Below the pieces are notes generated by a model. That model was not told where the DNA came from. It did not search any database and saw only the letters and a program-made list of their open reading frames with translations. The position numbers and the translations under genes were made by a program. 55,922 bases of DNA from Pseudomonadota bacterium (GTDB lineage: Bacteria; Pseudomonadota; Gammaproteobacteria; Steroidobacterales; Steroidobacteraceae). Location of the stretch: the NCBI GenBank assembly GCA_021815925.1, contig JAKAZL010000007.1, forward strand, positions 1-55,922, given 5' to 3'. Positions 1-55,922 of the stretch are shown here, one piece after another (the first letter of the stretch is position 1; each line of letters starts with the position of its first letter).

Positions 1-117
1 GAGATCCACGAGCAGATCGACCGCGAGTACCCGGGCCTGATCGACCTGACGGAGCTGTTCGACTACCCGACCATCGCCGAGCTCGCCCGCCATATCGAGA
101 GCAAGCTCGCCGGCTGA
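1..117 (+). CDS. C-terminal end of a phosphopantetheine carrier-protein domain (partial, PKS/NRPS-like)
   Basis: The window opens inside a reading frame whose last 38 residues end in LAG before TGA at 115-117. The segment LTELFDYPTIAELARHIE is the typical last helix region of an acyl/peptidyl carrier domain (PF00550), where the pattern L-x-D/E-L-F-x-Y-P-T-I-x-x-L-A is common. The Ser that would carry phosphopantetheine lies upstream, outside the window. The gene could be a modular polyketide or peptide synthetase ending in a carrier domain, or a free-standing carrier protein; the visible part cannot decide. It converges on nadC with only 8 bases between the stops. Confidence 0.7.
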   Translation, partial: EIHEQIDREYPGLIDLTELFDYPTIAELARHIESKLAG

Positions 118-125
118 GCGGCGCC

Positions 126-998
126 TCAGCGCCCGTCGAACTCCAGGCGCATCGACAGGTCGACGGCGCGCACGTGCTTCGTCAGCGCCCCGACCGACAC
201 GAAGTCGACGCCGGTGGCCGCGATGGCGCGCACCGTCTCGAACTCGACGCTGCCGGATGCCTCGAGCTGCACGGGTCGGCCGCGCGCGCGGTTACGGGCC
301 ACGGCTGTGGCCATGTCCGCGAGCGTGAAGTCATCGAGCATCACGACGTCGGGCGCGGCCGCGAACGCCTCCTCGAGCTCCTGCAGCGATTCGACCTCCA
401 CCTCGATGCGCACGCCCGCCGCCAGCGCGCGGGCCGCCTCGACGGCCTGGCCGATCGAGCCGGCCGCCAGAATGTGGTTCTCCTTGATGAGCACCATGTC
501 GTACAGACCCATGCGGTGGTTGCCGCCGCCGCCGCAGCGGACCGCGTACTTCTGCGCGCTGCGCAGCCCGGGCAGGGTCTTGCGGGTATCGAGCACGGTG
601 CAGCCGGTGCCGGCCACGGCCGCGACGAAGCGGCTCGCTGCCGTGGCGGTGGCCGAGAGCAGCTGCAGGAAGTTGAGCGCAGTCCGCTCGGCGCTGAGCA
701 CCGGACGGGCCGGCCCCTCGAGGAGGCACACCAGCGCACCGGGGGCGAGCGTGGCGCCCTCGGCGCTCTGCCAGGTGAGCCGGATCGTCGGGTCGAGCTG
801 GCCGAAGCACGCTTCGGCCCAGGGCTGTCCGCACAGCACCGCCGCTTCGCGGCTGATGATGCGGCCGCGCACGCGCTGGTCCTGTGGCACGAGCGCGGCG
901 GTGAGATCGCCGCTGCCGATGTCCTCGCGCAATGCGGCGGCCACCTGCGCCGGCAGGTCCAGCGGTGGCGCAGGAACGGGGCGGCTGGGCGGGTTCAT
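126..998 (-). CDS. nadC: Nicotinate-nucleotide pyrophosphorylase (carboxylating), quinolinate phosphoribosyltransferase
   Basis: This cytoplasmic enzyme condenses quinolinate with PRPP to give nicotinate mononucleotide and CO2 in de novo NAD synthesis. The 290-residue protein has the expected family length. Visible motifs are EDIGSGDLT (25-33), DTRKTLPGLR (137-146), the substrate-binding HR (161-162), KENH (172-175), the acidic EVEVES strand, MLDDF, EASG and the C-terminal SVGALTKH loop that binds the PRPP phosphate. It is transcribed divergently from the DUF1289 gene, with 60 bases between starts, and is not beside nadA or nadB. The ATG at 998 gives the standard N-terminus just ahead of the EDIGSGDLT helix. 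Confidence 0.96.
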   Translation of the reverse strand: MNPPSRPVPAPPLDLPAQVAAALREDIGSGDLTAALVPQDQRVRGRIISREAAVLCGQPWAEACFGQLDPTIRLTWQSAEGATLAPGALVCLLEGPARPVLSAERTALNFLQLLSATATAASRFVAAVAGTGCTVLDTRKTLPGLRSAQKYAVRCGGGGNHRMGLYDMVLIKENHILAAGSIGQAVEAARALAAGVRIEVEVESLQELEEAFAAAPDVVMLDDFTLADMATAVARNRARGRPVQLEASGSVEFETVRAIAATGVDFVSVGALTKHVRAVDLSMRLEFDGR

Positions 999-1022
999 GC
1001 ACTCAGGCTATCATGCGGGCGA

Positions 1023-1050
1023 TTGAACCGGGCCGTGCCGGCCTCATAAT
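1023..1050 (+). promoter_or_regulatory. Candidate promoter for the DUF1289-grxD pair
   Basis: TTGAAC (1023-1028) and CATAAT (1045-1050) are separated by 16 bases, matching the sigma-70 consensus at 4 of 6 and 5 of 6 positions. The predicted transcription start, near 1057, falls two bases before the ATG at 1059, so the message could be almost leaderless. Confidence 0.35.
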
Positions 1051-1058
1051 GGTGGGCG

Positions 1059-1256
1059 ATGTCCGAGGTTTGCGCACTGGCGCCGCGCCGCCCCCCCTCT
1101 CCGTGCGTGAAGGTCTGCTCGCTGGATGAGCGGGGCTACTGCGCCGGCTGCCTGCGCACGCTCGAGGAGATCGCCCGCTGGAGCGTGCTCAGCGCTGCGG
1201 AGCAATGGCAAGTGATCGCCGCAATCGAGCGGCGCAAGGTATCCCTCAAGAGGTGA
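1059..1256 (+). CDS. DUF1289 domain-containing small cysteine protein
   Basis: This is a 65-residue protein of the DUF1289 family (PF06945, E. coli YdhL-like). The signature is visible as CVKVC-SLDE-GYCAGC-RT-EEIARW: Cys16, Cys20, Cys28 and Cys31, then a conserved Arg-Thr and Trp. The four cysteines look like a metal or iron-sulfur site, but the family has no firmly established function. Four bases separate it from the monothiol glutaredoxin gene, which suggests co-expression and fits a link to iron-sulfur metabolism; that link is inference. Confidence 0.85.
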   Translation: MSEVCALAPRRPPSPCVKVCSLDERGYCAGCLRTLEEIARWSVLSAAEQWQVIAAIERRKVSLKR

Positions 1257-1260
1257 AGCG

Positions 1261-1590
1261 ATGGACGTGGTCGAGCGAATCAAGGCCGAGATCGGCGCGC
1301 AGCCAGTGGTGCTGTTCATGAAGGGCACGCCGGACTTCCCGCAGTGCGGCTTCTCGGCACAGACGGTGGCGGCCCTGCGGGCGCTCGGCGCCGAGTTCAA
1401 GGCCGTCAACATTTTCGAGGATCCCGAGCTGCGCGAGGCGCTGAAGCGCTATTCCAACTGGCCGACCTATCCGCAGCTGTACGTCAAGGGCGAGCTGCTC
1501 GGCGGCTGCGACATTGCGCTCGAGATGTACCAGAGCGGGGAGCTGCAGCAGGTGCTCTCCAGCGCCGGGGCGATCGGGGCGCACGGCTGA
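1261..1590 (+). CDS. grxD: Monothiol glutaredoxin Grx4 family (CGFS type)
   Basis: This 109-residue protein is the length expected of a single-domain monothiol glutaredoxin. These proteins bind a glutathione-ligated [2Fe-2S] cluster and pass it to targets, often with BolA partners. The CGFS active site is at 29-32. The lysine ahead of it (MKGTP), the cis-proline region WPTYPQLYVKGELLGGCDI and the final GG-CD glutathione-binding motif are all present. A Shine-Dalgarno-like AAGAGGTG (1248-1255) overlaps the end of the DUF1289 gene, which supports the ATG at 1261 and translational coupling. It converges on rnt with a strong hairpin in between. Confidence 0.96.
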   Translation: MDVVERIKAEIGAQPVVLFMKGTPDFPQCGFSAQTVAALRALGAEFKAVNIFEDPELREALKRYSNWPTYPQLYVKGELLGGCDIALEMYQSGELQQVLSSAGAIGAHG

Positions 1591-1592
1591 GC

Positions 1593-1620
1593 CGCTGCGC
1601 CGGTCGCGGCCGGCGCAGCG
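1593..1620. terminator. Bidirectional terminator-like hairpin between grxD and rnt
   Basis: CGCTGCGCCGG (1593-1603) and CCGGCGCAGCG (1610-1620) form a perfect 11-bp stem with a 6-base loop. It fills the gap between two convergent genes almost exactly. Neither side has a long T run, so it may be a weak intrinsic terminator or a transcript-end stabilising hairpin. Confidence 0.55.
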
Positions 1621-1623
1621 CAA

Positions 1624-2337
1624 TCAGCTCTCCTCGACGGGCTCACCCTCGCTCGACTGCGTCCGCCAGCCGAGCGCCAGGGCGCGCTCGTGCGCCTCGA
1701 GGAAGCTCTCGCGCAAGCGGTTGCACACCAGGCAGAACAGCTCCGCGGTCCGCTCGGCGTCGTAGCTCGCCGAGTGCGCGCTCGCGGGATCCCAGTCGAG
1801 TCCGGCAACCATCGCCGCCTTGGCGAGCACGGTCTGGCCGAGCGCCGCGCCCGCGAGCGTCGCGGTGTCAAAGCACGAGAACGGGTGGAACGGATTGCGC
1901 TTGATGTCGGTGCGCCGGACCGCGGCGTTGAGAAAGCCCAGATCAAACGCGGCGTTGTGTCCGACCAGAATCGCGCGGCGGCAGCCCTGGTCGCGCATGG
2001 CGTGACGGATGTCGCGGAAGATCCGCTGCAGCGCATCGCGCTCCGGCAGGGCGGGGCGCAGTGGATGGAACGGGTCGATGCCATTGACCTGCAGCGCGGC
2101 CGGTTCGATCCGCGCGCCCGCGAACGGCTGCACGTGGTAGCAGTGGGTCGCGCCGCGGCGCAGCGTGCCGTCGGCCTCGATGTCGATCAGCACTGCGGCG
2201 ATCTCGAGCAGCGCGTCGGTGCCGGCGTTGAATCCCCCGGTCTCCACGTCGACGACCACCGGCAGGAAGCCGCGGAAGCGGCCGGCCATCGGTCCGGGCG
2301 GGGTCAGCGTCTCACCGCTCGCGGGTGGCTCGCTCAT
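1624..2337 (-). CDS. rnt: Ribonuclease T
   Basis: This is a 3'-5' exoribonuclease of the DEDD family that trims tRNA and other stable RNA ends and turns over the tRNA CCA end. The 237 residues are slightly longer than the roughly 215 of E. coli. ExoI is visible as [10 protein letters not shown] (Asp30, Glu32), ExoII as [13 protein letters not shown], and ExoIII as the [14 protein letters not shown] segment carrying the catalytic His and last Asp. Its ATG overlaps the stop of pyrC by ATGA (2334-2337), so the two are translationally coupled. It is the last gene of the peptidase-pyrC-rnt operon. Confidence 0.93.
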
Positions 2338-3389
2338 GGACCCTCCACCGCTGCCAGGCGCCAGGCGATGCGCTCCCCGGCGCGCAGCGCAACCAGCGTC
2401 CCATTGCCGAACGGATAGGCCGGCGGCACCGTCCAGTCCTCCTTCACCAGGCGCACCTGCCCCGCGTTGCGCGGCAGACCGTAAAAGTCAGCCCCGTGGT
2501 GGGCCGCGAACGCCTCGAGCCGATCGAGCGCGCCGATCGCCTCGAACGCCTCGGCATACAGCTCGAGTCCGGCGTGCGCGGAGAAGATCCCGGCGCAGCC
2601 ACAGGCGCTCTCCTTGGTCGCGCGCTCGTGCGGGGCGCTGTCGGTGCCGAGAAAAAGTCGCGGCGAGCCGGAACCCACCGCCGCGCAGAGCGCCTCGCGG
2701 TCCGTCTCGGACTTCAGTACCGGCAGGCAGTAATGGTGCGGACGCAGCCCGCCGGCGAACAGCGCATTGCGGTTCATCAGCAGGTGCTGCGGCGTCACGG
2801 TGGCGGCGATGCCCGCGCGCGCGCCGAGGACGAACTCGACCGCCGCACGCGTGGTGATGTGTTCGAACACGATACGCAGTCGCGGGAAGCGCTCGGCGAG
2901 CGGAGCGAGCACGGTGTCGATGAAGCGCGCCTCGCGATCGAACACGTCGGTACGCGCATCGGTGACCTCCCCGTGCACCTGCAGGGCGAGTCCGGTCTCC
3001 TGTAGCCGCTCGAGCACGCCATCGACGCGACGGATCTGCGTCACGCCGGCGTCCGAGTGGGTGGTCGCACCGGCCGGGTACAGTTTGAAGCCGAGAATGC
3101 CGCCGCTCGCCCGGGCACGCTCGACCTCCTCCGGGGCGGTCGTATCCGTCAGGTACAGGCTCATCAGCGGCGTGAACGGTGTGCCGGCCGGTAGCACGGC
3201 GAGGATGCGCTCGCGGTACGCCAGCGCCTCGGCGGCGGTACGCACCGGGGGCCGCAGGTTCGGCATCACCAGCGCGCGCGCGAAGCGTGCCGCGCTGAAC
3301 GGCACGACCGCCGCGAGCGCCTGGCCGTCGCGCACGTGCAGATGAAAATCGTCGGGACGGCGCAGCGTGAGCGTGTCCGCCGTGCTCAT
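2334..3389 (-). CDS. pyrC: Dihydroorotase (class II, E. coli PyrC type)
   Basis: This zinc amidohydrolase closes carbamoyl-aspartate to dihydroorotate in pyrimidine synthesis. The 351 residues match the short homodimeric PyrC. FHLHVRDG supplies the first two His ligands (16 and 18). Lys102 in [16 protein letters not shown] is the expected carboxylated lysine. Further His residues lie in VHGEVTD and FEHITT, and the catalytic Asp is in FLGTDSAPH. The ATG at 3389 overlaps the upstream peptidase stop by ATGA (3386-3389). An in-frame extension upstream would run far into the peptidase gene and is rejected. Confidence 0.96.
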
Positions 3390-4927
3390 GAGCGTTTCTC
3401 CAGGGCGTCCCAGACATTCTGGCGCAGCAGCAGCTCCAGGGCCAGGCGCACCCCGAAGCCGGTGATCTCGGTGTTGACGTGGCCCAGGCCGCCGGTGCGC
3501 GTCGCAGCGGACAGATCGACGTGCGCCCAGGGAATCTCCCGTGGCACGAAGCGTCCGAGAAAGCGCGCCGCGAGGATGTGATCGCCCTTGCCGTCCACCG
3601 CGCACTGCAGCACGTCCGCCACCTTGCTCTCGAGATCGGTGTCGAAGTCCGCCTCGCACGGGAACGGCCAGACGCGCTCGCCGCTGGCGCGCCCGGCGGC
3701 GAGCAGCCGCTCATCGAGCGCCGGGCGGTTGGTGAACACGCCGCTCATCCGTTCGGTCAGCGCGTGCACGCAGGCCCCGGTCAGCGTCGCGAAATCGAGC
3801 ATCAGGCGTGGACGGGTGCGCGCCGCGAGTGCCAGTGTGTCGGCGAGCGCCATGCGGCCCTCCGCGTCGGTGTGCACGACCTGGATGGTCACGCCGTTCG
3901 CCGCGCGCACCACCTCCTGCGGGCGGTAGGCGCGCGGGCCGATGCTGTTCTCGCTGATCGCGAGCCACGCATCGGCTGCGATCGGCGCACGCAGCTCGGC
4001 CAAGGCGATGAGCGTCGCGAGCGCCACGGCGCTGCCACCCATGTCGGTGTGCATCTCGAGCATGCTGCGATGCGGCTTGAGGTTCACCCCGCCGGTGTCG
4101 AATACGATGCCCTTGCCGATCAGCGCCAGGTCCGGCGCGCCGCGTTGCCGGCGCGCTGGACGGTAGGAGAGGCGAGCGATGCCTGCGGTCGGGTGCGCGT
4201 TGCCGGCCGCGACCGCGAGGAAGGCGTTGGCCCCGAGGCGGCGCAGCGCCCCCTCGCCGAGCCAGCTCATGCGCAGGCCGTGGCGGCGCGCCAGGCGCCG
4301 CAGTATCGAGTGAAAGCCGCTCGAGTCGAGCATGTTGGGCGGCAGCGCGGTCAGCCAGCGCGCCAGGTTGGTGCCGGCGGCACTGGCGCTCGCCTGGCGC
4401 GTGTCGATGCGCGGCGTGTGCGGCAGCACGATGCGTCGCAGCGTCGGTGGGGCGTCCGCAGCGCTCTTGAAGCTGGGCAACGCGAAGCCCTCGGCGAGCG
4501 TCGCGGCGAGCAGCGCCTCGAGCGCCGCCGCAGCGTGCTCGCTCGAGCCGAGCGCCACGAGGCCCACCGTCTGCGGCGCGCGCTCCGCCGTGACCTTGAG
4601 CATGCGGCCGGCCAGCTGCAGCTGCTCGAAGCGGCTCGGCGCATCGGGCAGGAAGCCGAGCACCCCCAGGGTCTGGCGCGGGTTGGTCAGCACGGTGCTG
4701 CGCACCGCTGCGGCGCGAGGCCGCTCGCGCGCGTGCAGCGCCTGCCAGCGCGCGCCGTCCGGCAGCGCCGCGAGGCTCTCTCTTCCGGCAGACTCGGGCA
4801 TCACCACAAGTAGGGTGTCGAGAGCCTCGTGTGTGCGCGAGCGCACGATTTGCGGGCGTGTCGCGGGCGGCAGCAGCGCAGCCGGGCCGTGCGCGCCTGC
4901 GCGCGGCGGCGAGGCTTGCTTGACCAT
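3386..4927 (-). CDS. M17 leucyl aminopeptidase family protein, divergent PepA paralogue
   Basis: This is a cytosolic dizinc aminopeptidase of family M17, about 513 residues from the ATG at 4927. All expected metal and catalytic residues can be read: Lys and Asp in IGKGIVFDTGGVNLKP, Asp in MHTDMGG, and Asp, Glu and Arg in HTDAEGRMALAD. The last motif has His and Met where the second M17 gene in the window (43408-44901) has the canonical NTDAEGRL, so this copy is a divergent relative. The start is uncertain; ATG at 4960 (MSRAIIRV) is possible and neither has a clear Shine-Dalgarno. Starts further upstream would overlap aceE. It heads the operon with pyrC and rnt. Confidence 0.85.
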   Translation of the reverse strand: MVKQASPPRAGAHGPAALLPPATRPQIVRSRTHEALDTLLVVMPESAGRESLAALPDGARWQALHARERPRAAAVRSTVLTNPRQTLGVLGFLPDAPSRFEQLQLAGRMLKVTAERAPQTVGLVALGSSEHAAAALEALLAATLAEGFALPSFKSAADAPPTLRRIVLPHTPRIDTRQASASAAGTNLARWLTALPPNMLDSSGFHSILRRLARRHGLRMSWLGEGALRRLGANAFLAVAAGNAHPTAGIARLSYRPARRQRGAPDLALIGKGIVFDTGGVNLKPHRSMLEMHTDMGGSAVALATLIALAELRAPIAADAWLAISENSIGPRAYRPQEVVRAANGVTIQVVHTDAEGRMALADTLALAARTRPRLMLDFATLTGACVHALTERMSGVFTNRPALDERLLAAGRASGERVWPFPCEADFDTDLESKVADVLQCAVDGKGDHILAARFLGRFVPREIPWAHVDLSAATRTGGLGHVNTEITGFGVRLALELLLRQNVWDALEKRS

Positions 4928-5144
4928 CGGGGATGAAACCCGGATTATTGCGCGGCTCATTGACAGGCGACTTTCGCTCGCAGGGGATGCTGGCGGCGCA
5001 TCGTACTCCATTCGGCCGGCGCGTTTCGCATCGGGCGTATGCGTCGTAGGTCCGGGTGCGCCGCTGGATCGCGCGGCGGATGTCGAGAAATCCGACCCCT
5101 TGGGCCGCGCGCGCCGGGCGCTGCGCAGCCGAGCGTGAGACCGC

Positions 5145-7817
5145 ATGACCGAACCGCCAAAACTCACAGACATCGATCCGGTTGAAACCCAGGAGTGGCT
5201 CGAGTCGATCGACTCGGTGCTGAAGACGCACGGACCGCTGCGCGCGCACTACCTGCTCGAGCGGCTGATCGATTACTCGCGCCGCAGCGGCGCCTACCTG
5301 CCGTTCAAGGCCAATACCGCCTACGTCAACAGCATCCCGCCGGGACGCGAGCCGGCCTATCCGGGCAACCGCGAGCTGGAAAAGCGCATCGAGGCGTACA
5401 TCCGCTGGAACGCGCTCGCGATGGTGGTGGCCGCGAACCGCAAGTCCTCCGAGTACGGCGGGCACCTGGCGAGCTATGCCTCCTCGGCGACGCTGTACGA
5501 GGTTGGTTTCAATCACTTCTGGCGCGCCGCCTCGGCTCAGCATCCCGGCGATCTGGTGTATTTCCAGGGTCACTCCTCGCCCGGCATCTATGCGCGTGCC
5601 TATCTCGAAGGGCGCCTGTCGGAAAGCCAGCTGCATCACTTCCGTCAGGAGGCCGGTGGCCCCGGCCAGGGACTGTCCTCGTATCCGCATCCGTGGCTGA
5701 TGCCGGATTTCTGGCAGTTTCCCACCGTCTCGATGGGCCTCGGGCCCATGCAGGCGATCTTCCAGGCGCGCTTCATCCGTTACCTGGAGCATCGCGGACT
5801 GCTCGCGCCTTCCGACCGCAAGGTCTGGGCGTTTCTCGGCGACGGCGAGATGGACGAGCCGGAGTCGATGGGCGCGCTCACCATGCCGGTCCGCGAGGGA
5901 CTCGACAACCTCGTGTTCGTCATCAACTGCAACCTGCAGCGGCTCGACGGACCGGTGCGCGGCAACGGCAAGATCATCCAGGAGCTCGAGGCGGCCTTCC
6001 TCGGCGCCGGCTGGAACGTCATCAAGGTGTTGTGGGGCTCGCGCTGGGATCCGCTGCTCGCGCGCGATACCCAGGGGCTGCTGCGGCGGCTGATGGACGA
6101 GTGCGTCGACGGGGAGTACCAGAATTTCAAGGCCAAGGGCGGCGCCTACACGCGCGAGCACTTCTTCGGCAAGTACCCGGAGCTGCGCGCCATGGTCGCC
6201 AACATGTCCGATGAGGAGATCTGGCGACTCAATCGCGGCGGCCACGATGCGCGCAAAGTCTATGCCGCCTACGCCGCAGCGATGGCCCACAAAGGCCAGC
6301 CGACGGTGATCCTGGCCAAGACCGTCAAGGGCTTCGGGCTCGGCAAGGGCGGTGAGGGCCAGATGGTGGCGCACCAGCAGAAGAAGCTCTCCGAGGAGGA
6401 CCTGCGCGCCTTCCGCGACCGCTTCCACATCCCGATCTCCGACGAGGAAATCGCGCGGCTGCCGTTCCGCAAGCCGCCGGAGGACTCCGAGGAGGCGCGC
6501 TACCTGCGCGAGCGGCGTGCGCCGCTCGGCGGCTCGCTGCCGGCACGCCGGCGTGAGGCGCCGGCGATCGCGGTACCGCCGCTCGAGGCATTCGCCCAGG
6601 TGCTCGAGGGCACCGCAGAGCGCGAGATTTCCACCACCATGGCGTTCGTGCGCATTCTCACGACGCTGCTGAAGGACAAGGAGATCGGCCGCAACATCGT
6701 GCCGATCGTGCCCGATGAGGCACGCACCTTCGGCATGGAGGGCCTGTTCCGCCAGGTCGGCATCTACTCCTCGGTCGGACAGCTCTACACGCCGCAGGAC
6801 GCCGATACGCTCATGTCCTATCGCGAGGACAAGAAGGGCCAGATCATCGAGGAGGGCATCAACGAGGCCGGCGCGTTGTGCTCGTGGATCGCCGCCGGCA
6901 CGGCCTACAGCAATCACGGCATCAGCATGGTGCCGTTCTACGTCTTCTACTCGATGTTTGGGTTCCAGCGCGTCGGGGACTTCATCTGGGCCGCCGGCGA
7001 TCAGCAGGTGCGCGGCTTCCTGATCGGGGCCACCGCCGGACGCACCACGCTCGCCGGCGAGGGACTGCAGCACCAGGATGGGCACAGCCAGCTGGTGGCC
7101 ACCACGGTGCCGAATTGCATCGCCTACGATCCGGCCTATGGTTACGAGCTGGCCGTGATCATCCGCGACGGCATGCGCCGGATGTACGTCGAGCAGGAAA
7201 ACGTCTTCTACTACATCACGACCATGAACGAGAACTACCCGCAGCCGGCGCTCCCGCCGCAGGCCGAGGCGGGCATTCTCAAGGGGGCCTACCGGGTGCG
7301 CACGGCCGCCAAGGGCGGCAAGCTGCGCGCAACGCTGCTCGGGTCGGGGACGATTCTCCTGGAGTGTCTGGCCGCCGCCGAGATGCTCGAAGCCGACTAC
7401 GGCGTGCGCGCCGAGGTGTTCTCGGTCACGAGCTTCAGCGAGCTGCGGCGTGAGGCGTTGGAGTGCGAGCGTTGGAACCTGCTGCATCCGGGTGAACCGG
7501 AGCGCGTTCCGTACGTGCGCGAGTGCTTCGCTGAGGCCAAGGGACCGATCGTCGCCTCGACCGATTACATGCGCGCCGTCGCCGACCAGATCCGCCAGTG
7601 GCTCCCGGGCCGCTACGTCAGCCTCGGCACGGATGGCTTCGGTCGCTCCGACTCGCGCGCGGCGCTGCGCCAGCACTTCGAGGTCGACCGCAACTACATC
7701 ACGGTCGCGACGCTGAAGGCGCTCGCCGATGACGGCAAGGTCGAGCCGGCGGTGGTGACTGGCGCCATGGCCAAGCTTGGTGTGAGCGGCGATAAGCCGG
7801 TTCCCTGGAAAGTCTGA
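5145..7817 (+). CDS. aceE: Pyruvate dehydrogenase E1 component, homodimeric type
   Basis: This thiamine-diphosphate enzyme decarboxylates pyruvate and reductively acetylates the lipoyl groups of E2. The 890 residues match the single-chain homodimeric E1 of gammaproteobacteria. The ThDP motif starts at GDGEMDEPES (232-241) and continues to the INCNLQRLDG segment. N-terminal family signatures such as YLPFKANTAYVNSIPP and SSEYGGHLASYAS are intact. It is the first gene of an operon with E2 (20-base gap) and E3. The divergent spacer towards the M17 gene (4928-5144) should hold its promoter; I found no clear PdhR-like operator there. Confidence 0.98.
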   Translation: MTEPPKLTDIDPVETQEWLESIDSVLKTHGPLRAHYLLERLIDYSRRSGAYLPFKANTAYVNSIPPGREPAYPGNRELEKRIEAYIRWNALAMVVAANRKSSEYGGHLASYASSATLYEVGFNHFWRAASAQHPGDLVYFQGHSSPGIYARAYLEGRLSESQLHHFRQEAGGPGQGLSSYPHPWLMPDFWQFPTVSMGLGPMQAIFQARFIRYLEHRGLLAPSDRKVWAFLGDGEMDEPESMGALTMPVREGLDNLVFVINCNLQRLDGPVRGNGKIIQELEAAFLGAGWNVIKVLWGSRWDPLLARDTQGLLRRLMDECVDGEYQNFKAKGGAYTREHFFGKYPELRAMVANMSDEEIWRLNRGGHDARKVYAAYAAAMAHKGQPTVILAKTVKGFGLGKGGEGQMVAHQQKKLSEEDLRAFRDRFHIPISDEEIARLPFRKPPEDSEEARYLRERRAPLGGSLPARRREAPAIAVPPLEAFAQVLEGTAEREISTTMAFVRILTTLLKDKEIGRNIVPIVPDEARTFGMEGLFRQVGIYSSVGQLYTPQDADTLMSYREDKKGQIIEEGINEAGALCSWIAAGTAYSNHGISMVPFYVFYSMFGFQRVGDFIWAAGDQQVRGFLIGATAGRTTLAGEGLQHQDGHSQLVATTVPNCIAYDPAYGYELAVIIRDGMRRMYVEQENVFYYITTMNENYPQPALPPQAEAGILKGAYRVRTAAKGGKLRATLLGSGTILLECLAAAEMLEADYGVRAEVFSVTSFSELRREALECERWNLLHPGEPERVPYVRECFAEAKGPIVASTDYMRAVADQIRQWLPGRYVSLGTDGFGRSDSRAALRQHFEVDRNYITVATLKALADDGKVEPAVVTGAMAKLGVSGDKPVPWKV

Positions 7818-7837
7818 AAGCTGAAGGCAGTATCGCC

Positions 7838-9166
7838 ATGAGCGCGGCAGAGAGCCTCGTTGAAGTGCGCGTGCCCGACATGGGCAATTTCAAAGATGTC
7901 GCCGTCATCGACGTGCTGGTCAAGGCCGGCGATGCGATCGAGCGGGATGCGCCCCTGGTGACGCTCGAGACCGAGAAGGCGACCATGGACGTGCCCTCGA
8001 CGGTCGCCGGCGTGATCGAGAAGCTGCATGTCAGCAAGGGCGGCACCGTATCGGCCGGCGATCTGATCGCCACGGTGCGCGCGCAGGCGGCTGCCGCGGC
8101 CGCGCCGGTGAGCGAGCCGGCTGCCGCGCCGACACCTGCACCGGCGCCGACGCCGGCACCTGCGCCGACACCTGCACCGGCTGCACCGCCCGCCGTGCCG
8201 CTCCCGGCTGACGCTGCGGCGGGCGAGCGGACCGACCTGCCGCCGATCGACGAACCCGGCTTCTCGCGCGCCTACGCCGGGCCGAGCGTGCGCAAGTTCG
8301 CACGCGAGCTCGGGGTGGATCTGTCGCGCGTCAAGGGTAGCGGTCTGAAGGGCCGCATCACCCACGAGGACATCAAGGCGTTCGTCAAAAGCGCGCTCGG
8401 CGCACCCGGTGGCGGTGGGGGCGCACTGCCGGCGCTGCCCGCGGTCGACTTCGCCGCGTTCGGCCCGATCGAGACGCAGCCGCTGTCGCGCATTCAACGC
8501 ATCTCCGGCCCACGGCTGCACGCAAGTTGGGTCAACGTGCCGCACGTCACCCAGTTCGATGAGGCCGACATCACCGAGCTCGAGGCGATGCGCGCGCGGC
8601 TGAAGGATGCGGCCGCCGAGCGTGGCATCAAGCTGACGCCGCTCGCCTTCATCGTGCGCGCCTGCGTCAAGGCGCTGCAGGCGTTCCCGACATTCAACGC
8701 CTCGCTGGATCCCTCCGGCACCAACCTGGTGCTGAAGAAGTACGTGCACATCGGCTTCGCCGCCGATACGCCGAACGGTCTGGTGGTGCCGGTGCTGCGC
8801 GAGGCCGACCGCAAGGACGTCTACGAGGTGGCCCGTCAGCTCGGGGAGCTGTCCGGCGCGGCGCGCGCCGGCAAGCTCGCCGCGGCGCAGATGCAGGGCG
8901 GCTGCTTCACGATTTCCAGCCTCGGCGGCATCGGCGGTACCGCGTTCACGCCCATCATCAACGCCCCCGAGGTCGCCATCCTCGGCGTGTCGCGCTCGGC
9001 GCTCAAGCCGGTGTACCTCGATGGGCAGTTCGTCCCGCGGCTGATGCTGCCGCTGTCGCTCTCGTACGATCATCGGGTCATCGACGGGGCCGCCGCGGCG
9101 CGCTTCACCAGCTTTCTCGCCAAGATCCTGGCCGATCCGCAGGGACTGCTCGAGGCCGTGCCGTGA
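7838..9166 (+). CDS. aceF: Pyruvate dehydrogenase E2, dihydrolipoyllysine acetyltransferase
   Basis: E2 forms the core of the complex and transfers acetyl from lipoamide to CoA. The 442 residues show one N-terminal lipoyl domain with lipoyl-lysine Lys47 in ETEKATMDVPS, an Ala/Pro/Thr-rich flexible linker (about 100-135), and a peripheral-subunit-binding domain around AGPSVRKFARELGVDLSRV and GRITHEDI. The trimer-forming catalytic domain ends with the active-site HRVIDG. E. coli E2 has three lipoyl domains; this one has a single copy and the E3 gene supplies another. Its TGA overlaps the GTG start of lpdA (9163-9166), indicating coupled translation. Confidence 0.97.
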   Translation: MSAAESLVEVRVPDMGNFKDVAVIDVLVKAGDAIERDAPLVTLETEKATMDVPSTVAGVIEKLHVSKGGTVSAGDLIATVRAQAAAAAAPVSEPAAAPTPAPAPTPAPAPTPAPAAPPAVPLPADAAAGERTDLPPIDEPGFSRAYAGPSVRKFARELGVDLSRVKGSGLKGRITHEDIKAFVKSALGAPGGGGGALPALPAVDFAAFGPIETQPLSRIQRISGPRLHASWVNVPHVTQFDEADITELEAMRARLKDAAAERGIKLTPLAFIVRACVKALQAFPTFNASLDPSGTNLVLKKYVHIGFAADTPNGLVVPVLREADRKDVYEVARQLGELSGAARAGKLAAAQMQGGCFTISSLGGIGGTAFTPIINAPEVAILGVSRSALKPVYLDGQFVPRLMLPLSLSYDHRVIDGAAAARFTSFLAKILADPQGLLEAVP

Positions 9167-10926
9167 GCCGCCTCGAGCTGCAGGTGCCGGATCTCGGCAA
9201 TTTCAGCGAAGTGGCGGTGGTCGAGGTGCTGGTCAAGGCCGGCCAGCGCATCGAACTGGACACCCCGCTGCTCACCCTGGAGACCGACAAGGCCTCCATG
9301 GACGTGCCGGCGACCGCCGCGGGCGTGATCGCCGAGGTGCTGGTGAAGGCCGGCCAGAAGGTGTCCAAGGGCACGCCCATCGTTCGCCTGGAGGCCGACG
9401 CGCCGGCCGCGGCGCCGACCGATACGGGGCACGCCGCTCCACCGGCTCCGCCGCCGCCTGTCGCGCCGCCCCTCGCCCCGACGGGCGCGGCGGGTGCGCC
9501 CGGACCGACCGAGGGGTACGACCGCTCGACGCAGCTGCTGGTGCTCGGCGCCGGGCCGGGTGGGTATTCGGCGGCGTTCCGCGCCGCGGACCTCGGCATG
9601 AAGGTGACGCTGGTGGAGCGCTGGCCCACCCTGGGCGGGGTTTGCCTGAACGTCGGGTGCATTCCTTCCAAGGCGCTGCTGCACGCCGCCAAGGTGATCG
9701 ACGAGGCCGCGCACATGGCCGCCCACGGCATCAGCTTCGGTGCGCCCCGGATCGACCGCGGCAAGCTGCGCGACTGGAAGAATTCGGTGGTCGGGCGCCT
9801 GACCGGCGGACTTACGGCGCTCGCCCGCCAGCGCAAGGTGGAGGTCGTCCGCGGTGTCGGCACCTTCCTCGGCCCGAACGTCCTCGAGGTCCGGAGCGAG
9901 GCGGGCGCCGAGCGCATCCGCTTCGAGCAGTGCATCATCGCTGCGGGCTCCGAGGCGGTCCGGCTGCCGGGACTGCCCGACGATCCTCGCCTGATCGACT
10001 CCACCGGCGCGCTGGAGCTGGAGCCCTTCGCGGGTCCTTTGCTCGTGATCGGCGGGGGCATCATCGGGCTGGAGATGGCCTGCGTGTACGAAGCCCTCGG
10101 CACCCCGGTGAGCGTGGTGGAGCTGACGCAGCAGCTCATCCCGGGCTGCGACCCCGATCTGGTGCGGCCGCTTGAGAAGCGCATCCGGCCGCGGTACGAG
10201 CAGATCCTGCTCGGCACCCGCGTCAGCCGCGTCGAACCGCTCCCCGAGGGGCTGCGGGTGAGCTTCGAGGGCGAGAAGACGCCGGCACCGACCGTCTACG
10301 AGCGGGTCCTGGTCGCCGTCGGCCGCGCGCCGAACGGCAAGCGCATCGGCGCGGCGGCGGCTGGCGTCCATGTCACGGACCGCGGCTTCATTCCGGTCGA
10401 CCGGCAGATGCGCACCAACGTGCCGCACATCTTTGCGATCGGTGATGTCGTGGGCCCGCCCATGCTGGCCCACAAAGCAACGCACGAGGCCAAGGTGGCC
10501 GCGGAGGTGGCTGCGGGGCACAAGCGCGCGTTCGACGCGCGCGTCATTCCCTCCGTCGCGTACACCGATCCGGAGATCGCCTGGGTGGGCCTGACCGAGA
10601 CCGAGGCGAAGAGCCAGGGCATCCGCATGGAGAAGGCCGTCTTTCCGTGGGCCGCGAGCGGTCGGGCACTGTCACTGGCGCGCGATGAGGGCCTGACGAA
10701 GCTGCTGTTCGATCCGGACACGCACCGGGTGCTCGGCGGGGGCATCGTCGGACCGAACGCCGGGGAGCTGATCAGCGAGGTGGCGCTGGCGATCGAGATG
10801 GGCTGCGATGCGGCCGATGTCGGCCTGACCATTCATCCGCACCCGACCCTTGCGGAGACCGTGGGCGCGGCGGCCGAGGCCTACGAGGGCACGCTGACCG
10901 ATCTGTATCTGCCGAAGAAGCGCTGA
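9163..10926 (+). CDS. lpdA: Dihydrolipoyl dehydrogenase (E3) with N-terminal lipoyl domain
   Basis: This FAD flavoprotein reoxidises dihydrolipoamide with NAD. At 587 residues it is longer than ordinary E3 (about 475) because an N-terminal lipoyl domain (Lys43 in LETDKASMDVPA) and a Pro/Ala linker (about 80-115) precede the flavoprotein. The FAD motif is GAGPGGYSAAFRAADLG, the redox disulfide is Cys161 and Cys166 in GGVCLNVGCIPSK, the NAD fold is VIGGGIIGLEMA, and the catalytic His-Glu pair is in HPHPTLAE. The GTG start overlaps the aceF stop as GTGA. Lipoyl-bearing E3 proteins are known in several proteobacterial PDH operons. Confidence 0.97.
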   Translation: MSRLELQVPDLGNFSEVAVVEVLVKAGQRIELDTPLLTLETDKASMDVPATAAGVIAEVLVKAGQKVSKGTPIVRLEADAPAAAPTDTGHAAPPAPPPPVAPPLAPTGAAGAPGPTEGYDRSTQLLVLGAGPGGYSAAFRAADLGMKVTLVERWPTLGGVCLNVGCIPSKALLHAAKVIDEAAHMAAHGISFGAPRIDRGKLRDWKNSVVGRLTGGLTALARQRKVEVVRGVGTFLGPNVLEVRSEAGAERIRFEQCIIAAGSEAVRLPGLPDDPRLIDSTGALELEPFAGPLLVIGGGIIGLEMACVYEALGTPVSVVELTQQLIPGCDPDLVRPLEKRIRPRYEQILLGTRVSRVEPLPEGLRVSFEGEKTPAPTVYERVLVAVGRAPNGKRIGAAAAGVHVTDRGFIPVDRQMRTNVPHIFAIGDVVGPPMLAHKATHEAKVAAEVAAGHKRAFDARVIPSVAYTDPEIAWVGLTETEAKSQGIRMEKAVFPWAASGRALSLARDEGLTKLLFDPDTHRVLGGGIVGPNAGELISEVALAIEMGCDAADVGLTIHPHPTLAETVGAAAEAYEGTLTDLYLPKKR

Positions 10927-10932
10927 GCGCGG

Positions 10933-10947
10933 GCCGGCTCAGCCGGC
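10933..10947. terminator. Small hairpin at the convergent lpdA/paaK ends
   Basis: GCCGGC (10933-10938) and GCCGGC (10942-10947) form a 6-bp stem with loop TCA, just after the lpdA stop and across the stop of the opposing gene. There is no T run, so the terminator role is tentative. Confidence 0.3.
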
Positions 10948-12252
10948 ATGGCGCGCGGGCAGGTGAGTCGCTTTGCCGGGGGCCCGCTCGAGGGTTCCGG
11001 AGCGATGCACGATGACCGTGACGCTCACTCCCACGTAAGTCTTCACCCGGCGGGCAAGTTCGGCGGCGATGTGGCTGCGGGCCGCCTCGCTGTCGTGCGC
11101 GCGCTGCAGCGTCTCGACGTGCACCGTCAGGTCATCGAGCGGACCTCTGCGGTTCGTCTCGAGCTTGTAATGCGGCGAGAGTCCCCCGGCGTGCGCGATC
11201 AGCGCCTCGAGCTGCGAGGGATACACGTTGACGCCGTGAATGACCAGCATGTCATCGCTGCGGTCCGTGATGCGCGCGATCCGTCGCATGGGGCCGTCCT
11301 GCGGGGGCAGCAGGCGGGTCAGATCGCGCGTGCGGTAGCGGATCACCGGCAGGGCCTCCTTCGTGAGGGAAGTCAGCACCAGTTCGCCCTCCTCGCCGTC
11401 GGGCAGCACCGCGCCGGTGCGCGGATCGATCACCTCCGGGTAGAAGTGGTCCTCCCACAGCGTCAGCCCACCGGGACGAGCGGCGCTCTCGCAGGCAACG
11501 CCCGGGCCGATCACTTCAGCGAGGCCGTAGAGGTCGTAGGCCTCCAGACCCAGCTGCTCCTGCAGTTGCGAGCGGGTCGCCTCGTCCCAAGGCTCGGCCC
11601 CAAAGATGCCGATGCGCAGCGAGCTGTCACGCGCCCGCAACCCGCGCTGCTCGAACGCCTCGGCGAGGTGCAGCGCGTAGGAGGGGGTGGCCATGAGGAT
11701 GTCGGGACGGAAGTCCTCGATCAGCTCCACCTGCCAGCCGCTGCGTCCGCTCGAGATCGGGATCACCGTGCAGCCGAGCCGCTCGGCGCCGAAGTGCGAT
11801 CCCAACCCGCCGGTGAACAGGCCATAGTCGTAGGCGATGTGGACGATGTCGCCGGTGCGTGCCCCGGCGGCGCGGATGCACCGACCCATCAGCTCCGCCC
11901 AGGTGGCGATGTCGCGCGCGGTGTAGCCGACCACGGTGGGCTTGCCGGTCGTGCCGCTCGAGGTGTGGATGCGTACGACGCGCTCGCGCGGCACGGCGAA
12001 CAGTCCGAACGGATAGTTGGCGCGGAAGTCCGACTTGGTCAGGAATGGAAAGCGCCCGAGGTCCTCGAGGCTGCGCAGATCCTGCGGCTCAACGCCGCGG
12101 GCCGCGAAGCTGCGCCGGTAGTGTGGGACATTTTCCCAGGCATGCTGCACCGACTCGCGCAGCCGCTGAAGCTGCACGCGCCGCAGTTGCTCGACTGCGG
12201 TGCCCTCAGCGGGCACCTCGGTGGCGGTCCTGTTCCCGCGACTCCAGTCCAT
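10939..12252 (-). CDS. paaK: Phenylacetate--CoA ligase family protein (adenylate-forming)
   Basis: This 437-residue acyl/aryl-CoA ligase of the PaaK type would activate phenylacetate or a related aromatic acid through an adenylate. The ATP-binding loop SSGTTGKPT is at 98-106, followed by FGAEPWDEATR, YGLAEVIGPGVA and the C-terminal GVNVYPSQLE segment typical of PaaK. The ATG at 12252 (MDWSRGNR) gives normal family length; the frame stays open upstream but without conserved sequence. No other paa catabolic genes are nearby, so the true substrate may be another aryl acid. It converges on the pyruvate dehydrogenase operon. Confidence 0.85.
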   Translation of the reverse strand: MDWSRGNRTATEVPAEGTAVEQLRRVQLQRLRESVQHAWENVPHYRRSFAARGVEPQDLRSLEDLGRFPFLTKSDFRANYPFGLFAVPRERVVRIHTSSGTTGKPTVVGYTARDIATWAELMGRCIRAAGARTGDIVHIAYDYGLFTGGLGSHFGAERLGCTVIPISSGRSGWQVELIEDFRPDILMATPSYALHLAEAFEQRGLRARDSSLRIGIFGAEPWDEATRSQLQEQLGLEAYDLYGLAEVIGPGVACESAARPGGLTLWEDHFYPEVIDPRTGAVLPDGEEGELVLTSLTKEALPVIRYRTRDLTRLLPPQDGPMRRIARITDRSDDMLVIHGVNVYPSQLEALIAHAGGLSPHYKLETNRRGPLDDLTVHVETLQRAHDSEAARSHIAAELARRVKTYVGVSVTVIVHRSGTLERAPGKATHLPARHAG

Positions 12253-12323
12253 AGCCGGTCCTCGGTACGCAGGGGAGGCTCCGAGTGTAGCAGCCGCACG
12301 GCGCCGCGCGCATGCGCGGGTCT

Positions 12324-12752
12324 CTAGAGTGTGAGCAGCCGCTCGATGTAGCGCTGCTCGTCGGGCAGGCCGCCGCGGCGCTGGGCCTCCCACAGCGTCT
12401 CGGCGAGCCGCTCGAGCATGGCATGCTCGGCGGCGTGCGCATCGCCGAGCCGTGCAGCCAGTTCCCGGTAGATGCGGGCGATGCCGGCCGGACGGTCGGT
12501 GGCCACCTGCTCGCGGATCGCCAGATGCAGCCCCATGTGCAGAAACGGATTTTCCCGGCCGCCCTCGGGGGTGAAGTCCGCCTCGAGCGCCGCGCTCGCC
12601 TCGAGCACCGGCAGGTACTCCGGGTGCTCGGCGATCACCGCGGCGATCTGGCCCTCGAGCGGCTCGAGCGGCAGGCGCGCCTGGTACTTGCGCCAGGCCT
12701 CAAGGTACATCCGGCGCAGCTGCTCACGGTTGTGCTGGGCGAAGACCGGCAT
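12324..12752 (-). CDS. DUF1841 family protein
   Basis: This is a 142-residue soluble protein of the DUF1841 family, a small conserved proteobacterial group with no assigned function. Family-like features are the opening MPVFAQHNREQLRRMYLEAWRK, the NPFLHMGLHLAIREQ segment and the Arg/Leu-rich C-terminal helix ending in RYIERLLTL. The ATG at 12752 lies 5 bases after the nth stop, so it is likely cotranscribed with nth. No membrane segment or catalytic motif is visible. Confidence 0.8.
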   Translation of the reverse strand: MPVFAQHNREQLRRMYLEAWRKYQARLPLEPLEGQIAAVIAEHPEYLPVLEASAALEADFTPEGGRENPFLHMGLHLAIREQVATDRPAGIARIYRELAARLGDAHAAEHAMLERLAETLWEAQRRGGLPDEQRYIERLLTL

Positions 12753-12757
12753 GGTGC

Positions 12758-13444
12758 TCAGCCGCCTCCGCGCCGGGCCGAGCGCCGCGGGCGCGTGCCG
12801 GCCGGCTTGGTCGCCCCGCTCGGCTGCGGGTACTCGCACAGATCCCGCAAAATGCAGCTCGCACAGTGTGGAGCGCGCGCCGTGCACACGTAGCGGCCGT
12901 GCAGCAGCAGCCAGTGGTGGGCATCGCGCCGGAAGGGCTCGGGGGTGTTGCGGGTCAGGGCCCGCTCGACCTCGAGCGGCGTGCGCCCGGGGGCGAGCCC
13001 GGTGCGGTTGGCCACGCGGAAGATGTGCGTATCGACGGCGATCTCGGCCTGGCCGAACACGATGTTCAGGATGATGTTGGCGGTCTTGCGCCCGACCCCG
13101 GGCAGTGCCTCGAGCGCGGCGCGATCGTGCGGCACTTGCCCGCCATGGTGCTCGAGGATCTGGCGGCTGAGCCCGATGAGATTCCGCGACTTGGTGTTGT
13201 ACAGGCCGACGGAGCGCAGGTAGGGCTTGACGCCCTCGACGCCCAGATCGACGAGCGCGCGCGGCGTGTTGGCGATCGGGAAGAGCTTGCCGGTGGCGGC
13301 GTTGACGCTCTTGTCCGTCGTGTGCGCCGAGAGCATCACCGCCACCAGCAGCTCAAAGGGCGTCGTGTATTCGAGCTCGCTGCGCGGCTCGGGATTGGCC
13401 TCGCGCAGGCGACGGAACAGGGCGTGGCGGGTGGCCGCGTGCAT
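12758..13444 (-). CDS. nth: Endonuclease III (DNA glycosylase/AP lyase)
   Basis: This base-excision repair enzyme removes oxidised pyrimidines and nicks AP sites. The 228 residues carry the helix-hairpin-helix LPGVGRKTANIILN with the catalytic Lys, the catalytic Asp in AVDTHIFRVANR, and a C-terminal [4Fe-4S] loop with Cys spacing C-x6-C-x2-C-x5-C (CTARAPHCASCILRDLC). A short basic tail follows the cluster. The start at 13444 (MHAATRHALFRRLRE) lies 5 bases after the RnfB-like stop. The arrangement rnfB-nth recalls the rsx-nth linkage of enterics, although the other rnf genes are absent here. Confidence 0.95.
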   Translation of the reverse strand: MHAATRHALFRRLREANPEPRSELEYTTPFELLVAVMLSAHTTDKSVNAATGKLFPIANTPRALVDLGVEGVKPYLRSVGLYNTKSRNLIGLSRQILEHHGGQVPHDRAALEALPGVGRKTANIILNIVFGQAEIAVDTHIFRVANRTGLAPGRTPLEVERALTRNTPEPFRRDAHHWLLLHGRYVCTARAPHCASCILRDLCEYPQPSGATKPAGTRPRRSARRGGG

Positions 13445-13449
13445 CGCGC

Positions 13450-13998
13450 TCAATGCCCGGGCGGGCGCGAGGCGCCCGCGAGAAGCTTGCGCGCGGCGAG
13501 CAGCGCCGACCGTTCCTCGCTGCGCCGCGCCAGCCGGGCAGTGTGCGCCGCGTAGCGCGCGCGATTGACCGCCGGCCCGGGTGCCGGGGACTGTGCCGCT
13601 CGCGGCACCAGGGTGATGCAGTCGACCGGACAGGGCGCGATGCACAGCTCGCAGCCGGTGCACGCGTCCTCAAGCACGGTGTGCATGTGTTTGCGCGCCC
13701 CGATGATGGCATCGACCGGACACGGCGGCAGGCACTTGGCGCACCCGATGCAGGCCTGCTCGTCGATGCGCGCGACCTGCGGCGGTGCTTCCAGGCCGTT
13801 GGCCGGATTCAGCGGCAGCGGGGCGCGCCCGAGCAGCGCGGCGAGCTGTGCAATCACGGCGACGCCCCCCGGCGGGCACTGGTTGATATCGGCCGCCCCG
13901 CGCGCGACCGCCTCGGCGTAGGGGCGGCACCCGTCATAGCCGCAGCGCGTGCACTGCGTCTGCGGTAGCAGAGCGTCGATCGCCTCGGCCTGGTTCAC
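13450..13998 (-). CDS. RnfB/RsxB-like ferredoxin (Fe-S electron-transfer protein)
   Basis: This 182-residue protein, if read from the GTG at 13998 ([16 protein letters not shown]), has an N-terminal Fe-S domain of RnfB type with [15 protein letters not shown] and CPPGG, followed by a 2[4Fe-4S] ferredoxin domain with [12 protein letters not shown] and [12 protein letters not shown]. It lacks the N-terminal membrane helix of full RnfB and ends in a basic, Ala/Arg-rich tail. An ATG-like frame extension to 14088 would overlap metG and is not favoured. No rnfA, C, D, G or E gene is adjacent, so it may serve as a stand-alone electron donor. It lies between metG and nth on the same strand. Confidence 0.85.
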
Positions 13999-14017
13999 GG
14001 CGGGCTCGCGGGCTGCT

Positions 14018-16096
14018 TCAGCTGATGCGCATGCCGGGCAGCGCGCCGGCGTCCGGGCTGAGCAGGAATGGCCCGCCGTCCGCACCACTCGCGGCGAGCA
14101 CCATGCCCTCGGACAGTCCGAACTTCATCTTGCGCGGCGCGAGGTTTGCCACCATCACGGTCAGGCGCCCGACGAGGACGGCCGGATCGTAGGCAGACTT
14201 GATGCCGGCGAACACGGTGCGGGTCTCCCCGCCGAGATCGAGCGTGAGTTTGAGCAGCTTGTCGGCGCCGATGACGGCCTCGGCCGCGGCGATGCGCGCC
14301 ACGCGCAGGTCGATCTGCTTGAACGTCTCGATCGAAATCGGCGTGCCGGCTGCGGGACCCGCCGGGGCCGGCGGCTCGGCAGGGGCTTTGGCGGCGGCGG
14401 CCGGGGCCGGCGGCGGGGCGGGCGGTTCGAGCAGTGCATCGAGCTGCTTCGGATCGACGCGCGTCATGAGGTGCTGGTAGGGATTGATGTGCCGCGGCGG
14501 TTCGAGCGCGTCGGCGAAGCTGAGCGCTCGCTCGAGCCCGAACAGCTCGCGCGCCACGCGCTCGGCGAGCGCCGGCAGAACCGGGGCCAGCAGGCAGGTG
14601 AGGGTCTTGAACCCGTACAGCGCCTGCGCGCAGCTGTCCTGCAGCGCCTCGCGCCGGGCCGGGTCCTTGGCGAGCACCCACGGCTCGCGCGCATCGAATT
14701 CCTGGTTCACCCGGTCGGCGAAGGCCATGATCTCGCGCATCGCGCGACCGAAGTCGCGCGCGGCGTAACTGGTGCGGACCCGCTCGAGTACCTCGCGGGC
14801 GCGTTCGGTGAGCGCGGCGGTGCCGCGCGGGTAATCGAGCGCGCCGCCGAAGTGGCGCGTGATGAAATTGGCCGCGCGGCTGGCAATGTTGACGTACTTG
14901 CCAATCAGGTCGCTGTTGACCCGGGCGGCGAAGTCCGCGGGGTTGAAGTCCAGGTCCTCGACGTTGGCATTGAGCTTGGCGGCGATGTAGTAGCGCAGCC
15001 ACTCGGGGTTCATGCCGAGTTCGAGGTAGCGCAGCGGACTGATGCCGGTGCCGCGCGACTTGGACATCTTCTCGCCCGACACGGTGATGAAACCGTGCAC
15101 GTGCACGTTGTCGGGAGCCCGGAACGGGGCGCCCGCAAAGTGCAGCATGGCCGGCCAGAACAGGGTGTGGAAGTAAATGATGTCCTTGCCGATGAAGTGC
15201 ACCTGGCGCGTGTCGGGGGCGGCGAGGAAGGCCTCGAACGTGCGCGTCTCGCCGCGGGCGCGCGCCTTGCCGCTCTCGAAGTAGCTCTTCAGCGCGGCGA
15301 GATAGCCGATCGGCGCATCGAGCCAGACATAGAAGAACTTCCCGGGTGCATCCGGGATCGGGATGCCGAAGTAAGGCGCATCGCGCGAGATGTCCCAGTC
15401 CCCGAGCGCCTGCTCGCCCTGTCCCGCGAGCCACTCGCGCGCCTTGTTGGCGACCTGCGGCTGCACGTGGCCGGCGGCCTCGAGCCACTCCTGCAGGAAA
15501 TTCACGCAGCGCGGGTCGGAGAGCTTGAAGAAGAAGTGGTCCGAGGTCTTGAGCACCGGCCGGGCGCCGGTGAGCGCCGAGTACGGCTCGATCAGCTCGG
15601 TCGGCGCGTACACGCTGCCGCAGACCTCGCAGGCGTCCCCGTACTGGTCCTTGGCATGGCACTTGGGGCACTCGCCCTTGATGTAGCGGTCGGCCAGGAA
15701 CATGCCCTTGAGCGGATCGAAGAACTGCTCGACGGGCCGGGCATAGATCAGGCCGGCTGCCCGCAGCCGCCGGTAGATGTCCTGCGAGAGCGCGGTGTTC
15801 TCGGGGGAGTGGGTCGAGTGCCAGTGATCGAAGCCGATGTGAAAGCCGTCCAGGTAGCGCGCCCGGCCGGCGGCGACCCGCGCCACGAGCGCCTCGGGGC
15901 TTACGTGCTCGGCTTCGGCCTTGAGCATGATGGGCGCGCCGTGCGCGTCGTCGGCGCCGACGAAATGCACCTGCTTGCCCTGCATGCGCTCGAAGCGCAC
16001 CCAGATGTCGGCCTGGATGTACTCCATGATGTGCCCGATGTGGAACGGGCCGTTGGCATAGGGCAGGGCGGTGGTGACGAAGAATGTCTCGCTCAT
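14018..16096 (-). CDS. metG: Methionyl-tRNA synthetase
   Basis: This class I aminoacyl-tRNA synthetase charges tRNA-Met. The 692 residues include the HIGH box HIGH within [10 protein letters not shown] (19-22), a zinc knuckle with Cys143, Cys146, Cys156 and Cys159, the KMSKS loop (343-347), and after an Ala/Pro-rich linker a C-terminal EMAP-like tRNA-binding domain (about 590-692) that supports dimerisation. The ATG at 16096 gives the standard [16 protein letters not shown] start. It is followed by the RnfB-like gene 19 bases downstream. Confidence 0.98.
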
Positions 16097-16143
16097 CCGG
16101 CAAGTCTACCGGGAGCGGACCGGCCGAGACACCCCCGTGGGGC

Positions 16144-17205
16144 TCAGCCGGTGTCCTTCAGAGCCTCGAAGCGCGACTTGTTAATGGCCTTATTGTAGGC
16201 CTCGCGCGGACTGACCAGCCGCTGCTCGAGCAGCTGTTGAATCGCCGAGTCCATGGTGCGCATGCCGAACTGGGCGCCGGCCTGCATGGTGTTCTCCAGC
16301 TGGTCGAGCTTGCCCTGGCGGATCAGGCTCGCCGCCGCCGGGGTGTTGATCAGGATCTCGAGCGCTGCCACCCGGCCCTGACGGTCGGTCTTTTGCAGCA
16401 GCTGCTGGGAGATCACCCCGCGCAGCGAGGTGGAGAGCATCGCACGCACGTGCGATTGCTTGTCCGACGGGAACACGTTCACCATGCGGTCGACGGTCTG
16501 GGCCGCCCCGTTGGTGTGCAGGGTGCCCATCACCAGGATGCCGGTCTCGGCCGCGGTGACCGCGATGCTCATGGTCTCCAGGTCACGCAATTCGCCGACC
16601 AGAATGACATCCGGATCCTCGCGCAGCGCCGAATGCAGCGCCGCGGCGAAGCTCGAGCTGTGCACGCCGATCTCGCGCTGGCTGATCAGGCAGCTCTTGC
16701 GCTGATGCACGAACTCGATCGGGTCCTCGATGGTGAGGATGTGACCCTTCTCGCGCGTGTTGATATCGTCGATCATCGCCGCGAGCGTGGTCGACTTGCC
16801 CGAGCCGGTCTTGCCGGTGACCAGGACCAGGCCATTGTTGGCCCGGCACAGCTGGATCACCGCGGGCGGCATGCCGAGCTCCTCGAGCGTGAGCGCCCGG
16901 GAGGGAATGGCGCGGAACACCGCTCCCATGCCGTTCAGCTGGCGCAGCACGTTGACGCGAAAGCGCCCGCGCTCCGGGATGTGGTAGGCGAAGTCCGCCC
17001 CGTCGTGCGCCTCGAAGCGCTCCTGGGCAAGCTTCGGCATGATCTCGTAGAGGGCCTGCTTGACCGCCTCGGGGGCGAGCGTCTCGTTGCGCAGCGGCAT
17101 CAGCTCCCCGTACAGGCGGATGCGCGGCGGCTCACCGGCGATGTAGTGCAGGTCGGAGCCGCGCTTTTGCAGGATCTCGATCAGCAGCGAGTCGATTTCG
17201 GCCAC
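16144..17205 (-). CDS. PilT/PilU-family type IV pilus retraction ATPase (second copy)
   Basis: This is a 353-residue hexameric ATPase of the PilT class, thought to drive disassembly of type IV pilin filaments at the inner membrane. Visible are the N-terminal PAS-like domain with the SDLH motif, Walker A GKTGSGKST (131-139), the Asp box EDPIEFVH, Walker B LREDPDVILVGELRD and the His box GTLHTNGAAQTVDR. It follows its paralogue by 13 bases and surely shares its transcript. It lacks a long C-terminal extension, so I cannot decide between PilT and PilU. The usual neighbour yggS is absent. Confidence 0.88.
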   Translation of the reverse strand: MAEIDSLLIEILQKRGSDLHYIAGEPPRIRLYGELMPLRNETLAPEAVKQALYEIMPKLAQERFEAHDGADFAYHIPERGRFRVNVLRQLNGMGAVFRAIPSRALTLEELGMPPAVIQLCRANNGLVLVTGKTGSGKSTTLAAMIDDINTREKGHILTIEDPIEFVHQRKSCLISQREIGVHSSSFAAALHSALREDPDVILVGELRDLETMSIAVTAAETGILVMGTLHTNGAAQTVDRMVNVFPSDKQSHVRAMLSTSLRGVISQQLLQKTDRQGRVAALEILINTPAAASLIRQGKLDQLENTMQAGAQFGMRTMDSAIQQLLEQRLVSPREAYNKAINKSRFEALKDTG

Positions 17206-17218
17206 GGCGTTCGGCTCC

Positions 17219-18313
17219 TCAGGCCCCGGTCAGATCCGTCTTGGGCAGAAGATTCGTGTCGCTCACGAGCTTCTGGAACGGCCGCTTGTCGGTCGCGTAC
17301 ACGTAGGCCTCGTCCGGATCGATCTCGCGCGCGTTGACGGCGGCGAGCAGCGCCTGATCGAGCTGCTGCATGCCAAGATCGCGCCCGGTCTGCACGAGGC
17401 TGGGAATTTGGAAGGTCTGCTCGGTCTGGATGAGCTTGGCGATCGCGCGGGTCATGATCATGATCTCGCAGACCGGCCGCCGGCCCCGCCCGTCGGGGGT
17501 CTTCACCAGGATCTGGGTGACCACGGCGAGCAGGCTCTGGGCGAGGAAGCTCTTGGTCTGCTCGCGCTGCTCCGCCGGCAGCGCATCGACGATGCGGTCG
17601 ACGGTTTTCACCGAGCTGGTCGTGTGCAGCGTGCCGAGCACCAGGTGCCCGGTCTCCGCGGCGGTCATCGCCATGGAAATCGTCTCGGCGTCGCGCATTT
17701 CGCCGACCAGGATGACGTCGGGATCCTCGCGCATCGCCGCGCGCACGCCCTCGGCGAAGCTCGGGATGTGCGTGCCGAGCTCGCGCTGGATGACCTGGCT
17801 CATCTTGCTGCGGTGCACCACCTCGATCGGATCCTCGAGGGTGATGATGTTGAGTTTGCGCGTCTGGTTGATCAGATCGATCATCGCCGCGAGCGTGGTT
17901 GACTTACCGGTGCCGGTGGCGCCGGTGACCAGGATCATGCCCTGGTGGTGGTCGCACAGCTTGGCCAGCACCGCTGGCAGGCCCATGGTCGCGAGCGAGG
18001 GCACCGTGGAGGGGATGGCGCGGAAGGTCGCCCCGATACCGGTGTCCTTGCGAAAGACGTTGACGCGGAACCGCCCCCCCTCGGTCGCGACGTAGGAGAA
18101 GTCGAGGTCATTGCCGGCGTTGAAGCGCTCCGCCTGCGAGGGCGTGAGGATCTCGGTGATGTAGCCCTCGAGCTCCGGGCCGCGCAGGTCGCGGAACTTG
18201 ATGGGCATCAGGTCGCCCTGCATGCGCAGCATGGGCGGTACGCCGACGGCCAGGTGCACATCCGAGCAGCCCTGCTGCACGCCGAGCTTCAGGAAGGCGT
18301 CGATCCGGGCCAT
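17219..18313 (-). CDS. PilT/PilU-family type IV pilus retraction ATPase (first copy)
   Basis: This 364-residue paralogue of the preceding ATPase has the SDVHLAVGVPPMLR N-terminal signature, Walker A GATGTGKST (131-139), Asp box EDPIEVVH (160-167), Walker B MREDPDVILVGEMRD and His box GTLHTTSSVKTVDR. Predicted role is ATP-driven retraction of type IV pili for twitching or DNA uptake. Walker A has Ala and Thr where canonical PilT has Pro and Ser, so it is a somewhat divergent branch. It begins 330 bases downstream of the HEAT-kinase gene on the same strand. Confidence 0.88.
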   Translation of the reverse strand: MARIDAFLKLGVQQGCSDVHLAVGVPPMLRMQGDLMPIKFRDLRGPELEGYITEILTPSQAERFNAGNDLDFSYVATEGGRFRVNVFRKDTGIGATFRAIPSTVPSLATMGLPAVLAKLCDHHQGMILVTGATGTGKSTTLAAMIDLINQTRKLNIITLEDPIEVVHRSKMSQVIQRELGTHIPSFAEGVRAAMREDPDVILVGEMRDAETISMAMTAAETGHLVLGTLHTTSSVKTVDRIVDALPAEQREQTKSFLAQSLLAVVTQILVKTPDGRGRRPVCEIMIMTRAIAKLIQTEQTFQIPSLVQTGRDLGMQQLDQALLAAVNAREIDPDEAYVYATDKRPFQKLVSDTNLLPKTDLTGA

Positions 18314-18643
18314 CAGCCGGCCCTCTCGCGGGTGCAGGGGGCCGTGGCCCGCGGCAGGGCCGATCGAGCCCCTGGCGCGCGCCGCCGTGCTGCGGATTTC
18401 ATCGCACTGTTGATACGCACAGTCTCCTGAGCCGAGTCATACGGGGCCTCCCGGAGTTGCCGGTACTTGCCCCCGGGGGACGCGGCGGACAGGACTCCGC
18501 GGGCGCCGTGCGCCGCTCGGGGTCCCCGACCGGTCCGAAGGCGCTACTTTCGCGCCTCTTCCCGCGGGAAATCAACCGCATGTGCATGAAACCTTGAGCT
18601 GCTGCACGCTGGGAGCGCTGGCGCAGCGGCCGCTCGGCGGCGG
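18314..18643. other. 330-base spacer between HEAT-kinase and PilT-like genes
   Basis: I see no convincing coding frame or RNA gene. The minus-strand frame here (18399-18587) has no family signature and an Arg/Pro-rich shadow composition. The spacer is long enough for a separate promoter for the two PilT-like genes. I found no consensus -35/-10 pair and no clear sigma-54 element. Confidence 0.5.
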
Positions 18644-21019
18644 CTAGAGGAACTTCTCCAGCGCCGCGCGCACCTCGTCCATGGTCTGAAAGCGCTTGTT
18701 CTTGTCGACTGCCATGGCGCGCATCACCGTGTCGGACAGCCCGGCCGGCAGCGCCGGGTTCAGCTCCGCCGGCGCACGCGCCTTGCCCTGCACGTGCTGG
18801 TACATCACCGACATGTGATCGCCGCGCGAGTACGGCGGGCTGCCGGTCACCATCTCGTAGAGAATCACCCCGAGGGCGTAGATATCGGCGCGCTCATCGA
18901 CGCGCTTGCCGAGGATCTGCTCCGGGGCCATGTACTTCGGCGAGCCGATCACGTAACCGGTGCGCGTCAGCTGTGTCTCGGTTTCGCGCTGCGCCGCGGC
19001 GACGCCGAAATCCACGATCTTGAGCAGCCCTTCGTGGTTGATCAGCACGTTGGCCGGCTTCAGGTCGCGATGCACGATTCCGGCCTGGTGTGCCACCGCC
19101 ATGCCGGTGCAGATGTCGATGCCGAACTGCAGCGCGCGCTTGAGCTCGAGCGGCTTCTCCCCGACGATCTCGCCCGACAGGGTGTGCGAGGGGAAGTACT
19201 CCATCGAGATGGCGTAATTGCCCTGGATGTAGAGGAAGTCGTAGATACGGATCACGTTGTGGTGTGTGATCTTGCGCGAGTAGCGCAGCTCGTGGACGAA
19301 GCGCTTCATCACTTCTTCGTCCGTCGCGACGTTCGGATTGAGGAACTTCAGGATCAGCCGCTCATCGACGACCGTGTCCTCCATCAGCAGCACGGTGCCG
19401 AAGGCGCCGCGGCCGATGCGCTCGAGGTACTTGTAGCGGCCCTCGAGGACATCGCCGGTGCGCAGCGTCTGGATGTCCAGCCGCTCGACCGCCGGGCGTG
19501 CGGCGGGCGGCGCTTCGGGCGGCTCCGGCGCGGCCTCCGGCGGCGGTTGCGGCTGGGTCGAGCCGAGCGAGGTCGCCGCGGTGGCGCCCGTGAGGCGTCG
19601 CTCCAGGTCGGCGAGCGCCGCTTCCGCGGCGCGGGCGATGGTCTGGTCGGTACCGCTTGCCTGGCTCTTCAGCTGCGTGCGCAGCACGTCGGCGCTCGCC
19701 GGATCGGCGATGTGCGCCAGGGCCTGCATCGCCTCGATGCGCACCTCGCGCTCGGGGCGCGAGAGCAGCGGCACGAGCGTGCCGGTGACCTGTCCGTCGC
19801 CGAGCTTGCCCAGGGCGCGTACCACCACCGGCAGGATCTTGGCATTGCCGCCCTGGAGCATCTCGAGCAGCCGCGGCACGGCGCGCTTGCTGCCAATTTC
19901 CGCCAGCGCGTCGACCGCCCGCTCGCTGACCCACCAGTCCGGATCGCGCGTCGCCTGGATCAGCGAATCCACCGCCCGCGGATCCTTGGTCTGGTTGAGG
20001 ATCTCGATGGCCGAGCGGCGGATGTCCTCGTCCTTGTCCCGAACCAGCTGCAGCACCGCGTCGATGACGCGCGGTCCGCCGATCCGCCCGAGCGCATCGG
20101 CCGCGCGCGAGCGCACCCACCAGTCGCTGTCCTTCAGCGCCTCCAGCAGGTGCTTGACCGACTTGGCATCACCGACCTCGTTGAGCACCTCGACGGCCGC
20201 GCGCCGGGCGTTCTCGTTCTCGTCCTTCAACACCGCGATCAGGTGGCGGATGGTCTCGGGGTGATTCGCCTTGATCACCACGTCGATGGCGCGGTTCTGC
20301 ACATCGATTTCCGGGTCCTTCAGCAGCTCGCAGACCCGCTCGACATCGATCTGTCCGTCCATGCGCTGCAGCGCCGAGAGCACCGCGCCGCGGATCAGCT
20401 TGTTCGGGTCGCGCAGCAGCCGCTGCAGCGCCGTGTGCACCTCCGGCAGGTTGAAGCGCGAGAGGATGTTGATGATGTGCACCCGGGCGATGGGGTCCTT
20501 GCCCTCCAGGCGCTGCAGCAGCTCCGGCAGCGTCGCTGGCGTGGCCAGCTCCCCGATGATCCGGAACAGTGCCGCCTTCTCGTTCGGCTCCTGGTTGTAG
20601 GCCGCCGCGAGCAGCTCGCGCAGCGTAAAGCGCGCCTTGTGCGCGCTGATGACCTCGAGCAGCGCCGATTTGGCGATCCCGGGGCTCGAGAGCGCATCGA
20701 GTAGCAGGTGCGGCGGGTAGTTGCGGCTGCTGGTGAGCGCCCAGGCGATGCCGGCGATCACCCGTGGGCTGCCCTGCACCAGGCCCTCGGCGAACTGGGG
20801 AAAGGTCTTGGCGCTGACCAGTGCGGCGAGCACATCAACGAAGGCGACCGTGGCGTTCTTGTCGGCCTCCGGCAGCGCCGCGAGCACCGGGGCAATGGCG
20901 CCCGCGCCCAGATCCTTCAGCCGCGCGACGGCCTTCTGGGTTTCCGGGTGAGTCGGGTCCGTCGACGACCGGAGGCTGGTGACCAGCCGGTCGGCCCGTA
21001 AATTGGTCAAAAACGCCAT
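18644..21019 (-). CDS. HEAT-repeat protein fused to a C-terminal Ser/Thr protein kinase
   Basis: This 791-residue soluble protein has two parts. Residues about 30-475 are HEAT-type helical repeats, with recurring units such as DSDWWVRSRAADALGRIG and DPDWWVSERAVDALAEIG. After a Pro/Ala-rich linker (480-515) comes a complete Hanks-type kinase: glycine loop GRGAFG (536-541), ATP Lys558, HRDLKPAN (650-657), DFG (670-672) and APE (698-700). All catalytic residues are intact, so activity is expected. There is no membrane segment and no PASTA domain. The repeats probably bind a protein partner. It lies upstream of two PilT-like ATPases on the same strand, suggesting but not proving a link to pilus control. 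Confidence 0.93.
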   Translation of the reverse strand: MAFLTNLRADRLVTSLRSSTDPTHPETQKAVARLKDLGAGAIAPVLAALPEADKNATVAFVDVLAALVSAKTFPQFAEGLVQGSPRVIAGIAWALTSSRNYPPHLLLDALSSPGIAKSALLEVISAHKARFTLRELLAAAYNQEPNEKAALFRIIGELATPATLPELLQRLEGKDPIARVHIINILSRFNLPEVHTALQRLLRDPNKLIRGAVLSALQRMDGQIDVERVCELLKDPEIDVQNRAIDVVIKANHPETIRHLIAVLKDENENARRAAVEVLNEVGDAKSVKHLLEALKDSDWWVRSRAADALGRIGGPRVIDAVLQLVRDKDEDIRRSAIEILNQTKDPRAVDSLIQATRDPDWWVSERAVDALAEIGSKRAVPRLLEMLQGGNAKILPVVVRALGKLGDGQVTGTLVPLLSRPEREVRIEAMQALAHIADPASADVLRTQLKSQASGTDQTIARAAEAALADLERRLTGATAATSLGSTQPQPPPEAAPEPPEAPPAARPAVERLDIQTLRTGDVLEGRYKYLERIGRGAFGTVLLMEDTVVDERLILKFLNPNVATDEEVMKRFVHELRYSRKITHHNVIRIYDFLYIQGNYAISMEYFPSHTLSGEIVGEKPLELKRALQFGIDICTGMAVAHQAGIVHRDLKPANVLINHEGLLKIVDFGVAAAQRETETQLTRTGYVIGSPKYMAPEQILGKRVDERADIYALGVILYEMVTGSPPYSRGDHMSVMYQHVQGKARAPAELNPALPAGLSDTVMRAMAVDKNKRFQTMDEVRAALEKFL

Positions 21020-21204
21020 TCAACCGATCCGCCGGGCCCCGCAGAGGGGTCCGCTTGCATGCCCTAGCATCCTCGTATTCCGGTCCCGCCGCGTGAGATC
21101 TGGGTCGCACTCCGCACTACGGCGCGGGCAGGGACCGGACGCGCCCGAAGTATGCCATAGCCCCCGGGGCGGTAGCGCCCGATGCGCGCCCCGCCGCTTG
21201 CCTC

Positions 21205-21210
21205 TACAAT
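21205..21210 (+). promoter_or_regulatory. Candidate -10 element for mrp
   Basis: TACAAT matches the sigma-70 -10 consensus at 5 of 6 positions and lies 36 bases upstream of the mrp ATG. No good -35 is seen at the right distance, so it is tentative. Confidence 0.3.
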
Positions 21211-21246
21211 TGCCTCCCCTTCACCGGTTCGGGTTGCACACGTCCC

Positions 21247-22344
21247 ATGTCCGATGATCCGACCCTGGATGCCCTGCGCGCGGCCATCGAGAGCTATGTC
21301 GAGCCCCATTTGCACCAGAGCCTGCGGGAAGCCGGGGCGCTGCGCGAGCTGAGCGCAGCGCCGCAGGGCTACGCGGCGCGCATCGAGCTGGGCTTCCCGG
21401 TCGGGGGCTACCAGGAGAGGCTGGCCGGGGCGCTCGGCGCGCATGTGGCCGCCGCCGGCGTGCACCAGCCGGTGCGCTTTACCATCGAGGGGCAGATCCG
21501 CGCCCACGCGGTGCAGCGTCCCCTGCAACCGCTCGCGGGCATCAAGAACGTGATCGCCGTGGCCTCCGGCAAGGGCGGGGTCGGCAAGTCGACCGTCGCG
21601 GTGAATCTGGCCCTCGCCTGGGCCGCCCAGGGCGCGCGCGTCGGGGTGTTGGACGCGGACATCTACGGACCGAGCCAGCCGCTGATGCTCGGGTTGTCCG
21701 GCGAGCGGCCGAACTCGCCGGACGGCCAGCACATCATCCCCCTGCGCGCGCACGGGGTGGAGGCGATGTCCATCGGCTTCATGGTCGATGCCGAACAGCC
21801 CATGGTCTGGCGCGGACCGATGGTCACCCAGGCGCTGCAGCAGCTGCTCTCCCAGACGCGCTGGGGCGAGCTCGACTACCTGGTCATCGACATGCCGCCC
21901 GGCACCGGGGACATCCAGCTGACGCTCGCCCAGAAGGTGCCGGTCGCCGGTGCGGTGATCGTGACCACCCCGCAGGACATTGCGTTGTCCGATGCGCGCA
22001 AGGGGCTGAAGATGTTCGAGAAGGTCGCCGTGCCGGTGCTCGGCATCGTCGAGAACATGAGCGTGCACGTCTGCTCGAACTGCGGACACGTCGAGCACAT
22101 CTTCGGCGCCGGTGGCGGGGCGCGCATGGCCGAGCAGTACGGCGTGCGGCTGCTCGGGGAACTGCCGCTCGATGCGCGGATCCGCGAGGAGGCCGACGGC
22201 GGACGCCCGACGGTCGCCGCCGAGCCGGGCTCCGCCCGGGCCGAGGCCTATCTCGAGATGGCCCGCCGCACGGCCGGCGCGCTCGCCGTGCGGCCCGTCG
22301 ATCGCAGTGGTGTCTTTCCGAAGATCGTGGTCGAGAAGAGCTGA
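21247..22344 (+). CDS. mrp: Iron-sulfur cluster carrier ATPase Mrp/ApbC
   Basis: This 365-residue P-loop ATPase carries and delivers [4Fe-4S] clusters to apoproteins. An N-terminal MIP18-like (DUF59) domain occupies about 1-85. The deviant Walker A SGKGGVGKST follows at about residue 114, with LDADIYGPSQP, VIDMPPGTGD and the cluster-binding CxxC in VCSNCGH. The length and domain order are standard. It is divergent from the HEAT-kinase gene and precedes dcd by 163 bases on the same strand; mrp, dcd and metG commonly lie close together in gammaproteobacteria. Confidence 0.96.
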   Translation: MSDDPTLDALRAAIESYVEPHLHQSLREAGALRELSAAPQGYAARIELGFPVGGYQERLAGALGAHVAAAGVHQPVRFTIEGQIRAHAVQRPLQPLAGIKNVIAVASGKGGVGKSTVAVNLALAWAAQGARVGVLDADIYGPSQPLMLGLSGERPNSPDGQHIIPLRAHGVEAMSIGFMVDAEQPMVWRGPMVTQALQQLLSQTRWGELDYLVIDMPPGTGDIQLTLAQKVPVAGAVIVTTPQDIALSDARKGLKMFEKVAVPVLGIVENMSVHVCSNCGHVEHIFGAGGGARMAEQYGVRLLGELPLDARIREEADGGRPTVAAEPGSARAEAYLEMARRTAGALAVRPVDRSGVFPKIVVEKS

Positions 22345-22390
22345 GACCGCTTCGACGTCTTTCCTGGCGTCTAGTGACACGCGTAATTCG

Positions 22391-22438
22391 GCGTCCCTAA
22401 CAGCGTCCCTGACGGCGTTCCTGACGGCGTCCGGTTCT
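22391..22438 (+). repeat. Imperfect 12-bp tandem repeat between mrp and dcd
   Basis: GCGTCCCTAACA (22391-22402), GCGTCCCTGACG (22403-22414) and GCGTTCCTGACG (22415-22426) follow directly, then a degenerate fourth unit beginning GCGTCC at 22427 and ending TTCTGACG. It lies in non-coding spacer 70 to 117 bases upstream of dcd. It is too short and regular for a CRISPR array. Confidence 0.75.
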
Positions 22439-22495
22439 GACGTTGTGGTGTCCGGAATCGGACCGCCTGGGCTGCCCGTGCCGCAGCTTCGAGGG

Positions 22496-22501
22496 TATCA
22501 T
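22496..22501 (+). promoter_or_regulatory. Candidate -10 element immediately before dcd
   Basis: TATCAT ends 6 bases before the dcd ATG at 22508, so a transcript from it would start at or next to the ATG. No matching -35 is evident. The only Shine-Dalgarno-like string is GAGGG at 22491-22495, unusually far from the start. Confidence 0.25.
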
Positions 22502-22507
22502 TAAGCG

Positions 22508-24304
22508 ATGAGCATCAAGTCAGACCACTGGATCCGGCGCATGGCGCGCGAGCACGGCATGATCGAGCCGTTCGCCCCCGAGCAGGTCCGCTACGTCGAC
22601 GGTCACAAGATCGTCTCCTACGGCACGTCGAGTTATGGCTACGACGTGCGTTGCGCGGACGAGTTCAAGATCTTCACCAACATCAACTCCACGATCGTCG
22701 ATCCGAAGGCGTTCGACGAGAAGAGCTTCGTGGATCTGAAGTCAGATGTGTGTGTGATTCCGCCGAATTCCTTTGCGCTGGCGCGCACGGTGGAGTATTT
22801 CCGGATCCCGCGCAGTGTGCTCACTGTCTGTCTGGGTAAGTGTGTAACCGGCGATACCCGTGTGGTCGATGCTGATACCGGTGCCTACGTCCCCATTACC
22901 GAGATGCGTTGGGGCAAGAGTACGCTCGCCCATGATAATGGTCAGTTGCGGCGTGCCAAGGTCTCTGCATTCCTCCCTCAGGGTAAGAAGGCCGTATTTG
23001 AACTGCAGACGCGCGCCGGATTGAAAATCCGGGCGACGGCGAATCATCCGTTTCTCATGTTCAATGGCTGGACGGAGCTGCAGCACTTGCGTCCGGGCGA
23101 CAGGATTGCGGTGGCGAGGAACATACCAATCTTCGGCAAGACGCCCATTCCCGATTGGGAGGCAACGCTCCTTGGAATGATGCTGTCCGAAGGGCAATGT
23201 CACACGCCCGGCCACAGCCCGACTTACACGACCGCTGATCCAGCGCTCATACGTTTGCTGCAGTCAACGATGGCGGCTTCGGAACTGGGCGAGGTTACGT
23301 ACAAGGGGCGCCATGGATATCGCTTGGTGAACCGGGCGGGGCGCGGCGGTCAGATGGTCGCGAACCGGGCTCACCGTTGGCTCCAGAAGCACGGTTTGGA
23401 TGTCGGGGCAAGCGCCAAGTTCGTGCCGCAATGCATCTTTACTGCGCCGGAGGCATCGGTGCGCCTGTTTCTGCAGGCGCTGTTTGCCGGCGACGGCGGA
23501 TTGTATTGTTCGAGTGGCGGTGTATATCTTGAATATTACTCGAATTCGCGCCGACTGATCGAGGACGTCCGCCACCTCCTGCTTAGATTCGGGATTTTTT
23601 CACTCATCCGCGAAAAGACGACGCAGATTGGAACGCGCGCATTCACACTGCAGATCAATGACAAGGAGCAGGTCGAGCGATTTGCGAGTCGCGTAGGATT
23701 CGTGCCGGGGTCGGTCAAGCAGTTGCGGCTTGACGGCGAGGTGCTCGAATTCATCTGCAAGTATCCGCGCGTCAAGAGCAACTTCGACACTCTCCCCAGA
23801 GAAGCTTGGTCGACGCTGGCTTTGTCGGCGCGTGTCGCCGGCGTATCGCTCTATTCGCTTGGTGTCCGTGCTTCTGCGCGACAGTCGGTTCCGCTGGGCG
23901 CTGCCGCGCGCGTCCTCAGGGCGACGGGTAGCTGGTATATGGAAGGACTCGTTGACGGTCCCGTCTGGGATAGTGTTGTTTCAGTCGAGCCTGTTGGAAT
24001 AGAAGAAGTATATGACATCAGTGTCCCAACGCTACATAACTTCGTTGCCAATGATATGATTGTGCATAATTCCACGTATGCACGTTGCGGGATAATCGTG
24101 AATGTAACGCCCTTGGAGCCGGAGTGGGAAGGGCACGTCACGCTGGAGTTTTCCAACACGACGCCGTTGCCGGCGAAGATCTACGCCAACGAGGGTGTGG
24201 CGCAGATGCTCTTCTTCGAATCCGACGAAGTCTGCTCGACTTCCTACAAGGATCGCGGCGGCAAGTACCAGGGCCAGCGCGGTGTGACGCTGCCGAAGAC
24301 CTGA
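22508..24304 (+). CDS. dcd: dCTP deaminase precursor interrupted by an in-frame intein
   Basis: dCTP deaminase makes dUTP for thymidylate synthesis. The 598-residue frame is an N-extein (1-111, [12 protein letters not shown] to TVCLGK), a 410-residue intein (112-521) and a C-extein (522-598, STYARCG to VTLPKT). Joined exteins give 188 residues, the usual length for this Dcd subtype, with [36 protein letters not shown], the catalytic Glu in HVTLEFSN and [11 protein letters not shown] all present. The break falls between Lys111 and Ser522, inside the active-site/trimer loop, so unspliced protein should be inactive. The reading frame is open throughout, with no frameshift, and the splice-junction residues are intact. 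Confidence 0.97.
22841..24070 (+). mobile_element. Intein in dcd with LAGLIDADG homing-endonuclease domain
   Basis: This 1230-base in-frame insertion encodes 410 residues. Splicing block A starts with Cys112 (CVTGDTRV). Block B is ATANHPF with Thr177 and His180. Block F is [17 protein letters not shown], and block G ends VHN with His520 and Asn521, followed by Ser522 as the +1 nucleophile. Two endonuclease motifs, LLGMMLSEG (221-229) and LQALFAGDG (322-330), supply the acidic residues Glu228 and Asp329 expected of a two-motif LAGLIDADG enzyme. Everything needed for splicing is visible. Base composition differs from the host: I count 23 G/C in the 60 bases at 24001-24060. Endonuclease activity is inferred from motifs only. 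Confidence 0.96.
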
Positions 24305-24320
24305 TCCGGCGGGCGAACCC

Positions 24321-25064
24321 CTAGGTGCGCTTGAAGCGCAGCAGGTTGAGTGAGAACAGCGTGCTGTCGCCGCTGTGCTGCTCGAGCCGCACGGGCAGGT
24401 AGTCTAGTGTCGGGGCGAGCCACATGTAGGTGGTGCGGCGCGCCTTGTCGTGATGGCTGGTATAGATCAGCGTGTGCAGCGGGCCGAGCGGGGTGTCGAG
24501 CGTCGCCTCGCCGCGGCGCACGAACTCGAACTGGTTGATCACGTCCGTGTTGAGCATCCAGAAGCTCGCCGGCGGCCGGCCGGCGAGAAACGCCATCATC
24601 AGCGCGATCTGCACCGATCCGGGGTCCTGGGTGCCGGGCTCGAGCTTCAAGTCGATCGGCTTGCGCTTGGCGGTGCCGGTGACCCGGCCGCCCGTCCAGT
24701 CGAAGCGCACGTCCTCCGGCGGGCCGCCGCCCTCGGAGCGGAAGCTGAGGGGCTGGATCTGCCCGTCCACGAGCCGGAAGCGGCTCTCCTGCGTGATCGC
24801 GTGCGGTACAAACAGCGAGAACAGGCCGTGGGCGTGGTCCACGGAGCGGTACTGGTATTCGCCCGGGGCGGTCTCGCGCAACGTCAGTACGGACTCCCCG
24901 GCGGTGATGCCGTGCCACGCCACCGAGTAGGTGGCCACGAAGGTCGGGGGCTTCAGGGCGGCGGGCTGCGGGGCGGGTTCCGTGCCGGCGCGGCACGGTG
25001 CGAGCGTCCCGAGCAGCATCACGAGCGCGGCAGCGCTGAGTATCGAGCGGTACGCGTTACGCAT
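24321..25064 (-). CDS. DUF3108 domain-containing secreted protein
   Basis: This is a 247-residue protein of the DUF3108 family, periplasmic by its N-terminal signal peptide ([26 protein letters not shown]). Family features include FVATYSVAWHGITAGESVLTL near the start of the mature protein and the SHHDKARRTTYMWLAPTLDYLPVRLEQ region near the end. Function is unknown; the family often follows purN in gammaproteobacteria. The ATG at 25064 overlaps the purN TAA by 8 bases (25057-25064), so it is cotranscribed and probably translationally coupled. It converges on dcd. Confidence 0.88.
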   Translation of the reverse strand: MRNAYRSILSAAALVMLLGTLAPCRAGTEPAPQPAALKPPTFVATYSVAWHGITAGESVLTLRETAPGEYQYRSVDHAHGLFSLFVPHAITQESRFRLVDGQIQPLSFRSEGGGPPEDVRFDWTGGRVTGTAKRKPIDLKLEPGTQDPGSVQIALMMAFLAGRPPASFWMLNTDVINQFEFVRRGEATLDTPLGPLHTLIYTSHHDKARRTTYMWLAPTLDYLPVRLEQHSGDSTLFSLNLLRFKRT

Positions 25065-25712
25065 CGAAATCCTCGAGCAGTGGTTGTGCGAGCGGCTGAC
25101 CGTCGAGCCACGGGAGCGCATCGCGCCAGGCGAGGCGTCCCTCGGCGCACCAGCCGATGACGCGCGGGTAAATGATGTGCTCGGTGGCCTGAACCCGGGC
25201 TGAGAGCGTCTCCTCGGTGTCTGCCGGGCGCACGGCAATGCGCGACTGGAGCACTGGCGGGCCGCCGTCGAGCTCGGGCGTTACGAAGTGCACGGTGGCC
25301 CCGTGCGTGCGCTCGCCGGCGGCGAGCACCCGGCGGTGAGTGTGCAGGCCGGGATATTTCGGCAGCAGCGAGGGGTGAATATTGAGGATGGCGCCGGCAT
25401 GGGCGAGTACGAAGGCGCTGGAGAGAATGCGCATGAAGCCGGCCAGCACGATCAGCTCCGCGCCTGCCTCGGCGAGCGCCGCCTGCGCGGCGGTCTCGAA
25501 CTCCCCGGTCCGGCCCGGCCCGGGCCAGGCAATCGCGCGGGTCGGGATCCCGTGCTCACGCGCCGTGGTGAGGCCAGCGGCCTCGGGGCGCTCGGAGATC
25601 ACGATCGCGACTTGCGCGCCGATGCGCCCCTCGCGGCACTGGCGAGCGATCGCCGCCATGTTCGTGCCGCGACCGGAGATGAGGATGCCGAGCCGCAGCG
25701 CCGGCCGTCCGC

Positions 25713-25716
<4 letters not shown>
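25057..25716 (-). CDS. purN: Phosphoribosylglycinamide formyltransferase
   Basis: This cytosolic enzyme transfers formyl from 10-formyl-THF to GAR, the third step of purine synthesis. The 219 residues carry [15 protein letters not shown] at the N-terminus, the catalytic Asn-His-Asp set in [19 protein letters not shown] and LDGGPP, and [12 protein letters not shown]. The ATG at 25716 overlaps the purM stop by ATGA (25713-25716), showing tight coupling with purM. Confidence 0.97.
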
Positions 25717-26750
<1,034 letters not shown>

Positions 26751-26803
26751 GGAGTCGAAGTTCCGGATGGGATGCGCCGCCGTGCGGCCGAGTCGCGTGT
26801 GAT

Positions 26804-26809
26804 ATTGTA
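26804..26809 (-). promoter_or_regulatory. Candidate -10 element for purM
   Basis: On the minus strand this reads TACAAT, a 5-of-6 match, 54 bases upstream of the purM ATG. A weak -35 match (CTTGTA, 26831-26836) is spaced too far at 21 bases. Confidence 0.3.
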
Positions 26810-26848
26810 CCGTTCGGCGCATGAGCGCGGTACAAGCATCAGGATCGA

Positions 26849-28027
26849 ATGCCGGTTCGCATGAGCATTCCATTGCGCCGCGTAGGGCGCCTGTTGACGC
26901 TGCTGGCGTGCATGACGCTTCCGGCGGTGTGCCGGGCGGCGCGCGAGGTGCCGGTGTTCACGGTGGACGTCGCGGACTCGACGCCGGCGGCGCTCGCCCC
27001 GGCAATGCGGGCCGTACTGGTACGCGCCACCGGCCATGCCCGCGCCGCCAGCGACCCGCAGCTCGCCGCCCTGGTGGCCAACGCGGCCGCGTACGTTGAG
27101 GGCTACCAGCACGGCGCGGCTGGCGAGCTGCAGGTGAGCTTCAAGGCTGCCGCGCTGCAGCAGGCGATCCGCGCCGCGGGACGGAACCTCTGGAGCGCTG
27201 ACCGTCCCTTTACCCTGATCGTGCTCGGTGCGCTGCCCAACCCGGCGCAGCAGGGGCTCGCTGCCACGGCCGTGCAGCAGGCCGCCGAGACGCGCGGGCT
27301 GCCGATCAGCATCGTGCCGCTCACCGTGCGTGATGCGAACGGCCGGCTGCTGCCGCGCCAGTCGCTGCTTGGCATGGTGCACAACTTCGGCGCTGAGCAG
27401 CTGCTCATCGGCCAGGATCTGACCCAGGGGGCGGCGCCGCTGGCCTCCGGCGCCGCGCCGCCGCCCGCTGCACCGGCCCCCGCTGCGCCGAGCCCGCCGG
27501 CGGCGCTGGCGAGGGGGGCATCGACTCCGGCGGCTTCCGCGCCGTCCGCACCGGCGGACACGTGGCGCTGGACGCTGGTGACCCCGTTCATGATGCGACA
27601 GTTCACCGGCTCGGTGACCACCGGGATCGACGCCACGGTGCGCCTCCTGGCGCCCGCGCTGGCGGCCACCGGTGCCGATAGCATCGTCGAGACGCCGGTG
27701 CGCATCGAGGGGCTGCAGACGCTCGATGATTACGCGCAGGTTGAAACCATGCTCGCGGCTGTGCCCGGCGTGCACCAGAGCCTCGTGGCCCGTTTGAGCG
27801 GGAGCGACGCGGTGTTCGATCTGTGGGCGCGGGGCGGCGCGGCGGGCGTGAGCCGCATGCTGGCCGATTCACCGCGCTTCCGGCCGATCGGCGGCTCCGG
27901 CATGCTCGCCTATCGCTACGTGCCGCCGCCACCCCCGGCAGCGTCGCCGTCCGCGCCGCCGGCCGCTGCCATCGCGCCGCCATCCCAGGGTTCCCCCGCG
28001 GCGAGTCCGGCGGCGCCACCGCCCTGA
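26849..28027 (+). CDS. DUF2066 domain-containing secreted protein
   Basis: This 392-residue protein has an N-terminal signal peptide ([16 protein letters not shown]) and a DUF2066 domain across about 35-350, recognisable from [30 protein letters not shown] and AAAYVEGYQ. Function is unknown. Two Pro/Ala-rich low-complexity stretches interrupt it: one near 195-235 inside the domain and one at the C-terminus (355-392). DUF2066 genes beside purM and hda are conserved in gammaproteobacteria. ATG 26849 has AGGA four bases upstream; ATG 26861 is an alternative. It is followed after three bases by the phosphotransferase gene. Confidence 0.85.
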
Positions 28028-28030
28028 GCC

Positions 28031-28582
28031 GTGCGCCACATTCCCAACCTGATCTGCCTGATCCGGCTGGCGTTGATCTGGCCGGTGGCCCATGCGCTGC
28101 ATGCCGGGCACTACGATGTCGCGCTCGCGCTGTTCGTCGTCGCGGCGGTCTCCGACGGCCTCGACGGCTTTCTCGCCAAGCGATTCAACTGGGTCTCCCA
28201 GCTCGGCAAGGTGCTCGATCCGACCGCCGACAAGCTGCTGCTCGTCATCGTGTTCGTCGAGTCGGCTTGGCTGGGTCTGGTGCCGTGGTGGGTGACCGCC
28301 GCGGCGGTGGCGCGTGATGTGATGATCGCCCTCGGCGCGCTCATCTACCGGCTGTGGTTCGGGCCGCTGCGCGGCCGCCCGACGGTGATCAGCAAGATCA
28401 ACACCGCCGCGCAACTATTGTATCTGGCCGGCGTGATGCTCACGGCCGCCGTGCGCCTGCCGCTCGCTGGGGAGCTGCGCGCGTTCGCGCTCATCGTGGT
28501 GGCGACCACGGCGCTCTCGGGCCTGCATTACCTGTTCACGTTCACGCGCCGCGCCTGGACGGCTCCAGCGCAGGCGGTCTGA
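28031..28582 (+). CDS. CDP-alcohol phosphatidyltransferase family membrane protein
   Basis: This is a 183-residue integral membrane enzyme of the CDP-alcohol phosphotransferase family. The catalytic motif D-x2-DG-x2-A(R)-x8-G-x3-D-x3-D is read in SDGLDGFLAKRFNWVSQLGK plus VLDPTADK, with Lys where Arg is most usual. Hydrophobic segments fit about five or six membrane helices. PgsA (phosphatidylglycerol-phosphate synthase) relatives look like this, but the acceptor alcohol cannot be told from sequence. The start is GTG, three bases after the DUF2066 stop, and hda follows after three bases, so the three genes form one operon. Confidence 0.85.
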   Translation: MRHIPNLICLIRLALIWPVAHALHAGHYDVALALFVVAAVSDGLDGFLAKRFNWVSQLGKVLDPTADKLLLVIVFVESAWLGLVPWWVTAAAVARDVMIALGALIYRLWFGPLRGRPTVISKINTAAQLLYLAGVMLTAAVRLPLAGELRAFALIVVATTALSGLHYLFTFTRRAWTAPAQAV

Positions 28583-28585
28583 CCG

Positions 28586-29287
28586 ATGGCGATGCAGCAG
28601 CTGCCGCTGGGCGTGCGCCTCGCGGATCGGGCCGTGTTCGAGAGCTTCCTGCCGGCGCGCAATGCCGAGGCGCTCGAGCAGGCGCGTCGCGCGGCCGCGG
28701 GCGAGGCCGGACTCACCTGGCTGTGCGGACCGCCGGGGGCGGGTAAGACCCATCTGCTGCAGGCACTGTGCGCGGCCGCTGGCCGCACGCGGCGCGCCGC
28801 CTACGTGCCCCTGGGGGAGCTGGCGAATCTCGGCGTCGAGCTGCTGAGCGGACTGCCGTCGCTCGAGTGTCTCGCCCTCGATGACGTGGATGCCGTGCTC
28901 GGGCAGATCGAATGGGAGCGGGCGCTGTTCACCCTGGTGCGCGAAGCGGCCGAGCGGGGCGGGGCACTGGTGATGGCGGCCCGCAGCCCACCGGCGCTGA
29001 TCGGCTGGGCGCTGGCGGATCTGGGCTCACGCTGCACCGCCGCAGCGGTGCAGCCGCTGCGCCCGCTCGATGAGGCCGAGCAGCAGGAGGCGCTGCGGCT
29101 GCGCGCGCGGCTGCGCGGGCTGGAGCTGCCGGAGGAGACCTCCCGCTGGCTGCAGCGGCGCTATCCGCGCGACATGCGCCGCCTGTACGAGCTGCTCGAC
29201 GCGCTCGATGAGGCGGCGCTCGCGGCGCAGCGGCGCCTGACGGTGCCCTTCATCCGCGAGGTGCTCTCGCGCTCCGGGCGCCGCTGA
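28586..29287 (+). CDS. hda: DnaA regulatory inactivator Hda
   Basis: This AAA+ protein, with the sliding clamp, triggers hydrolysis of DnaA-bound ATP after replication starts. The 233 residues begin with the clamp-binding motif QQLPLGV (4-10), followed by Walker A GPPGAGKTH, Walker B CLALDDVDAV, sensor 1 VMAARSPP and a C-terminal sensor 2 region with RYPRDMRRLYELLDALD. Length and layout are standard. It is last in the DUF2066-phosphotransferase-hda operon and converges on the wrbA-like gene with five bases between stops. Confidence 0.94.
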   Translation: MAMQQLPLGVRLADRAVFESFLPARNAEALEQARRAAAGEAGLTWLCGPPGAGKTHLLQALCAAAGRTRRAAYVPLGELANLGVELLSGLPSLECLALDDVDAVLGQIEWERALFTLVREAAERGGALVMAARSPPALIGWALADLGSRCTAAAVQPLRPLDEAEQQEALRLRARLRGLELPEETSRWLQRRYPRDMRRLYELLDALDEAALAAQRRLTVPFIREVLSRSGRR

Positions 29288-29292
29288 GCGCT

Positions 29293-29940
<648 letters not shown>

Positions 29941-29943
29941 TCA

Positions 29944-30210
29944 ATGATCTGCAAGAAGTGTCTGGTATCGGGCCGCGTGCAGGGGGTGTTCTATCGCGCC
30001 ACCTGCCGGCGTCGGGCACTGGAGCTCGGCGTGCACGGCTATGCCCGGAACCTGCCCGACGGGCGGGTGGAAGTGCTGGCCTGCGGCGAGGCGGACACGG
30101 TGATGCGGTTCATCGAGTGGCTGTGGGAAGGCTCGGCGGCGAGCCGGGTGGAGACGGTCGAGATCAGCGACCACGACCCGCCGCCCCCGCCGGGGTTTCA
30201 CACCGCCTAG
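29944..30210 (+). CDS. acyP: Acylphosphatase
   Basis: This 88-residue enzyme hydrolyses acyl phosphates. The family signature GRVQGVFYR carries the catalytic Arg, and GYARNLPDGRVEV carries the catalytic Asn. The length fits a single acylphosphatase domain and the C-terminus ends in a Pro run before FHTA. It converges on the lytic transglycosylase gene and the two stops overlap at 30207-30210. Confidence 0.93.
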   Translation: MICKKCLVSGRVQGVFYRATCRRRALELGVHGYARNLPDGRVEVLACGEADTVMRFIEWLWEGSAASRVETVEISDHDPPPPPGFHTA

Positions 30211-30863
30211 CGCCGCGCCGCAGCCCGTCCCGGCGCGCGCACCGGGAAACCCAGATCGTCCGCGCCGTTCCAGTTCTCCCAGGCCGTCAGCACGCGGTCG
30301 GGGTAGAAGTGCCGCCCGACGCTGCCGTTGTATTCCTCGAGCGCGAGGCGCACGTCGTCGTGGGTGATCTCGAGGTAATAGCGCAGGATCGCGCAGCCCA
30401 TGCGTATGTTGTCCGCGACCCGCACCAGCTCGTAGCCCTTCATGCCGAGCCGCTCCGGCCAGTACGGCATCACCTGCATCAGGCCGACCGCTCCGCTGCC
30501 GGAGACCGCCCAGCGGTTGAAATCGCTCTCCACCTGCATCACCGCGAGCACCAGCCCGGGGGGCACCTTCGCCGCGCCCGGCTGGTGCGTCACGCAGTAC
30601 ACCTGCCTCAGGATGCGCAGCCGCTCGGCCGGGTCGTGCACGAAGCGCTCGAGCCGCGGCTCCATCAGTGTGTACCAGACCGCCGCGTCGTAGCGGTTGA
30701 GGAAGCACTGCGCCTGCGTGATGGCCTGCTGCACGATGGGCCGCAGCGCTGAGTCGCGCTGCCCGGCCGCCTCGGCGCGCGGGGCGCCGAGGGCGAGCGC
30801 GACGAGCAGCGCCGCGGTCGCCTTAGCCGCCCAGGCGCGCGCGCAGGAACGCCAGGGCCTCAT
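30207..30863 (-). CDS. Lytic transglycosylase SLT-domain protein (periplasmic)
   Basis: This 218-residue protein has a signal peptide ([21 protein letters not shown]) and an SLT domain that cleaves peptidoglycan glycan strands. The catalytic Glu is in [14 protein letters not shown], followed by [17 protein letters not shown] and the C-terminal [18 protein letters not shown] motif. It is short, so it may be a remodelling enzyme rather than a full Slt70. The only sensible start, ATG 30863, lies 41 bases inside the 3' end of proS on the same strand, so translation probably depends on proS. Its stop overlaps the convergent acyP stop. Confidence 0.88.
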
Positions 30864-32541
30864 GGGCGGGAAATTCCACGCTTTCGCTGTCGCGTCGATG
30901 GCGATACTCCAGGCGGCCGGCCGCCAGGCCGCGCTCGGCCACCACCAGCCGGTGCGGAATACCCAGCAGCTCCGCATCGGCGAACTTCACCCCGGGACGC
31001 GCGTCGCGGTCGTCGTAGAGCACCTCGATGCCCGCGGCCGTGAGCTCCGTGTAGAGTCGATCGGCCGCCTCGCGCACGTGCGGGGACTTCTGCGCCCCGA
31101 GGCTCACCAGCACCAGCTGGAACGGCGCCAGCGGCTCCGGCCAGATGATGCCGCGCGCATCGTGATTCTGTTCGATGGCCGCTGCCACGACGCGCGTCAC
31201 GCCAATGCCGTAACAGCCCATCAGGACAGTCACTTCGCGGCCCGATTCGTCGAGCACCAGCGCCTTCATGGCGGTGCTGTACTTGCGCCCGAGCTGGAAG
31301 ATGTGACCGACTTCGATGCCGCGGGCAAGCTTCAGGTGCCCCCGGCCGCTCGGGCTGGGATCGCCCTCGACGACATTGCGCAGGTCGGCCGCGACGTACC
31401 CCTGCACGTCGCGGTCCCAGTTGACGCCCGTCAGGTGCATGTCCGTCTCGTTCGCGCCGCAGACGAAATCCGCCACGGCGAGCGCGCTGTGATCGACGTA
31501 CAGGCGGCACTTCAGGCCGATCGGGCCGAGGTATCCGGCCTGCGAGCCGCTCGCCCGCTGGATGCGCTCGGCGCCGGCCATGCGCAGCGGGCTCGCCACG
31601 CCTGCCAGGCGCTGTGCCTTGGTGGCGTTCAGCTCGTGATCGCCGCGGATCACCAGCGCCACCACCGACGCATCGCCCTCGCCATCGCCCTCGACGAGCA
31701 GCGTCTTGAGGCACCGGGCCGGCTCGACCGAGAGCATGCGGCTCAGTGACTCGATGGTCTTGGCCCCCGGGGTCGATACCCGCGTGAGGGGCGCGCCCGG
31801 CGCGGGCCGGGCCTCGGGCGGCGGCAGCGCCTCGGCCGCCTCGATGTTCGCCGCGTAGCCGTCCGCGTCGGAGAACACGATGGCGTCCTCACCGGAGGCG
31901 GCCAGGACGTGAAACTCCTGCGACACGTCGCCGCCGATTGGACCGGAATCGGCGCGCACGGCACGAAACTCCAGTCCCATGCGCGAGAAGATGCGCGTGT
32001 AGGTCTCATGCATCAGGCGGTAGCCGGCCTCGAGCGACGCCTCATCGGCGTGGAACGAATAGGCGTCCTTCATGATGAACTCGCGCGCGCGCATCACCCC
32101 GAAGCGCGGGCGGATCTCGTCGCGGAACTTCGTCTGGATCTGGTAGAAATTCACCGGCAGCTGCCGGTAGCTCTGCAGCTCGCGGCGGGCGATGTCGGTG
32201 ATGACCTCCTCGTGGGTCGGTCCGGTCACGAAGTCGCGCTGATGGCGGTCCTTCAGGCGCAGCAGCTCCGGGCCGTACTCGCGCCAGCGGCCGGACTCCT
32301 GCCACAGCTCGGCCGGCTGGATCACCGGCATCAGCAGCTCGAGCGCGCCGGAGCGGTTCATCTCCTCGCGGATGATCGCCTCAGCCTTGCGCAGCGTGCG
32401 CAGGCCGAGCGGCAGCCAGCTGTACAGGCCCGAGGCGAGGCGGCGGATCAGCCCCGCGCGCAGCATCAGCTGGTGGCTGACGATTTCCGCCTCGGCGGGG
32501 GTTTCCTTGGTGGTCTGAATGGGGTACTGCGTGAGCCTCAT
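30823..32541 (-). CDS. proS: Prolyl-tRNA synthetase
   Basis: This class II synthetase charges tRNA-Pro. At 572 residues from ATG 32541 ([18 protein letters not shown]) it equals the E. coli enzyme. Motif 1 is in [20 protein letters not shown], motif 2 spans [19 protein letters not shown], and motif 3 is the Gly-Ile-Gly-Val-Thr-Arg region ([19 protein letters not shown]). An editing (INS) domain lies between motifs 2 and 3 and the anticodon-binding domain is C-terminal. An in-frame TTG at 32550 is a weaker alternative. It diverges from pssA. Confidence 0.97.
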
Positions 32542-32573
32542 GACGCGCAATCTTGGCCAAAGGGTGAAGGTGC

Positions 32574-32579
32574 ATCATA
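32574..32579 (-). promoter_or_regulatory. Candidate -10 element for proS
   Basis: On the minus strand this reads TATGAT, a 5-of-6 match, 33 bases upstream of the proS ATG. A plus-strand TAAGAT at 32599-32604 could serve pssA. Neither has a clear -35. Confidence 0.35.
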
Positions 32580-32650
32580 ACAGCTGGGCTCGAGCTGATA
32601 AGATAGGGGGCGCAAAACACCCGATCCGACCGACAGAGTCCGTCCGCACT

Positions 32651-33457
32651 ATGTCCGCCAGTCCGAGCCCCGAGAGCGATTCGAGCGAATCGGCGCTTGC
32701 GCGCCGCCCGCGCCGGGGCTTCTATCTGCTGCCGAACCTGCTGACCACGGCGAGCCTTTTCTCAGGCTTCTATGCCATCGTCGCGGCCATCGACAAGCAC
32801 TTCGCGCCGGCCGGCATGGCGGTGTTCGTGGCCATGGTGTTCGATTCGCTCGACGGGCGCATCGCCCGCCTGACGCGCACCGAGAGCGCCTTCGGCAAGG
32901 AGTACGACAGCCTCTCGGACATGGTCTCCTTCGGACTGGCCCCGGCCATCGTCGCCTACCAGTGGGGCGTGGTGCGCATCGCCGAGTACGGGCGCGCCTG
33001 GGGACGGTTCGGCTGGCTGGCCTGCTTTTTCTACGCCGCCGCCGCCGCGCTGCGTCTGGCGCGCTTCAACGTGCGCACCGCGACGGTCGACAAGCGATAT
33101 TTCGAGGGACTGCCGAGTCCCTCGGCCGCGGCCACCGTGGCCGGCTTCGTGTGGGTGTCGAGCCAGTGGCGCGAGCCGGGGCTGACCGGACTGATCGTGG
33201 CCTTCACCGTCACCGTGCTAGCCGGTGCGCTGATGGTCAGCCGCTTCAGCTTCTTCAGCTTCAAGAAAGTCGACTTCGACGGGCCGATCCGCTTCATTTT
33301 CCTGCTGTTCGTGCCGCTCGCCTTCGTGCTGATCGCGAGCGACCCGCCGCTGATCCTGCTCGCCATCTTTGGCGGCTATGCGATCTCGGCACCGCTGATG
33401 TGGGTGTGGAGGCGCCTGCGGCGTCGGCACCGTCCACGGCGGGAGCGGCCGACCTGA
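32651..33457 (+). CDS. pssA: CDP-diacylglycerol--serine O-phosphatidyltransferase
   Basis: This membrane enzyme makes phosphatidylserine, the precursor of phosphatidylethanolamine. The 268 residues carry the CDP-alcohol phosphotransferase motif as DSLDGRIARLTRTESAFGKE and YDSLSDMVSFG, with all four Asp and the Arg present. About eight hydrophobic segments are visible, and LPNLLTTASLFSGFYAI starts the first. This is the integral membrane type (pss class II), unlike the E. coli phospholipase D-like PssA. The ATG at 32651 is chosen because upstream codons overlap the proS promoter region. The stop overlaps the next start in TGATG. Confidence 0.94.
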   Translation: MSASPSPESDSSESALARRPRRGFYLLPNLLTTASLFSGFYAIVAAIDKHFAPAGMAVFVAMVFDSLDGRIARLTRTESAFGKEYDSLSDMVSFGLAPAIVAYQWGVVRIAEYGRAWGRFGWLACFFYAAAAALRLARFNVRTATVDKRYFEGLPSPSAAATVAGFVWVSSQWREPGLTGLIVAFTVTVLAGALMVSRFSFFSFKKVDFDGPIRFIFLLFVPLAFVLIASDPPLILLAIFGGYAISAPLMWVWRRLRRRHRPRRERPT

Positions 33458-34224
33458 TGCCCTCCGACGCCCGGCGCGCGCACTACCTGGAGGCGCTCGG
33501 CATCGATGAGTGGGTGGCGCGGCGCGCGCCGCCGGCTCACCCGGCGGCGCCCGCACCGGCCGTCCCGCTACCAGCCGAGATCAAGGTACCGCTTGGGCCG
33601 ATAGACGCGGGCGCACCTGACCCCGGGGCGGCCGCGGGCTGGGAGCGCCTGCGCGAGGAGGTGCGGACCTGCACCCGCTGCGCGCTGCACCAGACGCGCA
33701 CCCAGGCCGTGCTCGGCGTGGGCAACCCCGAGGCGCAGTGGATGGTGATCGGAGAAGCCCCGGGCGCGGAGGAAGACCGGCGCGGGGAGCCGTTCGTCGG
33801 GCGGGCCGGACAGCTGCTCGACGCGATGCTGCGCGCGATCGGCCTGTCGCGCGCCACCAACGTCTACATCGCCAATATCCTCAAGAGCCGCCCACCGGGC
33901 AACCGCGATCCGAAACCCGAGGAGGTCACCGCCTGTCTGCCGTACCTGCACCGGCAGATCGCGCTCGTGCGGCCGCGGCTGCTGCTGGCGGTGGGACGGA
34001 TCGCCGCGCAGAACCTGCTGCAAACCGATGCACCGCTGGCACGCCTGCGCGGCCAGGTGCACCGCTTCGGTGAGCACAATGTCCCGCTCGTGGTCACGTA
34101 TCATCCGGCCTACCTGCTGCGCACGCCTGCGGATAAGCGCAAGGCGTGGGAAGATCTGCAGTTCGCGCGTACCGTGTTCGCGCAGGGCATGAACGACGAA
34201 CCGAACGATGGCCACCGCTCCTGA
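33457..34224 (+). CDS. Uracil-DNA glycosylase, family 4 type
   Basis: This 255-residue protein has a variable Pro/Ala-rich N-terminal 60 residues, then a UDG family 4 fold: CTRC (72-75), MVIGEAPGAEEDRRGEPFVGRAGQLLD, NVYIANILKSRPPGNRDP and the C-terminal VTYHPAYLLR carrying the catalytic-loop His. It would excise uracil from DNA. Family 4 enzymes bind [4Fe-4S] by four Cys; here Cys72, Cys75 and Cys160 are present but the position after Lys143 is Ser144, where KCRPP is usual. Cluster binding may be altered. Its start shares one base with the pssA stop and its end overlaps rimI by 17 bases. Confidence 0.9.
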   Translation: MPSDARRAHYLEALGIDEWVARRAPPAHPAAPAPAVPLPAEIKVPLGPIDAGAPDPGAAAGWERLREEVRTCTRCALHQTRTQAVLGVGNPEAQWMVIGEAPGAEEDRRGEPFVGRAGQLLDAMLRAIGLSRATNVYIANILKSRPPGNRDPKPEEVTACLPYLHRQIALVRPRLLLAVGRIAAQNLLQTDAPLARLRGQVHRFGEHNVPLVVTYHPAYLLRTPADKRKAWEDLQFARTVFAQGMNDEPNDGHRS

Positions 34225-34708
34225 GCTGCTCGAGCCGGTCTCGCCGGCGGTAATCCGGGCGATGGGGGTGCTCGACGTCCCCGAGGTCTTCGCGATCGAG
34301 CGCGAGTCCTATCCGTTTCCCTGGAGCGCGGGGATTTTCCGCGACTGCCTGCGGGTCGGCTATTTCTGCCGGGTGATCACCGTCGAGGAGCGGATCTGCG
34401 GCTACGGGGTGATGAGCCTCGGGGCCGGCGAGGTGCACATCCTCAATCTGTGCATCGCCGAGGCCGAGCGCAGCCGCGGCTTCGGCCGCAGCATGCTCGA
34501 GCATCTGCTCGTGCACGGCGCGGCGATGGGCATGAGCGAGGCATTCCTCGAGGTGCGCCCGTCGAACTGCGCGGCGCTCGCGCTGTACCGCTCGCTCGGC
34601 TTCGAGCAGGTGGGACTGCGCCGCGGCTACTACCAGGCGGTCAACGGCCGCGAAGACGCCTGCGTACTGAAACTGACCCTGCGCGCGCGCCGCGCTACCG
34701 ATACCTGA
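34208..34708 (+). CDS. rimI: Ribosomal protein S18-alanine N-acetyltransferase
   Basis: This GNAT acetyltransferase modifies the N-terminal Ala of ribosomal protein S18. The 166 residues show [18 protein letters not shown] typical of RimI, the acetyl-CoA loop [11 protein letters not shown], and [28 protein letters not shown] with the acceptor-side Glu and Tyr. It overlaps the glycosylase gene by 17 bases and precedes prfC by 13 bases. Confidence 0.94.
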
Positions 34709-34721
34709 ACTGTCCCCATCC

Positions 34722-36308
34722 ATGACTGACCTGACTGCCGAAGTCCGCAGGCGGCGGACGTTTGCCATCATCTCGCACCCCGATGCGGGCAAGACCACGC
34801 TCACCGAGAAGCTGCTGTTGTTCGGCGGCGCCATCCAGATGGCCGGCACCGTCAAGGGTCGCAAGGCCGCCCGTCACGCCACCTCCGACTGGATGCGCCT
34901 CGAGCAGCAGCGCGGCATCTCGGTGACCTCCTCGGTGATGCAGTTTCCCTATGGGGAGTGCATCGTGAACCTGCTCGACACTCCGGGCCACGAGGACTTC
35001 TCCGAGGATACCTACCGCACGCTGACGGCGGTCGACTCGGCGCTGATGGTCATCGACTGCGCCAAGGGCGTCGAGGAGCGCACGATCAAGCTGATGGAGG
35101 TGTGCCGGCTGCGCGCCACGCCCATCATGACGTTCATCAACAAGCTTGATCGCGAGGGCCGTGCGCCGATCGATCTGCTCGATGAGATCGAGCGGGTGCT
35201 CGGCATCCGCACCGCGCCGGTGACCTGGCCGATCGGCATGGGCCGCGCGCTGCGCGGCATCTATCACCTGCTCGAAGACCGGCTGTACGTGTACAACGCC
35301 GCCGAGCGCGGCCGGATGGGCGAGAACCGGGTGATCGAGGGGCTGGCAAGCGAGGCGGCCGAGGCGTTTCTCGGCGCGGAGACGGCCGCGGCACGCGACG
35401 AGATCGAGCTGGTGCGCGGCGCGAGCCCGGCGTTCGATCTGGAGGCCTACCGCGCCGGTACGCAGACGCCGGTGTTCTTCGGCTCGGCGATCAACAATTT
35501 CGGTGTCGAGGAACTGCTCGCTGCCTTCACCCGCTACGCCCCGGGGCCGCTGCCGCGCACGGCGCGCGAGCGCCAGGTCGATCCGCTCGAGCCGGCGCTC
35601 ACCGGCTTCGTCTTCAAGATCCAGGCCAACATGGATCCGGCCCACCGCGATCGCATCGCGTTCCTGCGGCTGTGCTCGGGGCGCTACAGCCGCGGCATGC
35701 GCCTGCATCACGTGCGGCTTGGCAAGGAGGTGCGCATCGCCGATGCGCTCACGTTCATGGCCGCCGAGCGCGAGCATGCCGAGGAGGCCTTCGCCGGCGA
35801 CATCATCGGCCTGCACAACCACGGCACGATCAACATCGGCGATACCTTCAGCGAGGGCGAGCGGCTGGTGTTCACCGGCATTCCGAACTTTGCCCCGGAG
35901 ATCTTCCGCCGCGCCGTGCTCAAGGACCCGCTCAAGATGAAGGCGCTCAGCAAGGGGCTCGAGCAGCTGTGCGAGGAGGGCGCCACCCAGCTGTTCAAGC
36001 CGCTGCGCAACAATGACATGATCCTGGGCGCGGTCGGGCAGCTGCAGTTCGAGGTCGTCGCGTTCCGTCTGCAGGACGAGTACGGGGTGAGCTGCGTGTT
36101 CGAGCCGGTCAACGTCGCGACGGCGCGCTGGATCGCCTGCGACGATGCGCGCAAGCTCGAGGAATTCCGCTCCCGCGCCTACGAGCATCTGGCGCTCGAT
36201 CACAGCGGAACGCTGGTCTATCTCGCTCCCTCGCGCGTCAACTTGGAACTGACGCTCGAGCGCTGGCCGCAAGTCACCTTCCGCGAGACCCGCGAGCACG
36301 CGCTGTAG
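34722..36308 (+). CDS. prfC: Peptide chain release factor 3
   Basis: This translational GTPase recycles RF1/RF2 after termination. At 528 residues it has the usual length. G1 is [15 protein letters not shown], switch regions include [15 protein letters not shown]3 is [16 protein letters not shown], and G4 is NKLDREGR. Domain II and III features such as [29 protein letters not shown] and [15 protein letters not shown] are all readable. The ATG at 34722 gives the family N-terminus ([12 protein letters not shown] at about residues 8-19). It is the last gene of the pssA-udg-rimI-prfC series. Confidence 0.97.
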
Positions 36309-36675
36309 GCGCCCCCGGCGGCGCCGCTGCCGGAAATTACGTATTTCGCTGCCGGCCTGCGGGCCTCACCGTGCGCCGGTACGCGGACGCCGCGCTTGAC
36401 TGCGCGCACGCCGGACCGCTGGGTTGGATCAGCAGAGCGCGCGGGCCGGCGCGAGAAGCTCGCCGGCCGTGCACGGTCTGGGCGGTGGCCGCGGAAGTCC
36501 CCACCGATGCGGGCGGGGGCGATGGGTCACGGGGCATGCAGCCGCTGCACGGGCGGATGTCGGCGCGCCGATCATCCGATCTCTTGCGGACGCACGCGTT
36601 GGATGTGCGGTGACGGTCTGTACGCCCCCGGCGGGCCTCAGGAGTCGTTGCGGTCGGATAGGAGGCGAGAGGCGC
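36309..36675. other. 367-base spacer between prfC and the sulfotransferase operon
   Basis: No convincing gene. The sulfotransferase frame stays open upstream to 36424, but that stretch is Arg/Gly-rich and shows no family similarity. A short palindromic, A+T-richer patch AAATTACGTATTT lies at about 36335-36347 and might be part of a promoter or operator. A GC hairpin GCGGCGCCGC sits near the prfC stop without a T tract. Confidence 0.5.
36660..36665 (+). promoter_or_regulatory. Strong Shine-Dalgarno fixing the sulfotransferase start
   Basis: AGGAGG lies 10 bases before ATG 36676. It decides between this start and longer in-frame alternatives back to 36424. Confidence 0.7.
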
Positions 36676-37908
36676 ATGCGCATCATTCAACGGATGACAC
36701 TGGGGGCGCTGCGGCGCGGCTTGCCGCTCGAGGCGGATGCGTTGATGGCGACCGCGCTGAGCATCGCCGGTCGGGAGCGATTCGCGGATACGAGCTTCCG
36801 CGCGGCGCTCGAGCGGTTGCTCGAGGCACTCGAGGCGCAGGCAGACCTCGGGGTGTTTGGTCACATTGCCGCCCGCTTCGACCTGCTGCGCTGCATGCAC
36901 AACGTGCTGCGCATGGATCAGGCCGAGGAGCAGGATCCGGGCATTCGTGCTCGTTCCATCGGCCGACCGATCTTCATTACCGGCCTGCCGCGCAGCGGCA
37001 CGACGTTCCTGCACTCGCTGCTCGCGCTCGACCCGGCCAACGTCGCGCCGCTCAGCTGGCAGCTCATCTACCCCTACCCGCGGCGCGAGGCCTGGCTGCC
37101 GGGCGATCATCGCCGTGCGCACGTGGCGCGCCAGCTGGCGCTGTTCCGCCTGATCGCCCCGGGGCTCGCGCACATGCATCCGCTGCACGCGGACACGCCG
37201 CAGGAATGCACTGACATCACCGCGCACGTCTTCCGCAGTCTGCGTCTGGACACGATCTATCACATCCCGGCGTACCGCGACTGGGTGGATGCGGATGGAC
37301 ACGAGCCGGCGTACCGCTTTCATCGGCGCTTCCTGCAGCACCTGGATGCGCAGGGCCCGGCCGGGCGGCAGTGGGTGCTCAAGAGTCCCGATCACGTGTT
37401 CGCGCTCGCCGCGCTGCGCCAGAGCTATCCTGAGGCGCACATCGTCATGCTGCACCGTGATCCGCTCAAGGTGCTCGCCTCGGTCGCCAAGCTCACCGAG
37501 CTGCTGCGTCGTCCGTTCACCTCGCGCCTGGAACGTGCGCAGATCGGCCGGGAAATCAGCGCGCGCTGGGCCGAGGGAGCCGAGCGGATGCTCGCCGCTC
37601 GCGCCGCCTCGCGCGAGATCCTGCATCTGTACTACCGCGACATCGTGGCCGCGCCCCTGCAGACCGTGGCGCGGCTCTACCGGCACTGTGGACTGACGCT
37701 GAGCCCAACGGCCGAGCAGCGCATGCACGAGTATGTGCGGCGCACACCGCGGGGCGGCTACGGCGTGCATGCGCACAGCCTCGCGGAGTTCGGTCTCGAG
37801 CCGCGATTGCTGCGCGATCAGTTCGCGCGGTACGTCAACACATTCGATGTTCCGGTGGAACGGATCCGCGAGCCGGCACGCGGCGTGTTCACCGCGAGAC
37901 CGGCGTGA
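36676..37908 (+). CDS. PAPS-dependent sulfotransferase family protein
   Basis: This 410-residue protein belongs to the bacterial sulfotransferase family (Sulfotransfer_3, PF13469), which moves sulfate from PAPS to a hydroxyl of a lipid, sugar or other acceptor. The 5'-phosphosulfate loop is IFITGLPRSGTTFLHSLL (PRSGTT at 105-110), and the 3'-phosphate region is VMLHRDPLKVLASVAKL. A conserved WVLKSPDHVFALAAL segment precedes it. No membrane helix or signal peptide is seen, so it acts in the cytoplasm. The acceptor is unknown. Its stop overlaps the GTG of the next gene (37905-37908). It is the first gene of a three-gene coupled operon. Confidence 0.88.
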   Translation: MRIIQRMTLGALRRGLPLEADALMATALSIAGRERFADTSFRAALERLLEALEAQADLGVFGHIAARFDLLRCMHNVLRMDQAEEQDPGIRARSIGRPIFITGLPRSGTTFLHSLLALDPANVAPLSWQLIYPYPRREAWLPGDHRRAHVARQLALFRLIAPGLAHMHPLHADTPQECTDITAHVFRSLRLDTIYHIPAYRDWVDADGHEPAYRFHRRFLQHLDAQGPAGRQWVLKSPDHVFALAALRQSYPEAHIVMLHRDPLKVLASVAKLTELLRRPFTSRLERAQIGREISARWAEGAERMLAARAASREILHLYYRDIVAAPLQTVARLYRHCGLTLSPTAEQRMHEYVRRTPRGGYGVHAHSLAEFGLEPRLLRDQFARYVNTFDVPVERIREPARGVFTARPA

Positions 37909-38870
37909 GACGCACGGCGCTCATCGCGCTCCTGCTCGGCGTGGCGGCGCTCGTCGCGACCATCGTCTACGCCGGCATCGGCGGCGTTGAGCAGGCCGTG
38001 CTGCGGCTCGGCATTGCCGGACTGCTGCTCGTGGCGCTGATCCACCTGCCGGTGATCGCGCTGACCGGCTCGGCATGGTGGCTCATTGGCGCGGACTTGC
38101 CCGGCGCCTCGGCGTGGAAGTTCATCTGGGCCCGCTACGTGCGCGAGGCGACGGCCGAGGTGCTGCCGTTCTCGCAGCTCGGCGGCATCCTCGCCGGCGC
38201 GCGCTCGCTGCGACTGGCCGGACTGAACTCGCTGCCGGTCGCCGCGACACTGCTGAAGGACCTGCTGCTCGAGCAGTTGGCGAAGGTGCCCTACGTGCTC
38301 GCCGGCCTCGCCGTGCTGCTGCTCGGCGGCCGGGATGCGCCGCTGCGCCTGGTGGGCGCAGCGCTGGCACCGCTCGGGTTACTCGTGCTCGCTGCGCTCC
38401 TGGGTCGCGCGCGGTTCGTTGGCCTGCTCAGGCGCGGCGCTGCGGCGCTGGCGAGCCGCTGGCCGGCGCTCGCGGTGGAGGGCGCCACCTCGCTCGAGCG
38501 GCTGTGGCGCTGGGACCGGCGCGCGCTCGCGGCATTCGCGACCCATGCCGTCACCTGGGTGCTCGGGGCGGGCGAAACATGGGTGGTGTGCCACCTGATG
38601 GGACTCGCGGTGAGTCCGCCGCAGGCGCTGGTGATCGACAGCCTGTTCAGCGGGCTGCGCACGGTCGGATTCGCCGTGCCGGCGGCGCTCGGGGTACAGG
38701 AGGCCGGTTACGTGCTCGCCTGCGCGCTGGTCGGCGTGCCGGCCGCCCCGGCGGTTGCCCTCTCGCTCATCCGGCGGGTGCGGGAGATGCTCCTTGGCGT
38801 GCCGGCGCTCGGTATCTGGCAGGCGGTGGAGGGCGGACGGGCGCTCGCGGGGCTGTCCGACAGCAAGTGA
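37905..38870 (+). CDS. HpnL-like/lysylphosphatidylglycerol synthase TM-region family membrane protein
   Basis: This 321-residue integral membrane protein has about eight hydrophobic helices and resembles the PF03706 family. That family includes the flippase part of MprF and HpnL of hopanoid clusters. Characteristic parts are the VREATAEVLPFSQLGGILAGAR loop and the FSGLRTVGFAVPAALGVQEAGY segment. It likely moves or binds a lipid in the inner membrane; the substrate is unknown. The GTG start overlaps the sulfotransferase stop and the TGA overlaps the next GTG (38867-38870), so the three proteins are made together. No other hopanoid genes are present. Confidence 0.8.
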   Translation: MRRTALIALLLGVAALVATIVYAGIGGVEQAVLRLGIAGLLLVALIHLPVIALTGSAWWLIGADLPGASAWKFIWARYVREATAEVLPFSQLGGILAGARSLRLAGLNSLPVAATLLKDLLLEQLAKVPYVLAGLAVLLLGGRDAPLRLVGAALAPLGLLVLAALLGRARFVGLLRRGAAALASRWPALAVEGATSLERLWRWDRRALAAFATHAVTWVLGAGETWVVCHLMGLAVSPPQALVIDSLFSGLRTVGFAVPAALGVQEAGYVLACALVGVPAAPAVALSLIRRVREMLLGVPALGIWQAVEGGRALAGLSDSK

Positions 38871-40125
38871 ACCCGGCGCTACCCAGGCGGTGCGCGGGCC
38901 GGCGAGGGCTCCTCGGGCTGCTTGCCGCCGCGGCGCTGTTCGGCCCGGCCGCCGCGGCCGACCGGCCCGCGCAGCGGTTCAGCTGGTTGAACCCAACCAC
39001 CTGGCCGGTGGTGCCGGTGCCGAACATCTCGGTCGATCCCACCAACGGCGTGACGCTCGGACTCATCCCCACGCTGCTCGGCCATGACCGCGGCGGGCGC
39101 ATCGTGCGCATCATCGCCCCGGACATCGTGCACAACGCGAACTTCGGCTGGGGCGGACACGCGCGCATTCTCGCGTTTCCCTCGCGCGATACGCAGTGGT
39201 CGGTGGTCGCCGGCCTGATGCAGCATGTCGAGAGCAAGTTCGATGCGCTCTACGAAACGGGGCTGACGCGCACGCGCCGCTGGTCGCAGAGCGAGGAACT
39301 CCTCTACGATCGCAGCGGCACCGCACGGTTCTTCGGCATCGGCAATGCCACGCCGTACTCGGCGCAGAGCGTCTACACCGAGCAGACTCTGCGGCTGCGC
39401 ACACAGCTGGGGTGGAACCTCACCCGCGCCTGGCAGGTGGCGGCGATCCTTATCCTCGGCAAGCAGCGGGTGAGCGCCGGTCATCTGCCGGGAATCGTCT
39501 CCCTGACCGAGCGCTTCGCGCAGCTGCGGGGCATCGGCACGACGCACGAGGTGCTCGAGCGGCTCGCCGTGATCTACGACACTCGCGACCACATCACACT
39601 GCCGCGGCACGGTGTGGATGTCATCCTCTACGGTGGCGGCGCGAGCCCCAACGGCGCGCCCGACGGGGCGCTGTTCACCGAGTTCGGCGCCGACGGGCGC
39701 GCCTACTGGTCGCCGACCTCCAGGCTCACGATCGCCACGCACGTCGATTTGCGCTACATGCCCTCGTTGCACGATGCGCCATTCTGGGCGCTGAGCAGCA
39801 TGGGCGGCGACCGCAGCGTCGCCGGTGGACCGCAGATGCTGCGCGGCTTCGGTGAGGGGCGCTTCTACGACCGCAATGCGTTCGTCGCGAGCGTCGAGTT
39901 CCGCCAGGACGTGCTGGCGCTGAACACCTTGGGTACCCGCATTACGCTGCAGGTCGCGCCGTTCTACGACACCGGCCGGGTGTTCGCACGCATCGGCTCA
40001 TTCCCCATCGGCAAACTGCACAACGTCGGCGGCATCGGCTTTCGCGGCATCGCCGCGCCGTTCATCGTCGGCTACGTCGATGTCGGCTACGGCAGCGAGG
40101 GCGCGGCGGTGTTCACGGGCATCAA

Positions 40126-40138
<13 letters not shown>
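38867..40138 (+). CDS. Outer-membrane beta-barrel protein, BamA/surface-antigen (D15)-like
   Basis: This 423-residue protein from the GTG at 38867 has a signal peptide ([18 protein letters not shown]) and then strand-rich sequence. The C-terminal part resembles the Omp85 barrel family: [48 protein letters not shown], and a terminal Phe (GINYPF) expected of the BAM signal. POTRA domains are not evident, so it may be a barrel-only member. It is coupled to the membrane protein upstream by GTGA. Its 3' end overlaps the convergent valS stop by 13 bases (40126-40138). Confidence 0.8.
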
Positions 40139-42915
<2,777 letters not shown>

Positions 42916-42952
42916 GATCCTCGAGGGCTCGTTGCACAGCGGGCGGGATCGA

Positions 42953-42958
42953 ATTATA
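42953..42958 (-). promoter_or_regulatory. Candidate -10 element for valS
   Basis: On the minus strand this is a perfect TATAAT, 38 bases upstream of the valS ATG and just beyond the holC stop. I do not see a good -35 at 17 bases, so an internal promoter is likely but unproven. Confidence 0.4.
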
Positions 42959-42963
42959 GGCGG

Positions 42964-43398
42964 CTACGGGGCGCGCAGCGTGTGGGTCGTCGGCTCGCAG
43001 CCGAGCTGCCGGTAGGCCCGGAAGCGTGCCCGGCCGGCCGCGCGGTGCGCCGGCTCGGCGTCGATGATCTCAATCACCCGCTCGGCGGCCGCGGCGAGCG
43101 GCGGTGGATCGTCGGTCGGGGCGAGGTTGATCAGCACCTGCGGCGGCTCGGTGGGTGGCTGCCCGGCGGCGAGCAGCACCGGGGCCTTCCCGCCCTCGCC
43201 GGTGAGCCACTCATGCGGCACGAAGCTGGTGTCGGCGAAGGTCCACAGCAGCTCATCGAGGCGCTCGAGCTCCTCGCGCTCGGTGTGCCAGACCAGCACG
43301 CGCTGACCGGCGAGGTAGGCCTTCTCGGCCAGCCGGCAGGCGACCTTCAGCCGGGCCGCGGGCCCCGCCTCGGTGAGAACGTAGAAGTCCGCCCGCAA
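42964..43398 (-). CDS. holC: DNA polymerase III chi subunit
   Basis: Chi links the clamp loader to single-strand-binding protein. The 144 residues begin ADFYVLTEA and continue KVACRLAEKAYLAGQRVLVW, typical of HolC, with LWTFADTSFVPHEWL and VLINLAPTDD downstream. The start codon is TTG at 43398; a GAGGGA Shine-Dalgarno about six bases upstream supports it. It lies 9 bases after the pepA stop, giving the widely conserved pepA-holC-valS order. Confidence 0.93.
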   Translation of the reverse strand: MRADFYVLTEAGPAARLKVACRLAEKAYLAGQRVLVWHTEREELERLDELLWTFADTSFVPHEWLTGEGGKAPVLLAAGQPPTEPPQVLINLAPTDDPPPLAAAAERVIEIIDAEPAHRAAGRARFRAYRQLGCEPTTHTLRAP

Positions 43399-43407
43399 CG
43401 CGTCCCT

Positions 43408-44901
43408 CTATGCCTTGGCGCGGCGCAGCAGGAAATCCGCGAGCAGCGGGGTGGGACGGCCGGTTCCGCCCTTGTGCGCACCGCCCTGCCAGGCAGTGCC
43501 GGCGATGTCCAGGTGCGCCCAGTGCAGGCCCTGGGTGAACTTGCCGAGGAACGCTGCCGCCGTGATCGCACCGCCGTCGCGACCGCCGATGTTGGCGAAG
43601 TCGGCGAAGTTGCTCTTCAGCTGCTCGGTGTACTCCTCGGTGAGCGGCAGCGGCCAGGCCCGGTCGTCGGCGCGCACGCCGGCCTCGACGAGCTCGTGCA
43701 CCAGCGCCTCGTCATTGCCGAAGGCGCCGGAGTGATGGTGGCCGAGGGCGATGACGCAGGCGCCCGTGAGGGTCGCAAGGTCGATGATCGCGGCGGGCTT
43801 GAAGCGACGTGCATAGTGCAGCGCATCGCACAGCACCAGCCGTCCCTCGGCGTCCGTGTTGAGGATTTCCACAGTCTGCCCGGAGGCGCTGGTGACGATG
43901 TCGCCGGGCTTGATGGCCTTGCCGTCCGGCATGTTCTCCACCGCCCCGACGATCCCGACGACGTTCAGCGGCAGTTTCACCTCGGCGGCGAAGGACAGGG
44001 TGGCGAGCACGGCGGCCGCGCCGCTCATGTCGTACTTCATCTCGTCCATTTCCGCGCCCGGCTTGAGCGAAATGCCGCCGCTGTCGAAGGTCACACCCTT
44101 GCCGACCAGCACCACCGGTGGCGCGCCGCGCTTGCCGCCCTTGTGCTCGAGCACGATCAGCCGCGGCGGCTCGGCACTGCCCTGCGCCACGGCGAGCAGG
44201 CAGCCCATCTTCTCACGGCGCAGCGCGGCCTCCTCGAGCACTTTCACGCTGAGGGAGCGGTGCCGCCGCGCCATTGCGCGGGCATGCTCGGCGAGGTAGC
44301 GCGGCGTGCAGATATTGCCCGGGAGATTGCCGAGGTCGCGCTGCATGTTCGCCGCACCCGCGACGGCCGCGCCGTGCGCGAGGCCGCGGGCGATCTCGCG
44401 TGCCGCGGCGCGTGAGGCCGCTTCGGCCAGCACGTGGGCGAGGGCGGCGGGCTTGGGCTTCTTGCCGCTCTTGAGGTCGTTGACCCGGTACAGCGCCGCG
44501 TGGGTGAGCTCAGCAATGGCGCGCCCGTAATAGTAATCGTCGAGCGTCTCGGCTCCCGGTCGCTCCAGCGCGAACGCGGCGCTCTTGACGCCGGTGCGTG
44601 CCAGTGCCGCCACCGCCGCCGAGACGGCCTTGCGCCACCCGCGCCGACCGAAGGTCTTGCGCGCACCGAGTCCGGTGAGCAGGATCCGGCCGGCGGTGAG
44701 GCCCGGCAGGTCCGCCACGAGCAGTGTCTCCCCGGCGCGCCCCGGGAAATCCCCACGCGCGAGCAGCCGGCCGAGCCGCCCGCCGGCGGCCTGATCGACC
44801 CGCCGCGCCTCGGCGCTGAGCTCGCTCTCGTCGAAAACGCCGACGACCAGGCAATCCACGTCGAGTGCGGCGATGCCGCTGCTCCAGGTCTCGAATCGCA
44901 T
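43408..44901 (-). CDS. pepA: Leucyl aminopeptidase PepA (cytosol aminopeptidase, M17)
   Basis: This dizinc aminopeptidase removes N-terminal residues and in E. coli also binds DNA at cer/carAB. The 497 residues contain the N-terminal macro-like domain and the catalytic domain with VGKGVTFDSGGISLKP, EMKYDMSGAAAV and ILNTDAEGRLVLCDAL, giving every metal ligand plus the catalytic Lys and Arg. ATG 44901 (MRFETWSSG) has GGGAGA a few bases upstream. It begins the pepA-holC-valS operon and diverges from lptF, as in many gammaproteobacteria. It is the canonical copy; a divergent M17 paralogue lies at 3386-4927. Confidence 0.97.
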   Translation of the reverse strand: MRFETWSSGIAALDVDCLVVGVFDESELSAEARRVDQAAGGRLGRLLARGDFPGRAGETLLVADLPGLTAGRILLTGLGARKTFGRRGWRKAVSAAVAALARTGVKSAAFALERPGAETLDDYYYGRAIAELTHAALYRVNDLKSGKKPKPAALAHVLAEAASRAAAREIARGLAHGAAVAGAANMQRDLGNLPGNICTPRYLAEHARAMARRHRSLSVKVLEEAALRREKMGCLLAVAQGSAEPPRLIVLEHKGGKRGAPPVVLVGKGVTFDSGGISLKPGAEMDEMKYDMSGAAAVLATLSFAAEVKLPLNVVGIVGAVENMPDGKAIKPGDIVTSASGQTVEILNTDAEGRLVLCDALHYARRFKPAAIIDLATLTGACVIALGHHHSGAFGNDEALVHELVEAGVRADDRAWPLPLTEEYTEQLKSNFADFANIGGRDGGAITAAAFLGKFTQGLHWAHLDIAGTAWQGGAHKGGTGRPTPLLADFLLRRAKA

Positions 44902-45117
44902 TCCGCTTCTCCCATGTCCCGGCTGCCGCCGGAGAACCCTGCTGATTGAGCGAGGCGCCATTGAGCTGCGCAACCCGCTGCTTTATCTTCACTACCGCGC
45001 CCGCCGCGCGCCCTGGTCTGTGCCGGGCCCGCGTTCCGCCCGGACGGCCGGCGGTGCGCCGCGCTGGCGAGCGGGCAGTTTAACTCAAGCCGGGATTCCG
45101 GCGGGCGGGCTCCTCGG

Positions 45118-46209
45118 GTGGGAAAAATAATCGGACGCTACGTATTGCGCGAGGTGCTCAGCGCGTGGCTGCTGATGATGGCGGTGCTGCTGATCATCCT
45201 GACCGCCTACGAGGTGGGGGCGGTGCTCGAGCGGGCCGCGGCCAGTCAGTTCCCCCAGGGGGTCATTCTGCGGCTGATCTACCTCGGTCTGCTGCAGTAC
45301 GTGAGCCTCGTGGCACCGATGGCGCTGCTGCTCGGCATCATCTGGGCGTTCGGGCGGCTCTATCACGACAGCGAGATGGCCGCGGCGCTCGCCTGCGGAG
45401 TGCGTCCGATGACCCTGTACCGCCCGGTCATCGGTCTGGGCCTCGTGGTCGCTGCGGGCCTCGCGGCGGTGACGCTGGTGCTCGCGCCCGAGGCCACCCA
45501 CCAGGCGCTGACGCTGCGCGACCAGGCGATCCGCGCCGGCCAGTTCGCGCCCCTCGAGCCGGGTCAGTTTCGCGCCTTTGGCGGCGGCAGCGCGGTCGTT
45601 TACGCGCAGCGGGTGGAGCCGGACGGCACCCTCGGCAACGTGTTCATCGAGCGCACCCACGGGCCGGTGGTGGAGGTTGCGCTCGCCACCCGGGCGCGCC
45701 ACACCGTCTCGCCGGACGGCAACATGCAGACCATCGAGCTGTATGACGGGGAGCGCTTCGAGGGCGTGCCGGGCAGTGCGCGCTTTCGCATCATGCGCTT
45801 CGCCGAGCACACCGTGCCGATCCCCATGCCGCCGGCGAACGAGGTCGTCACGGACCTCGATGCGGCGCCGAGCAGCGCGCTGCTGGCCTCTGCCGATCCG
45901 CGCTCGCAGGCGAAGCTGCAGTGGCGCATCGCACTGCCGCTGATGTGCCTGGTGTTTGCCATCGTCGCCTTGCCGCTCGCCCGGCTGAACCCCCGCCAGG
46001 GCCGCTACGCTCGCGTCTGGCTCGCACTGGTGGTGTACGTGGTGTATCTGAACCTGCTGACGGCCGCCGAGCAGTGGGTCGGTCGCGGCACGCTGCCGGT
46101 GTACGTCGGGCTGTGGTGGGTGCACCTGGCGGTGATCGGACTTGCGGTCGCGCTGCTGCGCGGTCCGGCGATGGCGCAGCGCATGCGCTACAGGCTGGTG
46201 CGGGCATGA
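45118..46209 (+). CDS. lptF: LPS export ABC transporter permease LptF
   Basis: LptF, with LptG and LptB, extracts lipopolysaccharide from the inner membrane and pushes it to LptC. The 363 residues start at GTG 45118 with IIGRYVLREVLSAWLLMMAVLL, have three N-terminal and three C-terminal membrane helices, and a periplasmic jellyroll domain between about 130 and 265. The first helix aligns with the usual LptF start, which supports GTG despite a poor Shine-Dalgarno. The 216-base spacer to pepA holds the divergent promoters. The stop overlaps lptG by ATGA. Confidence 0.96.
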   Translation: MGKIIGRYVLREVLSAWLLMMAVLLIILTAYEVGAVLERAAASQFPQGVILRLIYLGLLQYVSLVAPMALLLGIIWAFGRLYHDSEMAAALACGVRPMTLYRPVIGLGLVVAAGLAAVTLVLAPEATHQALTLRDQAIRAGQFAPLEPGQFRAFGGGSAVVYAQRVEPDGTLGNVFIERTHGPVVEVALATRARHTVSPDGNMQTIELYDGERFEGVPGSARFRIMRFAEHTVPIPMPPANEVVTDLDAAPSSALLASADPRSQAKLQWRIALPLMCLVFAIVALPLARLNPRQGRYARVWLALVVYVVYLNLLTAAEQWVGRGTLPVYVGLWWVHLAVIGLAVALLRGPAMAQRMRYRLVRA

Positions 46210-47273
46210 GTATCCTCGATCGCTACATCGTGCGCGCCATCCTCGGCTCGGTGCTGCTGGTGCTCGCCGTGTTCCTGGTGCTGGGTGGACTGTTCGCCTT
46301 CATCAGCCAGCAGCGCGACATCGGCATCGGGCATTACACCCTGGTCGATGCGCTGTGGTTCACCGTGCTCAACATCCCGCAGCAGGCCTACCAGCTGCTG
46401 CCGGTGACGACGCTGATCGGCTCGCTGCTCGGACTGGGCACGCTCGCGCGCGGCAGCGAGATCACCGTGCTGCGCGCCACGGGCGTCTCGGTCGCCCGGC
46501 TCGCCGGAGCGGCGCTGATCGCCGCGCTCATCCTGACGGGCGCCGAGGCAGTGGTCGGGGAGTTCGTCGCCCCGCAGCTGCAGGAGGCGGCCAGCCAGTC
46601 GCGTGCCTTTAGCCAGTACAACACCATCAGCTTCGGCGGCGGCACCGGCGCGTGGGTGCGCGACGGCAATCTCATCCTGAACGTCTCGCGCCAGTCGAGT
46701 TCCAGGCAATTCGGCGGGATGCAGGTGTTCGAGCTCTCCCCGACGCATCAGCTGATCGGCGTCGGCCGGGCCACCCGGGCCACCTCGGCCGGTCACGACC
46801 GCTGGGTGCTGGATGACTACACTGCCTCGCACTTCGCCGATGATCGCGTCACGGTCCGGCCGAGCGGCCGCAAGCAGCTGCAGACCAACATCTCGGCGAG
46901 CTTCCTGGGCTTCGCCGTGCAGGACCCGGAGCAGATGACGCTGCGCTCGCTATGGCAGCTGATCGGCTATCTGCGGGCCAACTCCATCGACGCCAGCCAG
47001 TACGTGTTCGCATTTTGGTCGCGCATCGCCCGCACGGTGGCCATCGTCTTCGCGGTGCTGCTCGCCGTGCCCTTCGTGCTCGGCTCGATGCGCTCGGCCG
47101 GGGCCGGTGCGCGCGCCATGCTGGGCCTGGCCATCGGCATCGGCTTTTTCCTGCTGCAGCGGCTCATCGAGAGCGGCACCATCGTCTTTCACCTCGACCC
47201 GGTGATCCTGGCGTGGCTGCCGACGACGCTGCTCGGCACCGTGACGCTGCTGCTGCTCGCCAGCGCCCGCTGA
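46206..47273 (+). CDS. lptG: LPS export ABC transporter permease LptG
   Basis: LptG is the partner of LptF in the inner-membrane LPS extractor. The 355 residues begin MSILDRYIVRAILGSVLLVLAVFL, contain the coupling-helix area GLGTLARGSEITVLRATGVSV, a periplasmic jellyroll, and C-terminal helices ending in AWLPTTLLGTVTLLLLASAR. The ATG overlaps the lptF stop (46206-46209). It converges on the DUF4340 gene with seven bases between stops. Confidence 0.96.
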   Translation: MSILDRYIVRAILGSVLLVLAVFLVLGGLFAFISQQRDIGIGHYTLVDALWFTVLNIPQQAYQLLPVTTLIGSLLGLGTLARGSEITVLRATGVSVARLAGAALIAALILTGAEAVVGEFVAPQLQEAASQSRAFSQYNTISFGGGTGAWVRDGNLILNVSRQSSSRQFGGMQVFELSPTHQLIGVGRATRATSAGHDRWVLDDYTASHFADDRVTVRPSGRKQLQTNISASFLGFAVQDPEQMTLRSLWQLIGYLRANSIDASQYVFAFWSRIARTVAIVFAVLLAVPFVLGSMRSAGAGARAMLGLAIGIGFFLLQRLIESGTIVFHLDPVILAWLPTTLLGTVTLLLLASAR

Positions 47274-47284
47274 GGCTCCCTCAG
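47270..47284. terminator. Small hairpin at convergent lptG/DUF4340 ends
   Basis: CTGAGG (47270-47275) and CCTCAG (47279-47284) form a 6-bp stem with loop CTC that spans both stop codons. There is no T run, so this is a tentative bidirectional terminator. Confidence 0.35.
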
Positions 47285-48324
47285 GCGGCCGGTTTGTGCC
47301 GTACCGGGTGGGGGTGCGGGGCGCTCAGCGGCTCAAGCAGCCCAGCGAGGCTCTGGAAGATCTGCTGGTAGCTGTAACCCGGGATGCGGTACTGCCAGCC
47401 CCGCGTGCGCGCGTTGATGCGCGCGGCCGCGGCGGCGGCCTTCGGGTCGCTCGAGCTCGCGGTGAGCTCGATGTAGTGCGGATCACCCTTGGCAAGCTGA
47501 TAGCCGCTCACCGTCACGCTGAGGCCATCGAAGGTGGTGAACACCGCGTGCGCCCAATGCGCCTCCTTCGGCGGCGTCCTCGTGTGTTGCACGTCGCTCA
47601 GGGTGAGGTTGGACAAGGCGCTCGCCACCGGGTCGGCCGCCCCGGGGCTCGAGAGCTTGCGGCCCGGCGGGATGCCGATGACCCGCAAGTCTGTGTCCGT
47701 CGGCTTGGCGCGCTCGATGACATACGACGGCCCGCCCCACGGGCGCTCCTCGATGCGGTGCATCTGCGTGCGGTGCAGGTCAACGATGATTGGCTCAAGC
47801 CACTGGGCCGGGTCCGCCTCGGCCATCACCAGCGGGGCGGCGAGCAGGCTCTGCTTGTGGCCGCTCACGCGCACGTACGAGCCGCTGCCCTCGGCCGAGT
47901 GCCCGACGATCAGCGACCAGGTGTGCTTCGGGCTGAGCACCTCGATGCGCACGCCGCTGGCTCCCGCGGCGCTTACCGGCTGTACGCCGAGCACCGGATA
48001 GTTGCTCGCGAGCCGGGTCTTGCGCGCCACGGCCTTGAGATTGCCGAGATCGATCAGCAGCTTGCGCAGCTTGCCCGAATCGGCCGGGTAACCGCGCTCG
48101 TGCACCTGCCAGTGCCGCTCGCCCTTGACCAGCGTGACCTGTTTGCCGCCACCGCCGGTGATGCGCACCTCGGTGATCGCGTTGAGGTTGGCGGCGAGTC
48201 CCGGCAGCACGGTCGCGCCGGCGATCGAGCCGCTGCCGTGCTGCTCGCGGTGCGCCAGCCACAGCGCGAGTCCCAGCACCGCGAGGCTCACGGCGAACAG
48301 GATGGTCAGTTGACGTTGGCTCAT
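47281..48324 (-). CDS. DUF4340 domain-containing protein of a Gld-like ABC system
   Basis: This 347-residue protein has one N-terminal membrane helix (LTILFAVSLAVLGLALWLA) and a periplasmic DUF4340 region, with the repeated pattern of ITGGGGKQVTLVKGERHWQV and the later VERAKPTD-like segments. DUF4340 proteins regularly follow GldG-type genes and may form part of the same envelope complex; their molecular role is not known. The ATG overlaps the upstream stop as ATGA (48321-48324). It ends the four-gene ABC operon. Confidence 0.85.
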   Translation of the reverse strand: MSQRQLTILFAVSLAVLGLALWLAHREQHGSGSIAGATVLPGLAANLNAITEVRITGGGGKQVTLVKGERHWQVHERGYPADSGKLRKLLIDLGNLKAVARKTRLASNYPVLGVQPVSAAGASGVRIEVLSPKHTWSLIVGHSAEGSGSYVRVSGHKQSLLAAPLVMAEADPAQWLEPIIVDLHRTQMHRIEERPWGGPSYVIERAKPTDTDLRVIGIPPGRKLSSPGAADPVASALSNLTLSDVQHTRTPPKEAHWAHAVFTTFDGLSVTVSGYQLAKGDPHYIELTASSSDPKAAAAAARINARTRGWQYRIPGYSYQQIFQSLAGLLEPLSAPHPHPVRHKPAA

Positions 48325-50195
48325 GAGTGCTCCCCGCGGCGCCAGGGCGCGCCGCGCCGGCGGCGGCGCAGCGCGGCGCCGGCGAGCGCCGCCAGCGCGA
48401 ATACGGCCGGCATGACGATGATGTTGATGACCTTCAGCTTGGTGCCGAGCGCATCGATGCTGCGCGCCAGGCCGGCCTGCACGGCGCGCAAGCGCTTGCG
48501 GATCGTGAGTCGCTCAGCCTCGAAGTGCTGCAGCTCCTGCTCCTGCGCCGGGGTGAGGATGAGCGTGGAGGTATTGTTGCGCCGGGTCTGCAGCAGCGTC
48601 AGCTGCTGTTCGGTCTGGTGCAGCTCCTTCTGCAGCCGCTGCTGCTCGGCGCGGTAGCGCGTCTCGGCGGCGTGGCGCAGCGCCTCGACCCGCGTGAACG
48701 GGCGGGTGAAGCCGGCCTTGGCCCGTACGCTGATCAGATCGTTGCTGCCGGCGAGATTGTCGAGCGCGTTCAGCAGCAGATTGCCGTTGCCGGCCCAGGC
48801 CTGCTCGAGCGGCTGGCCGAACAGGTCAAGGCGACGCACCCAGAGGAAGTCGGCGAGCATGTCCGAGTCGGCGAACACCAGCAGGTTCAGCGGTCGGGTG
48901 GCGCTGCGCAGCACCGCCGCGCCGGCCGGCAGCTTCACGCCCGCGGGGGGACCGTCCGGGAAGGCGCTTCTGACCTTGCCTGCGACGCGCGCGCCGAAGA
49001 CATAGCGTTGCCCGGTCGACTTGAAGCCGTTCAGCAGGCTCGAGGCGTCCGGCAGGCTCGCTGCGAGCGGAGCGGCCACCGGCTCGGCCTCAGGACTGCT
49101 CCAGAGCAGCGGCCGGAAGCTCGTGCCGGCGCCGGCGATGGCGCTGAGCGAACCGGCCGTGTCGAGGTTGATGCTCGAGAGGCCGGCTGTGATCACATCG
49201 TGCTGCGATATCTGCGCCTGGCCGAGGCCGACGATGAGCGGGTCGAGGCTCGCCGCTCCGCCGGGTCCGGCCACGTTGAGCGCGAGGGAGCGGTCGGCGA
49301 TGACCTGGCCGGGGTCGTAGCGCACGCCCCAGGAGGCCAGCAGCTGCGCCATGCCCGTGCCGCCCGGCTGGGGGCCTGCTCCGGGCGTGGCGGCCGTCTC
49401 GGCCAGCGGATCGACGAAGGCGATGATGTGTCCGCCGGCGAGCGCGTACTGGTCGATGGCGAAGCGGGTGGCGGCCGAGAGGTTGCGCGGATCGACCAGC
49501 ACGAGCACGCGGGTGTCGCTCGGAATGACTGCCGCGTCCGGCGCCAGCGCGTGCAGATCATACAGCTGCGCGGCCTGGCGGTAGGCCAGCCAGGGCTGGC
49601 GCATCTGGCCGCTCTGCGGGTTGAATCCGCCGCTCATCGGCAGGCCCGAGTACCACTCGACGCGCGGCTTGCTCGGGTGCGCCAGGCGATAGATCAGCTT
49701 GGCGATGTCGTACTCGAGGAAGCGCTGCTTCTGCGGGTTGAAGAACGCAATGGCCTGGTGGCCGTTGGTGGAGTTGGTGCCGGCGAGGCCGAAGTAGAAC
49801 TTGCTGCCGGCATCATTCATCGGCGTGCCGCTCACCCCGAGGGCGGCGGCCCGGTCCTCCTCGACGGAGAACGGGCGCGGGTCGATGATGTGCAGGCGGA
49901 TCTTGCCGTCGGCTTGCGAGGAGATCTCGCGCAGAAAGTTCTCGACGTGATCGCCGTAGGCGCGCAGCTGCGGGACGCGCTCGGCGGTCTTGCGCGAGTA
50001 GAAGAAGTACAGGTCGATCGGCTCTGGAATGCCTTTGAGGATGCGTCGCGTGCCGCGCGAGAGCGTGTACAGGTGGTGCTGCGTCAGGTCGACCTGCCAG
50101 CCGGCCAGCGCGTAGTTGAAGATGATGGTCAGTCCGATGAGCAGCAGCGCGAGCGCACCCACCGAGCCCCAGCCGAGAGTCGAGCGTTTCATCAT
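48321..50195 (-). CDS. GldG-like auxiliary component of an ABC transporter
   Basis: This 624-residue membrane protein has an N-terminal helix (GALALLLIGLTIIFNYALA), a large periplasmic GldG/ABC_transp_aux domain starting WQVDLTQHHLYTLSRGTRRILKGI, a coiled coil at about 520-590 rich in Gln, Glu and Arg, and a C-terminal helix with a basic tail. In Bacteroidetes GldG belongs to the gliding Gld complex; in proteobacteria homologues occur with an ABC ATPase and permease and their substrate is unknown. It starts 10 bases after the permease stop; ATG 50192 is an equal alternative start. Confidence 0.85.
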   Translation of the reverse strand: MMKRSTLGWGSVGALALLLIGLTIIFNYALAGWQVDLTQHHLYTLSRGTRRILKGIPEPIDLYFFYSRKTAERVPQLRAYGDHVENFLREISSQADGKIRLHIIDPRPFSVEEDRAAALGVSGTPMNDAGSKFYFGLAGTNSTNGHQAIAFFNPQKQRFLEYDIAKLIYRLAHPSKPRVEWYSGLPMSGGFNPQSGQMRQPWLAYRQAAQLYDLHALAPDAAVIPSDTRVLVLVDPRNLSAATRFAIDQYALAGGHIIAFVDPLAETAATPGAGPQPGGTGMAQLLASWGVRYDPGQVIADRSLALNVAGPGGAASLDPLIVGLGQAQISQHDVITAGLSSINLDTAGSLSAIAGAGTSFRPLLWSSPEAEPVAAPLAASLPDASSLLNGFKSTGQRYVFGARVAGKVRSAFPDGPPAGVKLPAGAAVLRSATRPLNLLVFADSDMLADFLWVRRLDLFGQPLEQAWAGNGNLLLNALDNLAGSNDLISVRAKAGFTRPFTRVEALRHAAETRYRAEQQRLQKELHQTEQQLTLLQTRRNNTSTLILTPAQEQELQHFEAERLTIRKRLRAVQAGLARSIDALGTKLKVINIIVMPAVFALAALAGAALRRRRRGAPWRRGEHS

Positions 50196-50204
50196 GGCGC
50201 GCTC

Positions 50205-50939
50205 CTAGTCCGCTTTGCGCAGATCGACCGCCACGGTGGTCGTGAACAGGAAGAAGGCGATCAGCATGGCGAAGTACAACACGTCGCGCGCTTCGAGCAC
50301 GCCGCGGGTGATCGACTGGAAGTGCGTCAGCAGCGACAGCGAGGCAACCGCCTCGATCAGCGTTTCCGGGGCCCAGCCGCGGAAGGCATCGAGCACCATC
50401 GGGTATCCGGCGAGCAGTAGCACGAAGCAGGCGACCACCCCGAGGATGAAGGCCACCACCTGGTTGCGCGTCAGCGCCGACATGCACGAGCCGATGGCGA
50501 GGAAGCCGCCGGCGAGCAGCAGGCTGCCCAGATAGGAAGCGAAGATGACGCCGTTGTCCGGGTGGCCGAGATAGTTGACGGTGATCCAGATCGGGAAGGT
50601 GAGCACCAGGGCGAGGGCGGTGAACAGCCAGGCGGCCAGGAACTTGCCGAGCACCGCCTCGTAGGGCCGTACCGGCAGCGTCATCAGCAGCTCGATGCTG
50701 CCGGATTTGCGCTCCTCGGCCCACAGCTTCATGGTCACGGCCGGGATCAGGAACAGGTACAGCCACGGATGGAACATGAAGAACGGGCGCAGGTCGGCCT
50801 GGCCGCGCTGGTAGAAGCCGCCGACGTAGAAGGTGAAGGCGTTGGCCAGTACCAGGAAGATGAGAATGAATACGTAGGCGAGCGGCGTCGCGAAATAACT
50901 CGCGAGTTCGCGGCGCAGGATCAGTGCCACGTTGCGCAT
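50205..50939 (-). CDS. ABC transporter permease (GldF/ABC-2 type)
   Basis: This 244-residue membrane protein has about six helices, beginning MRNVALILRRELASYFATPLAYVFILIF. It carries the conserved AEERKSGSIELLMTLPVRPYEAVLGKFLA loop that contacts the ATPase in ABC-2 permeases, and ends in VAVDLRKAD. It is the transmembrane unit for the ATPase at 50960-51883. ATG 50939 is preferred; an in-frame start at 50954 adds only five residues. The substrate is unknown. Confidence 0.9.
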   Translation of the reverse strand: MRNVALILRRELASYFATPLAYVFILIFLVLANAFTFYVGGFYQRGQADLRPFFMFHPWLYLFLIPAVTMKLWAEERKSGSIELLMTLPVRPYEAVLGKFLAAWLFTALALVLTFPIWITVNYLGHPDNGVIFASYLGSLLLAGGFLAIGSCMSALTRNQVVAFILGVVACFVLLLAGYPMVLDAFRGWAPETLIEAVASLSLLTHFQSITRGVLEARDVLYFAMLIAFFLFTTTVAVDLRKAD

Positions 50940-50959
50940 GGGTCCCCCAGACAATCCCG

Positions 50960-51883
50960 TCAGGCGGTGATGGTGCGAAACACTTCGTCGAGACGGCCGG
51001 ACTCCAGGTGCAGCTCTTTTAGCTGCAGTCCCTGGCCGGCCGCGAGCGCCGCGATGTCCTGCAGGATCATCGCGCCGGCGCGGGGCAGGGCCGTCACGCG
51101 CGCCTCGCGCTCACTCACCTCGACCGCCGCTACCGCCGGCAGTGCCGCGACCGCCGCACGCGCGGCCTCGAGCTGCTCGGACCGTGCAAGCTGCAGCGAC
51201 ACCGCGTTGTGATAGCGCGAGCGGCTGGTCAGCTGCAGGGGCGTGTCGTCCGCGACGATGCGGCCGCGGGCGATGATAATGGCGCGAGTGCAGACGGCTG
51301 CGACCTCCTCGAGAATGTGCGTGGAGATCACGATGATTTTCTCCCGCGCCATCTCCTCGATGAGGCTGCGCACCTCGTGCTTCTGGTTCGGATCGAGCCC
51401 GTCGGTCGGCTCATCGAGAATGAGCACCGGCGGATCGTGCAGCAGCGCCTGGGCAAGACCGACGCGCCGGCGAAAGCCCTTGGAGAGCGTCTCGATGGGC
51501 TGGTCGAGCACGGTCTCGAGCTGCAGCCGCTCGGTGACGTACTCGAGCCGGGCGCGCTTGTGCCCCGCCGGCAGGCGGCGCAGCTCGGCGATGAACTCGA
51601 GGAAGGCGCCGACGCGCATCTCGCCGTAGCTCGGCGCGCCCTCGGGCAGGTAGCCGAGGCTCTGACGGGCCGCGAGCGGCTCGCTCTGCACGTCGTGGCC
51701 GCAGATGCTCGCCCGCCCCGAGGTGGGGGCGAGGAAGCCGGCCAGCATCCGCATGGTGGTCGTCTTGCCCGCGCCGTTGGGCCCGAGAAATCCGAGCACC
51801 TCGCCGGGGCGGACTTCGAACGTGACGTCCTCGACGGCCGTCACCGCCGGGTAGCGCTTGCACAGGCGATCAGTCCGGATCAT
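50960..51883 (-). CDS. ABC transporter ATP-binding protein (GldA-like)
   Basis: This 307-residue ATPase has Walker A GPNGAGKTTT, Q-loop YLPEGAPSYGEM, signature LSKGFRRRVGLAQAL, Walker B VLILDEPTDGLDP and the H-loop STH. LSKGFRRR instead of LSGGQ is a known form among CcmA/DrrA-type exporters. A C-terminal extension of about 80 residues follows the ATPase core, as in GldA. It heads the operon ATPase-permease-GldG-DUF4340. Start ATG 51883 gives MIRTDRLCKRYPAVTAVEDV, the normal N-terminus. Confidence 0.93.
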   Translation of the reverse strand: MIRTDRLCKRYPAVTAVEDVTFEVRPGEVLGFLGPNGAGKTTTMRMLAGFLAPTSGRASICGHDVQSEPLAARQSLGYLPEGAPSYGEMRVGAFLEFIAELRRLPAGHKRARLEYVTERLQLETVLDQPIETLSKGFRRRVGLAQALLHDPPVLILDEPTDGLDPNQKHEVRSLIEEMAREKIIVISTHILEEVAAVCTRAIIIARGRIVADDTPLQLTSRSRYHNAVSLQLARSEQLEAARAAVAALPAVAAVEVSEREARVTALPRAGAMILQDIAALAAGQGLQLKELHLESGRLDEVFRTITA

Positions 51884-51938
51884 GGTGCCTCCTTCTCCGG
51901 CTGCCATAGAGTTGCCCCGCTGCGGGAAAGTTCCCGCC

Positions 51939-52541
51939 TCAGCCGGCGGGCCGTCGACCCCGGTTGGCGCGCGCGCGCCAGTAGAGCAGCATGACCGCCC
52001 CGCCGAGCATGCCGCCGAGGTGCGCGAAGTGCCCGATCCCCGGCTCGGTGCCGGTGACGCCGAAGAACAGCTCGAGCACGCCGTACAGCGAGACGAACAG
52101 CCACGCCGGCATCGGGATCGGTGGCAGCAGCAGCAGCAGCTGCGCGCGCGGGAAAAGCATGGCGAAGGCGAGCAGCACGCCGAACACCCCGCCCGAGGCA
52201 CCGATGGTCGGTTCGCTCTTGCCGGTGGCATGCAGGACGGCGATCTCCGTCAGCGCCGCGGTGATCACGCAGACGAAGTAATAGGCGAGGAAGCGCCGCG
52301 GGCCCCAGGTGCGCTCGAGTGCCGGGGCGAACACGAACAAGCCGAACATGTTGCCGAAGATGTGCCACCACCCGCCGTGCAGGAAGGCATAGGTGATGAG
52401 CTGCCAGAGATGAAAATGAGCCCCGAGCGGCCAGAGCGCGAAGCGCAGGACGAGCGCGGGGGGCGTGATCTGCTCGAGCAGGAAGATCACGACGTTGGCC
52501 AGGATGAGGCCGAAGACGGCCGGAGTCAGTGAGCGAAACAT
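51939..52541 (-). CDS. Rhomboid family intramembrane serine protease
   Basis: This is a 200-residue membrane protein with six predicted helices. The catalytic Ser is in GASGGVFG and the catalytic His in HFAHLGGMLGG; HGGWWHIFGNMFGLFVF is the conserved helix-2 segment. It would cleave membrane proteins within the bilayer; no substrate is suggested by its neighbours. It lies upstream of the ABC operon on the same strand, with 55 bases between. Confidence 0.93.
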   Translation of the reverse strand: MFRSLTPAVFGLILANVVIFLLEQITPPALVLRFALWPLGAHFHLWQLITYAFLHGGWWHIFGNMFGLFVFAPALERTWGPRRFLAYYFVCVITAALTEIAVLHATGKSEPTIGASGGVFGVLLAFAMLFPRAQLLLLLPPIPMPAWLFVSLYGVLELFFGVTGTEPGIGHFAHLGGMLGGAVMLLYWRARANRGRRPAG

Positions 52542-52586
52542 CCACGCAGTGTACGCGCCGGCGCGGCGGCGTGGTGCGAAAGCGCA

Positions 52587-53423
52587 CTAGGGCGCGAGTT
52601 GGGCGCCGAGCCGCTCGGCCGCCGCGCGCAGCGCCGGCAGCGTCGTCTCAAGCAACTCGCGCCGCGACAGGCGCGAGGCCTGCGCGCTCACGTTCATGGC
52701 CGCGACCGTGACGCCGACCACGTTGCGCACCGGGACCGCGATCGAACGCAGGCCAATTTCCAGTTCCTGATCGTTCAGGGCAAAGTCCTGCGCGCGCACC
52801 TGCGCGAGGATCTCGAGCAGCGCCTCGCGCGAGGTGACGGTAAAGCGCGTGTGGGCGTGCAGCGCGCTGCGCTCAAGCGCAGCGGCCGCCTCCTGCGGCG
52901 GCAGGCCGGCGAGCAGCACGCGTCCGAGCGCTGTGCAGTAGGCCTCGAGCCGGCTGCCCACCCCGAGTGTGACCGACATGATGCGCGGTGTTGCCGCGCG
53001 CGCCACATAAACCACGACTCCCTCGTCGAGCACTGCGACCGTGGTCGCCTCGCCGGTCTGCTCGCTGAGCGCCTGCAGCACCGGCTGCGCCGCGCCGGCC
53101 AGTGGGGCGGTGGACAGGTAGGCGTAGCCGAGGCTGAGGACCCGTGGCTGCAGGAAGAACGCACGTCCGTCGGTGGCGGCATAGCCGAGCTCGCACAGCG
53201 TGTACAGGCAGCGGCGCACGACCGCGCGGGTCAGTCCCGTGGCCCGGCTCGCCTCGGCGATGGTTAGGCGCCGGTTCAGCCCGGCGAAGGCCCGGATCAC
53301 GTGCAGGCCGCGTGCCAGGGAGGTCATGAAGTCCGGGTCGCCGGCGCGAAACAGCGGGTCGCGTGCGTCGCTCAGCGCGCGGGCTGCGCGGGATGCTCGG
53401 GTTGGAGGAGGGGGCTGCGGCAC
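52587..53423 (-). CDS. IclR-family transcriptional regulator (PcaR/PcaU/PobR-like)
   Basis: This 278-residue regulator has an N-terminal winged helix (TIAEASRATGLTRAVVRRCLYTL, about 53-75) preceded by the DPDFMTSLARGLHVIRAF lead typical of the Pca/Pob regulators of aromatic catabolism. The C-terminal IclR effector domain includes YCTALGRVLLAGLP and NDQELEIGLRSIAVPV. The likely effector is a beta-ketoadipate-pathway aromatic, but no such genes are in the window. The start is GTG at 53423. No target operator is visible nearby. Confidence 0.9.
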   Translation of the reverse strand: MPQPPPPTRASRAARALSDARDPLFRAGDPDFMTSLARGLHVIRAFAGLNRRLTIAEASRATGLTRAVVRRCLYTLCELGYAATDGRAFFLQPRVLSLGYAYLSTAPLAGAAQPVLQALSEQTGEATTVAVLDEGVVVYVARAATPRIMSVTLGVGSRLEAYCTALGRVLLAGLPPQEAAAALERSALHAHTRFTVTSREALLEILAQVRAQDFALNDQELEIGLRSIAVPVRNVVGVTVAAMNVSAQASRLSRRELLETTLPALRAAAERLGAQLAP

Positions 53424-53494
53424 GATGGGGACACGCCCGGTGGGGCGTCGATCCTACCGCGCAGCGCTGCAACGCGCGAGCGCCCGGGTGCGCT

Positions 53495-54217
53495 TCACGC
53501 GCCGCCGAGACTGGCCTCGATACTGCGCCAGAGTACCGACTTCAGCACCGTCAGGCGCTCGGCGTCGAAGTCCGGCCAGCCGAGCGTCGAGAGCATCAGC
53601 AGGCGCGAGCGGCGCACCAGCGTCGCCTGGCCGATGATGGCCACCGCGCGAATCTGTGCCTCCGGGCCGGCGTGGGTCTGTCCGAGCAGCCGCGCGATGA
53701 GCTCGGTGAGCAGCTGCAGCAGCCGACCGGAGATCAGCTGTTGGATGGCCTCGAACGCCTCGCTCTGCTCGTTCTGCGCGCGCGCGAAGAACAGCGCCCA
53801 GCTCTCCGGTCGATCGGTGGCGAGCGCCTCGATCAGCGGCTCGATCACGCTGCGCAGCAGTTGCAGCAGCTGCTCGCGCCCGAGCGCGCCGGCGTCGAGC
53901 GCCGCGCGGGCGCGCTCGGCCGGTGGACCGAGCCGTCCGCGCACGTCAGCGGTGATGTACTCGATGCAGGCCTGGTGCAGTCCGTGCTTGCCGCCGAAGT
54001 AGTACTGCAGGGCCGGCAGGCTGACGCGGGCGCGCTGCGCGATGGCGCGGGTCGAGGCGCCCTGGAAGCCGCGCTGGGCGAACAGCGTGATCGCGGTCTC
54101 CAGGATGCGCCGGCGCGTGTCGTGGCCGCAGGCGTAGCGGCGCGGGCTGGCGCGCCGCCGCGCCGCCGTACGGGCCGGCGTGCCGAGGGTGCGCGGGGTG
54201 CGGGAAGGGTTCGCCAT
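53495..54217 (-). CDS. TetR-family transcriptional regulator, CecR (YbiH)-like
   Basis: This 240-residue repressor has a basic N-terminal arm and a TetR helix-turn-helix (RRRILETAITLFAQRGFQGA through RVSLPALQYYFGGKHGL) at about 33-85. The YYFGGK ending resembles E. coli CecR. The C-terminal half is a helical ligand and dimer domain. It is divergent from the YbhG-like gene, the same layout as cecR-ybhG in E. coli, so it probably represses the efflux operon and itself through the palindrome in the shared spacer. Confidence 0.88.
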   Translation of the reverse strand: MANPSRTPRTLGTPARTAARRRASPRRYACGHDTRRRILETAITLFAQRGFQGASTRAIAQRARVSLPALQYYFGGKHGLHQACIEYITADVRGRLGPPAERARAALDAGALGREQLLQLLRSVIEPLIEALATDRPESWALFFARAQNEQSEAFEAIQQLISGRLLQLLTELIARLLGQTHAGPEAQIRAVAIIGQATLVRRSRLLMLSTLGWPDFDAERLTVLKSVLWRSIEASLGGA

Positions 54218-54273
54218 GTCGAGTGCGTCGGTTCGCGGCCGGCTCCCGGTTCGGAGAACATAAATAATATCAG

Positions 54274-54301
54274 TTGACAGAAAAGTATCAAGCGATAGAA
54301 A
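54274..54301 (+). promoter_or_regulatory. Candidate promoter and TetR-type operator for the efflux operon
   Basis: TTGACA (54274-54279) is a perfect -35, and TAGAAA (54296-54301) a 4-of-6 -10 at a 16-base spacing. TTGACA and TATCAA (54286-54291) are inverted half-sites separated by six bases, an 18-bp imperfect palindrome overlapping the -35. It sits in an unusually A+T-rich patch of the divergent regulator/transporter spacer, as expected of an operator. Confidence 0.5.
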
Positions 54302-54332
54302 ATTTGCCGACTCACAGTGAAGGAGTGCGGCC

Positions 54333-55388
54333 GTGACCGAGTCTTCCCCGCAGCCCGCCGCGACGCAGCCGGGTGCTCGCCGACGGCGCGTACGCGCTCT
54401 GGCGCTGCTCGCCGGTGTGATCGGTGCGGCGGTCGTCCTCGGCTGGTGGTACGGGCATCGCAACGGGGCGAGTGCGGACATCGTGCTGTACGGCAACGTC
54501 GATCTGCGCGAGGTCGACCTGGCATTCAACGACAGCGGACGGATCGCGAGCATCGCGGTCGATGAGGGGGATCGCGTGCGCGCCGGCGAAGTGGTGGCGC
54601 GGCTCGATACCAGCCGGCTGCGTCCGATGCTCGCGCAGGCGCTGGCCCAGGCGGCCGCCGAGCGCGCCGTGCTCGCGCGGCTGCAGCACGGCAGCCGGCC
54701 GCAGGAGATCGCCCAGGCGCGCGCCAACCTGCTGCTCGCACGCGCGCAGCAACAACAGGCGCTCGCGCAGTACGCGCGCGTTGCCAACGTGTTTCGCCGC
54801 TCGGGCGGACGGGCGGTGAGTCGGCAGGACCTCACCGACACGCACGCTGCCGCAGCGGTGGCCGCGGCGCGCACCCGCGTGGCGCGCGAGGCGCTGCGGC
54901 TGGCCGTACTGGGTCCGCGCCGCGAGGACATTGCACAGGCCGCCGCGCTGCTGGCCGCCGACCACGCACAGGTGGCTCTGCTGCGTCAGGAACTCGCCGA
55001 CGCCGTGCTGCGCGCGCCGCTTCCCGCCGTGGTGCGCACACGGGTCGCGCAGCCGGGGGACATGACCTCCCCGCAGCAGACCGTCCTGACGCTGGCGATC
55101 ACCAGCCCGAAATGGGTGCGCGCCTACATCCCGGAGTCCGATCTGGGCCGTGTGCGCCCGGGAATGCAGGCCAGCGTCGCGGTCGATGCCTTCGCGCACC
55201 GGCGCTTCCCCGGCTGGGTCGGGTTCATTTCCTCCGAGGCCGAATTCACGCCGAAGACCATCGAGACTCCGGACCTGCGTACCAGCCTGGTGTACGAGAT
55301 CCGCGTGTACGTCAAGGATCCGCACGATGATCTGCGTCTCGGCATGCCCGCGACGGTGTATCTGACCCCCGGCGGGACGCACCCGTGA
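54333..55388 (+). CDS. HlyD/YbhG-like periplasmic adaptor of an ABC efflux system
   Basis: This 351-residue membrane fusion protein has an N-terminal anchor (ALALLAGVIGAAVVLGWWYG), a lipoyl-like half-motif (GNVDLREVDLAFNDSGRI), a long coiled coil from about 85 to 215 with repeated Ala/Gln/Arg heptads, and the second lipoyl/beta-barrel part (RAPLPAVVRTRVAQPGDM). E. coli YbhG is the closest known layout, linking YbhFSR to efflux of drugs such as chloramphenicol and cefoperazone. The start is GTG at 54333, with AAGGAG seven bases upstream. Its stop overlaps the ATPase start by GTGA (55385-55388). Confidence 0.9.
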   Translation: MTESSPQPAATQPGARRRRVRALALLAGVIGAAVVLGWWYGHRNGASADIVLYGNVDLREVDLAFNDSGRIASIAVDEGDRVRAGEVVARLDTSRLRPMLAQALAQAAAERAVLARLQHGSRPQEIAQARANLLLARAQQQQALAQYARVANVFRRSGGRAVSRQDLTDTHAAAAVAAARTRVAREALRLAVLGPRREDIAQAAALLAADHAQVALLRQELADAVLRAPLPAVVRTRVAQPGDMTSPQQTVLTLAITSPKWVRAYIPESDLGRVRPGMQASVAVDAFAHRRFPGWVGFISSEAEFTPKTIETPDLRTSLVYEIRVYVKDPHDDLRLGMPATVYLTPGGTHP

Positions 55389-55922
55389 ACGCCCCGGCGG
55401 CAGCGGTGCTCGAGTGCCGGGAGGTGTACAAATCCTTCGGCCCGCGCGCCCCGGCACTCTCGGGCGTGTCGCTCAGCGTGCCCGCCGGGCAGCTGACCGC
55501 GCTCATCGGCCCGGACGGAGCCGGCAAGACCACACTGATCCGCCTCATCTGCGGACTGCTCGGCGCTGAGCGCGGCACGCTGCGCGTGCTCGGGTTCGAT
55601 CCGGCGCGCGAGGCGCAGCGGATCCAGGAGCAGGTGAGCTACATGCCGCAGAAGTTCGGCCTGTACGAGGACCTGACGGTGCGCGAGAACCTCGACCTGT
55701 ACGCCGATCTGCACGGCGTCACGAGCGCCGAGCGCGCGCAGCGCTATCCGCAGCTGCTGCACATGACGGACCTCGCGCGCTTCGAGACACGCCTCGCCGG
55801 GCGGCTCTCGGGTGGCATGAAGCAAAAGCTCGGCCTCGCCTGCACGCTGGTGCGCCCGCCGCAGCTGCTGGTGCTCGATGAGCCCACCGTCGGCGTCGAT
55901 CCGCTCTCGCGGCGCGAGCTCT
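55385..55922 (+). CDS. ABC transporter ATP-binding protein, YbhF-like (partial at window end)
   Basis: The visible 179 codons from GTG 55385 form an ABC ATPase: Walker A GPDGAGKTT, Q-loop YMPQKFGLYEDLTVREN, signature LSGGMKQKLGLA and Walker B LLVLDEPTVGVDP. The reading frame runs off the window edge. E. coli YbhF is a tandem-ATPase protein; whether a second domain follows cannot be seen here. It is coupled to the adaptor gene by GTGA and completes the regulator-adaptor-ATPase order of the CecR/YbhGF system. Confidence 0.92.
   Translation, partial: MNAPAAAVLECREVYKSFGPRAPALSGVSLSVPAGQLTALIGPDGAGKTTLIRLICGLLGAERGTLRVLGFDPAREAQRIQEQVSYMPQKFGLYEDLTVRENLDLYADLHGVTSAERAQRYPQLLHMTDLARFETRLAGRLSGGMKQKLGLACTLVRPPQLLVLDEPTVGVDPLSRREL

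Follow-up and report, generated by a model that had tools for sequence, protein, structure and literature searches.

Inteins in dCTP deaminase (Dcd) are already known. According to the accessible part of its description, the intein in the Dcd (gp069) of cyanophage vB_AphaS-CL131 self-excises in E. coli, and the same text refers to Dcd inteins described before it from Proteobacteria and Chloroflexi (PMC6293099; MacGregor 2013; Novikova 2016). In a partial search of the literature on Dcd inteins, CL131 was the sole report found. Neighboring inteins have been described in other hosts, for which we likewise draw on the available portions of the papers. In Haloarchaea, MCM-a and MCM-d are neighboring inteins in one gene, MCM-a lies after the Walker-A Lys, and interference between the two endonucleases was shown (PMC10643990). 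Two sites only one residue apart, TerL1-a and TerL1-b, are described in one protein family of mycobacteriophages (PMC5050341). In M. smegmatis, DnaB carries two inteins, DnaBi1 and DnaBi2, and a P-loop Ser doubles as a splicing residue (PMC6195587).

The intein studied here lies on the window, i.e., the whole stretch of 55,922 nucleotides that was analyzed, and it occupies a site in Dcd different from that of the published CL131 case. Two insertion points, five residues apart, can be distinguished in dcd (a slash marks the point of insertion): site a, LGK/S, used in the window, and site b, STYAR/C, used in CL131. The two inteins are alike in interrupting Dcd in its conserved active-site region and in having the PF14890 splicing domain. 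The CL131 intein differs in its downstream position (STYAR/CFTGDTK...KN/CGII), its HNH_3 rather than LAGLIDADG endonuclease, its Lys-Asn end and its length of 352 aa. Since site b is empty in the window, its intein does not belong to the CL131 type (Dcd-b). The MCM-a/d pair differs from Dcd in its archaeal helicase host and its sites, and DnaBi1 differs from the window intein as a class-3 mini-intein in DnaB, although the double role of the P-loop Ser probably has a parallel in Ser522 of the window (available parts of PMC10643990 and PMC6195587). What sets Dcd apart from TerL1, as far as the accessible text of PMC5050341 describes it, is that sites a and b are both occupied in some genes. In a partial search of the literature on neighboring or multiple inteins, which covered little subscription literature, no co-occupied pair as tight as this one was found. 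The features of the locus are as follows.

21247..22344, + strand: upstream open reading frame, Mrp/ApbC-type P-loop sequence, recognized by eye
22508-24304, + strand: dcd frame with the intein, a single open reading frame of 598 codons with no stop
22508..22840, + strand: Dcd N-extein, residues 1-111, ending in ...VCLGK (phmmer match, query 1-112 to 4dhk 3-115)
22841..24070, + strand: class 1 intein at site a of dcd, residues 112-521, 410 aa (profiles, family comparison, structure match)
22841..22843, + strand: Cys112, N-terminal nucleophile at intein residue 1, conserved without exception in 15 family inteins and 24 aligned full proteins
23036..23047, + strand: block B, T177xxH180, with T177 and H180 invariant in the 24 aligned proteins
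23171..23194, + strand: LAGLIDADG motif 1 (LGMMLSEG) with presumed catalytic acid Glu228
23459..23698, + strand: Pfam LAGLIDADG_3 domain, residues 318-397 (66.2 bits, cut-off 22.5), containing motif 2 (ALFAGDG) with Asp329
24065..24070, + strand: block G, His520-Asn521, invariant in the 24 aligned proteins
24071..24301, + strand: Dcd C-extein, residues 522-598, starting STYARCG (phmmer match, E. coli alignment)
24085..24086, no strand assigned: empty site b (STYAR/C), filled by another intein in relatives and in CL131

On the minus strand, an open reading frame of 791 residues (18644-21019) looks, by eye, like HEAT-type repeats with a serine/threonine protein kinase domain after them. Elsewhere in the window's genome there are two further intein-like frames, one of 904 aa in a DnaB-like helicase and one of 732 aa in a radical-SAM-like protein, with both hosts assigned by eye.

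The first-pass annotation had described the frame as a 188-residue Dcd interrupted by a 410-residue intein, which the reading frame, phmmer and the profile matches bear out to the residue: the two exteins (1-111 and 522-598) sum to 188 residues and the insert is 410 aa. Aligned with Burkholderia thailandensis Dcd (4dhk; E = 3e-103 for the whole), residues 1-112 and 521-598 fall on neighboring parts of its chain, and the dCTP deaminase profile TIGR02274 scores 140.9 bits against a curated cut-off of 92.8. An uninterrupted dcd of the same length, 188 aa, is found in the congener G042, with 90% nucleotide identity to the window over the exteins. Residues 110-186 of E. coli Dcd (1xs1) pair with window residues 521-594 in phmmer, which places Ser522 opposite E. 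coli residue 111, provided that there is no gap before Ser522. A GKS...R pattern is present at the equivalent place in another bacterial Dcd (2qxx), and STYARCG (522-528) is invariant in the alignment of 24 full-length relatives. We take Ser111 and Arg115 of E. coli Dcd to be active-site (catalytic) residues. Ser522 would thus probably act as the +1 splicing nucleophile and, if the role of E. coli Ser111 holds, in Dcd catalysis too. The intein severs the active-site peptide from the sequence N-terminal to it, so that no Dcd activity is expected of the precursor before splicing.

The insert has the anatomy of a class 1 intein. It lies in frame within a conserved protein, and the flanks, once joined, give the normal host protein. 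It has a nucleophile, Cys112, at position 1, a TxxH motif (T177xxH180), a terminal His-Asn (H520-N521), and Ser522 at +1. The Intein_splicing profile PF14890 covers residues 123-521 with 79.1 bits (cut-off 35.8), and intein_Nterm TIGR01445 (112-183) and intein_Cterm TIGR01443 (500-522) also score above their cut-offs. The Hint fold is supported by the profiles and by an AlphaFold model of the precursor built from the alignment of 24 full-length sequences, in which confidence is high over most of the intein and low for the split exteins, which are poorly modeled. Residues 112-521 of the model best match solved homing-endonuclease inteins, i.e., TliVMA 7qss (Z = 33.8, rmsd 3.3, 370 aligned residues), 2cw7 (Z = 32.9) and 1dq3 (Z = 26.4). 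For the splicing half, there is a close superposition with the Ssp DnaB intein 1mi8 (Z = 25.1, rmsd 1.1, 137 aligned). The same splicing residues had been named earlier and prove invariant in the 24 aligned proteins; the description as a full-length intein in an uncommon host is likewise upheld, with family profiles above cut-off and the fold match speaking for the former, and the junction residues do look functional as judged from the sequence.

The endonuclease half appears intact. Two LAGLIDADG motifs carry Glu228 and Asp329, which are presumably the catalytic acids. The window has both acids, and 24 of 32 site-a inteins have them; the remaining eight are without at least one of them, and two of these also have large deletions. 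In four pairs that include the window, pN/pS is 0.22-0.30 for the endonuclease and 0.20-0.28 for the N-splicing block, values that are coarse because the window pairs are almost saturated at synonymous sites (pS 0.66-0.85). In two pairs including inteins without the acids, the ratio is 0.44 for the endonuclease vs. 0.17 for the N-splicing block, and 0.66 vs. 0.38. The window endonuclease is under purifying selection. The pattern among site-a endonucleases is the cycle of gain and decay known from homing inteins, and the window stands in its intact phase. Two short site-a Dcd inteins (L308, in genome G422, and L125) have no endonuclease motifs that we could see, i.e., they are mini-inteins.

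The computed history of the intein differs from that of its host. The closest grouping of the window intein is with those of genera g2 and g11 (intein tree, 97/94), whereas in the extein tree its Dcd groups with that of the congener G009 (86/84). The AU test rejected a constraint uniting the inteins of the window and G009 (P = 0.022) and one placing the Dcd exteins in the g2 and g11 group (P = 0.035); both P-values are modest, and the choice of groups was made with the first tree already in view. One intein with an internal stop (L083) and two cut by contig ends (L085 and L118) were left out of the trees. GC3 is 0.65 in the intein vs. 0.83 in the exteins, and the dcd genes of the close congeners G042 and G034 are uninterrupted. 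Because the two trees disagree, GC3 differs and close congeners have no intein, the data indicate that the window intein was gained horizontally, separately from that of G009. Within the intein, the last 34 codons (23969-24070) have a GC3 of 0.32 against 0.65 for the whole intein, and the other family inteins at site a have 0.59-0.91 there. Close to the insertion point, the window differs from two empty alleles at 9 and 10 of 60 nucleotides, against 47 and 59 of 504 elsewhere, a small excess that is too weak to prove a co-conversion tract.

We consider it highly probable that the frame encodes a precursor with a self-excising class 1 intein, and that this intein is a selfish, horizontally acquired, mobile LAGLIDADG element at Dcd-a. 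Under this reading, Cys112 would attack the Lys111-Cys112 bond in an N-S shift, Ser522 would take over the N-extein, and cyclization of Asn521 would release the 410-residue LAGLIDADG endonuclease and leave a joined 188-residue Dcd. The endonuclease would probably cut intein-free dcd alleles at LGK/STYARC, and repair would copy the intein in (homing). The window intein is probably still mobile.

A different role had been proposed in the first-pass annotation, in which splicing would be a switch on dUTP supply. One form of this idea, framed here, is that under oxidation Cys112 could bond to Cys108 of the extein (position -4), which would keep Dcd inactive and so tie dUTP/dTTP supply to redox state. 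Such control has precedent: redox regulation through an intein cysteine was shown for M. smegmatis DnaBi1, and an intein with its N-extein in a redox trap has been solved (3nzm), yet the endonuclease-bearing DnaBi2 is called fast-splicing and unresponsive in the accessible part of the same DnaB study (PMC6195587). A point in favor is that one dcd was found in the window's assembly; a separate dUTPase was found there too. Cys at -4, the one hint of a switch in these sequences, is present in all 32 site-a hosts examined, but also in 98 of 105 intein-free Dcds of the family, so that it is mostly ancestral and fails as a signature of site-a hosts. Moreover, most dcd genes of the family (106 of 150) do without any intein. 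The intact-looking endonuclease, purifying selection, patchy distribution and horizontal origin are those of a selfish homing intein; the proposed switch is not supported by them, and we regard retention of the intein for this purpose as improbable.

Even less credit can be given to a dead insertion or an assembly error, in which the frame would be open, no splicing would occur and dcd would be inactivated. The genome is a 143-contig assembly, 93.8% complete, and one relative (L083) has a stop within the same region, both of which leave some room for this explanation. Against it stand 598 codons without a stop, purifying selection, invariant splicing residues, an insertion point identical in other genomes, and the failure to find a second dcd copy in the assembly. 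Chance or mis-assembly as the source of the insert is very unlikely, because inteins 50-70% identical to it lie at the same insertion point in other genomes of the family, the same point is used in other taxa, and dcd is uninterrupted in close relatives. The selfish, mobile intein thus remains the preferred reading.

The distribution of inteins at the two sites was surveyed in the window's family. Among 217 genomes searched, 205 gave matches, and 150 dcd genes among the matches listed were read at the insertion region. Site a alone is occupied in 12 of them, site b alone in 29, both sites in three (G009, G064 and G101), and neither in 106; the last number comprises 105 genes and one further intein-free gene with STYARV (G138), which was unassigned by the script, and the census omits three contig-end fragments (L046, L047 and L048). 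Both exclusion and association of the two inteins were rejected, with three co-occupied genes observed against 3.2 expected from 15 and 32 of 150, uncorrected for kinship. The b tree, which includes 30 of the 32 family b-inteins, holds 34 site-b inteins of 190-376 aa, 13 of them 190-207 aa, and they mostly track genus. Fifteen of the 34 end in Arg-Asn, Lys-Asn or Ser-Asn and not in His-Asn, and CL131, published as splicing, ends in Lys-Asn.

Site a is also occupied well outside the family. A single scan with two short patterns across 84,980 species genomes returned 63 loci, of which 34 are Dcd site-a inteins, about 14 of these being family genomes already counted (matched by frame length). The titles of the records name Gammaproteobacteria, Betaproteobacteria, Burkholderiales, Steroidobacteraceae, Chromatiaceae, several Chloroflexota groups, Planctomycetia and Bipolaricaulota, among others. 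Going by record titles, bacteria with an occupied Dcd-a span four phyla. The Chromatiaceae include the isolates Allochromatium palmeri, Thiospirillum jenense, Chromatium okenii, C. weissei and Thiobaca trueperi. Two of the 34 loci end at a contig edge before the C-side, and six of the other 32 also carry an intein at site b: L068 (G064), L069 (G009), L091 (G101), L076, L084 and L094. Co-occupied genes outside the family census, with the same spacing of five residues, are seen in Chromatium okenii DSM 169 (L084) and the metagenome-assembled genome SJ706 (L076). When 369 genomes were sampled evenly across the class, a strict threshold of 1e-80, at which short or decayed inteins can be missed, was passed by just two, the window and G422 with the short a-intein L308.

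A phage or plasmid origin of the window intein was not supported by tblastn with the window protein, as no place covering 80% of that protein was seen among the 40 listed of 144 matching phage records or in 24 matching plasmid records. A scan of viral contigs with the window intein gave two loci matching only its last 21 residues, and a second such scan gave no Dcd-like site in the 80 loci kept of 109. On plasmid RPME01 of Methylibium petroleiphilum PM1 (L343/H63), where the dcd match breaks off at the site, a dcd frame stops soon after STYARCGI and contains no intein.

One of the co-occupied genes belongs to a Thermoflexales metagenome-assembled genome of the Chloroflexota (L094, 2680-6624), where a dcd frame of 1315 residues surrounds a 186-residue Dcd. 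Its a-intein has 412 aa and its b-intein 376 aa; a third insert, 341 aa long, lies at TPFEP/C...SGN/CWEG. The third insert matches Hint (E = 2e-5) and LAGLIDADG_3 (E = 3e-4), both under the curated cut-offs; a structure prediction made without an alignment has a mean pLDDT of 33, phmmer matches are weak (best an unrelated chain, E = 0.003; hedgehog, E = 0.03), and no relative appeared in a viral scan made for it. This gene is a probable triple-intein dcd. Genome G692, whose N-extein is 92% identical to that of L094, carries the b-intein only and reads EPEWEG where L094 reads EPCWEG around the third insert, which fits an order in which b came first and a and the third intein later, the third bringing its own +1 Cys. 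For G009, the b-intein groups with one of its own genus (91/87, long branch), and the a-intein joins g6 inteins in one tree (91/89) and is unplaced in the other; this hints, and no more, that a invaded an allele already bearing b.

The origin of the site-a inteins was examined in a tree of 30 inteins, 13 of them Dcd-a. Dcd-a joins RadA inteins at GK/ST (96/91) and then DnaB inteins at GK/T (96/88). DnaB and DnaE inteins from other sites fall elsewhere, and alternatives joining these to Dcd-a had AU P-values of 0.037 and 0.042. The five RadA and two DnaB Walker-A inteins (L109-L113, L116 and L119) share with Dcd-a a GK/S or GK/T junction. They are 492-495 aa long and their hosts are P-loop ATPases, whereas Dcd is not a P-loop protein. 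The simplest reading of these data is that Dcd-a arose by a jump from a Walker-A site into the P-loop look-alike LGK/ST, and our confidence in it is only moderate because the relatives come from a single pattern-driven scan.

Taken further, and tentatively, dcd may be a hotspot for inteins, with STYAR, an active-site peptide of five residues, flanked on both sides by separate mobile inteins: the a-inteins would descend from Walker-A (GK/S or GK/T) inteins through P-loop mimicry by LGK/ST, and those bearing an endonuclease could invade b-bearing alleles 15 bp away, giving rise to co-occupied pairs and the probable Chloroflexota triple. We put this somewhat short of an even chance. The hotspot around the window intein is a more interesting result than the window intein itself. 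What the window adds is a LAGLIDADG intein that is clean and probably mobile, hosted by a small enzyme of nucleotide metabolism outside the usual ATPases and polymerases. Its 188-residue host can be expressed and assayed in E. coli and thus makes a convenient system. With their two or three inteins a few codons apart, the dcd relatives make it testable how such inteins can splice and home without blocking each other, and whether target DNA resembling that of a P-loop lets inteins pass from one protein to an unrelated one.
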